From Promethearchaeota archaeon (GTDB taxonomy: Archaea > Asgardarchaeota > Lokiarchaeia > Sigynarchaeales > SOKP01), in NCBI GenBank assembly GCA_019894735.1, contig JAGXOB010000004.1:1-64000 (forward strand): a stretch of DNA of 64,000 nt. Reading direction: 5' to 3'. The notes below the pieces were generated by a model that had not been told where the DNA came from, ran no database searches, and saw only the letters and a program-made list of their open reading frames with translations. The translations under genes and the position numbers were made by a program. Of the stretch, positions 1 through 64,000 are shown one piece after another. Each line of letters starts with the position of its first letter. Position 1 is the first letter of the stretch.

Positions 1-513
1 TTCAACATATCCCGTTAAAATTTTTAGATCACTTTCATAATAGTACTTGTTGATAGAAATAGGACCTTCAAATTCAGCACTACTTAAATATACGAGAGAT
101 TTTGTATCTGTTGCAATGTGATTAATTGTTTTCAAGCCACTTTTAAAATTACTACCTAATATTCTTTCCAATTCCTCTTTACGGGATGGACGATGTAATC
201 CTGTGGCGATCAAAATCCGTATACTCTTTTTTTGAATCCCGTAATCTGCCAATTCTTTTAAAAGACCGTCTAATATAAGATGAGTTGGAACGGGTCTCGT
301 TGAGTCTGATGCAACTATACAAACAGATTTAATAGTTTTTCGAGTTTTTATAATTGATTCTAAAGAAAGGCCATCTACAGGATTTTTTATAGCATCTCTA
401 ATCGCATTAATTGGATTTTCAATCGCTTCTTGCTTTAAAGGGCGAATTACTGTCGTGTTCCAATTGGGATTAAGTTTTACATCAATTCCCTTTTTTCCGT
501 AATCTAAATTCAA
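1..513 (-). CDS. LarA-like nickel-dependent lactate racemase family protein (partial, N-terminal part)
   Basis: The gene runs off the left edge, and only the first 171 codons are visible. The translation carries the LarA/DUF2088 N-terminal signatures: SDSTRPVP about 85 residues in, followed by ATGLHRPSRKEEL, which matches the ATGxHRP block of the family. LarA enzymes racemise lactate or related 2-hydroxyacids with a nickel-pincer nucleotide cofactor. The C-terminal catalytic half is outside the window, so the substrate cannot be judged. No ATG lies in frame after the upstream stop. The TTG at 513 gives a family-like N-terminus (MNLDYGKKGIDV) and is my choice, but the start is uncertain. A flavoprotein gene lies about 80 bases upstream on the same strand. 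Confidence 0.75.
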   Translation of the reverse strand, partial: MNLDYGKKGIDVKLNPNWNTTVIRPLKQEAIENPINAIRDAIKNPVDGLSLESIIKTRKTIKSVCIVASDSTRPVPTHLILDGLLKELADYGIQKKSIRILIATGLHRPSRKEELERILGSNFKSGLKTINHIATDTKSLVYLSSAEFEGPISINKYYYESDLKILTGYVE

Positions 514-592
514 TAAAATCGTGTGTTGATCTATTTTCTCTTTATCTATTAAGAATATTACACCTTTTTATTCATGTCGGTTATAGTAAGAT

Positions 593-1498
593 TTACAGAG
601 TGTTAAATGTGTTAGACTTATATCCCCAACTTTTTAGAATGTGCTCCGTATCGTTGATTAAATTATCAATAAACACTTTAATTGGTAAAATTTCGTCAAT
701 ATGGCCAATCGCCATTGATGCTATAGGTGAATCTTTTAACTCGAGATGAAATATTTTTCTGTAATACTTTTCATCAAATATATCTTGATTTAAAATCTTT
801 TGTTTCCAATTCTCTGAAGCAGGACTCTCTAAAGTAGCTACAATTGAGCTCCCTAAGCACACGGCATCTGCACCCATAGCTAGTGCTCCAAGAAAACCTC
901 TAGCATCCCCTATACCTCCCGCAGCAATTATAGGAACATTAAGCAATCTTCGTGCCATCGTAATATTTACGAGTGTGGTATTTTGAATGGGATTCTTAAA
1001 TCCAGTTCCTTCAAGGCCAACAAGAGTAATAGCATCAGCTCCCATCTTTTGAGCCGCCAAAGCGTGCTTAATGGTAACACATTTGTGGAACCAATAACAA
1101 CCTGCATCTTTAATTTTACTTCCTAACCTAGGGGTTTGATACGCAGAAGTAGTAAAAACTTTTACTCCCATATCAATTGCTAGATCTAAAAAATCATAAT
1201 AAGATTCTTCTATTCGTCCACTCCTTTTCTTCATGAGATACGGTGGTGTAATAGTAAAATTAACTCCAAAAGGTTTATCTGTTAATTTCATCATATTTTC
1301 TATTTCGTTTTGGAAAGCTTCAATTTTAGGATAATTAATTGCGGTAATAATACCTAATCCATCTGCGTTGGAAAAAGCACTAGCAAATTCTGCTCTCCCT
1401 ATTACTGCAAATGCGCCCATTATTAGTGGAATTTTAACTCCGGTCATTTGGGTTATTTTAGTTTTCCAAATCATAGAATTTTTAACCCTATCTTTCAA
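593..1498 (-). CDS. Nitronate monooxygenase / FabK-like flavin oxidoreductase
   Basis: This 301-residue protein is an FMN-binding TIM barrel of the 2-nitropropane dioxygenase (nitronate monooxygenase) and enoyl-ACP reductase II family. Visible signatures are the N-terminal KIPLIMGAFAVIG, the central GADAITLVGLEGTG, and the phosphate-binding end VPIIAAGGIGDARGFLGALAMGADAV, seen as two adjacent blocks (AAGGIGDARG, then ALAMGADAVCLGSS). Family length is usually 310-350, so it is slightly short. The catalytic histidine in true nitronate monooxygenases is not obvious in the middle block (LVGLEGTGF replaces the usual GxEAGGH), so the substrate is open. A second possible start lies eight codons in (MIWKTKITQMTG). 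It is upstream of and on the same strand as the LarA-like gene. Confidence 0.8.
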   Translation of the reverse strand: MKDRVKNSMIWKTKITQMTGVKIPLIMGAFAVIGRAEFASAFSNADGLGIITAINYPKIEAFQNEIENMMKLTDKPFGVNFTITPPYLMKKRSGRIEESYYDFLDLAIDMGVKVFTTSAYQTPRLGSKIKDAGCYWFHKCVTIKHALAAQKMGADAITLVGLEGTGFKNPIQNTTLVNITMARRLLNVPIIAAGGIGDARGFLGALAMGADAVCLGSSIVATLESPASENWKQKILNQDIFDEKYYRKIFHLELKDSPIASMAIGHIDEILPIKVFIDNLINDTEHILKSWGYKSNTFNTL

Positions 1499-1654
1499 TA
1501 AAAATTTAAATTGAGGATAAAAAACAAATTTTTATTTTTTTTATTTTTTTACTCTTAATACAGTAATAAAAATTTCTAAAAAAGATTTTTTAATTATCTA
1601 AAACACCAATTTAATAGAAATGTGGATAGTGAAAATAAGTAATTTGTGGTATAA

Positions 1655-2035
1655 GTGCCGAAAATAATAAAAGATTTCTGGGCTTTAACAGATAACGGAA
1701 TTGTTTTATTTTCAAAAGTATATGATCAGAAGGTGAACCCACAACTATTTGGCGCTTTAATGGGCGCATTAAACAAATTCGCTGAAGCGCTTTCTGACGG
1801 GGGTATTTCAAGTTTTGAAAAATCCGATCTTCGATATGTCATAATAAAACGAAGAAAATTTCTTTTCATTGGAAGTTCTTATACCAAAACAAAAGAGAAA
1901 AAAATTATTGATGAATTAATGCAAATCTCGGATACTTTTTTCAGAATTTACTCAAAAGAACTAGTAAATTGGAATAGCGATGTAAGTATTTTTTCCGATT
2001 TTGGTGTTTTTATCGATAAATCCTTAGAGAAATAA
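1655..2035 (+). CDS. Longin-like domain protein
   Basis: This small 126-residue protein has the look of a longin or profilin-like alpha/beta domain. It opens with WALTDNGIVLFSKVYD (beta hairpin), continues with a helix rich in LFGALMGALNKFAEAL, then a strand pair around LRYVIIKRRKFLFIGSS and a C-terminal amphipathic helix. Asgard genomes carry many stand-alone longin proteins, which in eukaryotes sit in SNAREs, adaptors and GTPase regulators. I infer a role near membranes or small GTPases, but no partner gene is adjacent. The start is a GTG at 1655. An ATG at 1620 is out of frame. It diverges from the upstream flavoprotein. Confidence 0.5.
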   Translation: MPKIIKDFWALTDNGIVLFSKVYDQKVNPQLFGALMGALNKFAEALSDGGISSFEKSDLRYVIIKRRKFLFIGSSYTKTKEKKIIDELMQISDTFFRIYSKELVNWNSDVSIFSDFGVFIDKSLEK

Positions 2036-2157
2036 TTTATTTATAATTATTATCTCGATTGTCAGTATAATGTGTTTATTATTTTAAATAACCGTAAAAA
2101 ATTTAAGAATAAATAGATATAAAAAACATGAGAAAAATTTAATTGGTCATTAATCAA

Positions 2158-2493
2158 ATGAATGATAATAATAGTAAAAATACTGAAAAAGAACCAATCG
2201 AAGCCCGAAACATTAAGGATTACGAAGACATTCTTAACAATAATAAATTACACTTATTTCCTACCACTGACTACAATAACCGCATAAAAAGTTTAGCCAT
2301 TCCTCGATTTCTTGGTTCCTACCACATGAAAGAAGAAACAAATCCAAAGTACAAAACGGTTAACACCCTAATGAAAGGAGACCTCGAAGTAAGATATTCA
2401 AAAGCTCTAAGAAGCACACTAATCAACCCCGTAACGATTGCTTTGATAATAATAGCATTAGTATTCAATGTCTTGTGGTTCTTTTTTCTCTAA
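2158..2493 (+). CDS. Tail-anchored small membrane protein, unknown function
   Basis: This 111-residue protein has a polar, asparagine- and charge-rich N-terminus (MNDNNSKNTEKEP) and one hydrophobic segment at the very C-terminus (TIALIIIALVFNVLWFFFL). That is the layout of a tail-anchored protein with its bulk in the cytoplasm. I do not recognise a family. The ATG at 2158 is preferred. A TTG at 2143 would add five residues. Its neighbours are a longin-like protein before it and the flavoprotein operon after it, neither clearly linked. Confidence 0.6.
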   Translation: MNDNNSKNTEKEPIEARNIKDYEDILNNNKLHLFPTTDYNNRIKSLAIPRFLGSYHMKEETNPKYKTVNTLMKGDLEVRYSKALRSTLINPVTIALIIIALVFNVLWFFFL

Positions 2494-2650
2494 TTCTAAA
2501 TTTAAATAAATATAATATAAGCATTTTTCTTCATATTAAACGACACTGTCAATTAGAAAGTATATATGTTCTAAATAAATTTTAAAGAAATAAGATGTTT
2601 TACTACTTAAGCTAATTAATTTACTCTTTAAAATACAAGAGGTAATTCTA

Positions 2651-4120
2651 TTGATCTACGATGTTATTATTATAGGCGGTGGTGTTACTGGTTGTTGCAT
2701 TGCTCGAACTTTATCGAAATTTGATCTCAATATTGCTTTATTAGAAAAAGAAGCTGATATTGCATCAGGGACTACTAAAGCTAATTCGGGCGTAGTGCAC
2801 GCAGGTTTTGGGGCACCAAGAGAATATTTAAAACGTGATATGTGCATTAAAGGGAATAAGCTGTATACTCAAGCTTTTGAAGAACTTAATTTTTCCTTTC
2901 AAAGAATTGGTTCTTTTGTGGTTGCGTTGGAAGATAATCAAATAAAGAAACTTGAAGAGCAGAGAAGACAAGGAGCCCAAGATGGAGTTCCGGGCTTGGA
3001 AGTAATCTTAGACAAGAAAAAAATTAAGTATATGGAACCAAATCTTACCGACGAAGTCGTTGGCGTTCTACACGCACCCACGGCAGGAATAGTTAGTCCT
3101 TATGGGATGACTTATGCACTCGCTGAGAACGCTGCAATGAATGGAGTAAAATTCTTCCGAAATCAAAGAGTAAGGAGAATTAAACGTCAAAACTATACCT
3201 TTACCATCAAAACAGAGGAGAAAGAATTTAAAGCCAGTAATGTTATTAATGCCGCTGGGGTATACGGAGCGAAGATTTCAAAAATGGTTGGCTTGGATTA
3301 TTTCAACATAATGCCAAGAAAGGGAGAATACATACTTTTTGACAGAAACGCGATGCATCTAAATAAAATTTTATTTCCCATACCAACTAAAGTTTCTAAA
3401 GGTATTTTGGTTTGCCCAACCGTAAGTGGAAATACGTTTGTTGGACCAAACGCTCAAAATATAGATGATAAAAAAGATATAGCAACCACTGAAGCAGGAT
3501 TGAAGGAAATCATAGAAGGAGGGAAAAAACTAGTTCCTAATTTACCTGTAAGAGCATCTATTAGGAACTTTGCGGGATTGAGAGCAGTCCCGGATACATA
3601 TGATTTTATCATTGATAATACTGATGTTTACGGGTTTATTAATGTTGTTGGTATTTTATCCCCCGGTTTAACTTCGTGTTATGCAATTGCTGAGCGTGTT
3701 GTTGAGTTCTTAGAATTGTTGGGCGTCACTACAGATGTTAGAGAAGATTACAATCCAATTCGTCCAAAACCGGAAAAGTTCAAAAATTTTTCTAAAAAAG
3801 AATTAGATATAAAAATAAAGGAAGATCCGGCTTGGGGAAGAATTATTTGTAGATGTGAGACGATTCCAGAAAAAGAAATTCTGAATGCCATTCATTCTCC
3901 CGTCGGAGCAACCACATTGGATGGAATTAAATTTAGGTGTAGACCTGGTATGGGTAGATGCCAAGGTGGATTTTGTAGACCGAGATTAATTGAAATCCTC
4001 TCACGGGAATTGAACATACCCTATGAAGAAGTAGTTAAAATGGGAGAAGATACTAATTTTCTTGTCGCTAAAACGAAGGATGTTATTCTTCATAAAATAG
4101 GAGGAGGCATTGAAGAATGA
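2651..4120 (+). CDS. FAD-dependent glycerol-3-phosphate / hydroxyacid dehydrogenase (GlpA-like) with BFD-type [2Fe-2S] domain
   Basis: This is the first gene of a three-gene flavoprotein operon. The N-terminus has the Rossmann FAD motif IIGGGVTGCCIARTL, and residues 40-60 carry TTKANSGVVHAG, typical of the DAO/GlpA superfamily. After about residue 390 comes a BFD-like [2Fe-2S] domain with cysteines in IICRCETIPEKE and the block RPGMGRCQGGFC. This fusion, with the next two genes, is the GlpA-type cluster known from Clostridia, Thermotoga and archaea, where it oxidises sn-glycerol-3-phosphate or a similar hydroxyacid. The exact substrate cannot be read from sequence. The start is a TTG at 2651 with an AGAGGT ribosome-binding site nine bases upstream. 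The stop overlaps the next start (ATGA). Confidence 0.88.
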   Translation: MIYDVIIIGGGVTGCCIARTLSKFDLNIALLEKEADIASGTTKANSGVVHAGFGAPREYLKRDMCIKGNKLYTQAFEELNFSFQRIGSFVVALEDNQIKKLEEQRRQGAQDGVPGLEVILDKKKIKYMEPNLTDEVVGVLHAPTAGIVSPYGMTYALAENAAMNGVKFFRNQRVRRIKRQNYTFTIKTEEKEFKASNVINAAGVYGAKISKMVGLDYFNIMPRKGEYILFDRNAMHLNKILFPIPTKVSKGILVCPTVSGNTFVGPNAQNIDDKKDIATTEAGLKEIIEGGKKLVPNLPVRASIRNFAGLRAVPDTYDFIIDNTDVYGFINVVGILSPGLTSCYAIAERVVEFLELLGVTTDVREDYNPIRPKPEKFKNFSKKELDIKIKEDPAWGRIICRCETIPEKEILNAIHSPVGATTLDGIKFRCRPGMGRCQGGFCRPRLIEILSRELNIPYEEVVKMGEDTNFLVAKTKDVILHKIGGGIEE

Positions 4121-5415
4121 AGAAATACAAAGCTGATGTCGTCGTTATTGGTGCGGGAGCTGGGGGGTTAGCCGCTGCTATTGAAGTCAAAAAGGCGAAA
4201 TTTGACGTACTCATTATTGAAAGGGACAAAGAATTAGGAGGAATAACGTTACAGTGCATTCACAATGGATTTGGATTAAAAGAATTTGAAGAAGAATTAA
4301 CAGGTCCTGAATACGCTCAGAGATTCATCAATCAAGTAATTGAATTAAAAATCCCTTATTTATTAGATTCTATGGTAATTGAAATTACTAAAGAAAAAAA
4401 AGTATACGCTGTCAATAACAAAGAAGGATTAATTGAAGTGGACGCAAAAGCAATTATCTTAGCTATGGGTTGCAGAGAGAAAACCAGAGGAGCGATTAAT
4501 ATACCTGGTTTCCGCCCTGCGGGCATTTATACTGCAGGACAAGCTCAAAGGTTCGTTAATATTGAAGGTTATTTACCAGGTAATACGTACGTAATCTTAG
4601 GGAGCGGAGATATCGGAATGATAATGGCTCGAAGATTAACTTGGGAGGGTTGTAAGGTTAAAGCAGTGGTAGAAATACAGCCATATGTAAGTGGTTTGCT
4701 CCGAAATCAAGTTCAATGTTTAGAAGACTACGATATACCTTTAATTACAAGCTATACAGTGACGAAAATTCATGGTAGAGAAAGAGTACAAGGAGTAACA
4801 ATCTCAAAGGTTGATAGAACCTTTGATAGAATAATAGGTTCAGACAAATTCATCGAATGTGACACCCTATTATTGTCTGTTGGTTTAATTCCTGAAAATG
4901 AATTATCCTTCCAAGCAGGAGCTGAATTATCTAAAAATGGTGGTCCGATAGTGGATGAAAATTTAGAAACTACGATAGAAGGAATATTTGCGTGTGGAAA
5001 TGTATTACAAGTTCATGATTTAGTAGACATGGTAACCACTGAAGCCAAAAGAGCTGGAAGGAACGCGGTAGAATATCTCAATTCGAGATATGGTAAAGAA
5101 GTAAAGAAGAGAGAATTAATTAAATGCTATCCCGGGGAAAATGTAAATTATGTAAAGCCTGACATCATCAATAAGCAAGATTTTTCCCAAGAGATATTCT
5201 TTACGTTTAGAGTTAAGTACCCTGATAGAAGGGTTCTTGTACAATTTAAAGACGAAAAGAATAATGTAATCTATAAAAAAAAGAAGATATATGTTATTCC
5301 CAGCGAGATGGTTGAATTAAACATAAATTTAGAAGAATCAAATATTAATCCGGATTGCCAATCGATAACAATAGAAGTGATACCCCGACCAGAGGTATTA
5401 ATTGAGGAGGATTAG
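4117..5415 (+). CDS. FAD/NAD(P)-dependent oxidoreductase, partner subunit of the GlpA-like enzyme
   Basis: This 432-residue pyridine-nucleotide disulfide-reductase-fold protein has two Rossmann motifs: VVVIGAGAGGLAAAIE near the N-terminus (FAD) and YVILGSGDIGMIMARRL near residue 165 (NAD). A C-terminal FAD block reads GIFACGNVLQVHDLVD. After residue 340 an extra beta-rich tail follows. It overlaps the upstream gene by four bases (ATGA), so translation is probably coupled. In the known cluster this subunit passes electrons between the GlpA-like dehydrogenase and NAD(P) or another carrier. That role is inferred from family and context. Confidence 0.87.
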   Translation: MKKYKADVVVIGAGAGGLAAAIEVKKAKFDVLIIERDKELGGITLQCIHNGFGLKEFEEELTGPEYAQRFINQVIELKIPYLLDSMVIEITKEKKVYAVNNKEGLIEVDAKAIILAMGCREKTRGAINIPGFRPAGIYTAGQAQRFVNIEGYLPGNTYVILGSGDIGMIMARRLTWEGCKVKAVVEIQPYVSGLLRNQVQCLEDYDIPLITSYTVTKIHGRERVQGVTISKVDRTFDRIIGSDKFIECDTLLLSVGLIPENELSFQAGAELSKNGGPIVDENLETTIEGIFACGNVLQVHDLVDMVTTEAKRAGRNAVEYLNSRYGKEVKKRELIKCYPGENVNYVKPDIINKQDFSQEIFFTFRVKYPDRRVLVQFKDEKNNVIYKKKKIYVIPSEMVELNINLEESNINPDCQSITIEVIPRPEVLIEED

Positions 5416-5436
5416 GCATTAAAGGAGGATATAAAA

Positions 5437-5817
5437 ATGAGCGAAAGTAGTGCAAGCGTTGTAAAAGTTATAAGGTGTATTGTATGTCCTACTGGCTGCC
5501 AGATACAAGCCATTTCAAAGGGCTCAGATATTGTATTTGAAGGGTATACATGCAATAGAGGATTAGAATACGCACAACAAGAATATTTTGAACCCAAGAG
5601 AATTCTTACAACCACAATTAGAGTTGAAAATGGATTTCTTCCTTTGATCCCAGTGCGAACCAGTAAACCAATTCTCAAAGAAAAATTAAATGAAGCGTTA
5701 AACGAGATTGCAAAAACCCTAGTAAATGCACCAATAGAGATGGGGGAAATTTTAATAGAAAACATTCTCGGATTAGAAGCAAATGTAATTGCAAGCCGAA
5801 ATTTACCCAAAAAATAA
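5437..5817 (+). CDS. DUF1667 protein of the GlpA-type operon
   Basis: This small 126-residue protein has an N-terminal cysteine cluster: IRCIVCPTGCQIQA followed by GYTCNRG. These four cysteines fit an iron-sulfur or zinc site. The rest (TTTIRVENGFLPLIPVRTSKPI) is the DUF1667 signature. DUF1667 genes nearly always follow the two flavoprotein genes seen here, so it is taken to be the third subunit or an electron-transfer module. A strong ribosome-binding site (AAAGGAGG) lies eight bases before the ATG. The gene follows its neighbour by 21 bases. Confidence 0.85.
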   Translation: MSESSASVVKVIRCIVCPTGCQIQAISKGSDIVFEGYTCNRGLEYAQQEYFEPKRILTTTIRVENGFLPLIPVRTSKPILKEKLNEALNEIAKTLVNAPIEMGEILIENILGLEANVIASRNLPKK

Positions 5818-5831
5818 ATTTTTTGAGTTGC

Positions 5832-6287
5832 ATGGTGGAACTAGATCAGATCTATAGGGTGCATGAAAATTTATACATTGGAGCTTATTGGCCAAGGTTA
5901 AACTTTGAGAAGTTTAAAAAGATTGGTATAACAGCAATCGTAAACTTAATGGAAGATAGTTTTTACGATCCGACTCACTTAGGATTTAACTACCTCCATA
6001 AAGGTTTTCCAGACGATTGGTATCCACCTCATGATTATCTAAAAGCAATTTTATCCTTCATGGACCAACATATAAAAGGAGGAAAAGTTTTAGTTCACTG
6101 TGCAATGGGTATTTCTCGGAGTGGTGGCATTATTATAGCATGGATTTTAAAAGAAAATCCAAATTGGAGCTGGAACGATGCGTTAGAATATGTTAACAAA
6201 TCGAGATTAGTATTTCCTGCTGTTGAGATAAAAGAATCAATTCTTGATTATTTTGAATCCATAGAGGGAATAAGAAGAGAAATTTAA
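5832..6287 (+). CDS. Dual-specificity protein phosphatase
   Basis: This 151-residue cysteine phosphatase of the DSP fold has the P-loop HCAMGISRSGG, with nucleophile Cys90 and phosphate-binding Arg96. The general-acid loop (GFPDDWYPP) lies about 30 residues before it. The N-terminus (DQIYRVHENLYIGAYW) is the typical DSP opening. Such enzymes remove phosphate from Ser/Thr/Tyr or from phosphoinositides and RNA ends. The target here is unknown. I start at the ATG at 5832. A TTG at 5823 would add three residues. It is 15 bases after the DUF1667 gene and may be read from the same transcript. Confidence 0.85.
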   Translation: MVELDQIYRVHENLYIGAYWPRLNFEKFKKIGITAIVNLMEDSFYDPTHLGFNYLHKGFPDDWYPPHDYLKAILSFMDQHIKGGKVLVHCAMGISRSGGIIIAWILKENPNWSWNDALEYVNKSRLVFPAVEIKESILDYFESIEGIRREI

Positions 6288-6419
6288 TATTTTATTAGTT
6301 AATTTTTGTATCGAATTCATAGCTAAAAACCATTTTTATATCTATTTTCCTATAGCACAAATTTATATTAATTTTCTAAGATTATTTAACTAGTATTTAT
6401 TGTAAATAATGAACGAACT

Positions 6420-6707
6420 ATGTCTGGCCAACATAAAGATCTTAAATCCCAGAGGATCGCGATATATTTTGATTGTATTTGCGGTTGCGTTTGTTCTATT
6501 TCAGCTTTTATAGGTATTTTTTTCTACACACAGCAAGAAGGAATTTTATACCCTACTAACTTCGTAATAGGACTTTCTTTTTGGATTGTTTATTTATTAC
6601 TATCGCTATTCATAATAGGATTAGGATTATACACTTATTACCGAGAAAAAAGTTTTGACCCTGACGCAATCTCAAAAAAGAAGTTAAGAGCACCGATAGT
6701 AGGATAA
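6420..6707 (+). CDS. Two-helix membrane protein, unknown function
   Basis: This 95-residue protein has two clear transmembrane segments: one around CVCSISAFIGIFFYT (residues 18-35) and one around FWIVYLLLSLFIIGLGLYTYY (52-72). A short basic C-terminal tail follows. I recognise no family. The ATG at 6420 follows a stretch containing TTTATATTAATTTTC, which may be its promoter. Confidence 0.6.
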   Translation: MSGQHKDLKSQRIAIYFDCICGCVCSISAFIGIFFYTQQEGILYPTNFVIGLSFWIVYLLLSLFIIGLGLYTYYREKSFDPDAISKKKLRAPIVG

Positions 6708-6841
6708 TTTTCAAATGTTCTCTTTAAACACTTCCTTTAAGCTTTTTGAATTTCAATTTTTCACATAACTTTTTAAAATCTGGCTAAGATCATTTAATAA
6801 AACTATTACTTCAAGATGATAAAGAAAGAGGAGATATTAAA

Positions 6842-7177
6842 CTGCCTGAATTTGAAGAAGAAATATTAAGTCTACTAAGAAAAATTGACGAAAAACTCGA
6901 TAAACTTTTAGGTACTAACAGTTCAAAAGCAGAATCGGTGAGATCCGCAACTCAAGCGGGGGACGAATATGTTAAACCTTCTATTCTTGTTGAAAAACAA
7001 CAAGAAGAAGAAAAAGCAAAAGAAAAACCACCTATTGAAGGAAGAAGAGTCTGCCCAGCGTGTGGTGGAACATCTTTTAACACTGAAGAAGATAAATCTC
7101 AAGTGTTATTCCAACAAGCTGGGATAAAAATACACGCTAAAAAATATATCTGTAGAAATTGCGGAACGGAAGCCTGA
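6842..7177 (+). CDS. Small zinc-ribbon protein with N-terminal helix (probable CTG start)
   Basis: The C-terminus has a zinc ribbon: CPACGG and, 30 residues later, CRNCGTEA. Upstream is a charged amphipathic helix (EFEEEILSLLRKIDEKLDKLL) and a low-complexity linker. The helix-coding stretch runs in frame well before the first ATG/GTG/TTG codon (GTG at 6938). The reading frame reaches back to a CTG at 6842, which sits eight bases after a good GAGGAG ribosome-binding site. I therefore place the start at the CTG, with GTG 6938 as the conservative alternative. Function unknown. It is likely a small regulatory or adaptor protein. Confidence 0.6.
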   Translation: MPEFEEEILSLLRKIDEKLDKLLGTNSSKAESVRSATQAGDEYVKPSILVEKQQEEEKAKEKPPIEGRRVCPACGGTSFNTEEDKSQVLFQQAGIKIHAKKYICRNCGTEA

Positions 7178-7477
7178 AATTTATATCATTTTTCTTTTCT
7201 ATTTCTATTTTTATGAAAGGAACACTTTTTCTATTTTATCTCTTAAGATGAATCTCATTTTTGTATTATTTACCGTTTGGAATGTTCTAGCGCTTCAAGT
7301 GGCCCAAAAAAGGGGATAATCTATATTCTAAGTATATTCCAAGAAATCTAGAAGGAAATTTATAAAAAATCAATTTTTTGTTTACTCTTAGCACAATAAC
7401 TCCGTTCTTGTTTATTGGCAAAATGAATTAATAAAATTTAATTAAAATCATGCTTTTCCTATATTAGTGATGAATTT

Positions 7478-8116
7478 ATGGCAAACGAAGATATTATCAT
7501 CCAAATAATGCTTATTACAATCGGAATGGTAGGCTTAAGCGAACTTCTTAATAGAATCTTTGGCTTCAATATGGATGCTGCGAGAGAATTAAGAGAAAAA
7601 TCACAAAACATACAAGAACGAATGCGAACAGCGAGACTCACTGGAAACCCTCAAGAAATGCGAGAACTCCAGCAAGAATCCGTTGAATTATCTAAACTAA
7701 TGATGAAAAAACAAATACTTCCTACTTGTGTAAGATGTCTCATATTTTGGGGAATTTTTGCTTTAATTGGAGCTGTTTACGCAGCCTACTTCGAAGGTTT
7801 ACTTCCATTTCCAATCTTATTCTTTGGAACTGGCTGGTTCGCTATTTACTTCTTATTCTCAATCACATTTAGTTTAATTATATATGGTTTTAAAAGATTA
7901 TACAGAAAGTTAACTGGTAAAGAAGTTAAACGCAGTAGGGCTTCAGGAGGGATGTTAGGAGGGTTATCCCCTCAAACAGGAGATCAAGAACAGCATCTCC
8001 AGTTAACTAGGCAAATACCTAATGAATCGATGCAAGAGAGCGTTGTTGAAGACATACAAGAAGATGAAGATGAACAAGCTAAAGTTGATTCATGGAAGGA
8101 TCGTATAAAAAAATGA
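7478..8116 (+). CDS. Archaeal EMC3/Oxa1-superfamily membrane insertase (DUF106)
   Basis: This 212-residue protein has three hydrophobic segments: residues 5-22, 78-100 and 108-135. A charged coiled coil (RELREKSQNIQERMRTARL) lies between the first and second. This is the layout of archaeal DUF106 proteins, relatives of YidC/Oxa1 and of eukaryotic EMC3/TMCO1, which insert short or tail-anchored proteins into membranes. The C-terminal 60 residues are acidic, glutamine-rich and probably disordered. A TATA-like AAATTTATAAAAA lies about 110 bases upstream. A GtrA-like membrane protein follows 29 bases after it. Confidence 0.75.
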   Translation: MANEDIIIQIMLITIGMVGLSELLNRIFGFNMDAARELREKSQNIQERMRTARLTGNPQEMRELQQESVELSKLMMKKQILPTCVRCLIFWGIFALIGAVYAAYFEGLLPFPILFFGTGWFAIYFLFSITFSLIIYGFKRLYRKLTGKEVKRSRASGGMLGGLSPQTGDQEQHLQLTRQIPNESMQESVVEDIQEDEDEQAKVDSWKDRIKK

Positions 8117-8145
8117 TTTATAACTATTTCTAACTGATTAGACCT

Positions 8146-8625
8146 ATGGAAGACCAAAATAGCATTAAAAAGCAAATGGGTTTATATTTCATCTTTGCTG
8201 CTTGTATGATTGTTTTAAACTATGTTATACAAAAATTTAATGAGCTTATTATAACTCCTTATATATGCGGTACTCTAGGAAGCATCGAATTTTTTCAGAT
8301 CTTTTATTGTTCTGTAAGTTCTGTTGATATGCCTGAATTGATAGGTTCAATAGCGGCCGTTGGAATCACTTATGTTATTAAGTTCTTCTTAGATAAGTAC
8401 ATTGTTTTTAAGAAATCGAGTTTAAAGATTAAAGAAACATCACAGGAATTTTTGAAGTACTTTGGATTTGCAATTTTAACTACAATTGAAAATATCGGTA
8501 TCCAATTTCTCTTAAGGAATTTTTTGAAATCACCTTTAGAAGTAAGTGTTATAATCGCACTCTCTATCGGATACTTAACTAAATTCTTTTTAGACAAAAA
8601 GTATGTATTTACGAAAGATTACTAA
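8146..8625 (+). CDS. GtrA-like four-helix membrane protein
   Basis: This 159-residue protein has four hydrophobic segments and the repeated GtrA hallmark. AVGITYVIKFFLDKYIVFK near residues 66-85 and IGYLTKFFLDKKYVF near the C-terminus are two copies of the same motif. GtrA proteins are thought to flip polyprenyl-linked sugars or help glycosyl transfer to surface polymers. No glycosyltransferase is adjacent here, so the role is only inferred. An unusual insertion with three cysteines (residues 38-55) sits between the first two helices. Confidence 0.7.
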   Translation: MEDQNSIKKQMGLYFIFAACMIVLNYVIQKFNELIITPYICGTLGSIEFFQIFYCSVSSVDMPELIGSIAAVGITYVIKFFLDKYIVFKKSSLKIKETSQEFLKYFGFAILTTIENIGIQFLLRNFLKSPLEVSVIIALSIGYLTKFFLDKKYVFTKDY

Positions 8626-8741
8626 TAAGATTGAAAACTAATTCTTTTTTTTTATGTAGGAGTTCATTAAAAAACCAATGTCTAAACCGCGTATAAAGTA
8701 GTTTAGATTAAAATAAATACTATTGTTGATTTTATAATATT

Positions 8742-10019
8742 ATGTCAGATGAACAGAGGGATCAAAAAGAAGAAGACACGTCAATGGCAGACGCGTTAAG
8801 TTCACTTGGTTGGATAGAAGAAAAAGATGATGAAGAGGAGATTCCAACTTCTGATGAAGACAAAATAAGAGAACAATTAAATTTCTTTATTGAGCAGAAC
8901 AAACAACTAAATGAAGAAATAAGCACACTTAAAGATGATTATGAAAGTCTTAAAACCATCTCTGAGACTTTTCATAACGAGAAAGAAAAGTCTATTCAAT
9001 TAGCAAAAGATAATAATGCTACAATAGAAGATTTACTTCAGAAAATTGTTGAAAAAGATAATCTTGTAAATGATCTTGAATCAAAAATTGAATTTCTGAA
9101 CGAAACAAACGTAGTAGATTTAGAAGTAAGCAAATCAATTGAAAGCAAAGAAAAAGAAATTGAATCTTTACAATCTCAAATAGGAGATAAAAACAAGCAG
9201 ATTGAAGAGTTCGAATTCTCTGCTAAAGAAAAAAATCAAATCATTCAGGACCAAAAAAATAAAATTAACGATCTAAATAAAGTTAATACCGAACAAGCTC
9301 AAAAAATAGAGGGTTTCAGTGCAGATTTGGAACAAATAAAGTCCGAACAACTAACTAACACCGGGCTTGTTGGGAGATTACAAGAAAAAGATGAAAAAAT
9401 CAAAGATTTAATGGAACAAATTCAATATTTAGAGAATGATACAGTTCAAAAATCCAAATTTGAAAAAGTTCAAGTGCTACTAGAAAAGAAAGACGAAATC
9501 ATTACAGAAAAAGAAAAAGAGATTTTTAAACTTGAAAGCTCTCAACAATCGTCTGTCCAATCGGTAAAAGAGTTACAACAAAAAGTAGAAACTTTCAGCT
9601 TAATTAAGAAAGATCTATCCAAAAAGGAAGAGCGAATTAAAAATTTAGTAATAGAGATTGAAAAATTAACTCAAAAAAATCTAACAAATGAAGAATTTAT
9701 CAATCAAATTCAAGCAAGACTAGAAGATTCCCAGGAAAAATCAGGCAATGTTACTGGAAAACTTGAATTAGAAATAATGAATTTAAGAAATGTCGTTGAC
9801 GAACAAGTTACCGAAATAAAAGAATTGAGAGAAAAAGAAGTTTCTTTGAAAAATAAAATATTTGAATCTGAGCAAATTGAAGACAGGATATTAACCGAAA
9901 TGCAAAATGTAAAAGATGAAAAACTTAAAGCGGAATCTCAACTCGAAGTTAAACAAAAAGAACTAGTTGAGTTAAAGAAGAAAATTAAAATTCTGCGTAG
10001 AGATATTAATAAAACTTAA
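8742..10019 (+). CDS. Long coiled-coil protein, unknown function
   Basis: This 425-residue protein is almost wholly alpha-helical coiled coil from residue 40 to the end, with heptad leucines and dense Glu/Lys/Gln. The first 40 residues are acidic (EEDTSMADALSSLGWIEEKDD) and look like a short interaction peptide. There is no ATPase head or membrane segment, so it is not an SMC protein. Asgard genomes carry many such proteins. A scaffold or cytoskeletal role is possible but not shown. It ends 70 bases before the convergent gelsolin gene. Confidence 0.6.
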   Translation: MSDEQRDQKEEDTSMADALSSLGWIEEKDDEEEIPTSDEDKIREQLNFFIEQNKQLNEEISTLKDDYESLKTISETFHNEKEKSIQLAKDNNATIEDLLQKIVEKDNLVNDLESKIEFLNETNVVDLEVSKSIESKEKEIESLQSQIGDKNKQIEEFEFSAKEKNQIIQDQKNKINDLNKVNTEQAQKIEGFSADLEQIKSEQLTNTGLVGRLQEKDEKIKDLMEQIQYLENDTVQKSKFEKVQVLLEKKDEIITEKEKEIFKLESSQQSSVQSVKELQQKVETFSLIKKDLSKKEERIKNLVIEIEKLTQKNLTNEEFINQIQARLEDSQEKSGNVTGKLELEIMNLRNVVDEQVTEIKELREKEVSLKNKIFESEQIEDRILTEMQNVKDEKLKAESQLEVKQKELVELKKKIKILRRDINKT

Positions 10020-10088
10020 TTCTAAAACTTCTTATTAAAAATTTAATTTAAAAAAAGATAAAAAAATTGTTTATTTTTAATTATGGGA

Positions 10089-11105
10089 TTATTTTTCCCT
10101 CCAATCCGTAGAGCACTCTCCACAGTGGTACATTTTGCCATAGACTCGTGGGTAATCTAAAATTATGTTGCTTTTATCAACGTTCTCATGAATCATCATT
10201 TTATCTTCAGTTCCACATTTTGGGCATCTTCGACGGCCTTCAGGTTTTTCAACAGTCAAGATTGAACGATCTACTTGTCCTGGGATTCCGGGACCAGCAC
10301 TTGAAGCACTTGCATTCTTAATTTGGTCAATATCTGCTCTTATTTCGTCGGGAGAAACCTCTCTTACCTCCGATTTAAATTCTGGTTGAATTTCTGCTGC
10401 TCCTCTATCTGCTTCGGTTTCTGGTTCTAACACCGATTCAGCTCTTAGTTGAACTGCGTCAGATTCCTTATAATCCACACCTCTCTCTAACGCTGCGAGG
10501 AATTCAGAATCGTCCCCTTCTTCAAAAATTCGTTCGTTTTGAGAACCAGCCCTTTCAGCGTCAATATTTCTTGCCCATTGACCTGCTTTTACTTTTTCTT
10601 TGACATTGCATGTCCTTCCTTGCCAAATATAAACTTTATTGCCTAAATCCGCAACATAACAATCCTCTGAATCTAATGAATTTTTCACAAAAGGAACTTG
10701 TATCATTTTCATAGCGTTAATACCCTCAAATTCTTCAGCTGAAACGCGATAAAGAATGTTCTTCCATTCTTCAAATCCTGCCCAATCACCAGTGGATACA
10801 TCTTTTAGAAGTGTTTTTGCGATGTTTTTCTCAACAACTTTCATAGTTCCCATAGGATTTATTAATTTTAAAAATGCGTTGGGTTCTTGATTTTCATCCA
10901 CAGTAATTATTTTAGCAGCTCCACCCCTTTGTTGGTCAAGTGTTCGTGCTTGTGCAGCTCCTGCAGTCTTTTCGTCTACTGAAGCCTTGCTACCTATCCA
11001 TACATAAATAGTTTTATCGTCATCAACTACATACACATCTCCCATTGAAAATACCGGCTTTGAAATCTCCTTTAGATTGCCTTGATCGACTAAAAATAGT
11101 TTCAT
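10089..11105 (-). CDS. Two-repeat gelsolin-like protein with C-terminal zinc ribbon
   Basis: This 338-residue Asgard signature protein has two gelsolin/ADF-H-like repeats. Repeat 1 (residues 1-85) contains GDVYVVDDDKTIYVWIGS and repeat 2 (110-215) contains EDCYVADLGNKVYIWQGR. Both match the gelsolin core strand pattern (D-x-Y-hhD...hYhWhG). A linker of about 75 acidic residues leads to a zinc ribbon with CPKCGTED (Cys294, Cys297) and CGECS (Cys328, Cys331). Two-domain Asgard gelsolins are known to bind and remodel actin. The zinc ribbon may add nucleic-acid or protein binding. A zinc-ribbon fusion is seen in some Loki homologues, but its job is unknown. Confidence 0.88.
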   Translation of the reverse strand: MKLFLVDQGNLKEISKPVFSMGDVYVVDDDKTIYVWIGSKASVDEKTAGAAQARTLDQQRGGAAKIITVDENQEPNAFLKLINPMGTMKVVEKNIAKTLLKDVSTGDWAGFEEWKNILYRVSAEEFEGINAMKMIQVPFVKNSLDSEDCYVADLGNKVYIWQGRTCNVKEKVKAGQWARNIDAERAGSQNERIFEEGDDSEFLAALERGVDYKESDAVQLRAESVLEPETEADRGAAEIQPEFKSEVREVSPDEIRADIDQIKNASASSAGPGIPGQVDRSILTVEKPEGRRRCPKCGTEDKMMIHENVDKSNIILDYPRVYGKMYHCGECSTDWREK

Positions 11106-11242
11106 ATAATATTCCTCAAAAAATTTTTATAACAAATTATAAAATTATAAAATTATAAAAATTATAAAATTCAAACTTTTTAACTGTGTGCAAAAACAAA
11201 TAAAAGGTTTAAAGATAATAGATAGAAAATATATTAATTTAG

Positions 11243-12622
11243 TTAAAAATCTTCTAACGCTAGGTTAATTCGGTTAACTAACTCAGGAATTTTTGTTAAA
11301 TCTATTGAACAGTAGGCGATTCTGATTCCGTTTATGTTATTATTGTGTTTCTCAATGGGAATTACTCCTACTTTGTATTTTCTTAATAGGTGATCTGCAA
11401 ACTGGTTAGCGCTAACTTTATCAGGATTTAGATTTACAAAGACGAAAAAACCTCCCGCGTTTGGATCTACTGAAATGTTCGAATTATCAATATTTCTAAG
11501 TTCTTCGTTAATTTTTTCATATCTATCTTTAAGGAGATTTTTAATTTTATTTCGTTTTTGGACCAATCCCTCCATACCGACCTCTTTGAAAAGTTTGATA
11601 GTTAGGGCTTGGTAGAAGTGGTTAGAATTTGAAATGGTAGTTCTCACTAACCCGGATAATTTATTGTTTAATTCCGATTTTAGTTCCATTAATTCCTCTC
11701 CACTACTAACCCAGTGTGGCTTTAATCCAATTGTAATGAAACCTATACGTCCACCATAGAGTAACATTTCTTTAGTTATTCCATCTAGCTTAATTGGAAT
11801 TATGTCTTCCTCTATCTCGTGTAGGGCGTAAAAGATGGAGTGTTTTATTACCCTATCAGAATAAATATATGGTTCGTATGCGTCATCAACTAATACAATA
11901 ATCGGTTTAGAAAGATCTTTTTGAGTTTGTCTCAATGTATTAATCAAATCTTTCAATTCTTCCTCGTTAGGAACGTAACCCGTAGGATTATTAGGGAACC
12001 CTAAAATTAGGGTTATCTTTTCTTGATTCTTAGAAATTTCGTAAATTGCATCTTTTAGCCCTTGAACATTGAATTTCCCTTCAATGAAAAAATCAAATGA
12101 TTTAATTTTAGCTCCAAGTAATGTCTCTACAATATTATCATAATTACCCCATCTCTTATTGGGAGAAATAATGAATTCTCCCGGGTTTAAGAACAGAGAA
12201 CAGCATAAAAATATACCATTTGTTAATCCTGCAGTTACTACAGGAGTAGTGGTAAAATTTTCAAGTTTGTGTAACTCACCTAATTCAGAATCTTTACTAT
12301 AAAGTGATTTCTTAATTAACCATTTTTTCCAATAAGTTTTTAATTCTTCAAGACCAGAAACTTGACAATAGGGAACAACTTCCTTCACGCTAAGTTTAGT
12401 ATAATTTTTAATATCTTCTAAATAAAGAGGAAGCCATTCAGAACTCCCCCCTTCAATAAAATCTTTCTCGAATCCAAAAGCAGATCCAAGAGTACCACTA
12501 ATTTCAGCTTCCTTTTTTGCTCTACCCGACCAATGAAAAATGCCTTGAGGTAAATAAATACGTTTTCCTTGCTCTGAGAATGTATTATAGAGTGGAGTTT
12601 TTTTAGTCACTTCAAATTCCAT
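11243..12622 (-). CDS. PLP-dependent aminotransferase, class I/II
   Basis: This 459-residue fold-type I aminotransferase shows GFPNNPTGY (the Asn that contacts the PLP ring), VDDAYEPYIY (Asp and Tyr of the cofactor site), and DGITKEMLLYGGRIG, where the lysine forms the Schiff base. Near the C-terminus RIAYCSI carries the carboxylate-binding arginine. It is longer than the usual 390-430 because of an extended N-terminus. The substrate cannot be fixed, though aromatic or aspartate-type aminotransferases are closest by pattern. It is a single gene. A TATA-like element lies upstream near 12650. Confidence 0.85.
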   Translation of the reverse strand: MEFEVTKKTPLYNTFSEQGKRIYLPQGIFHWSGRAKKEAEISGTLGSAFGFEKDFIEGGSSEWLPLYLEDIKNYTKLSVKEVVPYCQVSGLEELKTYWKKWLIKKSLYSKDSELGELHKLENFTTTPVVTAGLTNGIFLCCSLFLNPGEFIISPNKRWGNYDNIVETLLGAKIKSFDFFIEGKFNVQGLKDAIYEISKNQEKITLILGFPNNPTGYVPNEEELKDLINTLRQTQKDLSKPIIVLVDDAYEPYIYSDRVIKHSIFYALHEIEEDIIPIKLDGITKEMLLYGGRIGFITIGLKPHWVSSGEELMELKSELNNKLSGLVRTTISNSNHFYQALTIKLFKEVGMEGLVQKRNKIKNLLKDRYEKINEELRNIDNSNISVDPNAGGFFVFVNLNPDKVSANQFADHLLRKYKVGVIPIEKHNNNINGIRIAYCSIDLTKIPELVNRINLALEDF

Positions 12623-12792
12623 GATATTATAAGTAAATCTTCATCGAATAAAAGTTTTTAAGCTGATTATAGCAACTTTTTATTAACCTTTTAAGAATTT
12701 AACATAAATGGAGTAATAAAACTCAATGGACAACCAAAATACTGAATTTAAATAGAACTAAAGATATAAAATAATATAAGTGACTTCTTAAA

Positions 12793-13452
12793 ATGATAGA
12801 AATATTTGTCCTTTCTTTCCTTGTTGCTCTTACTGGGGCTTTATCTCCCGGACCTCTTTTGACTTTTACAATTTATAAGTCACTAAAACAAGAGAGAGGA
12901 TATTTAGCAGCGATTTATATCCTATTAGGGCATGCTACTATCGAACTGATTTTAATAATTGCTTTACTTGCTGGAGCTTCCTACCTTTTTCAAAATCTTA
13001 TCTTTTTAACATTTATCGGAGTAATAGGAGGAGGTTTGTTGTTTATCTACGGAATACTTACAATAAAGGAGGTTTTAAAAACGGACTCTGAATCTGATTA
13101 CACCCTTGAGGGAAATACAATAAAGGGGTATAAAGGGAATAGCTATTTAGGTGGGATGTTCGTTAGTTTGTCTAACCCGTTTTGGACGTTTTGGTGGGCA
13201 GTGATAGGGCTCTCCTTGATGGTGAATTTTAATATCACGCTATTAAACCCTATTAAAATGCTAGTATTCTTTTTAGGACACGAGTTAGGAGATATAGTTT
13301 GGTATATTCCAATCTCTTTATTCGTTTATTATGGCGGAAAATCCTTGAATCCCAAGATATACAAATACGTTTTGATCGCCTGTGGCGTTTTTATGATTGT
13401 TTTCGGTATCTACCTTTCTTTTAGTATAGTTTTCGACCCCCCTACAATATAA
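12793..13452 (+). CDS. LysE/RhtB-family amino-acid exporter
   Basis: This 219-residue protein has six hydrophobic segments and the LysE signature near the N-terminus (TGALSPGPLLTFTIYKSLKQ). LGHATIELILI follows in helix 2 and a second glycine-rich block (LGGMFVSLSNPFWTFWW) opens helix 4. The family exports basic or neutral amino acids and similar metabolites. It is transcribed away from the aminotransferase gene, with about 170 bases between starts, so a shared amino-acid theme is possible but not proven. Confidence 0.85.
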   Translation: MIEIFVLSFLVALTGALSPGPLLTFTIYKSLKQERGYLAAIYILLGHATIELILIIALLAGASYLFQNLIFLTFIGVIGGGLLFIYGILTIKEVLKTDSESDYTLEGNTIKGYKGNSYLGGMFVSLSNPFWTFWWAVIGLSLMVNFNITLLNPIKMLVFFLGHELGDIVWYIPISLFVYYGGKSLNPKIYKYVLIACGVFMIVFGIYLSFSIVFDPPTI

Positions 13453-13688
13453 AAACCTAGATGCTTAAATCTTTCATTTTTAACAAAAAATATCCTAGTA
13501 TCACATATATATAATAATTCTCGAAAAACTTCTTACAATAAAGAATATAAATTTCGAAATTTATTGGATACTATAAGCTAAGAGTATTAGAAATTCGGTT
13601 CTGACCGATTTTTGAAACAAACAACCTTCAATTAAATTATTCTTATGGGAATTATAATTAAATGTAAAAAATCTTCGTTGAGTGAATT

Positions 13689-14561
13689 ATGAGCGACAAT
13701 CAAATGATCAACTGTCCTGTCTGTCAAATGAAGTTCATACCGAGAACATTTTACCCAGATGAAGCCATATTTTCTACTCATAGTGGAAAAAAAGTGTCTG
13801 GATTTAATGGTTACATAAGCTCTACAACTATTAAACCGCAAGAAGTTATTTTAAGTTCGTGGGTAACCTATTGTCCTTCATGTAATTATATTTTAAGATT
13901 TGTAAAAGAAATAGTAAGGAAGGAAAAAATAATCGCTCAAAAAACAATCTCACAAGATGTTAATGATAAATATAACAGCTACTATCATGGATTTCCTTAC
14001 GGCGATTACTCCCAACATCTAAAAGAATTAACTAAAAAAGTAAAAGGTAAAATTGAAGAAGAGCTTGAAGAACTCAATTTTAGTGCTTGGGAAAATTTAT
14101 ACAGCATTGACGATAATTTTAAATTCTTGGTCCGATTTTTTGCAAATTTGGAGAACTATTGCGATTCAAAACTCGGAATGGTAAACGATAAAAATATGAC
14201 AAGCAAAATAAAACGGTTAAAACTACCTAAAGACATCGAGATAACTTTAATGCAGCTAAATAATATCAAAGACGGCATTGTGAAGGGAGATTATGAACTT
14301 TCAGGTGACGACGAGGAAAACATCGATAAAATTCTTGTTAATTTTGTTTTGTACTTAATTAAAAAACACATTCAACCTCTCATCGACAAAAAACAACTTG
14401 AAAAGGGATTTAACTTTATAACCCACGAAGATTTTGAAGTAGAAATAAAATCGTTCTTAGGTAACTACCTCTATTCAAATTTCAACAACGATCCTTCTTC
14501 TAATAAGCAAATTCGATTATTTTTAAACGAGCTCTATAAGGAAATTGATATCGTGGAATAA
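13689..14561 (+). CDS. DUF2225-like zinc-binding protein
   Basis: This 290-residue protein starts with a paired-cysteine zinc site: CPVCQMKF at residues 9-16 and CPSCNYIL about 50 residues later. Helical, charged sequence fills the rest. The N-terminal block resembles DUF2225 proteins, whose function is unknown. The stop is directly followed (1 base) by the stop of the convergent RING gene, which also ends in a zinc module. Confidence 0.55.
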   Translation: MSDNQMINCPVCQMKFIPRTFYPDEAIFSTHSGKKVSGFNGYISSTTIKPQEVILSSWVTYCPSCNYILRFVKEIVRKEKIIAQKTISQDVNDKYNSYYHGFPYGDYSQHLKELTKKVKGKIEEELEELNFSAWENLYSIDDNFKFLVRFFANLENYCDSKLGMVNDKNMTSKIKRLKLPKDIEITLMQLNNIKDGIVKGDYELSGDDEENIDKILVNFVLYLIKKHIQPLIDKKQLEKGFNFITHEDFEVEIKSFLGNYLYSNFNNDPSSNKQIRLFLNELYKEIDIVE

Positions 14562-16613
14562 TTATTCGCTCTCAAATAATCCTAGATTAGGATCTAAAAA
14601 AGTGTTCTGACACATAGGACATGAATTATGTTTTGAAAGCCACTCAGCTACGCACAAATAATGATATGTTGAATTGCAGAAGGGGCATGTAATTAATTTA
14701 TCTTGAACAAAGTTAATATATTTATGACAAACCGTACATTGAACATTAGATACTGATACTCCTTGTCTCAATTTAACCTTATTTGTTAAAATCTCCTCTA
14801 ATTTAGCGCGTTCTAATTCGTATAACCCAAGGCTCGAAGTAATTTGGTTTATTTTCGAATTTATTTCAGAAATTCGTTCTTTAAGTTCATCCTCAGACAA
14901 TTTGTTCGCTAAAAATGAAGACAATGCAAAATTAAACGGCAAACCTTCAAAATTTTCTGATTTTTTGGTTATTTCTGTGATTTCTGCGAATAGTATTGAC
15001 TCAGTATCTATTAACTCCTTGAAACTTTTGAAAATCTTATTCATCAATACAGTTAATAAAAAAGTAAGTTGTTGTTGTTTACGATTGAAGTTATCTTCCC
15101 AGTTTTTAATAACGGTATACATATCAATATTATCATTCTTAAATGTATCCAATTTAGAGTAAACTTCGCTTTTTATTTGTTCAATTTTTCCTTTATAATT
15201 GCTTAGAAGGTCCTTGATTTCTCTAAGCTGTGGTAATTCCTCTTTAATAATAAGAGATGTCTCATCTTCGTAGGAATTTATTAGTTTATTTACCTCAGCA
15301 ATTTTTTCATCAACGTAAGCCCTAACATCTACTCTCAAACTCTCATCTTTAATATTGTTAAGGTAATTCGAATAATCTTCTTTTCGCCGTATTATTTCTG
15401 AAATTATGTTTGCTAATGTCTTTTTTAGAGTAGATGTAATGTTAATATAAGGTTTTAAAATTTTGTCGAAGTTCAATATCCAAGCATCGATTTCGTCTAT
15501 TTTTAAGGCAAAATCATCAACTTTGCTATAATTAGAATTAATAACTTTTATAAATTCCTCAGGATCGCTCGTATCACTCATTAACCCTTGGAATTTCTTA
15601 TCTAAACCTTTAAAATATAAATCGACAATTTTAGGTAGAAATTCGCTAAATTTTTGTTCCAGCAAGAGCTCTACCTTTAATTTACCCAATCCATGTCCGC
15701 CTAAATCGTAATGTTTATCTAAAACCTCAATTTCTTGTAGATGGGTTTTCAATTTATCTTTGATTAATAAAACTATAACTGGACGCATCTTATCTTTTAA
15801 GTTTTGTATTGATTTTTTTCTTTCCAAAACGTTTACGAATGCCTCTCCTTCATAATCCTCGATTATACCATAGTGGTATAATAAATAAATGAAATCGCCG
15901 TAAATTTCTATGTTTTCGTCTGCTTTACCTAAAATGAACTGATATAATTCGTCAAAATGAAAGTTTAATACAATTTCTTTACGGGATTTTATCTTTTTAG
16001 TTAATTTAGCTTCGACCAAGCTTGTTACATAAACAGTAAGTTCTTGAAGCTCCTCCCAATTATCTAAATTGTTAGGAATATCGTTAAATTTAAAAAATAG
16101 ATTTTTTATTTTATTTGCTTCGATCCATAAAGTATCATCGTTTTCATATTCGTGTTCAGGTTTCTCTGTGTTTTCTTCTAATCGAGGCAGAAATTTGCCA
16201 ACGTAACTTAGTAATTCCTTACTATCGTTCAAAAATTGATCTAAATATCCGTTATTTTTTACTAATCGCTTCACATTTCTTCCGTTTGAGCTCAAATTCG
16301 TTAGATTGTTCGAAATTAATTTCAATTCGTTGGTTATTGCCTGTTTTAAAGAGAAAAATTCTTTTTTCGAATGTGAAACTAAATATTTTTCGCTAAAAGT
16401 TTTAATTTTGCTAAAATATTCTGAAAATGAGTTAAATACCTCGAGTTTAAACTCAGATTTTAGAAAATCATCAAGTTCTTGTGAGCTCGTCTTGTCTGAT
16501 TTAAGTTCTGTAATAGTATTTTTAACTCGTAAAATTTCTTCCTTACTATATCCATTTATTTCTCTAAAACCCTCGTAGATATTGTCAAATAAACGCAAAG
16601 AAAACCACCACAT
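14562..16613 (-). CDS. Large helical protein with C-terminal RING-type zinc finger
   Basis: This 683-residue protein is mostly alpha-helical (residues 1-610), with Leu/Glu/Lys-rich stretches and no obvious enzyme domain. The last 60 residues form a RING/RINGv-type finger. CTVC (626-629), CPFC (643-646), His651, Cys654 and CPMC (665-668) give a C4HC3 order, and a conserved Trp sits before the last pair (AEWLSKHNSCPMC). RING domains recruit ubiquitin-loaded E2 enzymes, and Asgard archaea have a ubiquitin-like system, so an E3-like role is reasonable but inferred. No ubiquitin, E1 or E2 gene is in the window. A proteasome subunit lies next door upstream. Confidence 0.7.
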   Translation of the reverse strand: MWWFSLRLFDNIYEGFREINGYSKEEILRVKNTITELKSDKTSSQELDDFLKSEFKLEVFNSFSEYFSKIKTFSEKYLVSHSKKEFFSLKQAITNELKLISNNLTNLSSNGRNVKRLVKNNGYLDQFLNDSKELLSYVGKFLPRLEENTEKPEHEYENDDTLWIEANKIKNLFFKFNDIPNNLDNWEELQELTVYVTSLVEAKLTKKIKSRKEIVLNFHFDELYQFILGKADENIEIYGDFIYLLYHYGIIEDYEGEAFVNVLERKKSIQNLKDKMRPVIVLLIKDKLKTHLQEIEVLDKHYDLGGHGLGKLKVELLLEQKFSEFLPKIVDLYFKGLDKKFQGLMSDTSDPEEFIKVINSNYSKVDDFALKIDEIDAWILNFDKILKPYINITSTLKKTLANIISEIIRRKEDYSNYLNNIKDESLRVDVRAYVDEKIAEVNKLINSYEDETSLIIKEELPQLREIKDLLSNYKGKIEQIKSEVYSKLDTFKNDNIDMYTVIKNWEDNFNRKQQQLTFLLTVLMNKIFKSFKELIDTESILFAEITEITKKSENFEGLPFNFALSSFLANKLSEDELKERISEINSKINQITSSLGLYELERAKLEEILTNKVKLRQGVSVSNVQCTVCHKYINFVQDKLITCPFCNSTYHYLCVAEWLSKHNSCPMCQNTFLDPNLGLFESE

Positions 16614-16707
16614 TAATTAGCAAAAAATTAACAATTTCAAAAATGTGGCATTCCATTAAATTTTTTTGTAAAAATGAGAACAAGTAAAATTGTAAAAAAT
16701 TTCTTTA

Positions 16708-17325
16708 TTATTCGCCTAATTCCTTAATCTCAATACGCCTCTCTTCCGCGCCATCTTGTGTTATTATCAGTAAATCAATTCCATTACCAGACATAATATC
16801 TCTCTTAATTGAGGTCCTAATCGCTTTTTCGACTAGCTTTGCACCCTCTTCAACAGTCATTTCTGGGTTGTATTCTGCCTCCAGAATTCCTATGGAAAGA
16901 AGCATTCCCGTTCCTGTTGCACCAAAATCTTCTGGCATTAATGAACCAAGAGCATCTAATGTGTATAATTGTGGACCGTCTTTATCAACTCCCGCAATTA
17001 TTAAGTTCGTGTAAAAAGGCGCCATTTTTCGAGAATATAACATATTAGAAACCATTTTCCCTATGCTTTTAGTACTAATTCTATCGTGAGCTTCTAATTC
17101 GTATAACGCCGCTTGAGCCTTTAACACTCTTGATACAAACTGGAAATCACCAATTAATCCGTAAGCCGCTAGACCTATATTGTCGGTGATTTTAAATAAT
17201 TTTTGAGTGGCTTTATTGATTACCGTATATCCCCATGTTGCTCTGCGATCGTTTCCTAATACAACTCCATCTTTACATTTAATAGCGACTGCAGTTGCCC
17301 CGGGAACCATAATTTGTTGAGACAT
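16708..17325 (-). CDS. Proteasome beta-type subunit lacking the catalytic Thr1
   Basis: This 205-residue Ntn-hydrolase-fold beta subunit aligns cleanly with archaeal PsmB: KDGVVLGNDRRATWG, TQKLFKI, AAYGLIGDFQFV, SNMLYSRK, GATGTGM and SGNGIDL. By alignment with Thermoplasma beta, Asp17 (in DRR) and Lys33 (in QKLF) are kept. The Gly-Thr processing site is PGATAVAIK, so residue 1 is Ala and the next is Thr. That removes the usual nucleophile, as in the non-catalytic eukaryotic beta subunits. It probably joins a mixed beta ring with an active subunit encoded elsewhere. No alpha subunit is nearby. Confidence 0.85.
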   Translation of the reverse strand: MSQQIMVPGATAVAIKCKDGVVLGNDRRATWGYTVINKATQKLFKITDNIGLAAYGLIGDFQFVSRVLKAQAALYELEAHDRISTKSIGKMVSNMLYSRKMAPFYTNLIIAGVDKDGPQLYTLDALGSLMPEDFGATGTGMLLSIGILEAEYNPEMTVEEGAKLVEKAIRTSIKRDIMSGNGIDLLIITQDGAEERRIEIKELGE

Positions 17326-17838
17326 TTGTTTATACCTTTTATAATCTAATTTTAAGAAATAAAGAATAAATCTATCTTATATTCTATAAAAAAATTCAAA
17401 ATTAAATAAAATTTGCTTTTTAAATTATAACATTTTATTGAAATTTTCAAAAAATTGAAGTTTCTCATCCGTGAATTATGTTAATAACTTTTCATATTAG
17501 AATTAATCTTGTGATTTCTTAATTACAACTTATTTTTATTAATTAGGGTGATTATGACTTAATTATTATGATCATACATGATTTGATATAATATTCATTG
17601 GGGATGATTTACTTCACCTCAAAATTTTTTAATAACCCATTAAATGATAACAAAATCGAGATAAAACACGATTGACTCTATTTTGATATTTGAATTATTG
17701 CGATTCTAAATAAGTTAATTCAAATTTTTCGAATGATCAACCATTGCATGATCATAGATATTACCAATTATAATAAAACCATGTTTTTTTGTCGTGATTT
17801 TTTATGCATTTAATTCTTGAAGTTCTTCACAAATAGGC
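17326..17838. other. Long AT-rich intergenic region upstream of the histone gene
   Basis: About 510 bases hold no convincing gene on either strand. The sequence is very AT-rich, with several copies of short palindromes such as TGATCAT and GATCAT (near 17570 and 17745-17757). The left end holds the promoter of the divergent proteasome gene. I looked for origin-type (ORB) repeats and for a Cdc6 gene and found neither. Confidence 0.4.
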
Positions 17839-17854
17839 AAAAGATTTAAATAAC
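17839..17854 (+). promoter_or_regulatory. Archaeal BRE/TATA promoter of the histone gene
   Basis: AAAAGATTTAAATAAC is a near-consensus archaeal BRE plus TATA box. Transcription would start about 25 bases on, near 17875-17880. That leaves a leader of about 70 A-rich bases ending in a strong ribosome-binding site (GTGGAGG) nine bases before the ATG. This fits a highly expressed histone. Confidence 0.65.
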
Positions 17855-17950
17855 TCTTCGGATATATTACTATCTAAGAAACTTTAATAATAAATACAAA
17901 AAAAATTAAAAATTTAAAAGTTAAAAATTTAAATAGTGGAGGAATAAAAA

Positions 17951-18169
17951 ATGGCTAAAAAGAAACATAGTTTTGCATGGTCACCAATTCGGAGACTTAT
18001 GAAACAACAGGGTGCTAGCATCGTAGCAAGAAACGCAGTAGATCTTTTAATTGATCATCTTGAAAAGACTGCTACTGGTTTAACTGAACAAGCACGAGCT
18101 TTTACCATGCATGCTAACAGAAAGAAAATCACAAAGAATGATCTCTTGCTTTCAATTAAATACAAATAG
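17951..18169 (+). CDS. Archaeal histone
   Basis: This 72-residue protein is one histone fold of three helices. It reads SWxPIRRLMKQQGASIVA-like at the start (FAWSPIRRLMKQQGASIVAR), then NAVDLLIDHLEKTATGL in the long helix, and ends RKKITKNDLLLSIKYK, as in HMf-type histones. These proteins dimerise and wrap DNA into hypernucleosomes. The short basic N-terminus (MAKKKHS) is slightly extended compared with HMfB. It has a good promoter, a GGAGG ribosome-binding site and a T-run terminator, so it is a stand-alone transcription unit. Confidence 0.92.
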   Translation: MAKKKHSFAWSPIRRLMKQQGASIVARNAVDLLIDHLEKTATGLTEQARAFTMHANRKKITKNDLLLSIKYK

Positions 18170-18183
18170 AGAAACATTCTTGG

Positions 18184-18219
18184 TTAGAGCTCTAATCTTA
18201 TTTATTTCTTTTTTTTTTA
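18184..18219 (+). terminator. Histone gene terminator
   Basis: A 12-base palindrome (TTAGAGCTCTAA at 18184-18195) is followed by a long T-rich tract at 18197-18219. T-tracts are enough to end transcription in archaea, and the position 15 bases after the histone stop fits. Confidence 0.5.
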
Positions 18220-18265
18220 TTTTATTTAATTAATTTAAAGAAGAAATCAACCTTTGTCTTATACA

Positions 18266-18601
18266 ATGAACTTTGAACACAATTCTGAAAAATCTAACAT
18301 AATTAAATCTCCATTATGGGATTTAATGTTATCTACAAATGATTGCTATCCTGGCTGTAGTTGCGACGATGATTTTTTTGACATGACATTGAATCGCGTA
18401 AAGAAATGGGTTTCAGTTAACGATGGAACTACAGTTATACAACAAATTGAAAATTTGTTATTAGACGAAAATATAGATATTGGCGAAGTTCAAATACAGA
18501 CTAATATTCCTTTTCAAACCATCGAAGAATTTAGAGAGTGGTTGTTAGAGTGGAGAAAACTATTGTTAGAGTGGAGAAAACTTAAATTTAAGTCCAATTA
18601 G
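18266..18601 (+). CDS. Hypothetical protein with tandem C-terminal duplication
   Basis: This 111-residue protein belongs to no family that I recognise. It has a cysteine/aspartate cluster (DCYPGCSCDDDFFDM, residues 30-45) and a helical C-terminus. An in-frame tandem duplication of 21 bases repeats LLEWRKL twice just before the end. A decayed copy of the same C-terminus lies at 19713-19790. The ATG at 18266 is preferred. A TTG at 18254 would add four residues. Confidence 0.5.
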   Translation: MNFEHNSEKSNIIKSPLWDLMLSTNDCYPGCSCDDDFFDMTLNRVKKWVSVNDGTTVIQQIENLLLDENIDIGEVQIQTNIPFQTIEEFREWLLEWRKLLLEWRKLKFKSN

Positions 18602-18627
18602 TAGAGATACATTAAAGATTTAAAAGT

Positions 18628-19584
18628 TCAATCGAAATCTAAATCATACCTGATCATTGGATTTTTATCCATGCAACTAACTCCAAACTGACATAATTCA
18701 CAACCCACAGGATAATTTTGTGCTTTGTATTTCCAATTAATTCGACGGTTGTATGCTTTTAGAATTGGTTTAAGGCGTGGAACCATGTCTCTTGCGACTT
18801 TATTGCGATATTTATTGCATTTTGTTTTATCATAACCTTTTTCAGTAATAGCATTAGCAGGACAGTTTTTTGCACAATCTCTACAAGTAGCTTTAGCGTA
18901 ATATAGACAATTAGCATAAGGCTCATCACTTTTTCTCGGTGTAACTTTAAGCGGTGCATTTGTAATCACCGAAGCTAATCGAACATTGCACCCTAGATCA
19001 GTAATCAAGCCTTCATGTAGTCCAAATGTCCCTAATCCCGCAGCAAATGCGACATGATTTTCTGACCATGTAGAATAAAAATCTTTTTTTGCAACCAACG
19101 TGTAAGCCTCACTAAGTTTTCCAGAAATAGCATTATACCCTTTATTTTGTAAAAATTCAACAGTTTGCTCCATTATGTAATTCCTAAAACCCTTAGCAAA
19201 ATTCCTAGCAATAGAATATACTTCTGCGGGCAATATAATTTTAGGTAATTTAATTGGAGTAATGCTTTTCTTTCTAATCTCATCAGTAAAGGGATATGCT
19301 ATAGAAACAATATTAAGATTTGATGCGGGTAATTGTTTTTGACCGCTTGCTAACCACATTTCCAAGGGTGTATAATGTTCAGATCCTACAATTTCTTTAA
19401 ATTTAAAAAAGATAGGGTCATTACCTTGAGCAACGCCAATTAAAGGTTGAGAGAAAATTTTTCCACCTCCATATTTTTCCGGAAGGCGGTTAAGTTCACT
19501 CCTTTCAAATTGTTCTTTTAAATGTTCCAATAATATCTCTTTCAAGATTGATCTCAAAGTATTTTTATATTGACTTTTGTACAA
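18628..19584 (-). CDS. 4Fe-4S protein related to epoxyqueuosine reductase
   Basis: This 318-residue protein has an N-terminal alpha/beta part and a C-terminal ferredoxin-like region. The cluster cysteines are in CLYYAKATCRDCAKNCP (CxxCxxxCP type), followed by TKCNKYRNK and, near the end, CELCQFGVSC. The block GLGTFGLHEGLIT resembles the QueG/reductive-dehalogenase family, where it lines a cobalamin site. It is shorter than and different from true QueG, so it may be a relative without the queuosine role. It is a lone gene that converges on the small gene to its left. Confidence 0.7.
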   Translation of the reverse strand: MYKSQYKNTLRSILKEILLEHLKEQFERSELNRLPEKYGGGKIFSQPLIGVAQGNDPIFFKFKEIVGSEHYTPLEMWLASGQKQLPASNLNIVSIAYPFTDEIRKKSITPIKLPKIILPAEVYSIARNFAKGFRNYIMEQTVEFLQNKGYNAISGKLSEAYTLVAKKDFYSTWSENHVAFAAGLGTFGLHEGLITDLGCNVRLASVITNAPLKVTPRKSDEPYANCLYYAKATCRDCAKNCPANAITEKGYDKTKCNKYRNKVARDMVPRLKPILKAYNRRINWKYKAQNYPVGCELCQFGVSCMDKNPMIRYDLDFD

Positions 19585-19712
19585 TATTGTTATTTATTTA
19601 TATATTTTTTACTCTCTAGAATTAAAATATTTTTAATTAGAATTTGAAGATACTGTTAGTAAATCACTCCCTTGATAATAGGGATTTATAATATTCAAAT
19701 TAAACATAATTT

Positions 19713-19790
19713 CAGTTAAAAGAAGAATTTAAAAAATGGTTATTAGATTGGAAAAAACTCACTATAGAATCATATAAGGATGTAGTTTAA
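19713..19790 (+). pseudogene. Fragment of a duplicate of the gene at 18266
   Basis: The frame reads QLKEEFKKWLLDWKKLTIES and ends at TAA 19788. It matches the EEFREWLLEWRKL end of the gene at 18266-18601, both in residues and in position before the stop. An in-frame stop lies just upstream at 19707, and no start is available. It is a remnant with no expected product. Confidence 0.6.
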
Positions 19791-19860
19791 GGGATTTATT
19801 CCCTAATTATTGAAGCTGAAACAAATATGACTTTAATTCTTAAAAGAAATTAGACTTCAA

Positions 19861-19915
19861 AAATTTAAATACAAAATGGTGCTAAAACAAGTTTAAAAAA
19901 TCTTAGAAAAAATAG
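19861..19915 (+). repeat. Diverged copy of the hydrolase gene's start region (partner 20141-20195)
   Basis: Over about 55 bases this segment closely matches 20141-20195: AAATTTAAATA, then GGTGCTAAAA, then TTTAGAAAAAATA-like sequence in the same order and spacing. In the intact copy this spans the TATA-like element and the GTG start of the hydrolase. Here the frame is broken soon after the start by a TAA. Confidence 0.55.
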
Positions 19916-20158
19916 AGACGAGATATTCTCTTTTTTTATTTAAAGTTTCAAAATGGAACCCTTTTTGAAGATTTATTGAAAATATCTCCCAACATTAAGG
20001 TTGACCTTCATTTTCGCACTATATCTCTCCCTTTTGACAGAGTTGTATAATTGGGTAGATTTAATCTTTAAACAATAAGTTTTATAAGCAATTTGAATGA
20101 ACTAATAATGTATAATTTCTATTGAGAAATTAAATACAAAAAATTTAAATAAAAAAAG

Positions 20159-22108
20159 GTGCTAAAAATAAATTTAAAAGAATTTAGAAAAAATAAAGCA
20201 GCTGTAGTTTTTTGTGTCTTGGTTGTTGTAATTCTTTTTTCCGCTATTATGTCCAGTGCGTTTCAAAATAATTTTGGAACCATCGACGTAAGAGTTATTG
20301 AATTCAACGATAAAGATGGTGAAAGACTTGTTGGAAAACTATATCGACCGATCGGGATTGATGCGAGTAATCCTGGACCTGGAATTCTTGGGTTACATGG
20401 TTATAACAACGATAAAGATGTTCAACGTCCTGCTGCGATTGAATTGGCTAAAGCTGGTTTTGTAGTTTTAGCTTTAGACCAATTAGGACATGGAGATTCT
20501 TCTGGAGGATATGCCCTTGATGCAGCTCCTTACAGTTATTTCCTTGCTTACGAATATCTTATGAATTTAGAATTCGTAGACGAGAATAATACTGGTATTT
20601 ACGGACATTCTATGGGTGAACTTCGAGCTCGACAAATAGCTTCAGCCTATCCTCAACATAGAGCCCTTGGTCTTCAAGCGTTTACTCCTAATTTTATTGG
20701 TGCTTATTACGGAAATTACGGTGACCCAAAATTTAACAATATTCTTCATCTTTGGAATTCCTATGAAGAATGGGGTGGAGAAGGGCAAACGGTAGCTGAA
20801 AATTTAGCAGCAGGACTAGCTATGATGGAATCACAATACCATTTAACCCCTGGAACCGCTGCGGTAGATACTAATCTTGATCTATGGGGTGGAGCTTCAG
20901 ATTTTGTTAACGGTACAGCGAGACGAGAATCTTACGATATAGGCTCTCATCCAGCTATAACTATGAGTCCTAAACATACATCAGAAATAGTAGCTTGGAT
21001 GCTACAGGCGCTTCAAGGAAAGAGTTACGCAGATGCTTGGGCTATTGCCGATCCTGCTAAACAAACCTACTTAGGATCAGAAATTTTTGGGATGCTTGCA
21101 GCTTTTGCAACGCTTATCTCAATCCTACCTCTTGCATATTTGTTAATGAATACAAAGTATTTCAATGAAGTTCGACAACCTATGCCAGAGAAAATACATA
21201 CGCCTAAAAGGTCAACATGGTGGATTGTTGCAAGTGTTAATACAGCCATAGCGGGAATTACCTATTGGTTCTTTATACCAGGATATGGTCTCTCAGATAA
21301 CTGGTTATTTGACATCAAAATTGGTGATTATACCGTATTCAATCATGGTATCGCTAATGGATTTGAGCATTGGTACTTACTTAATGCATTCTTTGGTGTT
21401 ATATCGTGGACTGTCTGGTATCTCCTGACTAGGTATAGAAAAGGTAGAGATAGTATTTCGCTTCATGATGTGGGAGCAACATTCGCCACTAAGGATGAAT
21501 TAAAAGACTTATCTTTAGTAAAGAAAGCCACAAAAGCTTTTAATCCAAGGATTATAAGCAAAACAATCCTAATAGCGGCAATTCTATTTTGGTGGATGTA
21601 CGGTTTAGTCTTCTTTTCACAGGCATTTTTGAATGTTGAGTTTCGTGGACTCTGGACGATGATGAAAACTTTTAGCGATTTACAACGAGCAGTAGACTTC
21701 TGGCCATACTTTGGAATAGTGTTCTTCTTCTCTATAATTAATGCCGGAATCTATATGTACGGGCAACTGAGAATGAAAGAATATAAAAATACGTACATAA
21801 CACATACTGTCTGGTTTCTCAAATACTGTTATCTGATGCTCGGTGGGTTAGTTGTTGTCATGTTGGTGCAATACGCACCGCAGTGGTTTGGTGGAGAACT
21901 TACTTCGACAAATATAGTTGGATGGGGACTTGCAGATACTAATCGGATGATGATTATCCAGTTAATGGGCGCCATTCCTTCACTAGCAATAACTTATTTC
22001 CTATGTATAAATCTCTATCGCCAAACTGGTAGAGTTTATCTTAGCGCAATAATGTTTGCTGCAATACAGGTGTGGTTCCAGATGACTGCATTAGTTGCTT
22101 ATGTGTAA
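20159..22108 (+). CDS. Alpha/beta hydrolase fused to a multi-helix membrane domain
   Basis: This 649-residue protein starts with a signal-anchor helix (residues 14-30). An alpha/beta hydrolase domain follows (50-300), with GILGLHGYNNDKD (oxyanion region), the nucleophile elbow GHSMGELRARQ, and a likely catalytic His in SPKHTSEIVAW. From residue 315 to the end there are about seven hydrophobic helices. The hydrolase part resembles serine aminopeptidase/dienelactone-type enzymes. With the anchor ahead of it, it probably faces outside the cell. The fusion to a membrane domain is uncommon, and the substrate is unknown. The start is GTG 20159. Confidence 0.75.
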   Translation: MLKINLKEFRKNKAAVVFCVLVVVILFSAIMSSAFQNNFGTIDVRVIEFNDKDGERLVGKLYRPIGIDASNPGPGILGLHGYNNDKDVQRPAAIELAKAGFVVLALDQLGHGDSSGGYALDAAPYSYFLAYEYLMNLEFVDENNTGIYGHSMGELRARQIASAYPQHRALGLQAFTPNFIGAYYGNYGDPKFNNILHLWNSYEEWGGEGQTVAENLAAGLAMMESQYHLTPGTAAVDTNLDLWGGASDFVNGTARRESYDIGSHPAITMSPKHTSEIVAWMLQALQGKSYADAWAIADPAKQTYLGSEIFGMLAAFATLISILPLAYLLMNTKYFNEVRQPMPEKIHTPKRSTWWIVASVNTAIAGITYWFFIPGYGLSDNWLFDIKIGDYTVFNHGIANGFEHWYLLNAFFGVISWTVWYLLTRYRKGRDSISLHDVGATFATKDELKDLSLVKKATKAFNPRIISKTILIAAILFWWMYGLVFFSQAFLNVEFRGLWTMMKTFSDLQRAVDFWPYFGIVFFFSIINAGIYMYGQLRMKEYKNTYITHTVWFLKYCYLMLGGLVVVMLVQYAPQWFGGELTSTNIVGWGLADTNRMMIIQLMGAIPSLAITYFLCINLYRQTGRVYLSAIMFAAIQVWFQMTALVAYV

Positions 22109-22152
22109 TTTTTTTCGTAAACAAAACATAACGTAAATAAAGAGGAATTAAA

Positions 22153-22395
22153 ATGACTAGTTTAAAAGAAAAATTTGACCTTGAGGAACTAATTAGCATT
22201 CTTATTGGGATGTGCCTATCCGGAGCAATTCTTATGTGGGTTTTTTATACCACTTTCCCACCTTGGATACCACCCTGGGACCCTGAAACTACGGTTCACG
22301 TTGGAAACATTACATACTTAATTCTAGCGATACTTTTTACAGTTGCAACTCCAGCATTAATTTTATTGTTATGGTTCCGCAAAAAGAAAGCGTGA
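22153..22395 (+). CDS. Small two-helix membrane protein
   Basis: This 80-residue protein has two transmembrane segments, ISILIGMCLSGAILMWVFY and ITYLILAILFTVATPALILLL. A proline/tryptophan-rich loop (FPPWIPPWDPE) joins them, and the C-terminus is basic. It lies 44 bases after the membrane hydrolase and is probably co-transcribed, perhaps as its small partner. No family is recognised. Confidence 0.6.
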   Translation: MTSLKEKFDLEELISILIGMCLSGAILMWVFYTTFPPWIPPWDPETTVHVGNITYLILAILFTVATPALILLLWFRKKKA

Positions 22396-22413
22396 AATAA
22401 TCTATTATTTAAC

Positions 22414-22427
22414 TTTTTTTTTTTTTT
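22414..22427 (+). terminator. T-run terminator after the hydrolase operon
   Basis: A run of 14 consecutive T bases lies 19 bases after the stop of the small membrane protein, with no strong hairpin before it. Archaeal RNA polymerase stops at such tracts. Confidence 0.55.
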
Positions 22428-22583
22428 AAACCTGCTTTGTAGTAATAGCGATAATAACTTGAAATTAATCCCTTAATAAAAGGAGTTTATAATATTCCAA
22501 TTAAAAATATTATGAACCAAAATGTATTTCTTAAATCCTATCTTAAGTTACTTATATCTAAAATAAATTTATTCTGATTAGAT

Positions 22584-23231
22584 ATGGCTGATAAAGTTAA
22601 TAATGAATATAGACTAAATGGAAAAGAAAGACAGATTTTGTTCCAATCCATGGATGTAATCCTGCAAAACCTTCAAGAAAACATGGAACACCTTGGTAAA
22701 ACTAAGCATTTCGAGCACACCCAAAAATTCATAGATTTGGTTTATGACGGATTAAGAAAAAAGCGTAAATTTTTTCTGTTAGCAAGTGGTCGTTCAGCTT
22801 TTATTCTACAGTGTTTTGCTACAAGATTAGTTCATCTTGGTGCAGATGTATTTATGGTTACCAACCTTGGTTCTATCCCTGCTCTCTCAAATGATGATAT
22901 CTTAATAGTCTTATCAGGATCAGGTACAACTTCGATCGTTGTAAGCCTTCTAAAAAATTATGTGAACACTGCAAAGCCTTTTGGAATAGTCTCTATTACA
23001 TCTCACCCTGAAACTATAATAGGGCGGGTTGGGGATATTACCATAAGATTGAAAGGAAGATCCAAAAGAGATAAAGTTGATCTTCATGATGATACAGCAA
23101 TTCTTACTCCCGAAGGGACTATGTTCGAGATCGCGGCTTTTGTATATTTGGATGCAATTATTGCTGAATTAGCAATCAAAATGGGAAAGACAAATGCAGA
23201 TATGTTAAGAAAACATTCTGAAACTATTTAA
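22584..23231 (+). CDS. hxlB: 6-phospho-3-hexuloisomerase
   Basis: This 215-residue SIS-domain protein has the SIS signature FFLLASGRSAFILQCFATRL and the second half ILIVLSGSGTTSIVVSLL. The PHI-specific region follows, with the C-terminal PEGTMFEIAAFVYLDAII block carrying the catalytic glutamate. PHI interconverts 3-hexulose-6-phosphate and fructose-6-phosphate. In archaea it usually works with hexulose-phosphate synthase to make pentose phosphates or fix formaldehyde. No synthase gene is adjacent. A TTTATAATATT element near 22485 is a plausible promoter. Confidence 0.88.
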   Translation: MADKVNNEYRLNGKERQILFQSMDVILQNLQENMEHLGKTKHFEHTQKFIDLVYDGLRKKRKFFLLASGRSAFILQCFATRLVHLGADVFMVTNLGSIPALSNDDILIVLSGSGTTSIVVSLLKNYVNTAKPFGIVSITSHPETIIGRVGDITIRLKGRSKRDKVDLHDDTAILTPEGTMFEIAAFVYLDAIIAELAIKMGKTNADMLRKHSETI

Positions 23232-23301
23232 ATTACTTTATTTAATTCGAATTTTTAATTTATTAACTTAAAACTATAAAAATTATTGTTACCTACAATC
23301 T

Positions 23302-23385
23302 TTGTGCCCATTATAGTGTATCTATGAGAGTAGTTTCACAACTAAATTTCTATGAATAGATATCTCCCATGGGCACGCTTTTTTT
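23302..23385 (+). ncRNA. Candidate small structured RNA / terminator hairpin
   Basis: An 8-bp stem pairs GTGCCCAT (23304-23311) with ATGGGCAC (23369-23376). An inner 7-bp stem pairs TATCTAT (23319-23325) with ATAGATA (23356-23362), and a small AGTT/AACT hairpin sits near the apex. Seven T bases follow the outer stem. A TATA box (TATAAA, 23275-23280) is placed so that transcription would begin about 25 bases later, right at the 5' side of the stem. It therefore looks like a short independent RNA gene between two convergent genes. A simple shared terminator is the alternative. Confidence 0.45.
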
Positions 23386-23403
23386 ATATTTTGAATTGTT
23401 TAC

Positions 23404-24315
23404 TTATCCGTTCGTGTTAAAATTAAGAGCACCAATTGCTCCAGCGAACACTGAATTATCTAAGAATATTGGTTTTAATCTCTTATATTTACAAAGTAAT
23501 GATAATGTCTGTTTTAATGGCTTATTTCCTATAAGAAAACCTCCACAAAATATGACATGCTTTACTTCGTGGTTCTCTGCCATTAGTGTAGCAATTGTTC
23601 CGATATTTTCTCCAATGCTTCCAATGAGTGATATAATAATGTCCTCCTTTTTAGCAGAATTAACATCCACATTTCTATTAATCTTACCTAGTGCTGCTGC
23701 TGTAAATTCTCTGAATAATTTATCTACTCTATTATCTTCAATATTATAGATATCGCCTACTTTCAAATCCACTTGATATCTATTACCCTTAATAGCATAA
23801 TTAACTGCTTCTGAAAAAGTTACATCCGATTCTTGGAAAATCAACCTGATTAATCCCATGAAAAAACCTCCTCCCATTGCAGAACCTCCTAGGTGTTTAA
23901 TAGAATCCGTTTTCAAGATTATAGACGTTCCCGTTCCTAAGGTTACTACAATTGAGGAGGGTATAGGCTTGTTTTTATTGTGTTCATACAGAATTTCTAC
24001 TCCCAGTATATTGGCATCAAATTCATTGATCAAGTTGGTCTCGAATTCAGTAGAAAACTTTTCATTGAGAATAAAAGCTTTTCCACCCGTAAAATTAATC
24101 TTCTTATACTGATTTTTATTGATTTCTATAAATTCGCTTATTTCACTAAAGTCAGAGCTTGTTTGGTTCATTGTAAGTATAACTTCGTTCCCATCCGAAT
24201 AAGCAATCTTCGTAAGGCTCTGACCAATATCTATCCCTAAAGTTTCAAGGGGGATTTTACCTTTCGTACTTTCTAACTGAATTTTAACTGTATTTTTCTC
24301 TGAAATTCTTATCAA
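23404..24315 (-). CDS. coaW: Type II pantothenate kinase
   Basis: This 303-residue ASKHA-fold kinase matches the Staphylococcus-type (type II, eukaryote-related) pantothenate kinase along its length. It has LGIDIGQSLTKIA (phosphate 1), a LTGG-like NFTGGKA, VTLGTGTSIIL (phosphate 2), HLGGSAMGGGFFMGL, NRYQVDLKVGDIY and the C-terminal VFAGAIGALNF. The enzyme phosphorylates pantothenate, the first step to CoA. Most archaea use pantoate kinase instead, so this gene is notable. The start at 24315 is only 54 bases from the divergent DUF362 gene. Up to 24 residues before the TLGIDIG strand look like an added tail. Confidence 0.82.
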   Translation of the reverse strand: MIRISEKNTVKIQLESTKGKIPLETLGIDIGQSLTKIAYSDGNEVILTMNQTSSDFSEISEFIEINKNQYKKINFTGGKAFILNEKFSTEFETNLINEFDANILGVEILYEHNKNKPIPSSIVVTLGTGTSIILKTDSIKHLGGSAMGGGFFMGLIRLIFQESDVTFSEAVNYAIKGNRYQVDLKVGDIYNIEDNRVDKLFREFTAAALGKINRNVDVNSAKKEDIIISLIGSIGENIGTIATLMAENHEVKHVIFCGGFLIGNKPLKQTLSLLCKYKRLKPIFLDNSVFAGAIGALNFNTNG

Positions 24316-24368
24316 CCCGAAATATTTTAAAAAAGATTTATTTGATTCTTTAATTTTAATATTTTGTA

Positions 24369-25787
24369 ATGAATGAGAACTCTAAAATAAATAGTACTGA
24401 AGTTGCTATTATTAAAAGTACTATCTCAAATAAATTAATAACAACAGGAATAGAAAAACTTGGCGGAATCTCAGCATTTATAGAAAAAGGAGATCAGGTT
24501 TTCATTAAAATTGATCTAAGAGCGCCATATGGATTTCCTGTCAATGTTAACTTTGATTCCCTCCGAGATATTATTAGTTTATGCAAAATTACTGGAGCAA
24601 AACAAATTCTTATTGGTGATTTCCCAAGTAATGGGATGAAAACTCAATCTATTGCAAACATTTTGGGGATTCAATCCTATTTAGAAAATCTTGGAGCTGA
24701 ACTTTTATTTTTAGAGGATTCAAATATTTATCCTCTAACAGATCTTGAAATAAAAGATAAGATCATTAAAATACCCGAAATAATACTTGAATCAGATAAA
24801 TTGATAATATTAAATCAAGTGAGTGTGGACCCTCTTTTTAAGATTACACTATCTCTACTTAATTCTTATTCTTTAGTGCCGAATAAATATCAAAGAATTG
24901 AAAAATTAGTAAGAAGTGGAAAGGATTATTTGCTTTTGGATCAATACAAACAAGATTTGATCTCAAACATCCTTGATATTTACAGTATCAAAAAACCAGA
25001 TTTAGTTATTAACGATATGTCCTATTTTTTGGAAGGAGCAGGTCCTTTTGTATACAGAGATTCTAATCTAATATCCCCAGGATTAAGTATTATGGGACGA
25101 GACGCAGTCGCAGTAGATCTAATTACTTTAAAATTGATTGATATTGATTTGTTGAGTAGTGATATTCTTTTAGAAGCAAGAAATAGAAAATTAGGAGTTA
25201 CGGATATGTCAAATATAACAATTATTGGGGAAAGTGTCGATAACATCAATTTGAAAGTAAATTTTTCTATCTATAGGTTAGATGATATTAACATAAAAAA
25301 TACGACTATCAAAGCTGGACGAATTTGCTCAGGATGCTTTAAAGAAGCATATCATTTATTGAATTTCATAATTACTCATATGCCAAAGGATTTAAAGTAC
25401 ATCAAAAAACAACACTTTTTGACGGGTGAAAATCCTCCAGAACCCGAATCTTCAGATCACATCATTGTTTTTGGAGAATGTGCGATTAATAGTACCAAAG
25501 ATAGGAAGTTTAGAAAAATTCGATCATCCTTTGACAGAAACTACATAGAGAGTGTTAAGGGAAAGATAAAAAAAGATTACAAATCTCAAAAAATACCAAA
25601 GGTTAAGGAAAAAGTTAATAAATCTATAATTGAAATTCCCGGTTGTCCTCCAAATTTATATGAAAGTATAATATCTATTCATAAATATTATGGGAAATCT
25701 CTAACACCAAATTTAACATTTTATAATAATCTAATAAAAACTTATTATGAACAACCATCGAAACCTAAAAAGTCCGCAAGTGATTAA
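24369..25787 (+). CDS. DUF362 domain protein
   Basis: This 472-residue protein has the DUF362 core: FIKIDLRAPYGFPVNVNFDSL, AKQILIGDFPSN, LVINDMSYFLEGAGP, and GRDAVAVDLITLKLI. DUF362 proteins are of unknown function and often carry iron-sulfur clusters. Here the ferredoxin part is missing, but the C-terminal third has conserved cysteines in RICSGCFKEAYH, FGECAINS and IPGCPPNLYE, which could bind metal. It is followed after two bases by another gene and is almost surely co-transcribed with it. Confidence 0.7.
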   Translation: MNENSKINSTEVAIIKSTISNKLITTGIEKLGGISAFIEKGDQVFIKIDLRAPYGFPVNVNFDSLRDIISLCKITGAKQILIGDFPSNGMKTQSIANILGIQSYLENLGAELLFLEDSNIYPLTDLEIKDKIIKIPEIILESDKLIILNQVSVDPLFKITLSLLNSYSLVPNKYQRIEKLVRSGKDYLLLDQYKQDLISNILDIYSIKKPDLVINDMSYFLEGAGPFVYRDSNLISPGLSIMGRDAVAVDLITLKLIDIDLLSSDILLEARNRKLGVTDMSNITIIGESVDNINLKVNFSIYRLDDINIKNTTIKAGRICSGCFKEAYHLLNFIITHMPKDLKYIKKQHFLTGENPPEPESSDHIIVFGECAINSTKDRKFRKIRSSFDRNYIESVKGKIKKDYKSQKIPKVKEKVNKSIIEIPGCPPNLYESIISIHKYYGKSLTPNLTFYNNLIKTYYEQPSKPKKSASD

Positions 25788-25789
25788 CA

Positions 25790-27346
25790 ATGATAAACGA
25801 CTCCTTCAAGGAAAACTGGCTAAAAATCCTAAGATTTAACTCAAATATACCTTTAGTTGAAAATCCAAAAGAGTTGAAGGAATTAGTTAGGATCCCTTTA
25901 ACTCCGATTGAAATTGAGGCCTTCCTTTTATATCACCTTTTTGACCTTTTATATCCTCGATTTGTAAACGACCAGCAAAACATTCTTGATATGATTGTCT
26001 CAGATTTCGAGCTTGACAATATTGTATTTGGGCTATACTTGTATGAAACGACTAAACCTGGAATTCATAGCGCTGTTAAAAAATTACCAATAGACACAAT
26101 TGTGGTCAAAAAAGAAGATTTAGACAATAGGGAGGAGTTATTTAATACACTACAAGCTATAATTCTAAAGGAGCAAGGTATTAAAATTTCGTGCATGAGA
26201 ATAATAAGAAAAAGAGGAATTGATTTAATTAATAGTCACTGCCAAAAATTAAACAAGTTGACCACTTACGAATTTGTTATAAGTATTCTGAATTTAATTC
26301 AAATTTCTCTTGAGAACGATTTGTTCTCTATTCATCCAGAACCTAATTTTCTAAGATTTTATAAAAATTGTATTGCTTCTCTCAATGGTATAAGTTTATC
26401 GAAAATTTTTGCTTATTTTGGTAGTTTTTTCACAGTGTTTAACACATTATTAATTTTGAATTCCCGTCGTTTACCAATTGCCCTAAAACTTATAAAAAAG
26501 AATGAAAAGTCAAGCAACTCTGAAATAGATATCAAATTAACGTTGTTTGATGGGGAGAAATATAAACTAAATAGTAAATCTCATGAAACAGATTTCAAAC
26601 TTATTCAATCAGATTTCAAGGTTGATAAAATAGTAATCTTAAATCAAAATCCATTTCTCCTTTTCTTTTCGGAATTATTTGAAACAGAAATACCCGCTGA
26701 CAAGGAAAAATTAAAATTATTATTTCAAAAGGCTCTATATGGAATCAGAAGTTACGATCTTAATTGGAACATGTTTCCCAAGCCAAATATAAATAATTTT
26801 TTACTTAGATTTTTAATTCGTCTTTTAGGAATAAATTTGAACCTGAAAAAACTCTCCCATTGGGCAATTCCTGACTTTTTATTCGATCTGGGGGCTACTT
26901 ATATCGGTTTGAATGCAAATCTTTTGTTGGTTTTAACCGATAAAAGTAAAAATAGTTCAAAACACACTTCAACCGAATTAATTCTCTTTAGAATTGAAAA
27001 TGGCTCTATAACAAAACTCGAATATATTAACAACCCAGAATTACTTATTAAAATCAAACTAAAACCGCTTGAATCAGTAAGAATAGTTCTATCTGAAAAG
27101 TTTGGTTTTATATCAACTGTTCTATTGGTGGATAAGCACTTAATTAAAACGATACTAAACACTTTTCTTATTAACTTTCATAGAATTTCGATATTTTCAC
27201 TCTTAAAAATTATTAAACTGCTGAAGAATCCACGGTATTTTCAACTATATCCTGAAATACCTCCCTATACATTGCTAAAAAAGAAAAGAAGTATCTCTTT
27301 TTTGAAAGATTTGATGTCAATTGTTATAGATAAGCACGATTTTTAA
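25790..27346 (+). CDS. Hypothetical protein coupled to the DUF362 gene
   Basis: This 518-residue protein resembles no family I know. The N-terminal half is helical with hydrophobic patches (LTPIEIEAFLLYHLFDLLYPRF), but without clear transmembrane segments. The middle (310-400) is basic and aromatic. The C-terminus contains an amphipathic helix region (ISIFSLLKIIKLLK) and a short basic stretch. It begins two bases after the DUF362 stop, so the two are translated together and probably act together. It ends ten bases before the convergent asd gene. Confidence 0.5.
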   Translation: MINDSFKENWLKILRFNSNIPLVENPKELKELVRIPLTPIEIEAFLLYHLFDLLYPRFVNDQQNILDMIVSDFELDNIVFGLYLYETTKPGIHSAVKKLPIDTIVVKKEDLDNREELFNTLQAIILKEQGIKISCMRIIRKRGIDLINSHCQKLNKLTTYEFVISILNLIQISLENDLFSIHPEPNFLRFYKNCIASLNGISLSKIFAYFGSFFTVFNTLLILNSRRLPIALKLIKKNEKSSNSEIDIKLTLFDGEKYKLNSKSHETDFKLIQSDFKVDKIVILNQNPFLLFFSELFETEIPADKEKLKLLFQKALYGIRSYDLNWNMFPKPNINNFLLRFLIRLLGINLNLKKLSHWAIPDFLFDLGATYIGLNANLLLVLTDKSKNSSKHTSTELILFRIENGSITKLEYINNPELLIKIKLKPLESVRIVLSEKFGFISTVLLVDKHLIKTILNTFLINFHRISIFSLLKIIKLLKNPRYFQLYPEIPPYTLLKKKRSISFLKDLMSIVIDKHDF

Positions 27347-27355
27347 AGTAATCAG

Positions 27356-28450
27356 TTAACTCAAAAATCCTTTAGTTTTTAATAGCTCAGCGTTTAAGAT
27401 TGCGCCTCCTGCAGCGCCCCTAATTGTATTATGGCTTAACGCGACAAATTTGTAATCAAAAACATTGTCATTTCTTAATCGACCAATAGTAACTGCCATT
27501 CCTTTGTCGTTGTCCCTATCTTTATTTGGTTGGGGTCTATCAACATTTTCTAAGTAAATGATCGGATGCCTAGGCGCGAACGGTAAATCTAATTCTTGAG
27601 GAATTGATTTGAATTCTTTCCAAATTTTAATAACTTCTTCAATGCTCGGAATTTTATTTTTAAATTTAATATTCACACACGCTGTATGACCGTCTGAAAC
27701 TGGAACTCTAGTACAGGTTGCGCTTATTTGTATTGAATCGTCGTTAATTATTCCATTTTCTCCAACTTTTCCTAATATTTTTAAAGGTTCCTGTTCCGAT
27801 TTTTCTTCTTCACCACCTATGTATGGAACAATATTATCCACAACATCTAAAGAGGGTACTCCTGGATACCCCGCTCCAGAAACAGCTTGAAGTGTGGTGA
27901 CAATCATTTTTTCTACTTTGTATCCTTTATTCTCAAGAGCATAAATTGGGGTCATGTAACTCTGAATAGAGCAGTTAGGTTTAACCGTGACAAACCCTTG
28001 TGAGAATCCTCTATTTTTTTGTTGAATAGGGATTATATCTATATGATTATGGTTAATTTCAGGAATAATCATAGGAACATCTGGAGTCCAGCGATTCGCT
28101 GAACTATTGCTTATGACGGGGATACCTTTTTCAGCATATTTAAATTCGATAGCTTTTGTATCTTCCTTTTTTGGTAAATCCATAGCTGAAAATACGAAAC
28201 TAATATTAGATTTAAGCGATGAAAAATCTTGAACGTCTCTTACAATTAAATCTCTTATATTTTCCGGAATTTCTATTGACATCTGCCATTTTCCCTTAAC
28301 AGCATCTGCGTAGGATTTACCTGCAGAACGAGGTGACGCTGCAACATCAGCAATTTCAAACCATGGATGTCCCACTAAAAGATTAATATAATTTTGCCCA
28401 ACGATACCCGTTGCTCCCAAAATTCCAATTTTAATTTTATCCGAAGACAT
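27356..28450 (-). CDS. asd: Aspartate-semialdehyde dehydrogenase
   Basis: This 364-residue archaeal/fungal-type ASADH has the NADP-binding start IGILGATGIVGQNYI, the catalytic cysteine in VKPNCSIQSYM, AVSGAGYPGVPSLD after it, and the active-site histidine in PVSDGHTACVNI. It reduces aspartyl phosphate to aspartate semialdehyde on the way to threonine, methionine and lysine. The length is normal for the family. It stands alone, with its start facing the TPR protein. Confidence 0.93.
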   Translation of the reverse strand: MSSDKIKIGILGATGIVGQNYINLLVGHPWFEIADVAASPRSAGKSYADAVKGKWQMSIEIPENIRDLIVRDVQDFSSLKSNISFVFSAMDLPKKEDTKAIEFKYAEKGIPVISNSSANRWTPDVPMIIPEINHNHIDIIPIQQKNRGFSQGFVTVKPNCSIQSYMTPIYALENKGYKVEKMIVTTLQAVSGAGYPGVPSLDVVDNIVPYIGGEEEKSEQEPLKILGKVGENGIINDDSIQISATCTRVPVSDGHTACVNIKFKNKIPSIEEVIKIWKEFKSIPQELDLPFAPRHPIIYLENVDRPQPNKDRDNDKGMAVTIGRLRNDNVFDYKFVALSHNTIRGAAGGAILNAELLKTKGFLS

Positions 28451-28564
28451 ATTAATTTGAGTTTATATTATTTTTTTAACCTATATAGTGAGTAATTATT
28501 GAATAATTTTATTAAATTATTTTAGCTAAATTATAGTAATAAGTTAAAACCAGATGTGAAAACC

Positions 28565-29917
28565 ATGCTAAATCGAGAAACAGAATTATTAAAAGAAGCA
28601 GAAGATTTTGAAAATCAATCAAAACGAGCAATTAGAGATAGAAATTACGGTTTAGCTATTCAAGCTTTAATGAAAGCAAAGGATAATTATACAAAAATTG
28701 GTTTAACTGGACAAGTCTCGATAACAATAAAAGAAATTGTTAGACTGAAAAATTTAGCTCGAGATGGGGACGTTTCATTAACCTTATCTAAAGAAAAGAA
28801 AAATGTTCTTGAGGAACGGTCTCAATTTAAAATAAGTCTCGACAAAATTAAAGAAAGTAAATCTGAAGATACTTCTATATCTGAAGCGAATGGATACCAA
28901 ATTTTGGAAAACGCTCGGGCTCTTGCAGTTGAAGATAAATACGAAGAAGCTATGAAATGTTATAACGAAGCTTATAACCTCTTCAGGCATCTAAACTACG
29001 ATTATGAATGCAAACAAATATTATTGCAGATAAATGATATTAGAGATTATCAGAGATGGGCACAATTACGAAAATCTAAAGGAATTCAGCTCAATGTAAG
29101 AGATATTGTAGCTTTGGCTTCTGCCGAAAAAAGGCGCCAAAAAATACAAAAAGGTTTAGGAGTAAAAAAAGCTCCCATAGAAATTGCAGGAACTAGACCA
29201 AAAAAACCAAGTGAACCTACAAAAACTCCACATAAGTTGTTTGAACAAATGAAAGCGAGCGAGCAAAGGGACGATCAGCTAAAAAAACAAACATATTCAA
29301 ATGTTATGGAGCAACAAGAGCAAAGAAAATCTAAAATGCAAGAGAAACAAGAAAAAATTCAATTGTTACGAGAAAAGAAAAGGCAAGAAGATGAACTGAT
29401 TAGTAAGGGACAAGAAATCTTAGAAATGGGCAACCAAAAACTTAAGCAAAAAGATTACGATGAGGCTAAAAACTTGTATAATCAAGCAATTGAATTATTT
29501 ACGCAAATTGGTTGGTACGATCAAATAGCAATTCTGAGAAAAGAATTACATAATATCGATTTATATGAAAAAGAAGAAGAATTGAAAATCAAAAAGTCAT
29601 CAAATGGTAAAATTAAAGAAGAACAAGACTTTCAAAAGAGAGTTTCAGACGTTTTAAACGAAAAACAAAAATTCCAAGCTAAGCAACAAGAAAGACAAAG
29701 AGCATTACCTCCCGAAATAAAAAGCAATCTGGAGAAGGTGGATCTTATTCGTGCTAAAGCAGATAAAGAAGAAAGTATGAACAATTTCTCTAGAGTTTTA
29801 GCTAGGTACCAATATATCCTTTCGTTGTATAATTCTATTCCAAAAGATGTTATTGATTTGTCTGAGCAAATCTCAGAAGTGGAACAAAAGATTTTGGATT
29901 TAAAAGCGAAATTGTAA
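28565..29917 (+). CDS. TPR/MIT-like helical repeat protein with coiled coil
   Basis: This 450-residue all-helical protein has four TPR- or MIT-like hairpins. They are near residues 12-55 (RDRNYGLAIQALMKAKDNY), 105-150 (EDKYEEAMKCYNEAYNLF), 280-325 (KQKDYDEAKNLYNQAIELF) and 395-440. Charged Gln/Glu/Lys coiled-coil linkers separate them. The third hairpin looks most like the MIT domain of Vps4-type proteins. The protein is likely a scaffold, with no known partner in the window. ATG 28565 is chosen. GTG 28556 would add three residues. Confidence 0.55.
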   Translation: MLNRETELLKEAEDFENQSKRAIRDRNYGLAIQALMKAKDNYTKIGLTGQVSITIKEIVRLKNLARDGDVSLTLSKEKKNVLEERSQFKISLDKIKESKSEDTSISEANGYQILENARALAVEDKYEEAMKCYNEAYNLFRHLNYDYECKQILLQINDIRDYQRWAQLRKSKGIQLNVRDIVALASAEKRRQKIQKGLGVKKAPIEIAGTRPKKPSEPTKTPHKLFEQMKASEQRDDQLKKQTYSNVMEQQEQRKSKMQEKQEKIQLLREKKRQEDELISKGQEILEMGNQKLKQKDYDEAKNLYNQAIELFTQIGWYDQIAILRKELHNIDLYEKEEELKIKKSSNGKIKEEQDFQKRVSDVLNEKQKFQAKQQERQRALPPEIKSNLEKVDLIRAKADKEESMNNFSRVLARYQYILSLYNSIPKDVIDLSEQISEVEQKILDLKAKL

Positions 29918-29965
29918 TATTTTACGCTTCTTTTTTAAAACTAATAAACATAATTTTGATTTTAC

Positions 29966-31006
29966 ATGAAGAATCCATTTTTGTCTTTTTCTCACGTTCC
30001 CAATTCTAAAGGTCTTTTGGATATAGCATTCAAAAGAGCTATGAAAAGTAGTGCTCAAGTCTCAAAGAACGCTCCAATTCTGCTAAAGGCAAAAAAAAAG
30101 GAATCTAAAAGAATCAAAGTAGCTATCGAGCAGTTAGTGGATAGGATATTAATTATCATTAAGAAAGTGCCAATAATCGACGATCTACCAGATTTTTATA
30201 GAGAACTAGCCTCGTTATTGGTAGATGTTGATGAACTGAAACTAACTCTAGGCAGACTTAACGGAATTTTACCAATCCTTCATAAAATAGGAAGAGAATC
30301 TTCAAAAAAATTAAGCCAGATCGAAGCTCCAAAAGACGCTGATCGAGTAAGAAGGTCTGCATTCGGAAGAATTTCTTCAATAATAGATAAACAAAATAAT
30401 AACCTCGAGTATTTAAATAGTGTTAGAGGGAAATTAAAAGAAATCCCTTCAATTGATGACACCCTGCATTGTATTGTAGTAGCGGGATATCCTAACGTAG
30501 GTAAAAGCAGCTTTGTAAAACAAATTTCAACTAACAAAAAAATTGAAGTTCAAGAATACCCCTTTACAACCAAAAAGCTGATAATGGGGCATTTTGATAT
30601 AGAAAGACGATTTGATAAAATCAAAATACAATTTCTTGATACTCCAGGAATTTTAGATCGCCCTATGGCTAAGAGGAACAATATTGAATTACAAGCGATA
30701 CTCGCATTAAGACTAATATCAGATCTAATTTTTTTTGTGTTTGACCCCACTCCCGCAAGTGGTTATTCAGTAGATTCTCAGCTGGACCTGTTTTACGAAG
30801 TCAAAAATAATTTTACGAAAGAAGGAGAAATTCAGATAGTAATCATATTCAATAAAATGGATTTAGCCAGTTCAGACGAGATTAAGTACCTTAGAGATAA
30901 ATTAAATATCAATGAAAACGAGTATTTTCTAATAAACGCTCTATCTGGAGAGAATTTAGAGTTGTTAGGAGAATTTATAACAAAACGTTATAGTTCTAGT
31001 AAATAA
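29966..31006 (+). CDS. NOG1-family GTPase
   Basis: This 346-residue protein has an N-terminal helical domain of about 165 residues followed by an Obg/NOG1-type G domain. The motifs are G1 GYPNVGKSSFVK, G2 PFTTKKL, G3 DTPGILDRP, G4 NKMD, and a G5-like NALSGEN. NOG1 acts in assembly of the large ribosomal subunit. The helical N-domain inserts near the polypeptide exit tunnel and rRNA helices in yeast. The length agrees with archaeal NOG1, which lacks the long eukaryotic C-terminus. Confidence 0.88.
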   Translation: MKNPFLSFSHVPNSKGLLDIAFKRAMKSSAQVSKNAPILLKAKKKESKRIKVAIEQLVDRILIIIKKVPIIDDLPDFYRELASLLVDVDELKLTLGRLNGILPILHKIGRESSKKLSQIEAPKDADRVRRSAFGRISSIIDKQNNNLEYLNSVRGKLKEIPSIDDTLHCIVVAGYPNVGKSSFVKQISTNKKIEVQEYPFTTKKLIMGHFDIERRFDKIKIQFLDTPGILDRPMAKRNNIELQAILALRLISDLIFFVFDPTPASGYSVDSQLDLFYEVKNNFTKEGEIQIVIIFNKMDLASSDEIKYLRDKLNINENEYFLINALSGENLELLGEFITKRYSSSK

Positions 31007-31062
31007 AAGTTAAACTCATTCTAAATAGAAATTTTTAAATGTTTTTACAAAGAAAATAAATT

Positions 31063-31533
31063 ATGGAAGAATTTAAGATTAACTTGGGGAATTTAAAAGT
31101 CGACCAATTAGGATTTGTGTACAAAGATATTGAAAAACAAGCAAAGATATTCGAATCATTATTTAATATACCTAAATTTGCGGTTTTACCAGAAACTACT
31201 GATATTGTTAAATTTAGAGGGAAAGATGGGGAAGTTAACACCAAAATAGCTATAAGTAGACAATTTAATATACAAATTGAATTGATCCAACATATCAGTG
31301 GAGAATGTATCTATAAAGAATTTTTAGATCAGGGTAGAGAAGGATTTCACCATATAAGTCTATATATTGAAAATATTGAAGAATATATCAAGCATTTTGA
31401 AAACCAAGGATTAGAGATGATATATTACGGATCAATTGGAAAACAAGTCTACGCTTATTTTGATACTGAAGAAACATTAGGAATGCTCCTTGAAATTCAA
31501 GAAACTAGAATGAGAAGAAAGAAAACACAATAA
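31063..31533 (+). CDS. VOC-family protein (glyoxalase / methylmalonyl-CoA epimerase-like)
   Basis: This 156-residue protein has two beta-alpha-beta modules of the vicinal-oxygen-chelate fold: VDQLGFVYKDIEKQAKIF at the start and EGFHHISLYIENIEEYIKHF in the second half. The length and the order of blocks suit methylmalonyl-CoA epimerase. The first metal ligand is Gln (VDQLGF) where His is usual, the second is the His of FHHISL and the last is the Glu of LLEIQE. Gln can also bind metal in this fold. The substrate is not certain, and no mutase gene is adjacent. Confidence 0.65.
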   Translation: MEEFKINLGNLKVDQLGFVYKDIEKQAKIFESLFNIPKFAVLPETTDIVKFRGKDGEVNTKIAISRQFNIQIELIQHISGECIYKEFLDQGREGFHHISLYIENIEEYIKHFENQGLEMIYYGSIGKQVYAYFDTEETLGMLLEIQETRMRRKKTQ

Positions 31534-31604
31534 TTACAATTTCATTTTTTATCCTCTTGTGAATAATTTTTTATTAGAAATTTCAAATCGCTTAAACTGC
31601 AATT

Positions 31605-32684
31605 ATGGACGTCATAAATATATTAGGGCTCGATATTGGAGGAGCAAATACTAAAGCTGCCTTAATCAAGTTTAAAGGCTCAGTAATTTCCGAATCGTAT
31701 TCAATTATAGAATACTTCCCATTTTGGGAAAAAACCATAATTGATATTCCTAATATGTTTAGAAGAATAAACAATAATCTTCTAGTAAAGAACCGTTTTA
31801 AATTAGAATACATTGACTTTATTTCCGTAACAATCACTGCTGAGCTCTCAGATGCATTTCAGACTAAGCGAGAAGGTCTCTCTACTATATTTAATGCGCT
31901 AGAACAAGTTTTTGAGAAAGAAAAAATGTTCTTTATCAATAACACAAATGAATTTATCAATTTTGATCAAGTTAAATCTAACCCAATTTCAGTAGCAGCA
32001 GCGAATTGGGTATCGACCTCATTATTTTTAGGTAATTTCGTTCCTAACTGCATCTTAATTGATGCAGGTTCAACTACTATTGACATTATACCTATTCTAA
32101 ATTCAAAACCTATTGCTAAGGGAAAGAACGATGTAGAAAGACTCATTAACCACGAATTAATTTATACAGGGGGTCTAAGAGCAACAATACCCTCAATCAC
32201 GCATTTTGTACCATATAAAGATAAGATGGTTAGGATTTCTTTTGAAAAGTTTGCGCTTGTCTCTGATGTTCATAGAGTGTTAAAGAACATTTCTGAAACA
32301 GAATATATTAACAATACTGCTGATAATCGCTCAAAATCTTTAAACGATTGTTACGCTCGTTTGGCTAGAGTGATATGTATGGATTTAGACTCGATTTCAT
32401 TAAAAAATTTAGATTTACTCGCACAATATATTTATGATAAACAGATTGGAATAATTTCTAATGATATTCAAGAATTCTTAAATGCCCTAACTAAACGGTT
32501 ACCCGAGTTTAACGACGACCCTATTTTTGTTCTTACAGGATTATCTGCTGATTTCCTCGTAAAAAAAGTATTACTGAAATTGGGATTTAGCAATATTTTA
32601 AATTATGAGAAGATAACAAAGATTCCTGATCATATTAGTTCTTCTGCTTTCGCTGTGGCGGGAGCTTTTTATTTTCAATTATAA
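31605..32684 (+). CDS. mfnF: Methanofuran biosynthesis protein MfnF (hydantoinase-like ATPase fold)
   Basis: This 359-residue ASKHA-type protein starts ILGLDIGGANTKAALI and carries ILIDAGSTTIDIIPI in the second phosphate loop, GELxxTGGLR-like HELIYTGGLRATIP, and ends with SSSAFAVAGAFY. This is the family long annotated as H4MPT-linked C1-transfer pathway protein and later shown to be MfnF. MfnF condenses the furan phosphate with gamma-glutamyl-tyramine in methanofuran synthesis. It is followed after 14 bases by the kinase gene of the same pathway, which strengthens the call. Confidence 0.8.
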   Translation: MDVINILGLDIGGANTKAALIKFKGSVISESYSIIEYFPFWEKTIIDIPNMFRRINNNLLVKNRFKLEYIDFISVTITAELSDAFQTKREGLSTIFNALEQVFEKEKMFFINNTNEFINFDQVKSNPISVAAANWVSTSLFLGNFVPNCILIDAGSTTIDIIPILNSKPIAKGKNDVERLINHELIYTGGLRATIPSITHFVPYKDKMVRISFEKFALVSDVHRVLKNISETEYINNTADNRSKSLNDCYARLARVICMDLDSISLKNLDLLAQYIYDKQIGIISNDIQEFLNALTKRLPEFNDDPIFVLTGLSADFLVKKVLLKLGFSNILNYEKITKIPDHISSSAFAVAGAFYFQL

Positions 32685-32698
32685 TTGGATTGCTTAAT

Positions 32699-33424
32699 AT
32701 GCAAAAAAAGCAAGCTATTTTCAAAATTGGCGGAAAAATCTTGGAAAATTCAACTAATATTGAATCTACCATATCCCAACTCACTCAGTTATATGAGGAA
32801 AAAGTTCTACAGAAAATTATTATTGTTCCTGGTGGGGGTTCATACGCAAATTTTATTAGAAGAATAGATGATGAATTAAAACTTGGAGACGACCTTAGCC
32901 ATTGGATGGCTATTTATTCTATGAACCAGAATGGAATAGAATTAAAAAGAAAATTTCCCGAATTAGAATGTATAGAAGATTTAAAAGAATTTCAAGATTC
33001 TAATAAAAATTTCTCCATCTTTTTACCATATAATTATCTCCGTAATAACGATAATCTTCCACATAATTGGGATGTTACCTCTGATTCAATTGCATATTAT
33101 GTAGCAGATCAATTACAATTTAACCAATGTTTCTTGGTTAAGGATATAGATGGAATCTATAATAGTGATGAGGAATTAATTAAAATTCTTACCACGTTCC
33201 AATATTCCAAATTAAAAGAAAGCAAGAAATTGGCTAAAATTGGACTAGACCAACCTATTTTTAAAAAATCAAAACCAATTGATTCTTATTTATTAACTTT
33301 AATTGACCAAACCGGAATTCCTTGTTACTTATTAAATGGTAGCTTTAACAGCCAAAGAATAATTGAGTTTTTTGATTCAAACATCCTTAACGAAAAGAAA
33401 ACATTTACAAAAATAATTAGATGA
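32699..33424 (+). CDS. mfnE: Methanofuran biosynthesis kinase MfnE (amino-acid-kinase family)
   Basis: This 241-residue amino-acid-kinase-fold protein has the start AIFKIGGKILEN, the phosphate loop IIVPGGGSYANFIR, HWMAIYSMNQNG, and the strongly typical LPHNWDVTSDSIAYYVA. Archaeal kinases of this group (COG2054) phosphorylate 5-(aminomethyl)furan-3-ylmethyl phosphate in methanofuran synthesis. The directly upstream mfnF fits. ATG 32699 is chosen. TTG 32690 is possible and would add three residues. The two genes point to C1 metabolism with methanofuran as carrier. Confidence 0.8.
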   Translation: MQKKQAIFKIGGKILENSTNIESTISQLTQLYEEKVLQKIIIVPGGGSYANFIRRIDDELKLGDDLSHWMAIYSMNQNGIELKRKFPELECIEDLKEFQDSNKNFSIFLPYNYLRNNDNLPHNWDVTSDSIAYYVADQLQFNQCFLVKDIDGIYNSDEELIKILTTFQYSKLKESKKLAKIGLDQPIFKKSKPIDSYLLTLIDQTGIPCYLLNGSFNSQRIIEFFDSNILNEKKTFTKIIR

Positions 33425-33528
33425 AAGGAATTCAATCGTTATGAATAACCTCAAATAGTAGTAAAATTTACTCAAAATTAAAATAAAAATAATAAAAGTT
33501 CTATATCAAAAAAGAATGGGATCTTATC

Positions 33529-34029
33529 ATGGATTTTGAAGAAATGAAAAAAAATGCTGAATTTTTGATAAAAAATGTTAAAGGAATAGATATTCCTGGA
33601 GTTGTTAACGTTAATATTAGATACAAATCTTTAGTGAACTTTGCTAAAGTATATGGAATAACCGACCCAAAATTTGTAGGTTCTGAAGAAGATGGCATAA
33701 TAGCCTGTCATGGATTTGCCAACCATTTCACGATCAAAGCAGTCTACAAGTTACTTATAGGTTTTAGAATAGATCAAAATGGTGAACCGAGATCAATAAT
33801 GCTCGATCCAGGGTATTTATTGCATACTGGAAACATCTATAATTGGGAGGGGTGTGTGGATGTCAAACCTGGTGATAAATTATCATTGACTGGTTCTTGT
33901 GAAGATGCGTGGCTAAATGAGAAAAACATGATGTTATTCTATAAATTCTTAGTAAAAGTAAAAAATCAAAATGAAGAACCCGTGTGTAAAGTGGTAATTA
34001 CTGCAGGGGTTAGAAAAGGAGGGTATTAA
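33529..34029 (+). CDS. MaoC-like hot-dog dehydratase, first subunit
   Basis: This 166-residue hot-dog-fold protein belongs to the FAS1-type (MaoC N-terminal) dehydratase group. It has an N-terminal helix, VNIRYKSLVNFAKVYGITDPKF, then FVGSEEDGIIACHGFANHF, and a second half with LHTGNIYNWEGCVDVKPGDKL. This subunit usually lacks the catalytic residues and pairs with a MaoC subunit that has them. The next gene, one base away, is exactly that, so the two form a heterodimeric enoyl-CoA hydratase or 3-hydroxyacyl dehydratase. Confidence 0.72.
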   Translation: MDFEEMKKNAEFLIKNVKGIDIPGVVNVNIRYKSLVNFAKVYGITDPKFVGSEEDGIIACHGFANHFTIKAVYKLLIGFRIDQNGEPRSIMLDPGYLLHTGNIYNWEGCVDVKPGDKLSLTGSCEDAWLNEKNMMLFYKFLVKVKNQNEEPVCKVVITAGVRKGGY

Positions 34030-34030
34030 A

Positions 34031-34579
34031 ATGGTAAAAATTTCTGATTACGATGTTGGTTTTGTAGTAAAAGATCAATTTGAAGGAGTCACTCGGGAAT
34101 TATTGAGGACTTATGCTAAAACTTCCGGTGACACAAATCCAATCCATACCAATGATGCTATAGCTGAACGAGCAGGATTAAAAGGGATAATAGCGCATGG
34201 TTTGTTCTCAACAGGTTTAATTACTAAGTTATTTGAAGACCACTTAGATCAAGGAAAATCAGGAAAATTAATTGAGATCAATATAGAAATGCGTGGAATG
34301 GTAAGATGTGGAGATTTAATCATCACTGAAGCTATTGTTAATAAAGTCGAAGGAAAAAGGGTGTTTTTTGATGTTGAGCAACGAACAATAACAAAAGTAG
34401 ATGTTAAAGATATGAATGGGAATATAGTAAAGCAATTCGAAGCAGGCGAGAGAGGATATATATCCGAAAAAGACATCGAAAGAGGGCTAGTTAAAACAAA
34501 GGAAGTTCCAGAGGGGATTCTCACATATCGCGAAAGAATTTCTACACCCGGAACTGCCATAATTGAACTGCATGAATGA
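34031..34579 (+). CDS. MaoC-like dehydratase, catalytic subunit
   Basis: This 182-residue protein has the hydratase-2 motif YAKTSGDTNPIHTNDAIAERAG. Asp and His of D-x-NPIH are the catalytic pair, and the following IIAHGLFSTGLI completes the active site. The C-terminal half holds the second hot-dog strands. It follows the non-catalytic partner by one base with an AAAGGAGGG ribosome-binding site ahead of its ATG. Together they likely hydrate or dehydrate a 3-hydroxyacyl thioester. The in vivo substrate is unknown. Confidence 0.8.
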   Translation: MVKISDYDVGFVVKDQFEGVTRELLRTYAKTSGDTNPIHTNDAIAERAGLKGIIAHGLFSTGLITKLFEDHLDQGKSGKLIEINIEMRGMVRCGDLIITEAIVNKVEGKRVFFDVEQRTITKVDVKDMNGNIVKQFEAGERGYISEKDIERGLVKTKEVPEGILTYRERISTPGTAIIELHE

Positions 34580-34746
34580 AAACTCTTCCTTAAAAATATA
34601 ATTATTTATTCTAATTTTTTTATTACTCTTCTCATTAATTTTAAAATAGCAGAATTTTATGTTAATATTGAAAAACATTTTTAAGCATTAACAACAAAAA
34701 GATAATTGGTTTAATAATAGAAATACAATATTGTAGGCCCTGAAAA

Positions 34747-37656
34747 TTGACCTTTATAACTCTAGACCCGAAAAAAGTTGAAGATTTGATTTTAAGTGGT
34801 AGCTACGAAAAAGCAGCTGGTGAATTATTTGGAATTATTGAACAACCAGCCAATTCTGATAAAGAACTAATTTATGATACTTTAACATTATTAAACAAAA
34901 TCTGTGATAAATCTCCAGCAATTTCATTAAGAACGGTTAAAAATTTAGCCAATACGATTAATGATCTTAACTCCTGGGTTAGACTAGTGTCCTTGGAAAT
35001 TCTTTATCAAGTAACAATGTATCGTCCGAATTTACTGATTGATCTAATGCACGAGATTAGATTAAGACTATTCGATCAAGAATCCTCTATTAGACGTCTA
35101 GCTGTAAAGATTATGGGAAATCTAATTCTCTCATTGCACATCGATAAAGAGGAATTACAAAACATAATCGAAGAATTTACAGAGAAATTGATGGATAACG
35201 ACTGGAAAGTTAAGCTTCAAGTAATTAAAACGCTTAAAAAAATCTTGAATCAAGATTATACCAAAATTAAGGAATATGAACCATTATTGTCCATCGTAAT
35301 AGTAAATTTAAGAGATGAAGACGACGATGTAGCAAGATCAGCAGCAGAGCTCCTAAAAATCATTGGTACCTATTTTCTATCAAAAGAAAAAATCGCTTAT
35401 GTTCTATTAAATCTTCTTTATAATGAAAAATCGAGGGTTAAAGAGCTTATAATTTGGTTATTCGGAGAAATCGGAAAAGAGGGGAGTCCTGAAATCATTC
35501 CAATTATTCCAAAATTGATAGATCTTCTAAAAGAGAATAATTATCGAATCCAACTCCGCGTTATTGATTCTCTCGTAACTATTGCAGAGAATAATTTTGA
35601 TCAAATTTGGGCAAACCTAATTACTGCCCTATATACGGGTGACTCTGAATTCAGAAACATCGTTATTAATGCTCTATATCATCTATGTCAAAGTAATATT
35701 ATGGAAATTTTCAATTATATCTTTGAAGAATTTGAAAACCCATCAGAAAATGTCAGAGACGGAGTCGCACTCGTCTTTAAACGACTTTACGAAGAGTATC
35801 AGGTAGAAATTGAGAATGAGATCACAAAGATTTTATATATACTAGAATCTAAATATTGGCGCGAAAGAAAAAAAACTATAATTCTCCTAAGAAACATTTG
35901 CTTTATATTAGAGAGCAAAAAAGTTGCAGTCTGGATTTTTATTGAATTGGAGAAAAATTTGAGAATTGAAAATGATCCAGATGTCAGTGAAGAAATCATC
36001 TATACTATAAAGAATATTAAAGCAAATTTTCAAGATATTGATGAAATCATTCAGGATGTCAACGAAGATCTAAGTATATTTCTTAAAAAAATCCAAGAAT
36101 TCCAAAAAATACCTGCTCAATTTCGAGAAAAAATGAATTTATACATAAAAGAATTCAAATTTCATCAAACTGAAATAGAACTAGATAAGATTTATCGAAA
36201 AATACTAAATAAAATAAAGAAATTCAATAAAAGATTAAATAAGTTCGAGTACAAACGGTTAGCTTTTAATTTGATAGAGGATTGGGAAGAAACTAAAATC
36301 ACGATAATGGACGAACTCAGCATTATTAAGGCGTTCATTTCAGAAGTGTTTGAAGAGAAGAAGGAAGAATTCACTTTAAATTTAAAATCAAAAATTAAGC
36401 TTTTAGAAGATCGTATTAGTATATTGAAAGCTCAGTATGAAGATATACAGGAATATAATTTTCTTGGTCATTTAGATGATTTAATAATAGATAAAGTTGA
36501 GGACAAAGAACTTGAGGAGAAATTCACCCAAATTACGCAATTAAGAAACTATATGTTTAAACTGGATGATGATATTCGTGAAGTGTTAGTAACAAATGTA
36601 GAATTTAACGAGGTTTTTAAAACACTTCTAAGTAAATGGGTTGGGTTCAAAATTGAACTTCAGGAATTTCTAAGCGATTTAGACAGGAAAATAAAATCTA
36701 CAAAAGACAGATTAGTGAACGAAATTCAACGCTCTGACGGTACTGATGATACTCAGAAATTAAATCTACTGTCTTCAATATTATTTCAGGGTCATATTCA
36801 ATCAATTATTACACAAGGACTAGAAGGTCTTAAAAGATTTAACGATAATTTAGATAATCTGAAATCAAAATTAGAGACATTACTAAAGAAAAGCGAGTTC
36901 TCAGATGCTAGAAAGCTTATAGAGATGAACACTAATCAAATTCAAAATTACATTGAAGATTATGAAAATCAAATTGACAACCTCATTGGAAAAGTAACTG
37001 AAGACAACGATGTGTTTAATCTTTTTGCGAGACCGTCAGTTACAAAATTTGTATCATTTAAGGAGGTTCTGATCAATAAGCTAAAGGTATTCAACCAGAA
37101 AAGTAACGACGAGCTTATTTTGAGTCAAATCAAGTATTATCTTGATGTCATCAACCCTATTAAATTAGAAAGTCTCGCTTCGTATATTGACATGGATATT
37201 AACCTTTTGAAAGAAAGAGTTGTAAATTTCGTAAATAAGAATAAACTCAGTGCACGAATTATAAAAGATGAACTCTATTCTCCTAAAAGAGAAGATATTA
37301 TTGAACCAAGGGATATTTTATTTTTCAAAAACATAAAAACTATCGGAAATAAGTTGTATTTCAACTTTAAACTAAACAATCCAACAAATCTACTATTTTC
37401 AGATTTACAGATCTCTCTCAAAATTCCGGAATACCTAACCTTTATTCCTAACGAAAGTTTTCCTAAATATCTCTATCTTAAAGAATTAAAGCCGGGAAAT
37501 GTGTTTAAATTTAACTATGTTTTAAAACTAAAACATAATATTGAAAAAAATCTATCCGATCCTTCTGTTGACGAAGTAAACCTTAACATTTACTATAAGG
37601 ATCCCTTCGACATGACTCGTAAAATAACAAAGAAGATTTCCCTGCTTTTACCATAA
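34747..37656 (+). CDS. HEAT-repeat, coiled-coil and beta-sandwich protein with adaptin-like layout
   Basis: At 969 residues this is the largest protein in the window. Residues 25-400 are HEAT/Armadillo repeats (for example LRDEDDDVARSAAELLKIIG and IEEFTEKLMDNDWKVKLQV). Residues 440-800 are long helices and coiled coil. About 835-885 looks like a winged-helix or PCI-type end (YIDMDINLLKERVVNFVNKN). The last 80 residues are a beta sandwich (FNFKLNNPTNLLFSDLQISL). The order HEAT trunk, hinge, ear-like sandwich recalls adaptor and coat subunits. That similarity is architectural only. The start is TTG 34747, and it stands alone. Confidence 0.65.
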   Translation: MTFITLDPKKVEDLILSGSYEKAAGELFGIIEQPANSDKELIYDTLTLLNKICDKSPAISLRTVKNLANTINDLNSWVRLVSLEILYQVTMYRPNLLIDLMHEIRLRLFDQESSIRRLAVKIMGNLILSLHIDKEELQNIIEEFTEKLMDNDWKVKLQVIKTLKKILNQDYTKIKEYEPLLSIVIVNLRDEDDDVARSAAELLKIIGTYFLSKEKIAYVLLNLLYNEKSRVKELIIWLFGEIGKEGSPEIIPIIPKLIDLLKENNYRIQLRVIDSLVTIAENNFDQIWANLITALYTGDSEFRNIVINALYHLCQSNIMEIFNYIFEEFENPSENVRDGVALVFKRLYEEYQVEIENEITKILYILESKYWRERKKTIILLRNICFILESKKVAVWIFIELEKNLRIENDPDVSEEIIYTIKNIKANFQDIDEIIQDVNEDLSIFLKKIQEFQKIPAQFREKMNLYIKEFKFHQTEIELDKIYRKILNKIKKFNKRLNKFEYKRLAFNLIEDWEETKITIMDELSIIKAFISEVFEEKKEEFTLNLKSKIKLLEDRISILKAQYEDIQEYNFLGHLDDLIIDKVEDKELEEKFTQITQLRNYMFKLDDDIREVLVTNVEFNEVFKTLLSKWVGFKIELQEFLSDLDRKIKSTKDRLVNEIQRSDGTDDTQKLNLLSSILFQGHIQSIITQGLEGLKRFNDNLDNLKSKLETLLKKSEFSDARKLIEMNTNQIQNYIEDYENQIDNLIGKVTEDNDVFNLFARPSVTKFVSFKEVLINKLKVFNQKSNDELILSQIKYYLDVINPIKLESLASYIDMDINLLKERVVNFVNKNKLSARIIKDELYSPKREDIIEPRDILFFKNIKTIGNKLYFNFKLNNPTNLLFSDLQISLKIPEYLTFIPNESFPKYLYLKELKPGNVFKFNYVLKLKHNIEKNLSDPSVDEVNLNIYYKDPFDMTRKITKKISLLLP

Positions 37657-37706
37657 TATTTTATTCAATTTTTTGTCATAGTCAATAACAAAAAACGCTT
37701 ATTTAT

Positions 37707-37730
37707 CGAAAAAATAAATAATTTAAAACG
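37707..37730 (+). promoter_or_regulatory. Possible promoter of the first selD gene
   Basis: CGAAAAAATAAATAATTTAAAACG contains a BRE-like purine stretch and two overlapping TATA-like cores. Transcription would start near 37750, giving a leader of about 55 bases before ATG 37810. The assignment is weaker than for the second selD gene. Confidence 0.35.
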
Positions 37731-37809
37731 AAAATATTAATATTACCTTTGAATCTTTAAATTTACAATTAACTAAGGAAATAAAAAATAGATATAATTC
37801 GTGAGGTGA

Positions 37810-38847
37810 ATGTTACCAGAAGAAGAGAGTTATCGACTAACGCTCCAAACGAAATTATTCGGATGAAACTGTAAACTCGATTCCAAAAAATTAGACACGC
37901 TTTTGGCTAATGCTGGGTTGAAGGGGGATATCGAAGATGCTGCCATAATACCGGTTCCAAACACTGACATGGTAATAGTAAAAAACATTGACATCTTTAC
38001 ACCAATTATCGATGAACCAGAAATAATGGGCGAAATAGCCGCAGCTAATGTAACTAACGATGTTTTCGCGTTAAATGTCCCAGAAATCTCAGGCATGCTT
38101 GTATTTCTCGGGATGAAAAAAAACATGCCTATGCATGTCGCAGAAGGAATATTGTTAGGTATTAGAAACTTTATCGAAAATAAAATTGATTCGAAAGTAC
38201 TTGGAGGTCATACGATCTACTCAGAATGGCCTCTTATTGGCGGGGAAGCTTCTGGATTTCTCCATAAAGACAAAGTAATTAAAAAGAACGACGTGAAAGA
38301 GGGGGATGTCTTAATAGTGACCAAACCTGTTGGAAATCAAGCTATCATGGCTGCTTACCGATTACAGAAAAATAACCCTGACCTCTTGAAGGCTTTTTCT
38401 AAAGAAGATATTGATGAATCAATAGATTTAGCCATAGAATATATGACTATGCCGCTTCAAAGCGTTGTAAAAGCTATCCATTCTTATGAAGATATGTCTT
38501 TCGTGCATTCAATGACAGATGTTTCTGGATTTGGATTAGCTGGGCATTTGAAGGAGATGCTTCAAAATTCAGATCTATCCGCGATTATCAAGAAGGTTCC
38601 TATATTTAAACTTACAAAGGAACTAGCGAATGAATTTGGATACAAATTTGACGAATGTGAAATGCCTGAAACCGCGGGTGGAATGCTACTTTCTGTGGAT
38701 CGTGACCATGCTGCAGAGTTCTCAGAACGACTCAAGAACGAGTTTCACGTGTCTAATTGGATAATCGGAGAAATCGATAACATAAATAAACCCAGACATG
38801 TTCGCGTTTCAAAAAATGTCGAATATGTCGAAATAACTGAAATATAA
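37810..38847 (+). CDS. selD: Selenophosphate synthetase, selenocysteine-containing (copy 1)
   Basis: This 345-residue protein reads through an in-frame TGA at 37864-37866 (codon 19). The context is F-G-U-N-C-K, equivalent to the GCGCK active site of E. coli SelD (Cys17, Cys19, Lys20), so the TGA replaces the catalytic cysteine. Downstream blocks are standard: IEDAAIIPV, TNDVFALN, VLGGHTIYSEWPLIGGEASG, VTKPVGNQA, MTDVSGFGLAGHLKEM and PETAGGML. SelD uses ATP and selenide to make selenophosphate for Sec-tRNA. The ATG at 37810 follows a GAGGTGA ribosome-binding site that is repeated before the second copy. A SECIS element begins at the base after the stop codon. Confidence 0.93.
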
Positions 38848-38918
38848 CGATGTTAATGATGTAGACTAAAACACTATAAGTGAATGTCTATTGAAAATCC
38901 CGTTGCTCAACGGCATCG
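38848..38918 (+). promoter_or_regulatory. SECIS element of selD copy 1
   Basis: Closing stem: CGATG (38848-38852) pairs with CATCG (38914-38918). Core: ATGA at 38856-38859 lies opposite GA at 38893-38894, a kink-turn with sheared G-A pairs. Upper stem: GTAGAC (38861-38866) pairs with GTCTAT (38886-38891). The apical part has four unpaired A bases (38868-38871) and a CACT/AGTG mini-hairpin. On the 3' side an extra hairpin, CCGTT-GCTC-AACGG (38900-38913), makes a three-way junction. Archaeal SECIS elements sit in the 3' UTR and direct UGA decoding as selenocysteine. Confidence 0.85.
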
Positions 38919-39229
38919 AAGATTGAAACCCTATTTTTCTATATTATTATTTTGTATTTTTTGTTTTATGCAAATTTTTTCGTTTCCACTCTTTTAAGTA
39001 CCAATTCATGAAGTTATTTGTAACTCCTAAAGAATTTTTTTTTTGATTTTGGAAATCATCTATTTTTTTCTGCTTTTCACGGAAAGTAAACATATAACGA
39101 GATTGACTAAGATTTACTTAGTTAAACTCAAAATCAAACCGCATTTATAAAGTGATGTAGCACAAGAATACTACATTTCAACCTAAGTTGTCGATCTTAA
39201 TACTTATCGAAAATAATAATAAATATAAT
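38919..39229. other. Intergenic region between the two selD genes
   Basis: About 310 bases hold no gene I can support. The left end is T-rich (near 38931-38965) and would end transcription of the first selD. A weak palindromic stretch lies at 39036-39090. The right end leads into a clear promoter. So the two selD genes seem to be separate transcription units. Confidence 0.5.
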
Positions 39230-39246
39230 CGAAAATTTAAATAAAC
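39230..39246 (+). promoter_or_regulatory. BRE/TATA promoter of the second selD gene
   Basis: CGAAAATTTAAATAAAC is a near-consensus archaeal BRE plus TATA box. Transcription would start near 39270, about 40 bases before ATG 39312. The match is closer to consensus than that of copy 1, suggesting independent control. Confidence 0.6.
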
Positions 39247-39311
39247 ATTAATTCATATCAAAATCCTAGTAGAATTAAATAAAAACGAATTCCCCAAAAA
39301 GTGTGAGGTGA

Positions 39312-40343
39312 ATGACAGAAGAAAAAAAGGAATATCGATTGACAAAGCAAGTTAAAATCTACGGATGATCATGTAAACTCGGTGCAAACCAATTAGACGA
39401 ATTACTGGAGAAAACTGGGTTAGGAGGATTCATTGAAGATGCTGCTATTGTACCCGTCCCTAATTCTGACATGGTTCTAGTAAAGAATATAGATATTTTT
39501 ACTCCACTTATAGATGAACCAGAAATTATGGGCGAAATCGCTGCGTGTAATGTAACAAATGATGTTTTTGCTATGAATGTCCCAGAAATTTCAGGAATGC
39601 TCGTATTTCTCGCTATCAATAAGAACACTCCAATGTATATAGCAGAAGGAATCCTTAAGGGAATTAAAAACTTTATGGAACAAAAAATTAATTCCAAAAT
39701 AGTAGGAGGGCACACGATATATAGCGCATGGCCCCTTATTGGTGGAGAAGCGTCTGGTTTTGTAAATAAAAACAATCTAATCCGGAAGCAAGGAGTGAAA
39801 AAAGGCGATAAGTTAATCTTAACAAAACCTATCGGACTACAAGCAATTATGGCTGCGTATAGGTTACAGAAAGATTCTCCTGAAATGTTAGAAGAATTCT
39901 CCTCTAATGAGATAAACAAATCAATACAATTAGCTATTAAACTGATGACTACCTCCAATCAAGGAGTAGTAAAAACCATTTACTCATACAAAGATTTCTC
40001 GTTTATTCACACCATGACTGATGTGACGGGCTTCGGATTGGCTGGTCATTTGAAAGAAATGCTACAAAACTCTGCGTTATCGGCCGTTATTGATATCATT
40101 CCTTCAATAAAACACTCAAAAATCCTTTCTGAAGAATATGGATACCCCTTGAACGAAGGCCTGTGTTCTGAAACGGCGGGGGGCATGCTTATTGCTCTCG
40201 ACTCGAGTAAGGTAGAAGACTTTTCCAACGCGCTCCTTAGTCAAGGCATTTCTAATTGGGTTGTAGGGTCTATAGATAGGAAAAAACCTGAACTTGTTAG
40301 AATATCGAAAGAAGTAAAGTATCTTGAAATAGATAAAGTATAA
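39312..40343 (+). CDS. selD: Selenophosphate synthetase, selenocysteine-containing (copy 2)
   Basis: This 343-residue second SelD also has an in-frame TGA as codon 19 (39366-39368), in Y-G-U-S-C-K. Sec, Cys and Lys keep the same spacing as in copy 1. Other blocks include FIEDAAIVPVPNSDMVLV, IVGGHTIYSAWPLIGGEASG, MTDVTGFGLAGHLKEM and SETAGGML. The two copies are clearly paralogous along the whole length but have diverged at many positions, so the duplication is not recent. The ribosome-binding context (GAGGTGAATG) is the same as in copy 1, and a matching SECIS follows the stop without any gap. Confidence 0.93.
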
Positions 40344-40413
40344 TGACGTCAATGAAATAAGTTAAAACACGGAAGTGGGGACTTATTGAGAAACCCGTTG
40401 CTCAACGGCGTCA
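40344..40413 (+). promoter_or_regulatory. SECIS element of selD copy 2
   Basis: Closing stem: TGACG (40344-40348) pairs with CGTCA (40409-40413). Core: ATGA (40352-40355) lies opposite GA (40388-40389). Upper stem: AATAAGT (40356-40362) pairs perfectly with ACTTATT (40381-40387). Four unpaired A bases (40364-40367) precede a CAC/GTG mini-hairpin with a GGAA loop. The extra hairpin CCGTT-GCTC-AACGG (40395-40408) is identical in sequence to that of copy 1, although the stems around it differ by compensating changes. Confidence 0.87.
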
Positions 40414-40636
40414 ATTTTCACAATTAACTGATGAAAGGGAAATCATAATTCAAATCATGAAGATAATTAAATTCTAAAACTTACAGTTTTGTAAAAACTC
40501 ATATAGTTTCTTTTGTTCTATTTTACCCATTCTTATTTAAAGGAAATAATTATCGCAGAATGGAGTTTTTATAATCCTTGAGCTTATCAATTACAAATTA
40601 AACTCCTTTTAATTCATTCCTCCAACTAACTATGAA

Positions 40637-40652
40637 GGAAAAATTTAAATTA
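40637..40652 (+). promoter_or_regulatory. BRE/TATA promoter of the solute-binding protein gene
   Basis: GGAAAAATTTAAATTA fits the archaeal BRE/TATA pattern and lies about 55 bases before ATG 40705, leaving a leader of roughly 30 bases. The rest of the 290-base gap back to the SECIS shows nothing else clear. Confidence 0.5.
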
Positions 40653-40704
40653 ATACACGATAGATTAATGATTAAACCATTAAGATAAACACAACTGAAA
40701 ATAA

Positions 40705-42411
40705 ATGGATAGGAAAAATTCAGTAATAAAGATCCTAATATCTTTATTAATACTTTCGGGAATTAGCAATATTATCCTTTATTTTGTAGTTAACTATCAA
40801 GAACCTATTCCATATTGCCCATGTGGATATAATTTTGTCATGGCTACCAGTGCTGGGCCCCGTACACTAGAACCTGTCGATTCATGGGACAGTGCGTCTA
40901 ACGATGTATTAGAACAAGTAGTCGAAACATTATTTTCCTATGATTTTCATGATGTAAATTTACCTCGAACCAATCATCTCGCATATTCCTATTGGTGGAA
41001 AGACAATGTAACTCTTCAAATACGATTAAGAGAGGGCATTTTATTTCATGATGGCACTCCGTTTGACGCTGATGTCGCGAAATGGAATTTGGACAGGCTT
41101 CAATATCTTACAAATTGTTCAGGAACCAATAAAGGTGAAGTAGCTCATACACAGTCCCTATGGATGCTACCTGACGGAAGAACTCCAATAATGAAAGAAA
41201 TCACTACAATGGGTGAATACAATATCACTATTACTCTTAATAACCCATATGGGCCGTTATTAAATACTCTAGCTTACATAAATGCGGGGATGATTTCTCC
41301 TACTAGCCATAGAGATTATTCCACTAATTTTATTGATCTTTCTGCAAGTAAACTAATAGGCACTGGACCATTCAAATATGGACGATTCATTCCTAATGTT
41401 GAAGTAAGGTTGGAACGATGGGATCATTATTGGAGGGCACCTGCTAAATTTGAAATTGTAATTTTTGCGATTTATAGTGATGCAAATACAGCCCATAATG
41501 CTTTTTTAAGTTATAGTATAGATGCTAATCCTATGGCTTCATATCAACAAATAGCCCAATATGAGGTAGATCCTAAACTTACAGTGAAGAGATTTTCGGA
41601 TGATACTGGCAAACTAAGTTTAGTATATCAATATTTAGGATTTAACAATAAGAATTATAACGTTACCTTAAGAAAGGCGATGTCCTACGCAATAAATTAC
41701 ACCTATGTAATTGAAGAACTTCGCTATGGAAATGCCTTTCGAGCAAAATCGCCAATATCACCTGGATTCGGTCATAGATATAATGAATCCTTAAAAGGAG
41801 TTGAATATAATCTCACAAAAGCACGGGAAATTATGATCTCAATGGGTTTTGGTAATGTAAGTTGGACAGATGCCCAATGGATCTCAGTTGCAGAAGGATA
41901 TTCCCCTTTTTTAACCATAGAATACACATATCACATTGGAAACACTTTCAGAAGTGAATTAGGGGTCGCAATTACAGAATGGTTTAAGTTAATTGGTATC
42001 GCTGTCGTAGATGATGGTTATGATTGGACAATATTCGTGACTGGGGGTGTCTCTTATGATGGTATGTTCTGTTTAGGATGGGGGTTAGATTATCTCGATT
42101 GCTTTAATATGCTTGAACCGCTATTTAATCCCACATCTGGCTCAAATATCTGCCAAGTGAATGATTCCCAATTAAACTCATTAATGGCTCTAGCATTAGA
42201 GACCACAGATGATGTTGTTCGAAATATTATCTACAAGGATATTCAGTCCTATATCTCTGAAGTCGGATTTTTCCACGCACCTCTTTATCATCCCAAAATC
42301 GTATCAGTACATATGGCTAATATCTATGGTGTGCCGTATAATGCAATGGGAGCTCTTAGATTCTATCCTATGTATCGCGGACTTTTCTCACCTTTTAATC
42401 CTTTGGCCTAG
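40705..42411 (+). CDS. Extracellular solute-binding protein, family 5 (oligopeptide type)
   Basis: This 568-residue protein has an N-terminal hydrophobic signal/anchor (residues 8-29, ILISLLILSGISNIILYFVV). The mature part has the family-5 fold: GPRTLEPVDSWDSASNDVLEQ, LQIRLREGILFHDGTPFDADV, LIGTGPFKYGRF, and VTLRKAMSYAINYTYV. Such proteins bind peptides, nickel or sugars outside the cell and hand them to an ABC permease. No permease or ATPase genes are adjacent, so its transporter is elsewhere. There is no lipobox cysteine, so the N-terminal helix probably anchors it. Confidence 0.85.
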   Translation: MDRKNSVIKILISLLILSGISNIILYFVVNYQEPIPYCPCGYNFVMATSAGPRTLEPVDSWDSASNDVLEQVVETLFSYDFHDVNLPRTNHLAYSYWWKDNVTLQIRLREGILFHDGTPFDADVAKWNLDRLQYLTNCSGTNKGEVAHTQSLWMLPDGRTPIMKEITTMGEYNITITLNNPYGPLLNTLAYINAGMISPTSHRDYSTNFIDLSASKLIGTGPFKYGRFIPNVEVRLERWDHYWRAPAKFEIVIFAIYSDANTAHNAFLSYSIDANPMASYQQIAQYEVDPKLTVKRFSDDTGKLSLVYQYLGFNNKNYNVTLRKAMSYAINYTYVIEELRYGNAFRAKSPISPGFGHRYNESLKGVEYNLTKAREIMISMGFGNVSWTDAQWISVAEGYSPFLTIEYTYHIGNTFRSELGVAITEWFKLIGIAVVDDGYDWTIFVTGGVSYDGMFCLGWGLDYLDCFNMLEPLFNPTSGSNICQVNDSQLNSLMALALETTDDVVRNIIYKDIQSYISEVGFFHAPLYHPKIVSVHMANIYGVPYNAMGALRFYPMYRGLFSPFNPLA

Positions 42412-42589
42412 ATTTTTTTAATATTTCTTAAATGGGAAGACATCTTTGGTAGGAATTTTCTTTGAAATAAGACGGACGCTAAATTTACCTTTAAAAATTA
42501 ATTTTGTTGGAAGAAAATTTATAGTAAATTGAACTTAAGTTTATATTTCCTCGTTTTCTTCTTATACAAAAAGAAGAGAGGTTAAGATT

Positions 42590-42943
42590 ATGGATAAGGA
42601 GAAAAATTATTATAAAATTCTTGAAGTCGAAAAAGACGCTTCTGAAGAAGAAATTAAACTGGCTTATCGGAGATTAGCGAAAAAGTATCATCCTGACCTT
42701 AACAAAACTGATCCCAGAGCTAAAGATAAATTTATAGAACTACACGACGCCTACGATACACTGAGTGATCCTCAAAAAAGAAAAATTTATGACCAAATAG
42801 GCTACAATCCCAGAAACATTGATTTTAGTGATATGATTTGGAGAAATAATTCCTCACGATTTAGAGAAATTTTAAGACAAATATACGGAAATTACAATAG
42901 AACCCCATATTACAAACCTCCTCCTGAAGGAATGTACACTTAG
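42590..42943 (+). CDS. J-domain protein
   Basis: This 117-residue protein begins with a full J domain (residues 6-70: [25 protein letters not shown], then HPD at 34-36). It ends with a short unstructured tail. The zinc-binding and client domains of DnaJ are absent, so it is a minimal J protein that would stimulate an Hsp70 on a particular target. A GAGAGG ribosome-binding site precedes the ATG. Confidence 0.85.
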
Positions 42944-42971
42944 TATTTAATTAATATTATGAGTTAAGTTC

Positions 42972-43202
42972 TTATTTTTTATTCAGGATTTCTGCATACA
43001 AGGCATCCCAATCTTTAGGGGGGATAATTTCGTTTTCCTTTTTACGGAGTTGAATCGCATCTGTTGGGCAAGTAGGTACACATGCTCCACATCCGATGCA
43101 ATTATCCCGACTTACTGTAGAGATATCATCAACGAGAGTTAGTGCATTCATTTGGCAGCGATCTATACAAGTTCCACAACCAGTACAAGTTTCAGAATTC
43201 AC
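42972..43202 (-). CDS. Truncated 2x[4Fe-4S] ferredoxin-type protein
   Basis: The 76-residue product holds two CxxCxxCxxxC clusters (CTGCGTCIDRC and CIGCGACVPTC) and the tail PPKDWDALYAEIL. That tail is typical of longer (about 350-residue) archaeal and bacterial iron-sulfur proteins that have a cysteine-rich N-terminal domain. The frame stays open upstream of the GTG start at 43202 and reads LPKPTEFLKSNYYTDV, which also fits the longer family. It then meets TGA codons with no start. So it is either a 5'-truncated remnant or a shortened ferredoxin using a weak start. Confidence 0.6.
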   Translation of the reverse strand: MNSETCTGCGTCIDRCQMNALTLVDDISTVSRDNCIGCGACVPTCPTDAIQLRKKENEIIPPKDWDALYAEILNKK

Positions 43203-43404
43203 ATCAGTGTAATAATTAGATTTGAGAAATTCCGTTGGTTTTGGTAATCCTCTTCAAAAAGATATGTACTTTCATAAAGCGAATGAGAAAATTGATGGAT
43301 TAAGAAAAATAAGGAAAGATTTAAAAAATTAGAAATTTTAGAACTATTTTTAAAAAAATAAATAATTTTGAATAATTTATCAAGGATCAAAATATCCTTT
43401 AATT

Positions 43405-44037
43405 ATGACTCATACATATTTAGGACCAGTATATCGCATCGAATCTGAATGTTTGGTTATTAGGTGTTATGATCCTAAAGACGCTCTTTTATTACAAAAA
43501 TCAGTTCAAGAAAGCGTTGAGCATCTTCGACCGTGGTTGCCGTGGGTAAAGACCGAACCTGAAGAATTGAAGGTTAAGATTGAACGCCTTAGGATGTTCC
43601 GAGGCAAATTTGATTTAAGTGAAAATTACATCTATGGCGTTTTCGATCCTAACGAGACTGAATTAGTAGGAGGAACCGGCCTTCATCCCAGAGTCGGATC
43701 AAACGCATTTGAAATCGGGTATTGGATAAATGTAAACCATGTTAATAAAGGTTATGCTACAGAAATCTCTGCTGCTCTCACTAAAGTAGCATTTGAAATA
43801 GAAAACGTAAATCGAGTAGAAATTCACATTGATCCAAACAATGTTAGGAGTGCGGCAATCCCAAAAAAACTAGGATATGTATTTGAAGCCACTTTACGAA
43901 ATAGGTGTGAAAATATTGAGGGTGAACCCGTAGATTCAATGATTTGGTCAATGATAAGAGAGGAATACTTAACATCTCCCGCTGCTAAAGTAAAAATAAT
44001 AGCTTACGATGCAACTGGTAATCGAATTATCTCATAA
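43405..44037 (+). CDS. GNAT-family acetyltransferase (RimJ/RimL type)
   Basis: This 210-residue protein has the RimJ/RimL-like GNAT core: LEPWLPW-like HLRPWLPWVKTEP, GGTGLHPRVGSNAFEIGYWI, then NKGYATEISAALTKVAF (acetyl-CoA loop) and IDPNNVRSAAIPKKLGY. It probably acetylates an N-terminal or small-molecule amine. The last 30 residues extend past the usual end. Divergent to the truncated ferredoxin. Confidence 0.85.
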   Translation: MTHTYLGPVYRIESECLVIRCYDPKDALLLQKSVQESVEHLRPWLPWVKTEPEELKVKIERLRMFRGKFDLSENYIYGVFDPNETELVGGTGLHPRVGSNAFEIGYWINVNHVNKGYATEISAALTKVAFEIENVNRVEIHIDPNNVRSAAIPKKLGYVFEATLRNRCENIEGEPVDSMIWSMIREEYLTSPAAKVKIIAYDATGNRIIS

Positions 44038-44071
44038 TTTGAAAAAATCCAGGTAAGGATTTATCTTCAAC

Positions 44072-44812
44072 TTATTTTCCTAACAGTGTTTTCATACTCT
44101 TCAGTATTATTTCAATTTCGCTATCGAAAGCTTGAACCCTATCAAAATTGAATCTATTTACTTCAAGTAATTGTGACACAGCAAATTCGGGAGTTTTATT
44201 GATTTTTTTAGCTAACTTAATCGCTTCCTCGAGTGTTTCATCTGGTTCAACAAGTTTATTTATTATGTTCAGTCGGTAGGCTTCCTCAGCACTCAGGAAA
44301 TTTTCCTTTGAACCAGTATTCAAAGTAAGTTCAAGAGCTTTACCTCTACCTACAAGACCCATATAGGGGAAAAATAAAGGACAAGCTCCAAATCTGATTT
44401 CGGGATGGCCAAATAAGGTTCCCTTAGAAGCAACTCTAAGATGACAAATTACGGCAAGATCAAATGCTCCTGCAAGAGCAAATCCGTTTATAGCAGCAAT
44501 GAGCAGTTTTGGGAAATTAAATAATGTTTTATGGAAGAGGTGATTAGACTCCACAAACTCTTCATAATCGCCCTCACCTTGGACAACTTTTTGGACCTCA
44601 TCCCTATCAAATCCTGCGGAGAAAAAATCTTTCCCACCGTAAAAAATGACTGCTCTGACTTTTTTATCTACTTTTAGGGCGTTTAAAGCATGGGTAATTT
44701 CAGAACGCATTTCAGAGCTAAGAGCATTTTTTTTATCAGGGCGATTAAAATTAAGGATGCAAAACCCACGTTTAAAATCAAGCTTTATGTATTTATAATT
44801 ATTAGATTCCAT
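44072..44812 (-). CDS. Enoyl-CoA hydratase/isomerase family protein
   Basis: This 246-residue crotonase-fold protein has NFNRPDKKNALSSEM, the oxyanion-hole block FFSAGFDRDEV, and INGFALAGAFDLAVICHLRVAS followed by FGHPEIRFGACP. The second catalytic glutamate (PEIRFG) is kept. The first is replaced by Asp (AFDLAV in place of CELAL), so it could act as an isomerase or on a different acyl-CoA. It is followed upstream by a CinA-like gene on the same strand, 30 bases apart. Confidence 0.82.
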   Translation of the reverse strand: MESNNYKYIKLDFKRGFCILNFNRPDKKNALSSEMRSEITHALNALKVDKKVRAVIFYGGKDFFSAGFDRDEVQKVVQGEGDYEEFVESNHLFHKTLFNFPKLLIAAINGFALAGAFDLAVICHLRVASKGTLFGHPEIRFGACPLFFPYMGLVGRGKALELTLNTGSKENFLSAEEAYRLNIINKLVEPDETLEEAIKLAKKINKTPEFAVSQLLEVNRFNFDRVQAFDSEIEIILKSMKTLLGK

Positions 44813-44842
44813 AAATGCATTAATCTAGAATCATTAATAATG

Positions 44843-45637
44843 CTATTCTCTCTCTCTTATCTTACCATTTAATCTTAAAATTATCACTCTAATTTCACCT
44901 AGAGCTCTTTCCGCTAATTCATCTCCGTTTTCGATGTTAAAGCCAGTTATCGATATTTCGACTTCTAGCGAAAGTCCAATTCTAGGATGAGTTTTAATCC
45001 ATAATTGCGGATATTTCTCTTCGAGTTTAGTAGTATAAGGAGCTATTTGTGATTCCCCAATACCCATAAAAAACAGACCTTTCTCAACGAAGTTACCTCT
45101 CTTCTCTTTTAAAATTGGTTTAACAGTACTAAGAAAAATCGCTTTCATTTCTGAGGGAACCCCCGGTAATATGAAAATTGAAGTTTCTCCTTCCGTTAAT
45201 TTTACTCCTGGGGCAGTCCCTCTAATATTTGGTAGTGGTATCGAACCTTGAGGAAGATAACTCATTTTCTCTCTTTCTTTGGTCATGCCTTCAAGTTTTA
45301 GAATTCCTCTTTTGTAAGCGTGTTCGTAAGCTTTCTTTATAGAATTATACGCGTGTTGGTTTAATTCTAGTTTACGATTTAAACCCTTTGCCATACCCGT
45401 TAAAGTCATGTCATCAAATGTGGGACCAAGCCCTCCTGTAGTAATTAGCATGTTTGGTTTACGTTCTAGAATTGTTCGTAAAGTTCTGGAAATAACCTCT
45501 ATATCATCCTCTATAGTTGTAATCCTTTTCAATTTGTGCCCGTATTTGGCTAATCTTTTACCTATCCAATTTGAATTGGTATCAAGAGTTTTTCCGATGA
45601 GGATTTCGTTTCCGATTACTAGGATTTCAACTTCCAT
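44843..45637 (-). CDS. CinA-like protein, MoCF-biosynthesis fold
   Basis: This 264-residue protein has the molybdopterin-binding (MoaB/MogA-like) fold of the CinA N-terminal domain: VEILVIGNEILIGKTLDTNSNWI, RKPNMLITTGGLGPTFDDMT, GTAPGVKL and FILPGVPSEMKAIF. CinA-type proteins hydrolyse ADP-ribose or process nicotinamide mononucleotide. The deamidase domain is missing here, as in most archaeal forms. The role is inferred from the family only. Confidence 0.82.
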   Translation of the reverse strand: MEVEILVIGNEILIGKTLDTNSNWIGKRLAKYGHKLKRITTIEDDIEVISRTLRTILERKPNMLITTGGLGPTFDDMTLTGMAKGLNRKLELNQHAYNSIKKAYEHAYKRGILKLEGMTKEREKMSYLPQGSIPLPNIRGTAPGVKLTEGETSIFILPGVPSEMKAIFLSTVKPILKEKRGNFVEKGLFFMGIGESQIAPYTTKLEEKYPQLWIKTHPRIGLSLEVEISITGFNIENGDELAERALGEIRVIILRLNGKIRERE

Positions 45638-45752
45638 TTTTTCAACGAGTAGATACAGTTAGTGTTTATTCTTGAGTTCAAAGATAATTTAAATTATTCT
45701 TAATATCTTAATATAATCCGTAATTTTAATAAAAAGTTATGATAACAAGATT

Positions 45753-46310
45753 ATGACAATAGAAATAGACGATAGTGGAACTGGAGACTTAGTTGGAGAC
45801 GCATTTATTGGGTTTTATCGAAAGGATATGAACAAGATAATCTTTAAACCTCTTTCTGTAGAATTTTTTAAAGGGGATAACTGGAAGAAGAAAATGCCTC
45901 TAAAAAAAACCGTTGATCTCGTTAAAGAAGGTTTAGAAGAGCTAAAATTCGATAAAAAGAAAGAAAAAGTGCTACTTTGTAGAGGAAATATCTTTGATGA
46001 TGTAAGAGCTTACTTTATTGAAGAAGGCATTCTATACGAAGACGCAATCATTGAGGGAAAGCTTCAAGATGCCGTAGAAATGAGACTAGTTAATCACTTA
46101 AGAAACGATTTAGGTATTAGGTCAAAAAGTTTAACTATTAAGAGCGGTGCAAAACGTTATTTTGTTCTATTCAATTGGGTTTCTTACGATTTCTATAACA
46201 GAGAGAAGTACGTTAAATCTGGGTTTAAAAAATGGAACATTGTTTGGCGAGAAAGAGCTATTGAGAAGTACGAAGAAAATAAATCTACTAAGAATAGAAG
46301 TACCTACTGA
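45753..46310 (+). CDS. Conserved archaeal protein with RNase H-like N-terminus
   Basis: This 185-residue protein begins IEIDDSGTGDLVGDAFIGF, a pattern close to the GIDEAGRGxxxGP start of RNase HII. It is followed by a helix and a second acidic strand region (VRAYFIEEGILYED). The later acidic residues needed for RNase H catalysis are not clearly aligned, so activity is uncertain. The C-terminus is basic. It is a single gene, with its ATG soon after an AT-rich promoter-like region. Confidence 0.45.
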   Translation: MTIEIDDSGTGDLVGDAFIGFYRKDMNKIIFKPLSVEFFKGDNWKKKMPLKKTVDLVKEGLEELKFDKKKEKVLLCRGNIFDDVRAYFIEEGILYEDAIIEGKLQDAVEMRLVNHLRNDLGIRSKSLTIKSGAKRYFVLFNWVSYDFYNREKYVKSGFKKWNIVWRERAIEKYEENKSTKNRSTY

Positions 46311-46432
46311 TTTTTTGATTTATACAAATGAATTTAATAATTATTGATCACAAATATAGATGAAGTTTAGGATATCGTTTACGAGATATTATACAAATAT
46401 TGAATATTTATATAATATGTGGAATCAGAGGG

Positions 46433-46493
46433 AATTCTCGAAAGAGAATTAAATACAAAAGTATTTTGAAATATTAAGGAGATAAATCCTTAA
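46433..46493 (+). promoter_or_regulatory. Three tandem hairpins in the leader of the PIG-L gene
   Basis: Perfect stems follow each other: AATTCTC/GAGAATT with a GAAA loop (46433-46450), AAATAC/GTATTT with an AAAA loop (46451-46466), and TTAAGGA/TCCTTAA with a GATAAA loop (46474-46493). A TATA-like stretch at 46406-46417 would start transcription near the first stem. The third hairpin buries an AAGGAG Shine-Dalgarno-like sequence. It may be a regulated leader, although the AT-richness makes some pairing likely by chance. Confidence 0.4.
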
Positions 46494-46506
46494 GAAAAGA
46501 AGGAAG

Positions 46507-46545
46507 ATGCTTATTTTGATATTATTATTATATTATCTTGAGTAG
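46507..46545 (+). CDS. Possible leader mini-ORF (12 codons)
   Basis: ATG at 46507 follows GAAGGAAG, a reasonable ribosome-binding site. The frame encodes MLILILLLLYYLE and stops at TAG 46543, five bases before the PIG-L start. Seven of its residues are Leu or Ile. It lies just after the three hairpins. It may be chance in AT-rich DNA, but the placement is that of a leader peptide. Confidence 0.25.
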   Translation: MLILILLLYYLE

Positions 46546-46549
46546 AATT

Positions 46550-47233
46550 ATGAAGATTGTAATTTTCGTACCTCATCCTGACGATGAAATTTATGGCGCC
46601 GGAGGATCTATACTGAAATGGATGGAAGAAGGCCATAATGTCCATATAGTGTATGTAACAGACAACCGCGCTTTAATAACATGGGGAAAAAAACACGATC
46701 AAATAATAGAAGAAGAAGCAAAGGATTATCTTAATTTAAGTGAAGAAGAAATCGGTAAAATCGGATTAAAAGAAGCTAAAATTGTAGCAAAAGCTTTTGG
46801 TTTTCCGAACAATAAGGTTCACTTATTTGAGTTTCATGATCAAGACGCCATGAATCAAATAGAGAAAGGGATAGATTTATCTAAAAAACTTATCATAGAT
46901 GCTGATAGAATAGTATTACCCAGTAATAACAATAATCATCCGGATCACCAAGCAACCCATACGATTGCGAAAAATGCTGCGATAGAATTAAATCTCTTAA
47001 ATACGGAATTTTATGTGTATGCAATTTATAATTTAATGAAAGCCCCCATGGAAAAGCAAGTAAAAGTAAGAATCGCTGATTATCGATTTAAAATTTATGA
47101 AATTATGAAACTATATAAAACTCAACTATTGTTTAAAGATACGAGACTTGGTTGGCAAACTCTTACAAGAAAACGAGCTGAAAGGTTTGGTGTCTATTCC
47201 TTAAAGGATGCTGGAAATTTTTATAATTTCTAG
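46550..47233 (+). CDS. PIG-L/LmbE-family deacetylase
   Basis: This 227-residue zinc deacetylase has the N-terminal metal motif FVPHPDDEIYGAGG (His-Pro-Asp-Asp-Glu) and the second ligand in NNHPDHQATH. The family removes acetyl groups from N-acetylglucosamine-containing lipids, mycothiol precursors or similar glycosides. The substrate here is unknown. ATG 46550 is preferred. TTG 46538 would add four residues. A structured leader with a possible mini-ORF lies directly upstream. Confidence 0.87.
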   Translation: MKIVIFVPHPDDEIYGAGGSILKWMEEGHNVHIVYVTDNRALITWGKKHDQIIEEEAKDYLNLSEEEIGKIGLKEAKIVAKAFGFPNNKVHLFEFHDQDAMNQIEKGIDLSKKLIIDADRIVLPSNNNNHPDHQATHTIAKNAAIELNLLNTEFYVYAIYNLMKAPMEKQVKVRIADYRFKIYEIMKLYKTQLLFKDTRLGWQTLTRKRAERFGVYSLKDAGNFYNF

Positions 47234-47249
47234 TAGGAAGAAACAAGCT

Positions 47250-47954
47250 TTATTTTACGTTAGTACTGCAGGTGGGACATACTGCAGAATTAGCTGGGAT
47301 TTCACTGCCACACGCAAAACAAATAATTTTAGTTTTATCTATAGGTAAATCTGGCTCAGTTTGACTCTGAGCTTTCACTTCTTTATCGTTATGTGTAAAT
47401 ACGCTCATATCATGATCTTGACTGAGTATTTTCTTAATATAATCTTGATCGTGAGGGGTTACAATTTTAAAATCTTCTGAGGTTTCAATTTCTTTAAACC
47501 CTATAGGTAAATTTTTAATTTCACTATTCTCAATAATTTTTGCTTTATTTATGTCGTCTGGTGTTCCACTATCATCTAAAAATGTCGGTCTTTCAGATGT
47601 TTCAGAGTGTTTAAATTCAATTTCATCTTCAACTATCTCTTTATTCGTTTCTATTTCAGATGATTTTAATGAGGGGATAATCTCCTTTCTTGAAATATGT
47701 TCTCTCTCTTTGTGACCATATAATTTTGATTTAAGATCCTTAATGTGGTTAATTATTTGTTTGGTTTTTTCAATAAGCATTGATTTATAGTACACTTCTA
47801 TATTTGGGGTTTTAGAAGCATTTAACGCCATTTCAGAGATATCTAACCATAGATCAATAGCTTCTTGAAATCTCTTATGTTTTTCTAACCCATTTGCCTT
47901 AGCAACTTTGTAGCTAAGTTCTTGGTTGAATTTTGCGATATCCATTATTACCAA
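47250..47954 (-). CDS. MIT-like helical domain protein with C-terminal zinc ribbon
   Basis: This 234-residue protein has an N-terminal three-helix domain, residues 1-75 (KHKRFQEAIDLWLDISEMAL), that resembles an MIT or TPR unit. An acidic linker of about 125 residues leads to a zinc ribbon (CFACGSEIPANSAVCPTC). MIT domains bind ESCRT-III tails, and Asgard archaea have ESCRT, but this assignment is by pattern only. The same kind of zinc ribbon occurs in the small genes at 50414 and 50647. Confidence 0.5.
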   Translation of the reverse strand: MVIMDIAKFNQELSYKVAKANGLEKHKRFQEAIDLWLDISEMALNASKTPNIEVYYKSMLIEKTKQIINHIKDLKSKLYGHKEREHISRKEIIPSLKSSEIETNKEIVEDEIEFKHSETSERPTFLDDSGTPDDINKAKIIENSEIKNLPIGFKEIETSEDFKIVTPHDQDYIKKILSQDHDMSVFTHNDKEVKAQSQTEPDLPIDKTKIICFACGSEIPANSAVCPTCSTNVK

Positions 47955-48090
47955 AATGCAATTTTAATTTGTTCTCAAAATTATCAAGTTAATTCAACTA
48001 TTTATAATTGCTAATATAAGGATATGTATAAAAATTAATAATTGGAATTTTTATTACTATATTAAAGAAAATACTATTCACCTATATTTT

Positions 48091-49980
48091 ATGTCGTTAA
48101 GACCTTTCTCTACTACTGAATTAACTAATTTAAAAGAAGCTATTGAACGAAACGGGTTTAATTTAAAGGGAACTATCGAAAATTATTTTAGATACAGCGT
48201 TAAAAAAGACAAATTGATCCTTTTTACGATAAAATTTCCAGTTTCCTTACCTTTAAGGTTAAATTTTCCATTTGAGGTAGTGAGTTTTCGTATTTCTCTT
48301 GCTTTTAAATTATGGGATTTAAATCAAAATACGAATAAGGTCATTATTTTTATTTTGAAAATGTTGCGAGATCTGGCTCTTCAGATCTCCCTAGAACATA
48401 ATTTTCCTATAAAAGGTAAGGAGACTCAATTACTTGATCTATTAAATCAGCTTATGCCTGAAACCATCACTGATGAAAATGACAGTAGATGGTTAAATCG
48501 TGTCCGAATATCGTTAATGAATAAACGGGGAGCCTTTGAAGAATTTGATAGTTTATATACAAATGTAATTGTAAATGCTCTTGAGAATACTAGGCTAAAA
48601 CCTACCTTTAAACTACCTTGGGAATTGAAAGATGGTGTACCTAAACTTAGAACTTCAGAAACATTGTTTTTCTCTAATGACGAAGAGTTTGACGAATTTT
48701 TTATAATGGAAAAAGGATTTTTCACATTTTTCAAAGATTTAGAATATAATAAATTTTATATTAGGTCTTCATTTGATTCCTATACCCCGTATATTCTGTA
48801 TTCATTGTTTAAAGAGTCTGATTTTAAATTCGAAACTTATGTTGAGAATTGGATTAAATTCTCTAGAATGATGATAAATTCTCTTCTAGAAATAATCAGA
48901 CTAGCAGATATTAACCAACATGATTATATTAATTTTAATCCTAAAAATGAATTAGATTCAGAGGACTTTGAATTTGAGAGTAATAACTTTCCTTTTTCTG
49001 CTCTACATTATGAAAGCTTATTGTCAAAAGGAGATTTATACCATATCCACAACGATTTGTTTAATACACCCCCTTCCAATTTCGAAGTAATAAAGTCCAT
49101 TAATTCTTATATCGATGCAGAACAACTAATAAAAAATTATCGGTTTGACCAGGCTACTCAACTTTTAAACGATTCTTTAAAAATTTTCAATAAAAATCGC
49201 CAGAAAAAAGTTGTAGTCTCAATTCTTTTAAAACTAAGAGAAATCGCTTATTTACTAAATCAGGATGATGCAGAGTTCAATTATTTGCAAACTGCATTAG
49301 GAGTCGCCAAATCTGGAGAAGTACCAATAGAATACATTATAAAAATCCACTATTATTTAGGAGAACGGTATTTTAAGCGTGAAACATACGATAAAGCTTT
49401 ATCCCATTTTAATATCATTGTTAATTTTTTAGAAAATGAAGAACCATCGCTTAATAAAGATGAATTTCTTGGGATGGCTTACTTGTATTTAGGTTTAATT
49501 AATGGAAAGCAGAATAAATTAGCTGACGCGAAAATGAATTTCAAAAATGCTTTTCAACTAGGAAATACATCTACTAAAGTTAAGTTGAGTTACCATCTAA
49601 TGCGAGCTAAAAATTATAAATTAAAAGGTAATTTATCTCAAGCTCACAAACTTCTGAGAACAGGCATCGATACAGTTGGTATAAATTTTGACGAAAAGGA
49701 ATTCAATCCAATTCTTTATGATTTAGTTTTAGAATTAGCGGAGTTCTATATACATCATAGAGTTGATTCAAAGAAAGCCTTGTACTTAATGAAGAGTATT
49801 GAAAAACGACTTTCTCTTGGTTTAAAGAAAATTCACGGTATAAGGAGAGCAATTCGATGGAATTTATTAATGTGTGATTACTACGATTTATTAGCTCGCG
49901 ATAGCGATAATTCAACTCATTATTATCAACAAAGCCAAATATTAATTAACCAATTAAAAAAGATTGGAGTAATAGCTTAA
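48091..49980 (+). CDS. TPR-repeat protein, unknown function
   Basis: In this 629-residue protein, residues 1-330 are a mixed region with no clear family. From about 345 to the end there are at least five TPR-like hairpins, for example ERYFKRETYDKALSHFNIIVNF and AYLYLGLINGKQNKLADAKMNF. Such repeats bind partner proteins. The gene converges on the eS30 gene. Confidence 0.6.
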   Translation: MSLRPFSTTELTNLKEAIERNGFNLKGTIENYFRYSVKKDKLILFTIKFPVSLPLRLNFPFEVVSFRISLAFKLWDLNQNTNKVIIFILKMLRDLALQISLEHNFPIKGKETQLLDLLNQLMPETITDENDSRWLNRVRISLMNKRGAFEEFDSLYTNVIVNALENTRLKPTFKLPWELKDGVPKLRTSETLFFSNDEEFDEFFIMEKGFFTFFKDLEYNKFYIRSSFDSYTPYILYSLFKESDFKFETYVENWIKFSRMMINSLLEIIRLADINQHDYINFNPKNELDSEDFEFESNNFPFSALHYESLLSKGDLYHIHNDLFNTPPSNFEVIKSINSYIDAEQLIKNYRFDQATQLLNDSLKIFNKNRQKKVVVSILLKLREIAYLLNQDDAEFNYLQTALGVAKSGEVPIEYIIKIHYYLGERYFKRETYDKALSHFNIIVNFLENEEPSLNKDEFLGMAYLYLGLINGKQNKLADAKMNFKNAFQLGNTSTKVKLSYHLMRAKNYKLKGNLSQAHKLLRTGIDTVGINFDEKEFNPILYDLVLELAEFYIHHRVDSKKALYLMKSIEKRLSLGLKKIHGIRRAIRWNLLMCDYYDLLARDSDNSTHYYQQSQILINQLKKIGVIA

Positions 49981-49996
49981 TACATTTTAAAAGAAA

Positions 49997-50200
49997 TTAG
50001 CGTTTATAACTTGCTCGTTTTGCTCCAAGAGAATCTTTTTGTCCCCCGTATCTACCTTTTTCAACTCTTTGTACATAAAGTTCGCGAAATCTCATTCTGG
50101 GAGGCTTTTTCTTCTTTGAGTTTACTCCCGTTCTTCGAATTTTAGGAGTTTGTTGTTTTACTTTTCCGGCTTTAGTTAAACTTCCATGAGAACCTGGCAT
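49997..50200 (-). CDS. rps30e: Ribosomal protein eS30
   Basis: This 67-residue basic protein starts MPGSHGSLTKAGKVKQQTPK, the near-universal opening of eS30, and continues with a lysine/arginine-rich body. eS30 is a small-subunit protein shared by eukaryotes and some archaea, often fused to ubiquitin-like domains in animals but free here. It stands alone with an AAAGGAG ribosome-binding site before its ATG. Confidence 0.92.
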   Translation of the reverse strand: MPGSHGSLTKAGKVKQQTPKIRRTGVNSKKKKPPRMRFRELYVQRVEKGRYGGQKDSLGAKRASYKR

Positions 50201-50413
50201 ATATTATATATCTCCTTTTAACTGTGATTTTAAATAGTAAACTTTAATTATTTATAGATTATAATATCTAAAAATCAAAATAAACTCTTAAATTTTGTCA
50301 TTATCAAGAAAAAAACTATGTTTGAAGAAAAAATTGGACTCCATTATTTTTATAGATTTAGCTTTCATTCTATTCTATAGAAATGTAAGTAATTATTCAA
50401 ATTTGATCTTATT

Positions 50414-50593
50414 ATGTCTGAAAAAAAATTCACAGAGGAAACCCATGATAACGCGAAAGTAATTGAGAAAAAAATCCAATACGGGGAAAACGAATATGTA
50501 TGCTTCGCTTGTGGTGAAAGAATCAAAATTGATACTAATGTATGCCCTTATTGTAATACAGTCCTAAAGAAAAATGAGACAATATTAAAGTAA
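50414..50593 (+). CDS. Short zinc-ribbon protein (59 residues)
   Basis: This small gene reads MSEKKFTEETHDNAKVIEKK, then a zinc ribbon with CFACGERI and CPYCNTVL, and ends in LKKNETILK. The ribbon matches the C-terminal ribbon of the MIT-like protein at 47250 (CFACGSEI...CPTC). Codon usage is like the neighbours. Function unknown. It may be a free adaptor ribbon. Confidence 0.6.
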   Translation: MSEKKFTEETHDNAKVIEKKIQYGENEYVCFACGERIKIDTNVCPYCNTVLKKNETILK

Positions 50594-50646
50594 TAAAATC
50601 TTACTAACAATAAAAACTAATTAAAGCAAAATCATAACGTTATCAA

Positions 50647-51138
50647 ATGAGTATCAGAGATTACAATCGCAAGAGTTTTTCAGTAATATCGGGATTTTTT
50701 GTGTTTTTAACTCTTTTATTTTTCACTATTGGGCTTCTTCTGGAAATTGGCTTCATAATGATGATAATTTTCCCTCTACTTGTTTTTGTTTTAATTGGTT
50801 TCTTAATATATCGCTATACTGGAGAATCCAAAAAGTATTGTCCCCGTTGCAATGTCCCAATTAGTATTTATACGGAGTATTGTCGTAATTGCGGCCTGAA
50901 ACTAATAAATAAATGTCCAAATTGCAATATCTACTCGAACGGAAAACTTAATTATTGCGATAATTGTGGGTATGAGTTTCCGGAATATGAAGGTGATAAA
51001 TTGCCGTTTGAGTATAAAGTTTATGAAATTGGAGAACAGGCGCCAGAAAAACCAAATTTTTGTCCTACTTGCGGATCTTCATTGAAGAACGCTGAAAATC
51101 TTAGATTTTGTGAATTTTGTGGCTCGAAAATTGTCTAA
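50647..51138 (+). CDS. Membrane protein with tandem zinc ribbons
   Basis: This 163-residue protein has two adjacent hydrophobic segments (residues 14-33 and 35-56, FFVFLTLLFFTIGLLLEIG and IMMIIFPLLVFVLIGFLI). A cytoplasmic part follows with three cysteine-pair ribbons: CPRCNVPI...CRNCGLKL, CPNCNIYS...CDNCGYEF and CPTCGSSL...CEFCGSKI. Double zinc ribbons of this type often serve as protein-protein or nucleic-acid adaptors. The function is unknown. It sits 54 bases after the small zinc-ribbon gene. Confidence 0.65.
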   Translation: MSIRDYNRKSFSVISGFFVFLTLLFFTIGLLLEIGFIMMIIFPLLVFVLIGFLIYRYTGESKKYCPRCNVPISIYTEYCRNCGLKLINKCPNCNIYSNGKLNYCDNCGYEFPEYEGDKLPFEYKVYEIGEQAPEKPNFCPTCGSSLKNAENLRFCEFCGSKIV

Positions 51139-51281
51139 TATCTAAAGTTCAAAAAATTTTTTAATCCTAAATTATTTAGACATTTCATAAAACTGAAATA
51201 AAATGAGCAATTAGAAAATTTAATAGTTTGTTGATATTTAAAATAAACTAGTTTACGCCACGACTTTTTAATTCATAACAT

Positions 51282-51385
51282 GGGGGCGTGGCGAAGCTCG
51301 GTATAACTTTGCCCATTCGGTTCAAAGTGCTGATCGCGGCAGGCTCCAGACTTGTTGGTCACCGGTTCAAATCCGGTCGCTCCCA
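51282..51385 (+). tRNA. tRNA-Trp (CCA) with an insertion, probably an intron, in the D-arm
   Basis: Acceptor GGGGGCG (51282-51288) pairs with CGCTCCC (51378-51384), with A as discriminator. T-arm is ACCGG-TTCAAAT-CCGGT (51361-51377). Anticodon stem GCAGG/CTTGT flanks loop CTCCAGA, with anticodon CCA at 51346-51348. The D-stem GCGA (51291-51294) pairs with TCGC (51334-51337), leaving a 39-base D-loop, about 30 too many. The extra part holds its own stem (ACTTTG/CAAAGT). An alternative D-stem (GCGAAG/CTTTGC) would place the insert just after the D-arm. I cannot fix the splice sites. CCA is not encoded. Confidence 0.85.
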
Positions 51386-51465
51386 CTTTTTTTCAATTCG
51401 TAACTACATTTTTAAAAATTTCTTCTTAAGTAAGCAAAAGATATCCTCTAAGTGATATGATTGTA

Positions 51466-51485
51466 CGTGAAAGACTTGTTTCACG
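51466..51485. repeat. Perfect inverted repeat between the tRNA and longin-like gene
   Basis: CGTGAAA (51466-51472) and TTTCACG (51479-51485) form a 7-bp stem with a 6-base loop. It is richer in GC than the surroundings. It could be an operator, a terminator or an RNA hairpin. There is no supporting context. Confidence 0.35.
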
Positions 51486-51569
51486 ATCAAAAATGTCGGA
51501 ATTTCTCTCTTTTTTCCTAAAAATCAGCACACCCTCTTTAATTTATAGTTAATAAGTTTATTTAGATTT

Positions 51570-52331
51570 ATGCTCGAAGCTGGAAAAGACGATAATTCCG
51601 TTGAACAAAAATTAACCGAATCAGTGTATCGTTCCCATAATTTCAATGTTATACCCCCGATTATTGGAATAATTATCGCGGATCAGTATGGGAATACTAT
51701 CACGGTCTTTGAATATGATTCAAATGACGACGATAGATATGGACCTATAAAATCTTATCTATCGAAAGACCACGAGAATTTTTTAGAAATTGACTTGGTT
51801 TCCATGTATTTAAGCTCGTTTAAGATTTTTGCCGGGCAAGCCAATATTAAAAACCTTTCTCACCTCGAAATTTACGGTTCCAACATCAAAGCTCAAATCT
51901 ACTTTTTACTTGAGAAATTTATGGTTATCATATTTCTTAATTCTAATACTGACCTAAATTCAAAACAAAGAACCCTAGTTATAAAATACTGCGAAGATAA
52001 ATTAAATAATTATGAATCTGAATTTGAAAACTTTAATGACAGCAGTTCTAGAGAAACCTTATCGTTACTGGAGCAAAAGGGTAAAAAATGGTTAAAAAAA
52101 TTCAATACCCGATACATTCAGACTTATAAAAATATTTACTTACGGAAACACGAAACAACTGAGGAATTAATGAGTCAACTAGAGTCGATAATCCAGAGTG
52201 AGATAGATGAATACCTGAACTATGTTCCAGATGAGATAAAAAATAATTTTTCTAAAGAATTAAAGAATAAAATTCAAGATAAACTCTTTGAAATAAACCT
52301 AAATATACCTGAGAAATATAAGAATGATTAG
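51570..52331 (+). CDS. Longin/roadblock-like domain protein with helical C-terminus
   Basis: This 253-residue protein contains, in residues 25-125, an alpha/beta domain of longin or roadblock type. IIGIIIADQYGNTITVFEYD is the opening hairpin and FMVIIFLNSNTDLN a late strand. The remaining half is charged helices. Similar folds regulate small GTPases in eukaryotes and bacteria. The next gene on the opposite strand is a Ras-like protein, which is suggestive but not proof of a link. Confidence 0.45.
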   Translation: MLEAGKDDNSVEQKLTESVYRSHNFNVIPPIIGIIIADQYGNTITVFEYDSNDDDRYGPIKSYLSKDHENFLEIDLVSMYLSSFKIFAGQANIKNLSHLEIYGSNIKAQIYFLLEKFMVIIFLNSNTDLNSKQRTLVIKYCEDKLNNYESEFENFNDSSSRETLSLLEQKGKKWLKKFNTRYIQTYKNIYLRKHETTEELMSQLESIIQSEIDEYLNYVPDEIKNNFSKELKNKIQDKLFEINLNIPEKYKND

Positions 52332-52380
52332 AGTTTGAATATTATTAAAAAACATTACAAAAATATAAAAAAAAAGAATA

Positions 52381-53220
52381 TTAACCTTGAAATTTTACTA
52401 AAACTGTAGTAGCAATAAGATCAAGCGTTTCCTGAAAGCGTTCATCTTCTATATTTCCTATTTCAAAATAAAGGGCTCCTATCTCTCTTGTAAGAGATAA
52501 AATTTCTTCATAAGGTATAACTGTATTATTTCCTAATGCTATAACTGCTATTGGTATAGAAATCTCCTTCCGTAATTTTCGTTTAGTTTTAAATTTTAAC
52601 CCCGTGCTTTCTTTAAGCTCATCGTAATAAATTTTAAGCATATCAAAAGATTTTCGGTCTTCCTTGTTGAACACTAGAATTGCCGCTGTTGCGCCCTTAT
52701 AGAATTGAGGCCTTAAAAAAGCAAATCGGTCTTGACTTGTAACATCCCAAATTTGCAACCTTACTAGAATATCGTAAATCTCTGTGAATTTAGTTAAAAA
52801 ATTAACCCCAATAATATCCCTCTCAAGAGCTATATTAGGTTTATTAAAAGTCTGCGTAAGATAGTCTGATTGTTCTTCCATTAAACCGAGAATTATAACT
52901 TTTAGCTCGTGATCGGGCTTGTTTCCCCATTCTCTAAAGTTAGTTAGAAACTTTTCATATCTCTGGATTTTTTTCCGTAAATCGTATATTTGGGTACGTT
53001 GTTTACTTGAAAGAGTAAATCCCATGACTCGAAGCAGAACTGCTTCAGCTTGCCCTGGACTTATAGTTTTTTCATATTGCTCACTAATTTGATTGGAAAC
53101 CTCTTTAATTTCTAAATTTTTTGAAATTTTCTCAATAGGAATATCTATTTTCATTAAATATGTCTTCAAATCATTTATTTCCTTATCATTATAGGGGGGG
53201 GATTTGGAATTCATTTTCAT
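52381..53220 (-). CDS. Degenerate Ras/Rab-like GTPase domain protein
   Basis: In this 279-residue protein, residues 1-100 are helical. Residues 105-279 fit a Ras-superfamily fold: LKVIILGL at strand 1, IIGVNFLTK (like Rab switch I IGVDFxTK), LQIWDVTSQDRFAFLRPQFYKGATAAILVFN (G3 region, seen in two blocks), and IAVIALGNN at G4. The nucleotide contacts are gone. The P-loop is GLMEEQSDY in place of GxxxxGKS/T, the switch I Thr is Ile, G3 has VTSQ for TAGQ, and NKxD reads GNNT. It is probably a pseudo-GTPase with a binding role. Confidence 0.75.
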   Translation of the reverse strand: MKMNSKSPPYNDKEINDLKTYLMKIDIPIEKISKNLEIKEVSNQISEQYEKTISPGQAEAVLLRVMGFTLSSKQRTQIYDLRKKIQRYEKFLTNFREWGNKPDHELKVIILGLMEEQSDYLTQTFNKPNIALERDIIGVNFLTKFTEIYDILVRLQIWDVTSQDRFAFLRPQFYKGATAAILVFNKEDRKSFDMLKIYYDELKESTGLKFKTKRKLRKEISIPIAVIALGNNTVIPYEEILSLTREIGALYFEIGNIEDERFQETLDLIATTVLVKFQG

Positions 53221-53435
53221 CCTCCATTTCGTTCAATATTGACGGCAATCATTATTATTGACGTCCATTCTAGAAATGGACTTTCTGATATTTAAATGTT
53301 TGTGAAAAAAATCAATGAAAAATAAAACGTTTTATAGTAACAGAGTTATTTTGTATTCAAAAAAGAAGATTTATTACTAATTTAAAGTACAAATAAACTA
53401 ATAAAAAAATTTAAACTGATAGTGGGGTTACTAGA

Positions 53436-54311
53436 ATGGGATTAGGATCAATAAAGGTTAATGGTAAAAAATTTAGTGTAAAAGAAGAGCTCGGTCTAAT
53501 TAGATTATCCATAAATTATATGGATATAGTGGATATTACAGAGCTAAAAGACCTTAATAAGTTAAAAAACGTTACCTCTCTGGATCTTTCAAACAATAAA
53601 ATTACAGAATTGAGAGGCTTGGAGGAATTAACAAATCTTCAACAGCTATTTCTAAGTAATAATCAGATTAAAGAGATTGAAGGTCTTGAATCTTTGGTAA
53701 ATCTTGATCGTATATTCTTCAGTGGAAACAAAATTACTGAATTGAAAGGTCTCGACACTCTAACTAACCTACAATGGTTAGAAATTAACAATAATCAGAT
53801 TAATGAGTTAAAAGGATTAGAGTCCTTAACCAATCTTATCAAGTTGACACTTGTCGGAAACCAAATTAAGGAATTACGAAATTTAGATAAATTATCTAAT
53901 CTCGTAGTTCTCGATCTCAATCGTAACCAAATATCAGAAATCAAAAACCTAGAAGCTTTATCTAATTTAGAGCGCTTGTTTCTTGGTTACAACCAAATAT
54001 TAGAAATTAAAAGATTGGACACTTTGACCAAACTCACAGTTTTATATCTTAACAATAATAAAATTACAGAGATCAAAAATTTGGAATCGTTAGTAAATCT
54101 AGAAACTTTATACCTTGATACAAACCAGTTAAAGAGTTTAAAGAATTTTGAAAGTTTGGAAAAACTTGAAAAGCTCTACGTTTTATTTCTAGGTATGAAT
54201 CCAATAGAAGGAGAAGACAAGCAATTCGCTAAGGATAATATTGAACGAGAAGAAGTAAAAAAATTGCTCCAATCTTACAGGGAATGGAAGAAAGAAAGAG
54301 AAAAAAAATAA
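53436..54311 (+). CDS. Leucine-rich repeat protein (SDS22-like)
   Basis: This 291-residue protein carries about nine tandem 22-residue repeats from residue 38 to 250, each of the form LxxLxxLxLxxNxIxEIxGL (for example LTNLQQLFLSNNQIKEIEGL). This length is that of SDS22-type and internalin-type repeats. The concave face would bind a partner protein. The N-terminus forms a small cap and the C-terminus a charged helix. There is no signal peptide, so it is cytoplasmic. Confidence 0.9.
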   Translation: MGLGSIKVNGKKFSVKEELGLIRLSINYMDIVDITELKDLNKLKNVTSLDLSNNKITELRGLEELTNLQQLFLSNNQIKEIEGLESLVNLDRIFFSGNKITELKGLDTLTNLQWLEINNNQINELKGLESLTNLIKLTLVGNQIKELRNLDKLSNLVVLDLNRNQISEIKNLEALSNLERLFLGYNQILEIKRLDTLTKLTVLYLNNNKITEIKNLESLVNLETLYLDTNQLKSLKNFESLEKLEKLYVLFLGMNPIEGEDKQFAKDNIEREEVKKLLQSYREWKKEREKK

Positions 54312-54314
54312 TTA

Positions 54315-54779
54315 CTAATTCTTATTAATGGGAAATAAGATTTCTGTTTGAAGTTTTTCGGGAGCTACCTCAGAAGGATCATTTAAATATACTTCGTAAG
54401 CAATTCCAGTTGCTTCATATCCTTTGTCTTGAATAAATTTAGCTAATGTTTCATAAGCAGGCCTCATTTCACTATATGGCCCTAAATATAAGCAAGATGC
54501 ATATTTTCCTGCTGGTATTTCATTTGCTTCAATTTCTTGATTAGTAGGAATTTTCTTAGAGACAGGAATCCCAATCTCTACATCTAAATTTGCCATGTCT
54601 ATATTTTAATAGGCAACAAAAGGAGGACCACTCATTTGTTCATTTAATAGACCGAGATATTGCATGATTGCTCCCCAGTTCTTACCTAAAGCTTGAGGTA
54701 AATTCGAGGCAGAGCTAGTAGTTCTTATCGATAGAGTATTTTGAGCGTCGCGCTTTATTACTTTACATTTAAAACTCAT
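54315..54779 (-). pseudogene. GyrI-like effector-binding protein, split by an in-frame TAA
   Basis: Translating from ATG 54779 gives the N-terminal half of a GyrI-like (AraC effector-binding) protein: TLSIRTTSSASNLPQALG, then WGAIMQYLG and PPFVAY. A TAA at 54608-54606 follows. The frame then continues without shift as NIDMANLDVEIGIPVSKK and the rest of the domain to 54315. Homologues have a Tyr-type codon at this place (FVAYYN-D), so one base turns it into a stop. The second half has its own ATG at 54596. It is either a broken gene, two cooperating halves, or a sequencing error. Confidence 0.8.
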
Positions 54780-54899
54780 ACAATTTAACCTTTTTTTATA
54801 TTAATTTCTTTTAGTCTAATCTAATTATTATTTTTTGTTGTGATAATAACTTTTTTAATTATATATCAGTACGAAGAAAGTAATTTTTAAGTGAAAAAG

Positions 54900-56195
54900 T
54901 TAGTCCTTGAAATATTTTGCCAAAAACCATACTTCAATTACCAAACCTACTAATCCTACAACAAATGGAGCCGTGTAATTTATATTTTGGGCAAGAAATC
55001 CTCCAATCGCTCCAGTAGGTAACATACCAATTCCTCTGATAAATGTTACAATTCCATAAGAGAAGCCTTTCCTGTTATCATCTAAATTAGTTAAAGTCAT
55101 CTGCTCTGAAGGAATGAAAGTAGTAACAGCAATTCCAAAAAAGATTTGTCCAATGATCAATCCCGGAAAAAGGAAAAATGTAATCCCTTGAGCCCATAAT
55201 ACCGAAATTAAAATGTTCATGGAAAAAAATACCATTCCGAAAAATTGACTTATAATTAAACATTTTTTTCTGCCAATTTTATCTGCAATTCTCCCAGCGG
55301 GAATTTGAGAAACCATATTCGAGATTTGAAACCATAGAGCTATAAATGCGATATTTGAATTTGAGAAGTTATAATTAGCTGTTAAACCAGCGTTATAAAC
55401 AGATAATACTATACCCCATACAAAAACATCAAAAGCAAAGAAAAAAGTAGCTACTTTTATTTTTGAGTTTTGAAAGAGTTTTGGGGATTTTTTCTGTACA
55501 GAATCAGGGGAGCTACTTAAATCTCGTATTTGGATATTGCTCGAGGATGTGGGAGTTCTAATTATAAATACTAAGATCAACCACTCGATAATCAGGATGA
55601 TACTGAAAATCAGAAAATAAATTTGTGGCTCAAAAGCCGGATTTAGCACTACAAAAGACGTACCTCCAATAGCTCCCCCAAAATATGCGAAAAATACAAG
55701 ACCGTACATTATCCCCTTCTTAGTTCCCCCACTGTTTTCAGATACAAATATCTGAAAATTTAAACTGTTTACCATTGCGCCTAATACATATATGAGGATT
55801 CCCACTATAAGAATTGGGATACTATTTGAGAAAACTAATATAATTAACCCGAAAGCAAATATCGGAGGACCGAATAACCAAATTTTTTTAATCCCGTATT
55901 TATCAGATAACATACCTATTAAAGGCATAGGGAGAAACTGCATTATGTTTGAGATCGAAATTATAATACCTGTTAAAAAAAGGGAATCCCCCGTAAGCTT
56001 ATATATAAATTGTTGGAGAACTACGTTAAACGCACTGAATCCAAATCCATGTATTAGATTCATAATGATCTGAGCCCGTAGATTTCTCTTTTTTACACTG
56101 TATGATTTTTCCGTTTTGGGACCGCTTTCCGATATTCTTTCTCCACTTTTCATTATATCTTTAAATAGATTAAAGCTTAAATCGTTTGTCCTCAA
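54900..56195 (-). CDS. MFS transporter
   Basis: This 431-residue protein has twelve hydrophobic helices and major-facilitator signatures: the loop 2-3 motif GMLSDKYGIKKIW and its second-half copy GRIADKIGRKKCLII. The first 35 residues are a charged cytoplasmic tail, and a later ATG (15 codons in) is possible. The central loop (about 215-245) is serine-rich. It probably exports a drug or metabolite. The substrate is not readable from the sequence. Confidence 0.88.
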   Translation of the reverse strand: MRTNDLSFNLFKDIMKSGERISESGPKTEKSYSVKKRNLRAQIIMNLIHGFGFSAFNVVLQQFIYKLTGDSLFLTGIIISISNIMQFLPMPLIGMLSDKYGIKKIWLFGPPIFAFGLIILVFSNSIPILIVGILIYVLGAMVNSLNFQIFVSENSGGTKKGIMYGLVFFAYFGGAIGGTSFVVLNPAFEPQIYFLIFSIILIIEWLILVFIIRTPTSSSNIQIRDLSSSPDSVQKKSPKLFQNSKIKVATFFFAFDVFVWGIVLSVYNAGLTANYNFSNSNIAFIALWFQISNMVSQIPAGRIADKIGRKKCLIISQFFGMVFFSMNILISVLWAQGITFFLFPGLIIGQIFFGIAVTTFIPSEQMTLTNLDDNRKGFSYGIVTFIRGIGMLPTGAIGGFLAQNINYTAPFVVGLVGLVIEVWFLAKYFKD

Positions 56196-56255
56196 AGAAA
56201 CTAGACAAATTCGACTAAGTGATAATATTTTCCACTTAAAAATAAAAAAGTTAAT

Positions 56256-56681
56256 ATGAGTATAGTGTTTAAAGTTAATTTAAACAAAAAGGTTCAAAAC
56301 ATTATGTATCAAATTGAAAAAATTAACGACAACTGTTTCTATATTAAGGCAACTGGTACCCTTCCCCCCCCAGTCGCAGAAAGATTTATAGAAGAATTTA
56401 CGGTGTTAACAAAAAATATCAACAAAAATCTGAGCATTATCGTCGACATTTCCGATGCTATCCTTTTAAGCATAAATTCAATTGAAATAATCTTAGAACT
56501 CTTAAAAAGAAATAATGAAAAACTTTTTAGATCTGCTTTCATAGTTGAAAAAAATCCACCTTTGAACGAGGAAATCAAATATATATTAGATCACGCTAAC
56601 TCTCCTAAAAGGAAAATAGTATCCAGCATCGAGGAAGCTAAAACATGGATAGGTATTGATGAAATTGTGTTTAAAAAGTAA
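56256..56681 (+). CDS. Small STAS/SpoIIAA-like domain protein
   Basis: This 141-residue protein has alternating strands and helices: FYIKATGTLPPPVAERFIEEF, LSIIVDISDAILLSINSIEII and FRSAFIVEKNPPL, ending in EEAKTWIGIDEI. This pattern fits the SpoIIAA/STAS-like fold, in which a helix end binds lipids or partner proteins. The call is by fold pattern only. It may start at Met17 (ATG 56304). Confidence 0.5.
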   Translation: MSIVFKVNLNKKVQNIMYQIEKINDNCFYIKATGTLPPPVAERFIEEFTVLTKNINKNLSIIVDISDAILLSINSIEIILELLKRNNEKLFRSAFIVEKNPPLNEEIKYILDHANSPKRKIVSSIEEAKTWIGIDEIVFKK

Positions 56682-56711
56682 TTTGGATGATTTTTTGAAG
56701 TAGACTTCTTG

Positions 56712-57509
56712 TTAAAGGTCTAATCTTTTTTTAGATAATTCGATAGCTTTTGGGTTATTATCTACACCAATCCATTTTCTGCTTAACTTTTCGGCAACAA
56801 ACATAGTTGTTCCAGAGCCGCAGAAAAAATCCGCGACAATATCGCCTTCGTTAGATGACGCTAAAATTATTCTTTTTAATAATTTCGCTGGTTTTTCAGT
56901 AGGATACCCATGATATTCTTTTGATCTCGTGATCGTTTGATATGAAAAGATATCGTTCCACACGTCGCCAACTAATGTCCCCGGGCTTTCATCCAAATAT
57001 TGTTTCCCTCTTCTTCGCTTTCTATAAAGGCGTCCATCATCGTCTTTATATCTAAACATTTTATTAATATAATCTTCTCGATAAGCTAAATATTGTTTAT
57101 TAAATGTGGAATTTTCTGATTTCGTGTAATACAATATTGTATCGTGTTGACGCACCCAATTTTTTGCTCGACTTTTAAGGCCCGAAACGCTCCCTACGTT
57201 CCATATGATTTCCCTTCGAAAGTTGTTTCTACCAAAAATTTCGTCACATAACGGTTTCAAATCAAAAATTGCATTAGCATCGCAATGTAAGTAAAAACTA
57301 CCAACCTTTTTAAGAACGCGATGCATTTCTTTAATCCTAAGTTTCATAAAATCTAAATATTCTGTTAATGAATTCCAAATATCCGAAAATTCTTTATAGT
57401 CAACACCGCTGTAGAAAGGTGGGTCAATATATATAAGATCGATTATTTCTGAATCCAACTTCCTCATGAATTCTAGGTTCTCTGCGAGATAGACAGTATT
57501 TAATTTCAT
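56712..57509 (-). CDS. Adenine-specific DNA methyltransferase (beta-type order)
   Basis: This 265-residue SAM-dependent methyltransferase has the catalytic motif IDPPF (residues 28-32) first and the SAM-binding FCGSGTT (229-235) near the end, the order of beta-class amino-methyltransferases. GYPTEKPAKLLKRIILAS is the typical lead-in to motif I. DPPF suggests N6-adenine, not N4-cytosine. There is no restriction endonuclease nearby. The start codon is only 38 bases from that of the divergent gene at 57548. Confidence 0.88.
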   Translation of the reverse strand: MKLNTVYLAENLEFMRKLDSEIIDLIYIDPPFYSGVDYKEFSDIWNSLTEYLDFMKLRIKEMHRVLKKVGSFYLHCDANAIFDLKPLCDEIFGRNNFRREIIWNVGSVSGLKSRAKNWVRQHDTILYYTKSENSTFNKQYLAYREDYINKMFRYKDDDGRLYRKRRRGKQYLDESPGTLVGDVWNDIFSYQTITRSKEYHGYPTEKPAKLLKRIILASSNEGDIVADFFCGSGTTMFVAEKLSRKWIGVDNNPKAIELSKKRLDL

Positions 57510-57547
57510 GTGAGAATTAAATAGGAATGAACATTAATGCAATTATA

Positions 57548-57931
57548 ATGAAGAAAGAAAGGTTAAATAAGAATTTCTTGGATGAGTTTCAAGATTACGA
57601 CTTCTCAAAAATAAAAGAGACTAAAATCTTTTTAGTAGGTTCGATTCGATTTAAAGATTACTTCATTAAAATCGAGTCAATTTTACAAATTATTTATAAA
57701 AAACTTGTCGGAATTTGCTCTGTCGATGGGTTGTTAAATAAAGATACATTTAGTGAAAAAGAATGGGACAAATTACAAGAGATAGCCTTTCGAAAATTAA
57801 ATGATCAAGAAGCAATTTTAGTCATTGATGTTGATAACTATATTGGGGAGCAATCCAAGGAAGAAATTGAATATTTCAACTCACGACTACATAAACCGGT
57901 ATATTATTTGTCCAACCTTAAAAATATCTAA
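57548..57931 (+). CDS. Nucleoside 2-deoxyribosyltransferase-like protein
   Basis: This 127-residue protein has IFLVGSIRFKDYF at the start and ILVIDVDNYIGEQSKEEIEYF followed by KPVYYLSNL at the end. This is the pattern of small nucleoside-deoxyribosyltransferase-fold proteins of unknown function (gYIGEsTxxEIxYA). It may hydrolyse or sense nucleotides. I use ATG 57548. ATG 57527 would leave only 17 bases to the divergent methyltransferase start. Confidence 0.6.
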   Translation: MKKERLNKNFLDEFQDYDFSKIKETKIFLVGSIRFKDYFIKIESILQIIYKKLVGICSVDGLLNKDTFSEKEWDKLQEIAFRKLNDQEAILVIDVDNYIGEQSKEEIEYFNSRLHKPVYYLSNLKNI

Positions 57932-58093
57932 TATCTATAATTTACATTTTATAAAAATCTATATAATTAATAAACTACCTCTAAAAAATCATAAATTTAG
58001 TAAAGTCGTAATTTATTAAAGGTTAAAATAGATTTTAATCATAATTAATTAAAATGGAAACTTTAACGACAACACTCACGGGTTATAGCTAAA

Positions 58094-59074
58094 ATGGAAT
58101 TGTTCCAAGTGTTTTGGGACGATCAAAAGAAACTTTTTTTAGAATTTGAAAAAAAAGGAGAAGAGCAAGTTCTATTTCTTCCTGATAAGATAAATCGGTT
58201 AAATATTCAATTTGAAATTTCAAAAATAGTCAAACAAGAAATTTGCTACAAACAATCTCCCTCGTTGGTTTCCATTAAAAAAATCTATCATTCAAATGAA
58301 TATTTAGGCTTGTCTATCGAATTAGATGAAATTCAAGGATATATGGATATCCAGATTAAAATTTTAAAACTGACAATTTATTTATACTCCGGCCAGAGAA
58401 TTGAATATACTTTTTCAGAGAAATTTAATGTGTCTGATATCTGGGTTAATGATGATTGCTATGCTGGTTTCGAATTCGTCGATTTAAGTTTACCCAATAA
58501 TCAGAGAAAAAAAATAACTCGAGAAAGAGTAGTTCAGGCAACTAAGACCGACTTCATTCAAAAAAAAGAAGAAAAAACCGTAATTTATGAGAAGAGGAGT
58601 ATTGAAAGCATTCCGACGGATCATTCTGTAATTTCAATGATGAATGAAAGTAATAAAACTTTGAAAAATATTGAGAAACATTTAGCAACACTTGCGTTAA
58701 CTTTACAAAATATGCCTGTTAATCCAATATCTTACGGTCCTCCCTCTGGAATTCCTCAGAGAATTCCAGGACCTGGTATTGAAAGAATTAAAAGACCAGA
58801 ATTGCAATCACTAATACAAAATCAGGGATCTTCATCTAAACTTCTAGTAATAAAGGAAATGAAAACAATTTTCAGAGAATCCACAGAGAAAAATAATGGC
58901 TTTAGTATTAAAGATATTCTAAAGCCAATGGAGGAGAGTGAACTTCAGTCAATTACCTTAAGCGAAGAAGACCTTATTAAAAAGGAAGAAGAAGCAATTA
59001 CAAATCAAATTAAGCGATTTAAGAAACTACAAGAGGAAAAAATTAAATTAGAACAATTAAAAGAACCCAATTAA
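58094..59074 (+). CDS. Hypothetical protein with beta-rich N-terminus and helical tail
   Basis: In this 326-residue protein, residues 1-140 alternate strands (LFQVFWDDQKKLFLEFEK, LTIYLYSGQRIEYTFSEKF), suggesting a beta sandwich. A linker rich in Pro/Gly follows (SYGPPSGIPQRIPGPGIERI), and a charged helix ends the protein. No family is recognised. It lies 127 bases before the GPN GTPase on the same strand. Confidence 0.5.
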   Translation: MELFQVFWDDQKKLFLEFEKKGEEQVLFLPDKINRLNIQFEISKIVKQEICYKQSPSLVSIKKIYHSNEYLGLSIELDEIQGYMDIQIKILKLTIYLYSGQRIEYTFSEKFNVSDIWVNDDCYAGFEFVDLSLPNNQRKKITRERVVQATKTDFIQKKEEKTVIYEKRSIESIPTDHSVISMMNESNKTLKNIEKHLATLALTLQNMPVNPISYGPPSGIPQRIPGPGIERIKRPELQSLIQNQGSSSKLLVIKEMKTIFRESTEKNNGFSIKDILKPMEESELQSITLSEEDLIKKEEEAITNQIKRFKKLQEEKIKLEQLKEPN

Positions 59075-59201
59075 TCTCTCTGTCTTTAACTCTTAGATTT
59101 TTATCTTTAATAATCATTGTTATTTTTATTATAAATCTTTAATTAGCTTTAATTACTAAGATATAAATGAGGACACAAAACTCAATAGAGTTAGGATCAA
59201 A

Positions 59202-59978
59202 ATGTTATTAAATTACTTTATAGGCACAGCTGGTAGCGGCAAGAGTACTTTAACAGGGTTATTTAAGGATTATGTTACTAACCGAGATCCAGAAATCTCA
59301 GCAATTACTATTAATTTGGACCCTGGTGTCAAAGTAATGCCGTATAATCCTGATATAGATATAAGGGATTTTATTGTACTTGAAGAAGTTATGAACGAAT
59401 ATGGATTAGGACCAAACGGAGCTATGATCTTAGCATCTGATTTAATGGTTAATTACTTGGACGATCTAAGAGATGAAATTGACGAATATAACCCTGATTG
59501 GGTATTTGTAGATACAGCAGGACAGCTCGAATTATTTGCTTTTAGAGAAACGGGACCATTAATAGCAAGTACATTAGGATTTGGCTCGATTCAAAGGGCT
59601 GTATCCTTCCTTTTTGATTCAAATCTTGTCCTAAGACCTAATGGGTTCATATCCACACTACTTCTCGCTGCCTCTGTACAATTTAGGTTTAGAAATATAT
59701 CACAAATTAATGTATTATCTAAAGTGGATTTATTAGACGAAGATCAAATTGATATGATAGTTAATTGGAGTCAAGATTTTAAAGCATTAGAAGATTCTAC
59801 AAATGAAAGAGAAAGTGGATTGATAAGAGAACTGTCTATGCTAATTTCAGATGTGTTCATCCAATTAGGTTCCACTTCTGAATTAATTCCTAGTTCAATT
59901 AAAGAAGAAAGAGGATTGGATTTGCTCTTCGGTTATTTCCAGCGTATCTTTGACGACGACAAATCAAAATTTTATTAA
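59202..59978 (+). CDS. GPN-loop GTPase
   Basis: This 258-residue protein has the P-loop GTAGSGKSTLTGLF, the defining Gly-Pro-Asn loop in YGLGPNGAM, the G3 block FVDTAGQLELF, and NVLSKVDLL as the G4 element. Eukaryotic GPN1-3 assemble and import RNA polymerase II. The single archaeal enzyme probably helps RNA polymerase or other complex assembly. The length is standard. Confidence 0.92.
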   Translation: MLLNYFIGTAGSGKSTLTGLFKDYVTNRDPEISAITINLDPGVKVMPYNPDIDIRDFIVLEEVMNEYGLGPNGAMILASDLMVNYLDDLRDEIDEYNPDWVFVDTAGQLELFAFRETGPLIASTLGFGSIQRAVSFLFDSNLVLRPNGFISTLLLAASVQFRFRNISQINVLSKVDLLDEDQIDMIVNWSQDFKALEDSTNERESGLIRELSMLISDVFIQLGSTSELIPSSIKEERGLDLLFGYFQRIFDDDKSKFY

Positions 59979-60043
59979 AGTTTCATTGAATTAGTGAATT
60001 TATATATCAAAACAGAATGCATATTATTGAATTAAATTAGAGT

Positions 60044-61141
60044 ATGAAAATTATAGGTCCTTGTGCTGGCATAGGGTCGAGATTACGCCCGTTTACATTA
60101 AGTAAGCCTAAAACATTCATAAATGTTGCTGGAAAGACCGTTTTAGAACATATACTTAATAAGTTCAGCGATACGTTTGATTCAGACACAGAATTAATTT
60201 TAATCGTTGGATATAAGAAAAGGCAAATTACAGAATTCGTCAAACAGAAGTATAGTGATAAATTTAAATTAACTTTTATTGAACAAGAACCTCGTGGATA
60301 CAATGACGATATACCGTTTTATTGGGGTTTAGGAGAGGCGGTATATCTAGCAAATACGAGTTTTGAAGAAATTAGTTTTGCGAATAAAGAAGCAGATAAA
60401 CGTAGTGGTTCCCTAATTTTCTTAGCAGACATGATACCTATTGAGGAATACTCTTATTTAATGTATCGATATTATGAATCTGATGTAGATGGAATAATCA
60501 CTGTAATGGAAGTACCGGAAGAAGACGCAAGCTCATATGGTGTGGTTGTCGTTGATAAAAATTCACTAATTCAGAAATTGATTGAAAAGCCTAAAGATTT
60601 CGTATCAAACTTAGCAATCGCAGGTATCTACGCCTTTTCCAACTCCGCAACTAAAGCTCTCTTTGATATCCTAAAGGGGTATTTAGATAAAAGAACTGAA
60701 GACTCTAAAGAAATCTATCTGACAGAAAGTCTGCAAGAATTAATAAATAGTGGTTTTAAAATTGCAGCAATTAATCTGAAAAAAGGAATTCTGGATTTCG
60801 GTAGACCTTCGGAAGTATTAAAGGGTAATAAATACCTATTAGAAAAGCAATCGGTTAAAGTTGAAGATTTTAGGGAATTAAACATCACTTCCGAAAAGTC
60901 GTATATAAAAAGTCCTGTTTATATAGGAAAAAATTCTAAAATTATTAATTCAGTAGTAGGACCTTTTGTATCAATTGGAGCTGATTCAATGCTAGAAAAC
61001 TGCATTCTAGAAAATTGTGTTATTGAAAGAAGCGCCAACTTGAAAAATGTAATCTCTGAAAAGTCTATAATTGGTAGTAATGTAAAAGTTGAAAATATTA
61101 GTAAGAACAATTTAATAATTGGAGATAAAAGCATTTACTGA
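60044..61141 (+). CDS. Sugar-phosphate nucleotidyltransferase with beta-helix tail
   Basis: This 365-residue protein has an N-terminal nucleotidyltransferase fold with GIGSRLRPFTLSKPKTFINVAGKTVLEHIL. The substrate region includes DGIITVMEVPEEDASSYGVV and LIEKPKDFVSNLAIAGIYAF. A C-terminal left-handed beta helix of hexapeptide repeats (IGKNSKIINSVVGPFVSIGA) follows. It resembles glucose-1-phosphate thymidylyl/uridylyltransferases and archaeal bifunctional enzymes that activate sugars for surface glycans. The exact sugar is not determined. Confidence 0.87.
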   Translation: MKIIGPCAGIGSRLRPFTLSKPKTFINVAGKTVLEHILNKFSDTFDSDTELILIVGYKKRQITEFVKQKYSDKFKLTFIEQEPRGYNDDIPFYWGLGEAVYLANTSFEEISFANKEADKRSGSLIFLADMIPIEEYSYLMYRYYESDVDGIITVMEVPEEDASSYGVVVVDKNSLIQKLIEKPKDFVSNLAIAGIYAFSNSATKALFDILKGYLDKRTEDSKEIYLTESLQELINSGFKIAAINLKKGILDFGRPSEVLKGNKYLLEKQSVKVEDFRELNITSEKSYIKSPVYIGKNSKIINSVVGPFVSIGADSMLENCILENCVIERSANLKNVISEKSIIGSNVKVENISKNNLIIGDKSIY

Positions 61142-61258
61142 TTACTATTTCATTTTCCTAACAAACGATTCTTAAGGGATTTTAAGAAATTTTAATTAAT
61201 GGCGTAAAATATATTTTTAGTGAGATTAATATTAAATATAAAGAGATTTTGAAATAAC

Positions 61259-62632
61259 ATGCCAAATTATAATATCGCTTTTGATGTAGCACACAAACCT
61301 AGAGGTAAAATCGACGATAATCTCACTGAACTACGAGATTTCTTAAATTCGAACGGCTTTCTTTGTTATAACTTCTTGGAAACTCCAATAACTCAAAATT
61401 CCTTGAAGGGATTTGATATATTAGTATTTGTCTGTCCGGACTTTGCTAGAATTACAATCATGGAAATTACTGAAATCAATAATTGGGTAAAACAAGATGG
61501 CGGTGGATTACTGCTCTTATCTCATGCAGGAGGAGATAGAGGAAGAAATAGTAATTTAAGCGAGCTTAGTCAAAATTTTGGCATTGTTTTTGAAAACGAT
61601 CAAGTCTTAGATGAAACCTATAATCTAGGTATGGAGAATATGCCAATGATTACAGCATTCATACCACCACATCCAATTACAAATAGTATAAGTTCGATTT
61701 GTTATAGATCTGGTTGCTCCCTTAGTGTATTGGGAAATTCAATATCCGTCGTTTCTTCAAATGAGACTTCTGAACCGTTCTCATCTGCGTTGGTTTGTGT
61801 TTCTGAGCCTGTTAATGGTAGAATTTGTGCAATTGGAAGCTATGAATTATTTAGAGATAGAGTTGGTGGAGGATTTAGTAACGACGAACATCCCAGTTTT
61901 GCGTTTAACCTTTTTTCATGGTTGGTCTCAGACTATAGAATGGAACTTCATTCGACTGGTGCGATTCCGAGTATTATCCCTCAAGAGGAAATAGATGTTC
62001 AGCAATCATCAGATTATTCTTCATCTCCGACTCAACCTGGGTTAGAAAATAAACAAAAAGTAGATATCAACTTTTCTATGAACATATCAAAAAAGAGCGA
62101 GTTAGTAGAATTACTCAAAATATTTCAAAATCAAATTGATACCATAAAAACAACAATCGATAAACTCATTAAAACAGCTGTATCATCTGATAAAGATATT
62201 TCTGAAATGAAAAAACAGCAAGGAAATTCTAATAAATCTTCACCAGAGCAGATAAAAAAATCAATTAGTAATGGATTTGATGATTTATTAGTCCCCCCGG
62301 AAGAACTATCTGATTTACCTCCGAAACCCGATAGTTTAAAAATGAAAGATAGTGATGATCTTACAGGATTGCCAAAATTCGATTTAAATGATAAATTTAA
62401 ACCTGCACCGAAACTGAAATCTGGAAAGAAAACTACAAAGAACGATTTAAATAATCAAAAAAACGCGTTAGAAAGTAAACTTGATTCAGTTAAAAATTTG
62501 ATTGTCTTCATAGAAAAAAAATACGCTTCCAAGCAAATGGATCAGAAATCTTACGAGAAACGTATTAGTCAATTGAAGAGTGATTTGAAAACAACTCAAA
62601 ATAAAATTGATGAAATCGAAAAACAATTATGA
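61259..62632 (+). CDS. GIFT/DUF4350-like domain protein with C-terminal coiled coil
   Basis: In this 457-residue protein, residues 1-230 form an alpha/beta domain of the class-I glutamine-amidotransferase-like (GIFT) type. The start YNIAFDVAHKPRGKIDDNL leads to FDILVFVCPDFARIT, EINNWVKQDGGGLLLLSHAGG and PFSSALVCVS. A related domain is found in IFT52 and GldG. The catalytic Cys of true amidotransferases is absent. A Pro/Ser linker and a C-terminal coiled coil (residues 395-457) follow. The last six bases overlap the convergent leuA-like gene. Confidence 0.55.
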   Translation: MPNYNIAFDVAHKPRGKIDDNLTELRDFLNSNGFLCYNFLETPITQNSLKGFDILVFVCPDFARITIMEITEINNWVKQDGGGLLLLSHAGGDRGRNSNLSELSQNFGIVFENDQVLDETYNLGMENMPMITAFIPPHPITNSISSICYRSGCSLSVLGNSISVVSSNETSEPFSSALVCVSEPVNGRICAIGSYELFRDRVGGGFSNDEHPSFAFNLFSWLVSDYRMELHSTGAIPSIIPQEEIDVQQSSDYSSSPTQPGLENKQKVDINFSMNISKKSELVELLKIFQNQIDTIKTTIDKLIKTAVSSDKDISEMKKQQGNSNKSSPEQIKKSISNGFDDLLVPPEELSDLPPKPDSLKMKDSDDLTGLPKFDLNDKFKPAPKLKSGKKTTKNDLNNQKNALESKLDSVKNLIVFIEKKYASKQMDQKSYEKRISQLKSDLKTTQNKIDEIEKQL

Positions 62633-63958
62633 TTTCTCATTTTTTGGTTTAAAATCGTCAGGAACATAAGGTTGAGCGTATTTATTCACAATTTCGAAAA
62701 ACTCTTTATCACTAACACCCTTAGAGATTTTATCCAGTTCTTGCTTAATTATATTAAACGATTTCCTTAATTCCTTCTTTGAAGTCTCTTCATGTACACT
62801 TTTAACTTCGGAGACTATTTTCTTAATGATATCTTCTGGAATATCTAAGTCCAAAACTTTAATTTTATTTTGCAATGCATTCAAAACAGATTTTGAACCT
62901 GAAAATTTACCTAGATAAAATTTTCTTCTTCTTCCTACCATACGGGGGTTAATAGGTTCGTAAGTTAATGGATGGGCTAAGATTGCTGCTATATGTAATC
63001 CACTTTCGTGAGCAAAAGCGTGCTTCCCTACGATAGGTTTGTTTAATGCTAAAGGTTGATTGAAATATTTTTCACAAACTTCGCTAATTTCAGGTAGCCG
63101 CGTCAAATCTATACCAGTGTTAATACCCATCCGTTCCAAAATTGTTACTACTTCTTCTAAAGCTGCATTTCCGGCTCTTTCACCATACCCATTTATACAA
63201 GTGTGAGGATACGTACAACCTTCAAATACTCCAGTTATGGTATTAGCAACAGCCAAGCCAAAATCGTTGTGAGTGTGAATTCCTATAGGGATTTTTTTGT
63301 TAAGAGGAGTTATAACCTCATTTTTAATTCGCTTGATCAAGTGAGACGTTGATAATGGTGTTAATATGCCAACAGTATCTCCAAGAACAATCCTTTTCGC
63401 TCCAGCTTCTATCGCAGTTCGGAAAACATTTGTCAAATGCTTGAAATCACATCTCGTGCCATCTTCGGAAACCCAATTCACTTTTAAACCATTTTCTATA
63501 GCGTAATGAATGGCTACTTTTATCATCTCCAACTGTTCTTCTGGCTTTTGTTTCAATGTTTTTCTAAAGATTTGAGAAATAGGCATAAAAATTACAATCT
63601 CTTTAAGATCTGTTTCTATGCATGCGTCGATATCCTCTTTTTTTGGTCGGGCTATTCCGAGGATAGTTGCTCTATCCAAATTTTCACTAGCGAGAGTTTT
63701 AACTATTTTTTTCTCTGATTTAGATACTGCAGGAAAACCAACAGCAATTAAGTTTACACCAATTTCATCCATTAACTTCGCTAAATGGATTTTTTCATCA
63801 AGTGTAAGATAAACAGTAGGACTTTGTTCTCCATCCCTCAATGTTTCGTCCCATATACAGACTTGAGACGGTATCTCTAGTTTGTTTTCTTCTAAGGCAA
63901 TTTTATTGTAATCAGTTAAAAGTTCTTCTAATTCTTCCTTTGTAAATTTATAGCTCAT
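62627..63958 (-). CDS. 2-isopropylmalate / homocitrate synthase family enzyme
   Basis: This 443-residue HMGL-like TIM barrel has IWDETLRDGEQSPTVYLT (catalytic Arg-Asp), IPIGIHTHNDFGLAVANTI (metal His pair), NGYGERAGNAALEEV, and GKHAFAHESGLHI, which closes the active site. It lacks the C-terminal regulatory domain of bacterial LeuA, so homocitrate synthase, citramalate synthase or Re-citrate synthase are all possible. The enzyme condenses acetyl-CoA with a 2-oxoacid. The 30-residue N-terminal extension is helical. Confidence 0.83.
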   Translation of the reverse strand: MSYKFTKEELEELLTDYNKIALEENKLEIPSQVCIWDETLRDGEQSPTVYLTLDEKIHLAKLMDEIGVNLIAVGFPAVSKSEKKIVKTLASENLDRATILGIARPKKEDIDACIETDLKEIVIFMPISQIFRKTLKQKPEEQLEMIKVAIHYAIENGLKVNWVSEDGTRCDFKHLTNVFRTAIEAGAKRIVLGDTVGILTPLSTSHLIKRIKNEVITPLNKKIPIGIHTHNDFGLAVANTITGVFEGCTYPHTCINGYGERAGNAALEEVVTILERMGINTGIDLTRLPEISEVCEKYFNQPLALNKPIVGKHAFAHESGLHIAAILAHPLTYEPINPRMVGRRRKFYLGKFSGSKSVLNALQNKIKVLDLDIPEDIIKKIVSEVKSVHEETSKKELRKSFNIIKQELDKISKGVSDKEFFEIVNKYAQPYVPDDFKPKNEKS

Positions 63959-64000
63959 CTTTGATAACTAGTAATGGCAAATTAATTAATAGTAAAAATT

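Follow-up and report, generated by a model that had tools for sequence, protein, structure and literature searches.

Why should an archaeon keep two adjacent genes for one and the same step of selenium metabolism, when each encoded enzyme is itself a predicted selenoprotein that would need the product of its own pathway, and why is one such gene insufficient? The question is raised by a conserved pair of selenophosphate synthetase (selD) genes, both with an in-frame TGA predicted to be read as selenocysteine (Sec), in a window of 64,000 nucleotides (the whole stretch of DNA analysed) from a member of the Lokiarchaeia. Multiple Sec-encoding selD genes are already known in this group. Huang et al. 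(2024, PMC11227280) report two or more selD genes in 51 Loki- and Thorarchaeia, describe eukaryote-like SECIS elements after selD, mainly of type II and modelled as two stems and one apical hairpin, and suggest a more active role or a new function for multiple SelD. The window resembles the multi-selD organisms of that study in having Sec-SelD in several copies and type II-like SECIS elements. Unlike what its main text describes, from which the words 'tandem', 'adjacent' and 'hairpin' are absent, we find a fixed order of the two copies (A, then B), an A clade, residues particular to A, a reductase gene in the locus and a second SECIS hairpin. A search for published work on a tandem selD pair gave none by title or opening of the abstract. 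As far as the literature covered goes, the fixed order, the A clade, the reductase in six selD loci and the covarying second hairpin are new; the pair itself is partly in print, and its interest is raised by the diverged clade, the reductase and the hairpin.

The two genes lie on the same strand, separated by 464 bases, each directly behind a Shine-Dalgarno-like motif:

37803-37809, + strand: Shine-Dalgarno-like GAGGTGA, abutting the start codon of A
37810-38847, + strand: selD copy A, 345 amino acids, then TAA; Sec codon TGA at 37864-37866 (motif GUNCK)
39305-39311, + strand: Shine-Dalgarno-like GAGGTGA, abutting the start codon of B
39312-40343, + strand: selD copy B, 343 amino acids, then TAA; Sec codon TGA at 39366-39368 (motif GUSCK)

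In both genes TGA is codon 19 and the frame stays open across it. The two proteins are 62% identical, contain AIRS and AIRS_C domains, and pass the TIGR00476 model for selD (NCBIfam; 184.4 bits for A and 198.1 for B, cut-off 125); NF010705 also matches them, at 265.9 and 276.9 bits, below its cut-off of 291. AlphaFold2 models reach a mean pLDDT of 89.8 (A) and 89.2 (B), with low confidence in the Sec loop (residues 16-23 or 16-25), and a structure search with the A model returned human SPS1 (3fd5, TM 0.87) as the best PDB match. Both genes have GAGGTG ahead of the chosen start in 28 of the 29 pairs listed; in L052 the A copy does not. Positions 19, 21, 22, 43, 61, 84 and 237, which we take to be catalytic or metal-binding in SelD and to include the four Asp of the nucleotide/metal site, are unchanged in both copies. 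A and B are SelD proteins with a predicted Sec in the active site; both probably make selenophosphate, and Sec is probably inserted in both. The initial annotation had described two intact selD genes with TGA as codon 19 in G-U-x-C-K, each with a SECIS right after its stop, keeping all family motifs and differing at many positions; every part of this description stands.

Its view that such a tandem is unusual did not survive a search of selD neighbourhoods in Asgard genomes, in which the pair recurs. Of the 83 Lokiarchaeia genomes searched, SelD is matched in 73 (E <= 1e-20), and 30 carry at least two copies. In 28 of these 30, two copies lie next to each other on the same contig and strand, and in the remaining two (G009, G073) they lie on separate contigs; the 51 multi-selD organisms in print (PMC11227280) point the same way. 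All 29 pairs measured, the window included, have the order A then B, with a gap of 213-602 bases in 25 pairs and 1682-1884 in four. A scan of GTDB contigs gave 13 Lokiarchaeial loci, eight of which have A and B side by side according to tblastn; in one of the eight (L002) the B copy is cut by the contig end. Across 227 Asgard genomes, 126 have a SelD match (E <= 1e-25), and outside the Lokiarchaeia class set two matches occur only in G184. Some single copies may be pairs short of one copy, genome completeness not being given. The tandem is typical for this group and normal for a large part of the Lokiarchaeia. Misassembly, which the initial annotation had named as a finding that would overturn its account, or a mixture of strains can be given practically no weight as the origin of the pair: the named relatives are metagenome assemblies, and G012 has three SelD matches over two contigs, but the copies in the window are only 62% identical and so are not a single gene assembled twice, and the same order recurs in other genomes, including two tandem cases on contigs of 3.34 and 2.27 Mb.

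The age of the pair was addressed with a tree of 100 SelD proteins, which excludes rows shorter than 300 residues or lacking a motif call. The 30 A copies form one clade with support of 100/100 within Lokiarchaeial SelD, which indicates that they go back to one duplication; outside it, 28 B copies are intermixed with 29 single or unpaired ones. Of the two old clades that the initial annotation had envisaged, A is one, and B, mixed with single copies, is not a clade. AU tests of an origin of A inside one lineage versus an earlier origin with later losses gave p values of 0.138 and 0.07, for two groupings chosen after the tree was seen. One genome, G070 (locus L099), carries an A-type SECIS (positions 1335-1415, minus strand) upstream of its B copy and about 70 bases past the end of a gene whose product is similar at its end to that of the gene preceding A in the window (34747-37656). 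An A coding sequence was looked for at that locus and not found. This looks like a loss of A that left its SECIS behind, the alternative being an assembly error there.

Across relatives, the Sec codon is kept without exception. We read 106 SelD genes or fragments, from 76 fetched loci and the window, and all 104 with a motif read have TGA at the Sec site (GUSCK in 71, GUNCK in 30, GUACK in two and GUDCK in one). The two without a motif call are a fragment missing its start and a frame with a long upstream extension, in which GUSCK is visible by eye. The seven positions named above are invariant in 30 of 30 A copies, 57 of 57 B or single copies and 13 of 13 distant copies; among the other positions tabulated, K172 is N in one A copy. 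SecS scores above cut-off in 77 of the 83 Lokiarchaeia genomes, and selenouridine synthase (TIGR03167), considered as a second user of selenophosphate, was found in none of ten Lokiarchaeial genomes tried with a search that was positive in E. coli and M. jannaschii. Full-length database SelD records among P0001-P0120 show Trp at the Sec site (for example KIYGWSCK), and many other records begin past the TGA. Both features are most likely gene-calling artefacts, with TGA misread as Trp, and such records were therefore not counted as variants.

Against this constant background, A has diverged in a specific manner. Five states, all different from those of B and single copies and of nearly all 13 distant copies, are fixed or nearly so in A: S20N, beside Sec, C79A, N216L, A234S and T239S. 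Position 20 is N in 29 of 30 A copies and S in 57/57 B or single and 12/13 distant copies; position 216 is L in all 30 A copies and N in 55/57 and 12/13; position 234 is S in all 30 and A in 52/57 and 11/13; and position 239 is S in all 30 and T in 54/57 and 13/13. In sequence, Ser-234 and Ser-239 of A flank the metal-binding Asp-237. SelD of Leishmania and Aquifex align Asn at 216; in the human protein Met is aligned with this position, and an Asn follows four residues later. A also differs from B and single copies at positions 14, 16, 44 and 88, but there its state occurs in three to six distant copies, which leaves the direction of change open. Pairwise dN/dS has a median of 0.082 among A copies (118 pairs) and of 0.126 among B and single copies (204 pairs), and the ratio is lower in A in 42 of 63 matched pairs; in both comparisons pairs share branches and are not independent. 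These ratios indicate purifying selection on both copies, with a constraint on A at least as strong as on B and single copies. The pattern fits adjustment of the active site in a paralogue better than decay of a copy, and the pair offers a natural comparison for the role of residues near Sec in SelD.

A further feature lies in the neighbourhood. In four genomes (G003, G007, G050, G072) the long A-B gap is occupied by a single gene, about 430 codons long and read in the same direction. The copy at L048 scores 466 bits against NF040772, the family of double-cubane-cluster-containing anaerobic reductases (cut-off 350), and the other three score 453-462 bits. In G009 and G012 a homologue immediately precedes a B-type selD on a contig that carries no A copy. 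The loci are as follows:

L048, L053, L068 and L069; also L046 and L062: reductase gene between A and B or before a B-type selD

NF040772 is found above cut-off in 18 of the 83 genomes, six with A and twelve without. The gene lies in the selD locus in all six with A; of the twelve, ten have it on a contig other than that of selD, which means that the reductase does not track A generally, and two are without a SelD match. It is absent above cut-off from 24 of the 30 multi-copy genomes, and none was found near selD in the window. The reductase might supply selenium to SelD. A table of STRING links in Lin et al. (2015, PMC5322559) connects 2-hydroxyglutaryl-CoA-dehydratase-like genes with selenium genes in Slackia; the same superfamily is tied to selenium genes there, but unlike in those bacterial clusters, as that table presents them, the NF040772 gene lies here between two archaeal selD genes. 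At L053 the A copy groups in the tree with those of L051 and L055, and the B copy, beside the reductase gene, with those of L048 and L062; the reductase-B unit of this locus may have been exchanged between lineages. Elsewhere in the window, positions 31605-33424 hold two neighbouring genes that NCBIfam relates to MfnF and MfnE of methanofuran synthesis, both under those cut-offs; the first of them is above the TIGR03123 cut-off.

Each of the two genes is also preceded by a similar upstream element:

37703-37742, + strand: promoter-like element before A, with TTATCGAAA at 37703-37711 and CGAAAATATTAATA at 37729-37742
39204-39244, + strand: promoter-like element before B, with TTATCGAAA at 39204-39212 and CGAAAATTTAAATAA at 39230-39244

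Before both genes TTATCGAAA is followed 17 bases on by CGAAAA and an A/T-rich box. The window contains seven TTATCGAAA sites versus 2.46 expected, and only those before A and B lie between listed open reading frames. The element before A recurs, altered in some cases, in all 16 loci aligned (16 of the 29 pairs). Within 160 bases upstream, TATCGA is present in 19 of 31 A copies, 20 of 29 paired B copies, 8 of 28 other B-type copies and 1 of 14 distant starts, versus 15, 9, 7 and 2, respectively, in a 160-base coding control; since the control holds it in 15 A copies, the upstream count for A shows little. The shared element, which resembles the archaeal promoter consensus, is possibly a promoter or operator. 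Separate promoters for A and B, as the initial annotation had them, and with them separate transcription, are plausible from this arrangement; the two genes may also be co-transcribed, above all in loci with a short gap.

The reading of the pair that we favour, with some confidence, is that of two active enzymes that divide the work. Both genes would make selenophosphate synthetase with a catalytic Sec, put in at UGA-19 and directed by the SECIS right after each stop. B would represent the type also present in single-copy relatives, and A a diverged paralogue with altered active-site surroundings (N or D at position 20, next to Sec; Ser at 234 and 239, on the two sides of Asp-237; Leu for Asn-216) that would most likely be suited to another selenium donor, redox state or level of selenium. 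The sequences themselves show that the frames are intact, that catalytic residues are conserved, that selection is purifying, that the SECIS covary and that the A clade has a single origin; that Sec is really inserted, that both enzymes are active and that division of work is what keeps the pair is what we infer from them. Different selenium sources or conditions would be the most likely reason for the retention of both copies. The initial annotation had likewise proposed specialisation of this kind: specialisation itself is likely, with some support from the A-specific residues near the active site and from the reductase in six selD loci, and the particular conditions or sources are still a guess.

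An increase in dosage, with A and B functionally equivalent and simply providing more SelD to organisms with many selenoproteins, seems to us unlikely. Sec and the seven positions are kept in both copies, each copy has its own SECIS and a similar upstream element, and large selenoproteomes are described in Lokiarchaeia (PMC11227280), all of which such a role would accommodate. However, copies kept for dosage alone should drift or be homogenised, whereas A and B have been apart ever since the base of the A clade, and A has fixed states of its own near the active site. Animals suggest another possibility. As far as the sections covered of Mariotti et al. (2015, PMC4561486) go, the Sec position of animal SPS1 is taken by Thr, Gly, Leu or Arg, or by a read-through UGA; in mammals a second, Sec-keeping SPS2 arose by retrotransposition, and nonplacental mammals keep both, almost identical. 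As with animal SPS1 and SPS2, a Sec-SelD was duplicated and one copy then diverged; unlike the animal paralogues, the Lokiarchaeial copies are old, strongly diverged, adjacent and both endowed with Sec. By analogy with non-Sec SPS1, A could be without synthetase activity and act as a regulator or heterodimer partner of B, a role that we regard as quite improbable. Without the nearly universal Asn-216, retained in most B and single copies and in the Leishmania and Aquifex alignments, A might be a poor synthetase, and the SPS duplications of animals led to subfunctionalisation (PMC4561486). Yet where animal SPS1 has other residues or read-through at the Sec site, every A motif read keeps TGA, which speaks for chemistry of selenium or of redox type at this position, and A is constrained at least as strongly as B and single copies. 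A division of work between two Sec enzymes remains the reading that we prefer.

Insertion of Sec in either copy would depend on the RNA element behind it, and here the two genes again agree:

38848-38918, + strand: SECIS of A, beginning directly 3' of the stop; basal stem 38848-38852/38914-38918
38856-38859 (AUGA), 38893-38894 (GA) and 38900-38913 (stem III), + strand: core and third hairpin of the SECIS of A
40344-40413, + strand: SECIS of B, directly 3' of the stop; AUGA 40352-40355, GA 40388-40389, stem III 40395-40408, and a basal stem

A covariance model of 79 selD 3' regions, the window's two included, finds these sites with E values of 5e-19 (A) and 2e-19 (B); the next two matches in the window have E values of 0.38 and 0.89. 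The alignment comprises 30 A, 24 B and 25 single or unpaired copies, and leaves out all 14 distant copies and five B or single copies with an element of another shape. Elements of another shape, with a different basal stem, no distinct mini-stem and a likeness to the vhuD type, are seen at L068 and L073 (B copies), L080, L082 and L087. Across the 83 genomes the selD model (R1) gave 82 matches, 79 of them directly after a SelD match and one at the A-type SECIS of G070; the two others are weak and not SECIS-like. Rfam gave three matches in the window, all below gathering score and none at selD. A tmRNA match at 51282-51388 (Rfam, E 0.00067) was rejected, as ARAGORN gave no tRNA or tmRNA.

Four helices are aligned: a basal stem, an upper stem with the AUGA/GA core, a mini-stem and, between core and basal stem, an additional hairpin (stem III). 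Paired cells amount to 94.4% with this structure and to at most 53.5% in slid controls. Both sides have changed in 18 of 20 pairs, versus 8.2 in shuffles, and covariation is 0.306 versus 0.159 shuffled, with none of 500 shuffles as high, the shuffles ignoring relatedness. In stem III all five pairs have changed on both sides, and RNAalifold without a preset structure returned the same four helices with small pair shifts. When stem III arms were exchanged among 30 distinct pairs, 131 of 150 positions matched with their own partner versus 105.9 with exchanged ones, the best of 10,000 shuffles reaching 119, relatedness again ignored. Folding of single sequences against 200 shuffles gave a weak signal (z -1.65 for A, with 13/200 as good, and z -1.92 for B, with 7/200), and stem III is absent from the minimum-energy fold of B alone. 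The covariation supports stem III as a third helix that would make the element a three-way junction.

These elements are like eukaryotic type II SECIS in their AUGA/GA core, unpaired A's and mini-stem above the bulge, and unlike them in the covarying hairpin between core and basal stem. We know of no eukaryotic type II SECIS with such an extra hairpin. Both elements have the type II features given in PMC11227280, namely the AUGA/GA core, an upper stem of 7-15 bp with <=2 mismatches, a mini-stem of 2-8 bp and an apical loop of 2-6 nt; in A a U-U pair adjoins the core. The third helix, recognised by covariation, departs from an element of only two stems and one apical hairpin, and the model in that paper, as far as its text covered here goes, gives key regions and excludes none. 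A review (PMC9499178) likewise presents the Lokiarchaeial SECIS with one apical loop. The literature covered on the SECIS of Lokiarchaeota, a set without Mariotti 2016, gave no description of a second hairpin, and 'three-way junction' in connection with SECIS elements was found only in the title of a cited reference. A second hairpin would alter the structural picture of an RNA signal held to be intermediate between the archaeal and eukaryotic systems, and would provide a testable site for the missing SECIS-binding factor of Asgard archaea. When placed in M. maripaludis, a Lokiarchaeial SECIS did not function (PMC11881835). One may speculate, with more doubt than conviction, that the Lokiarchaeial SECIS are three-way junctions in which a hairpin with a GNRA-like or UGCAA-type loop by the kink-turn core is a binding site replacing the role of SBP2, and that in one Lokiarchaeial lineage the ancient duplicate A became a dedicated acceptor for selenium from a low-potential reductase (the double-cubane protein, whose gene some relatives have between A and B), with A and B as two selenium entry points into one pathway.

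That the extra hairpin is peculiar to selD was considered and dropped, as vhuD-type elements have a hairpin there too. In a first check of vhuD with a pattern of our own, 11 of 16 loci had a SECIS-like core where the gene ends, and the other five had none or a distant one. MAFFT misaligned three of the 11 elements, and the vhuD-type model (R2) was therefore built on eight, with the upper stem only as its structure; it has matches in 66 of the 83 genomes. Forty elements (L228-L267) picked among the better-scoring R2 matches were examined, and a script found the SECIS core in 39, the last having AA for GA. The 30 bases past the core have a mean hairpin score of 6.13 versus 4.70 when shuffled (highest of 200 rounds 5.16), the shuffles preserving letter composition only and the best-scored hairpin not always being the folded one. 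Lowest-energy folds have at least three pairs inside this stretch in 35 of 39 elements, which is weak evidence because shuffled letters average 26.4 (maximum 31 in 20 rounds). The vhuD-type SECIS also seem to carry a hairpin in the stretch from the core GA to the basal stem, and GCAA, GCGA or AGC is often part of its loop.
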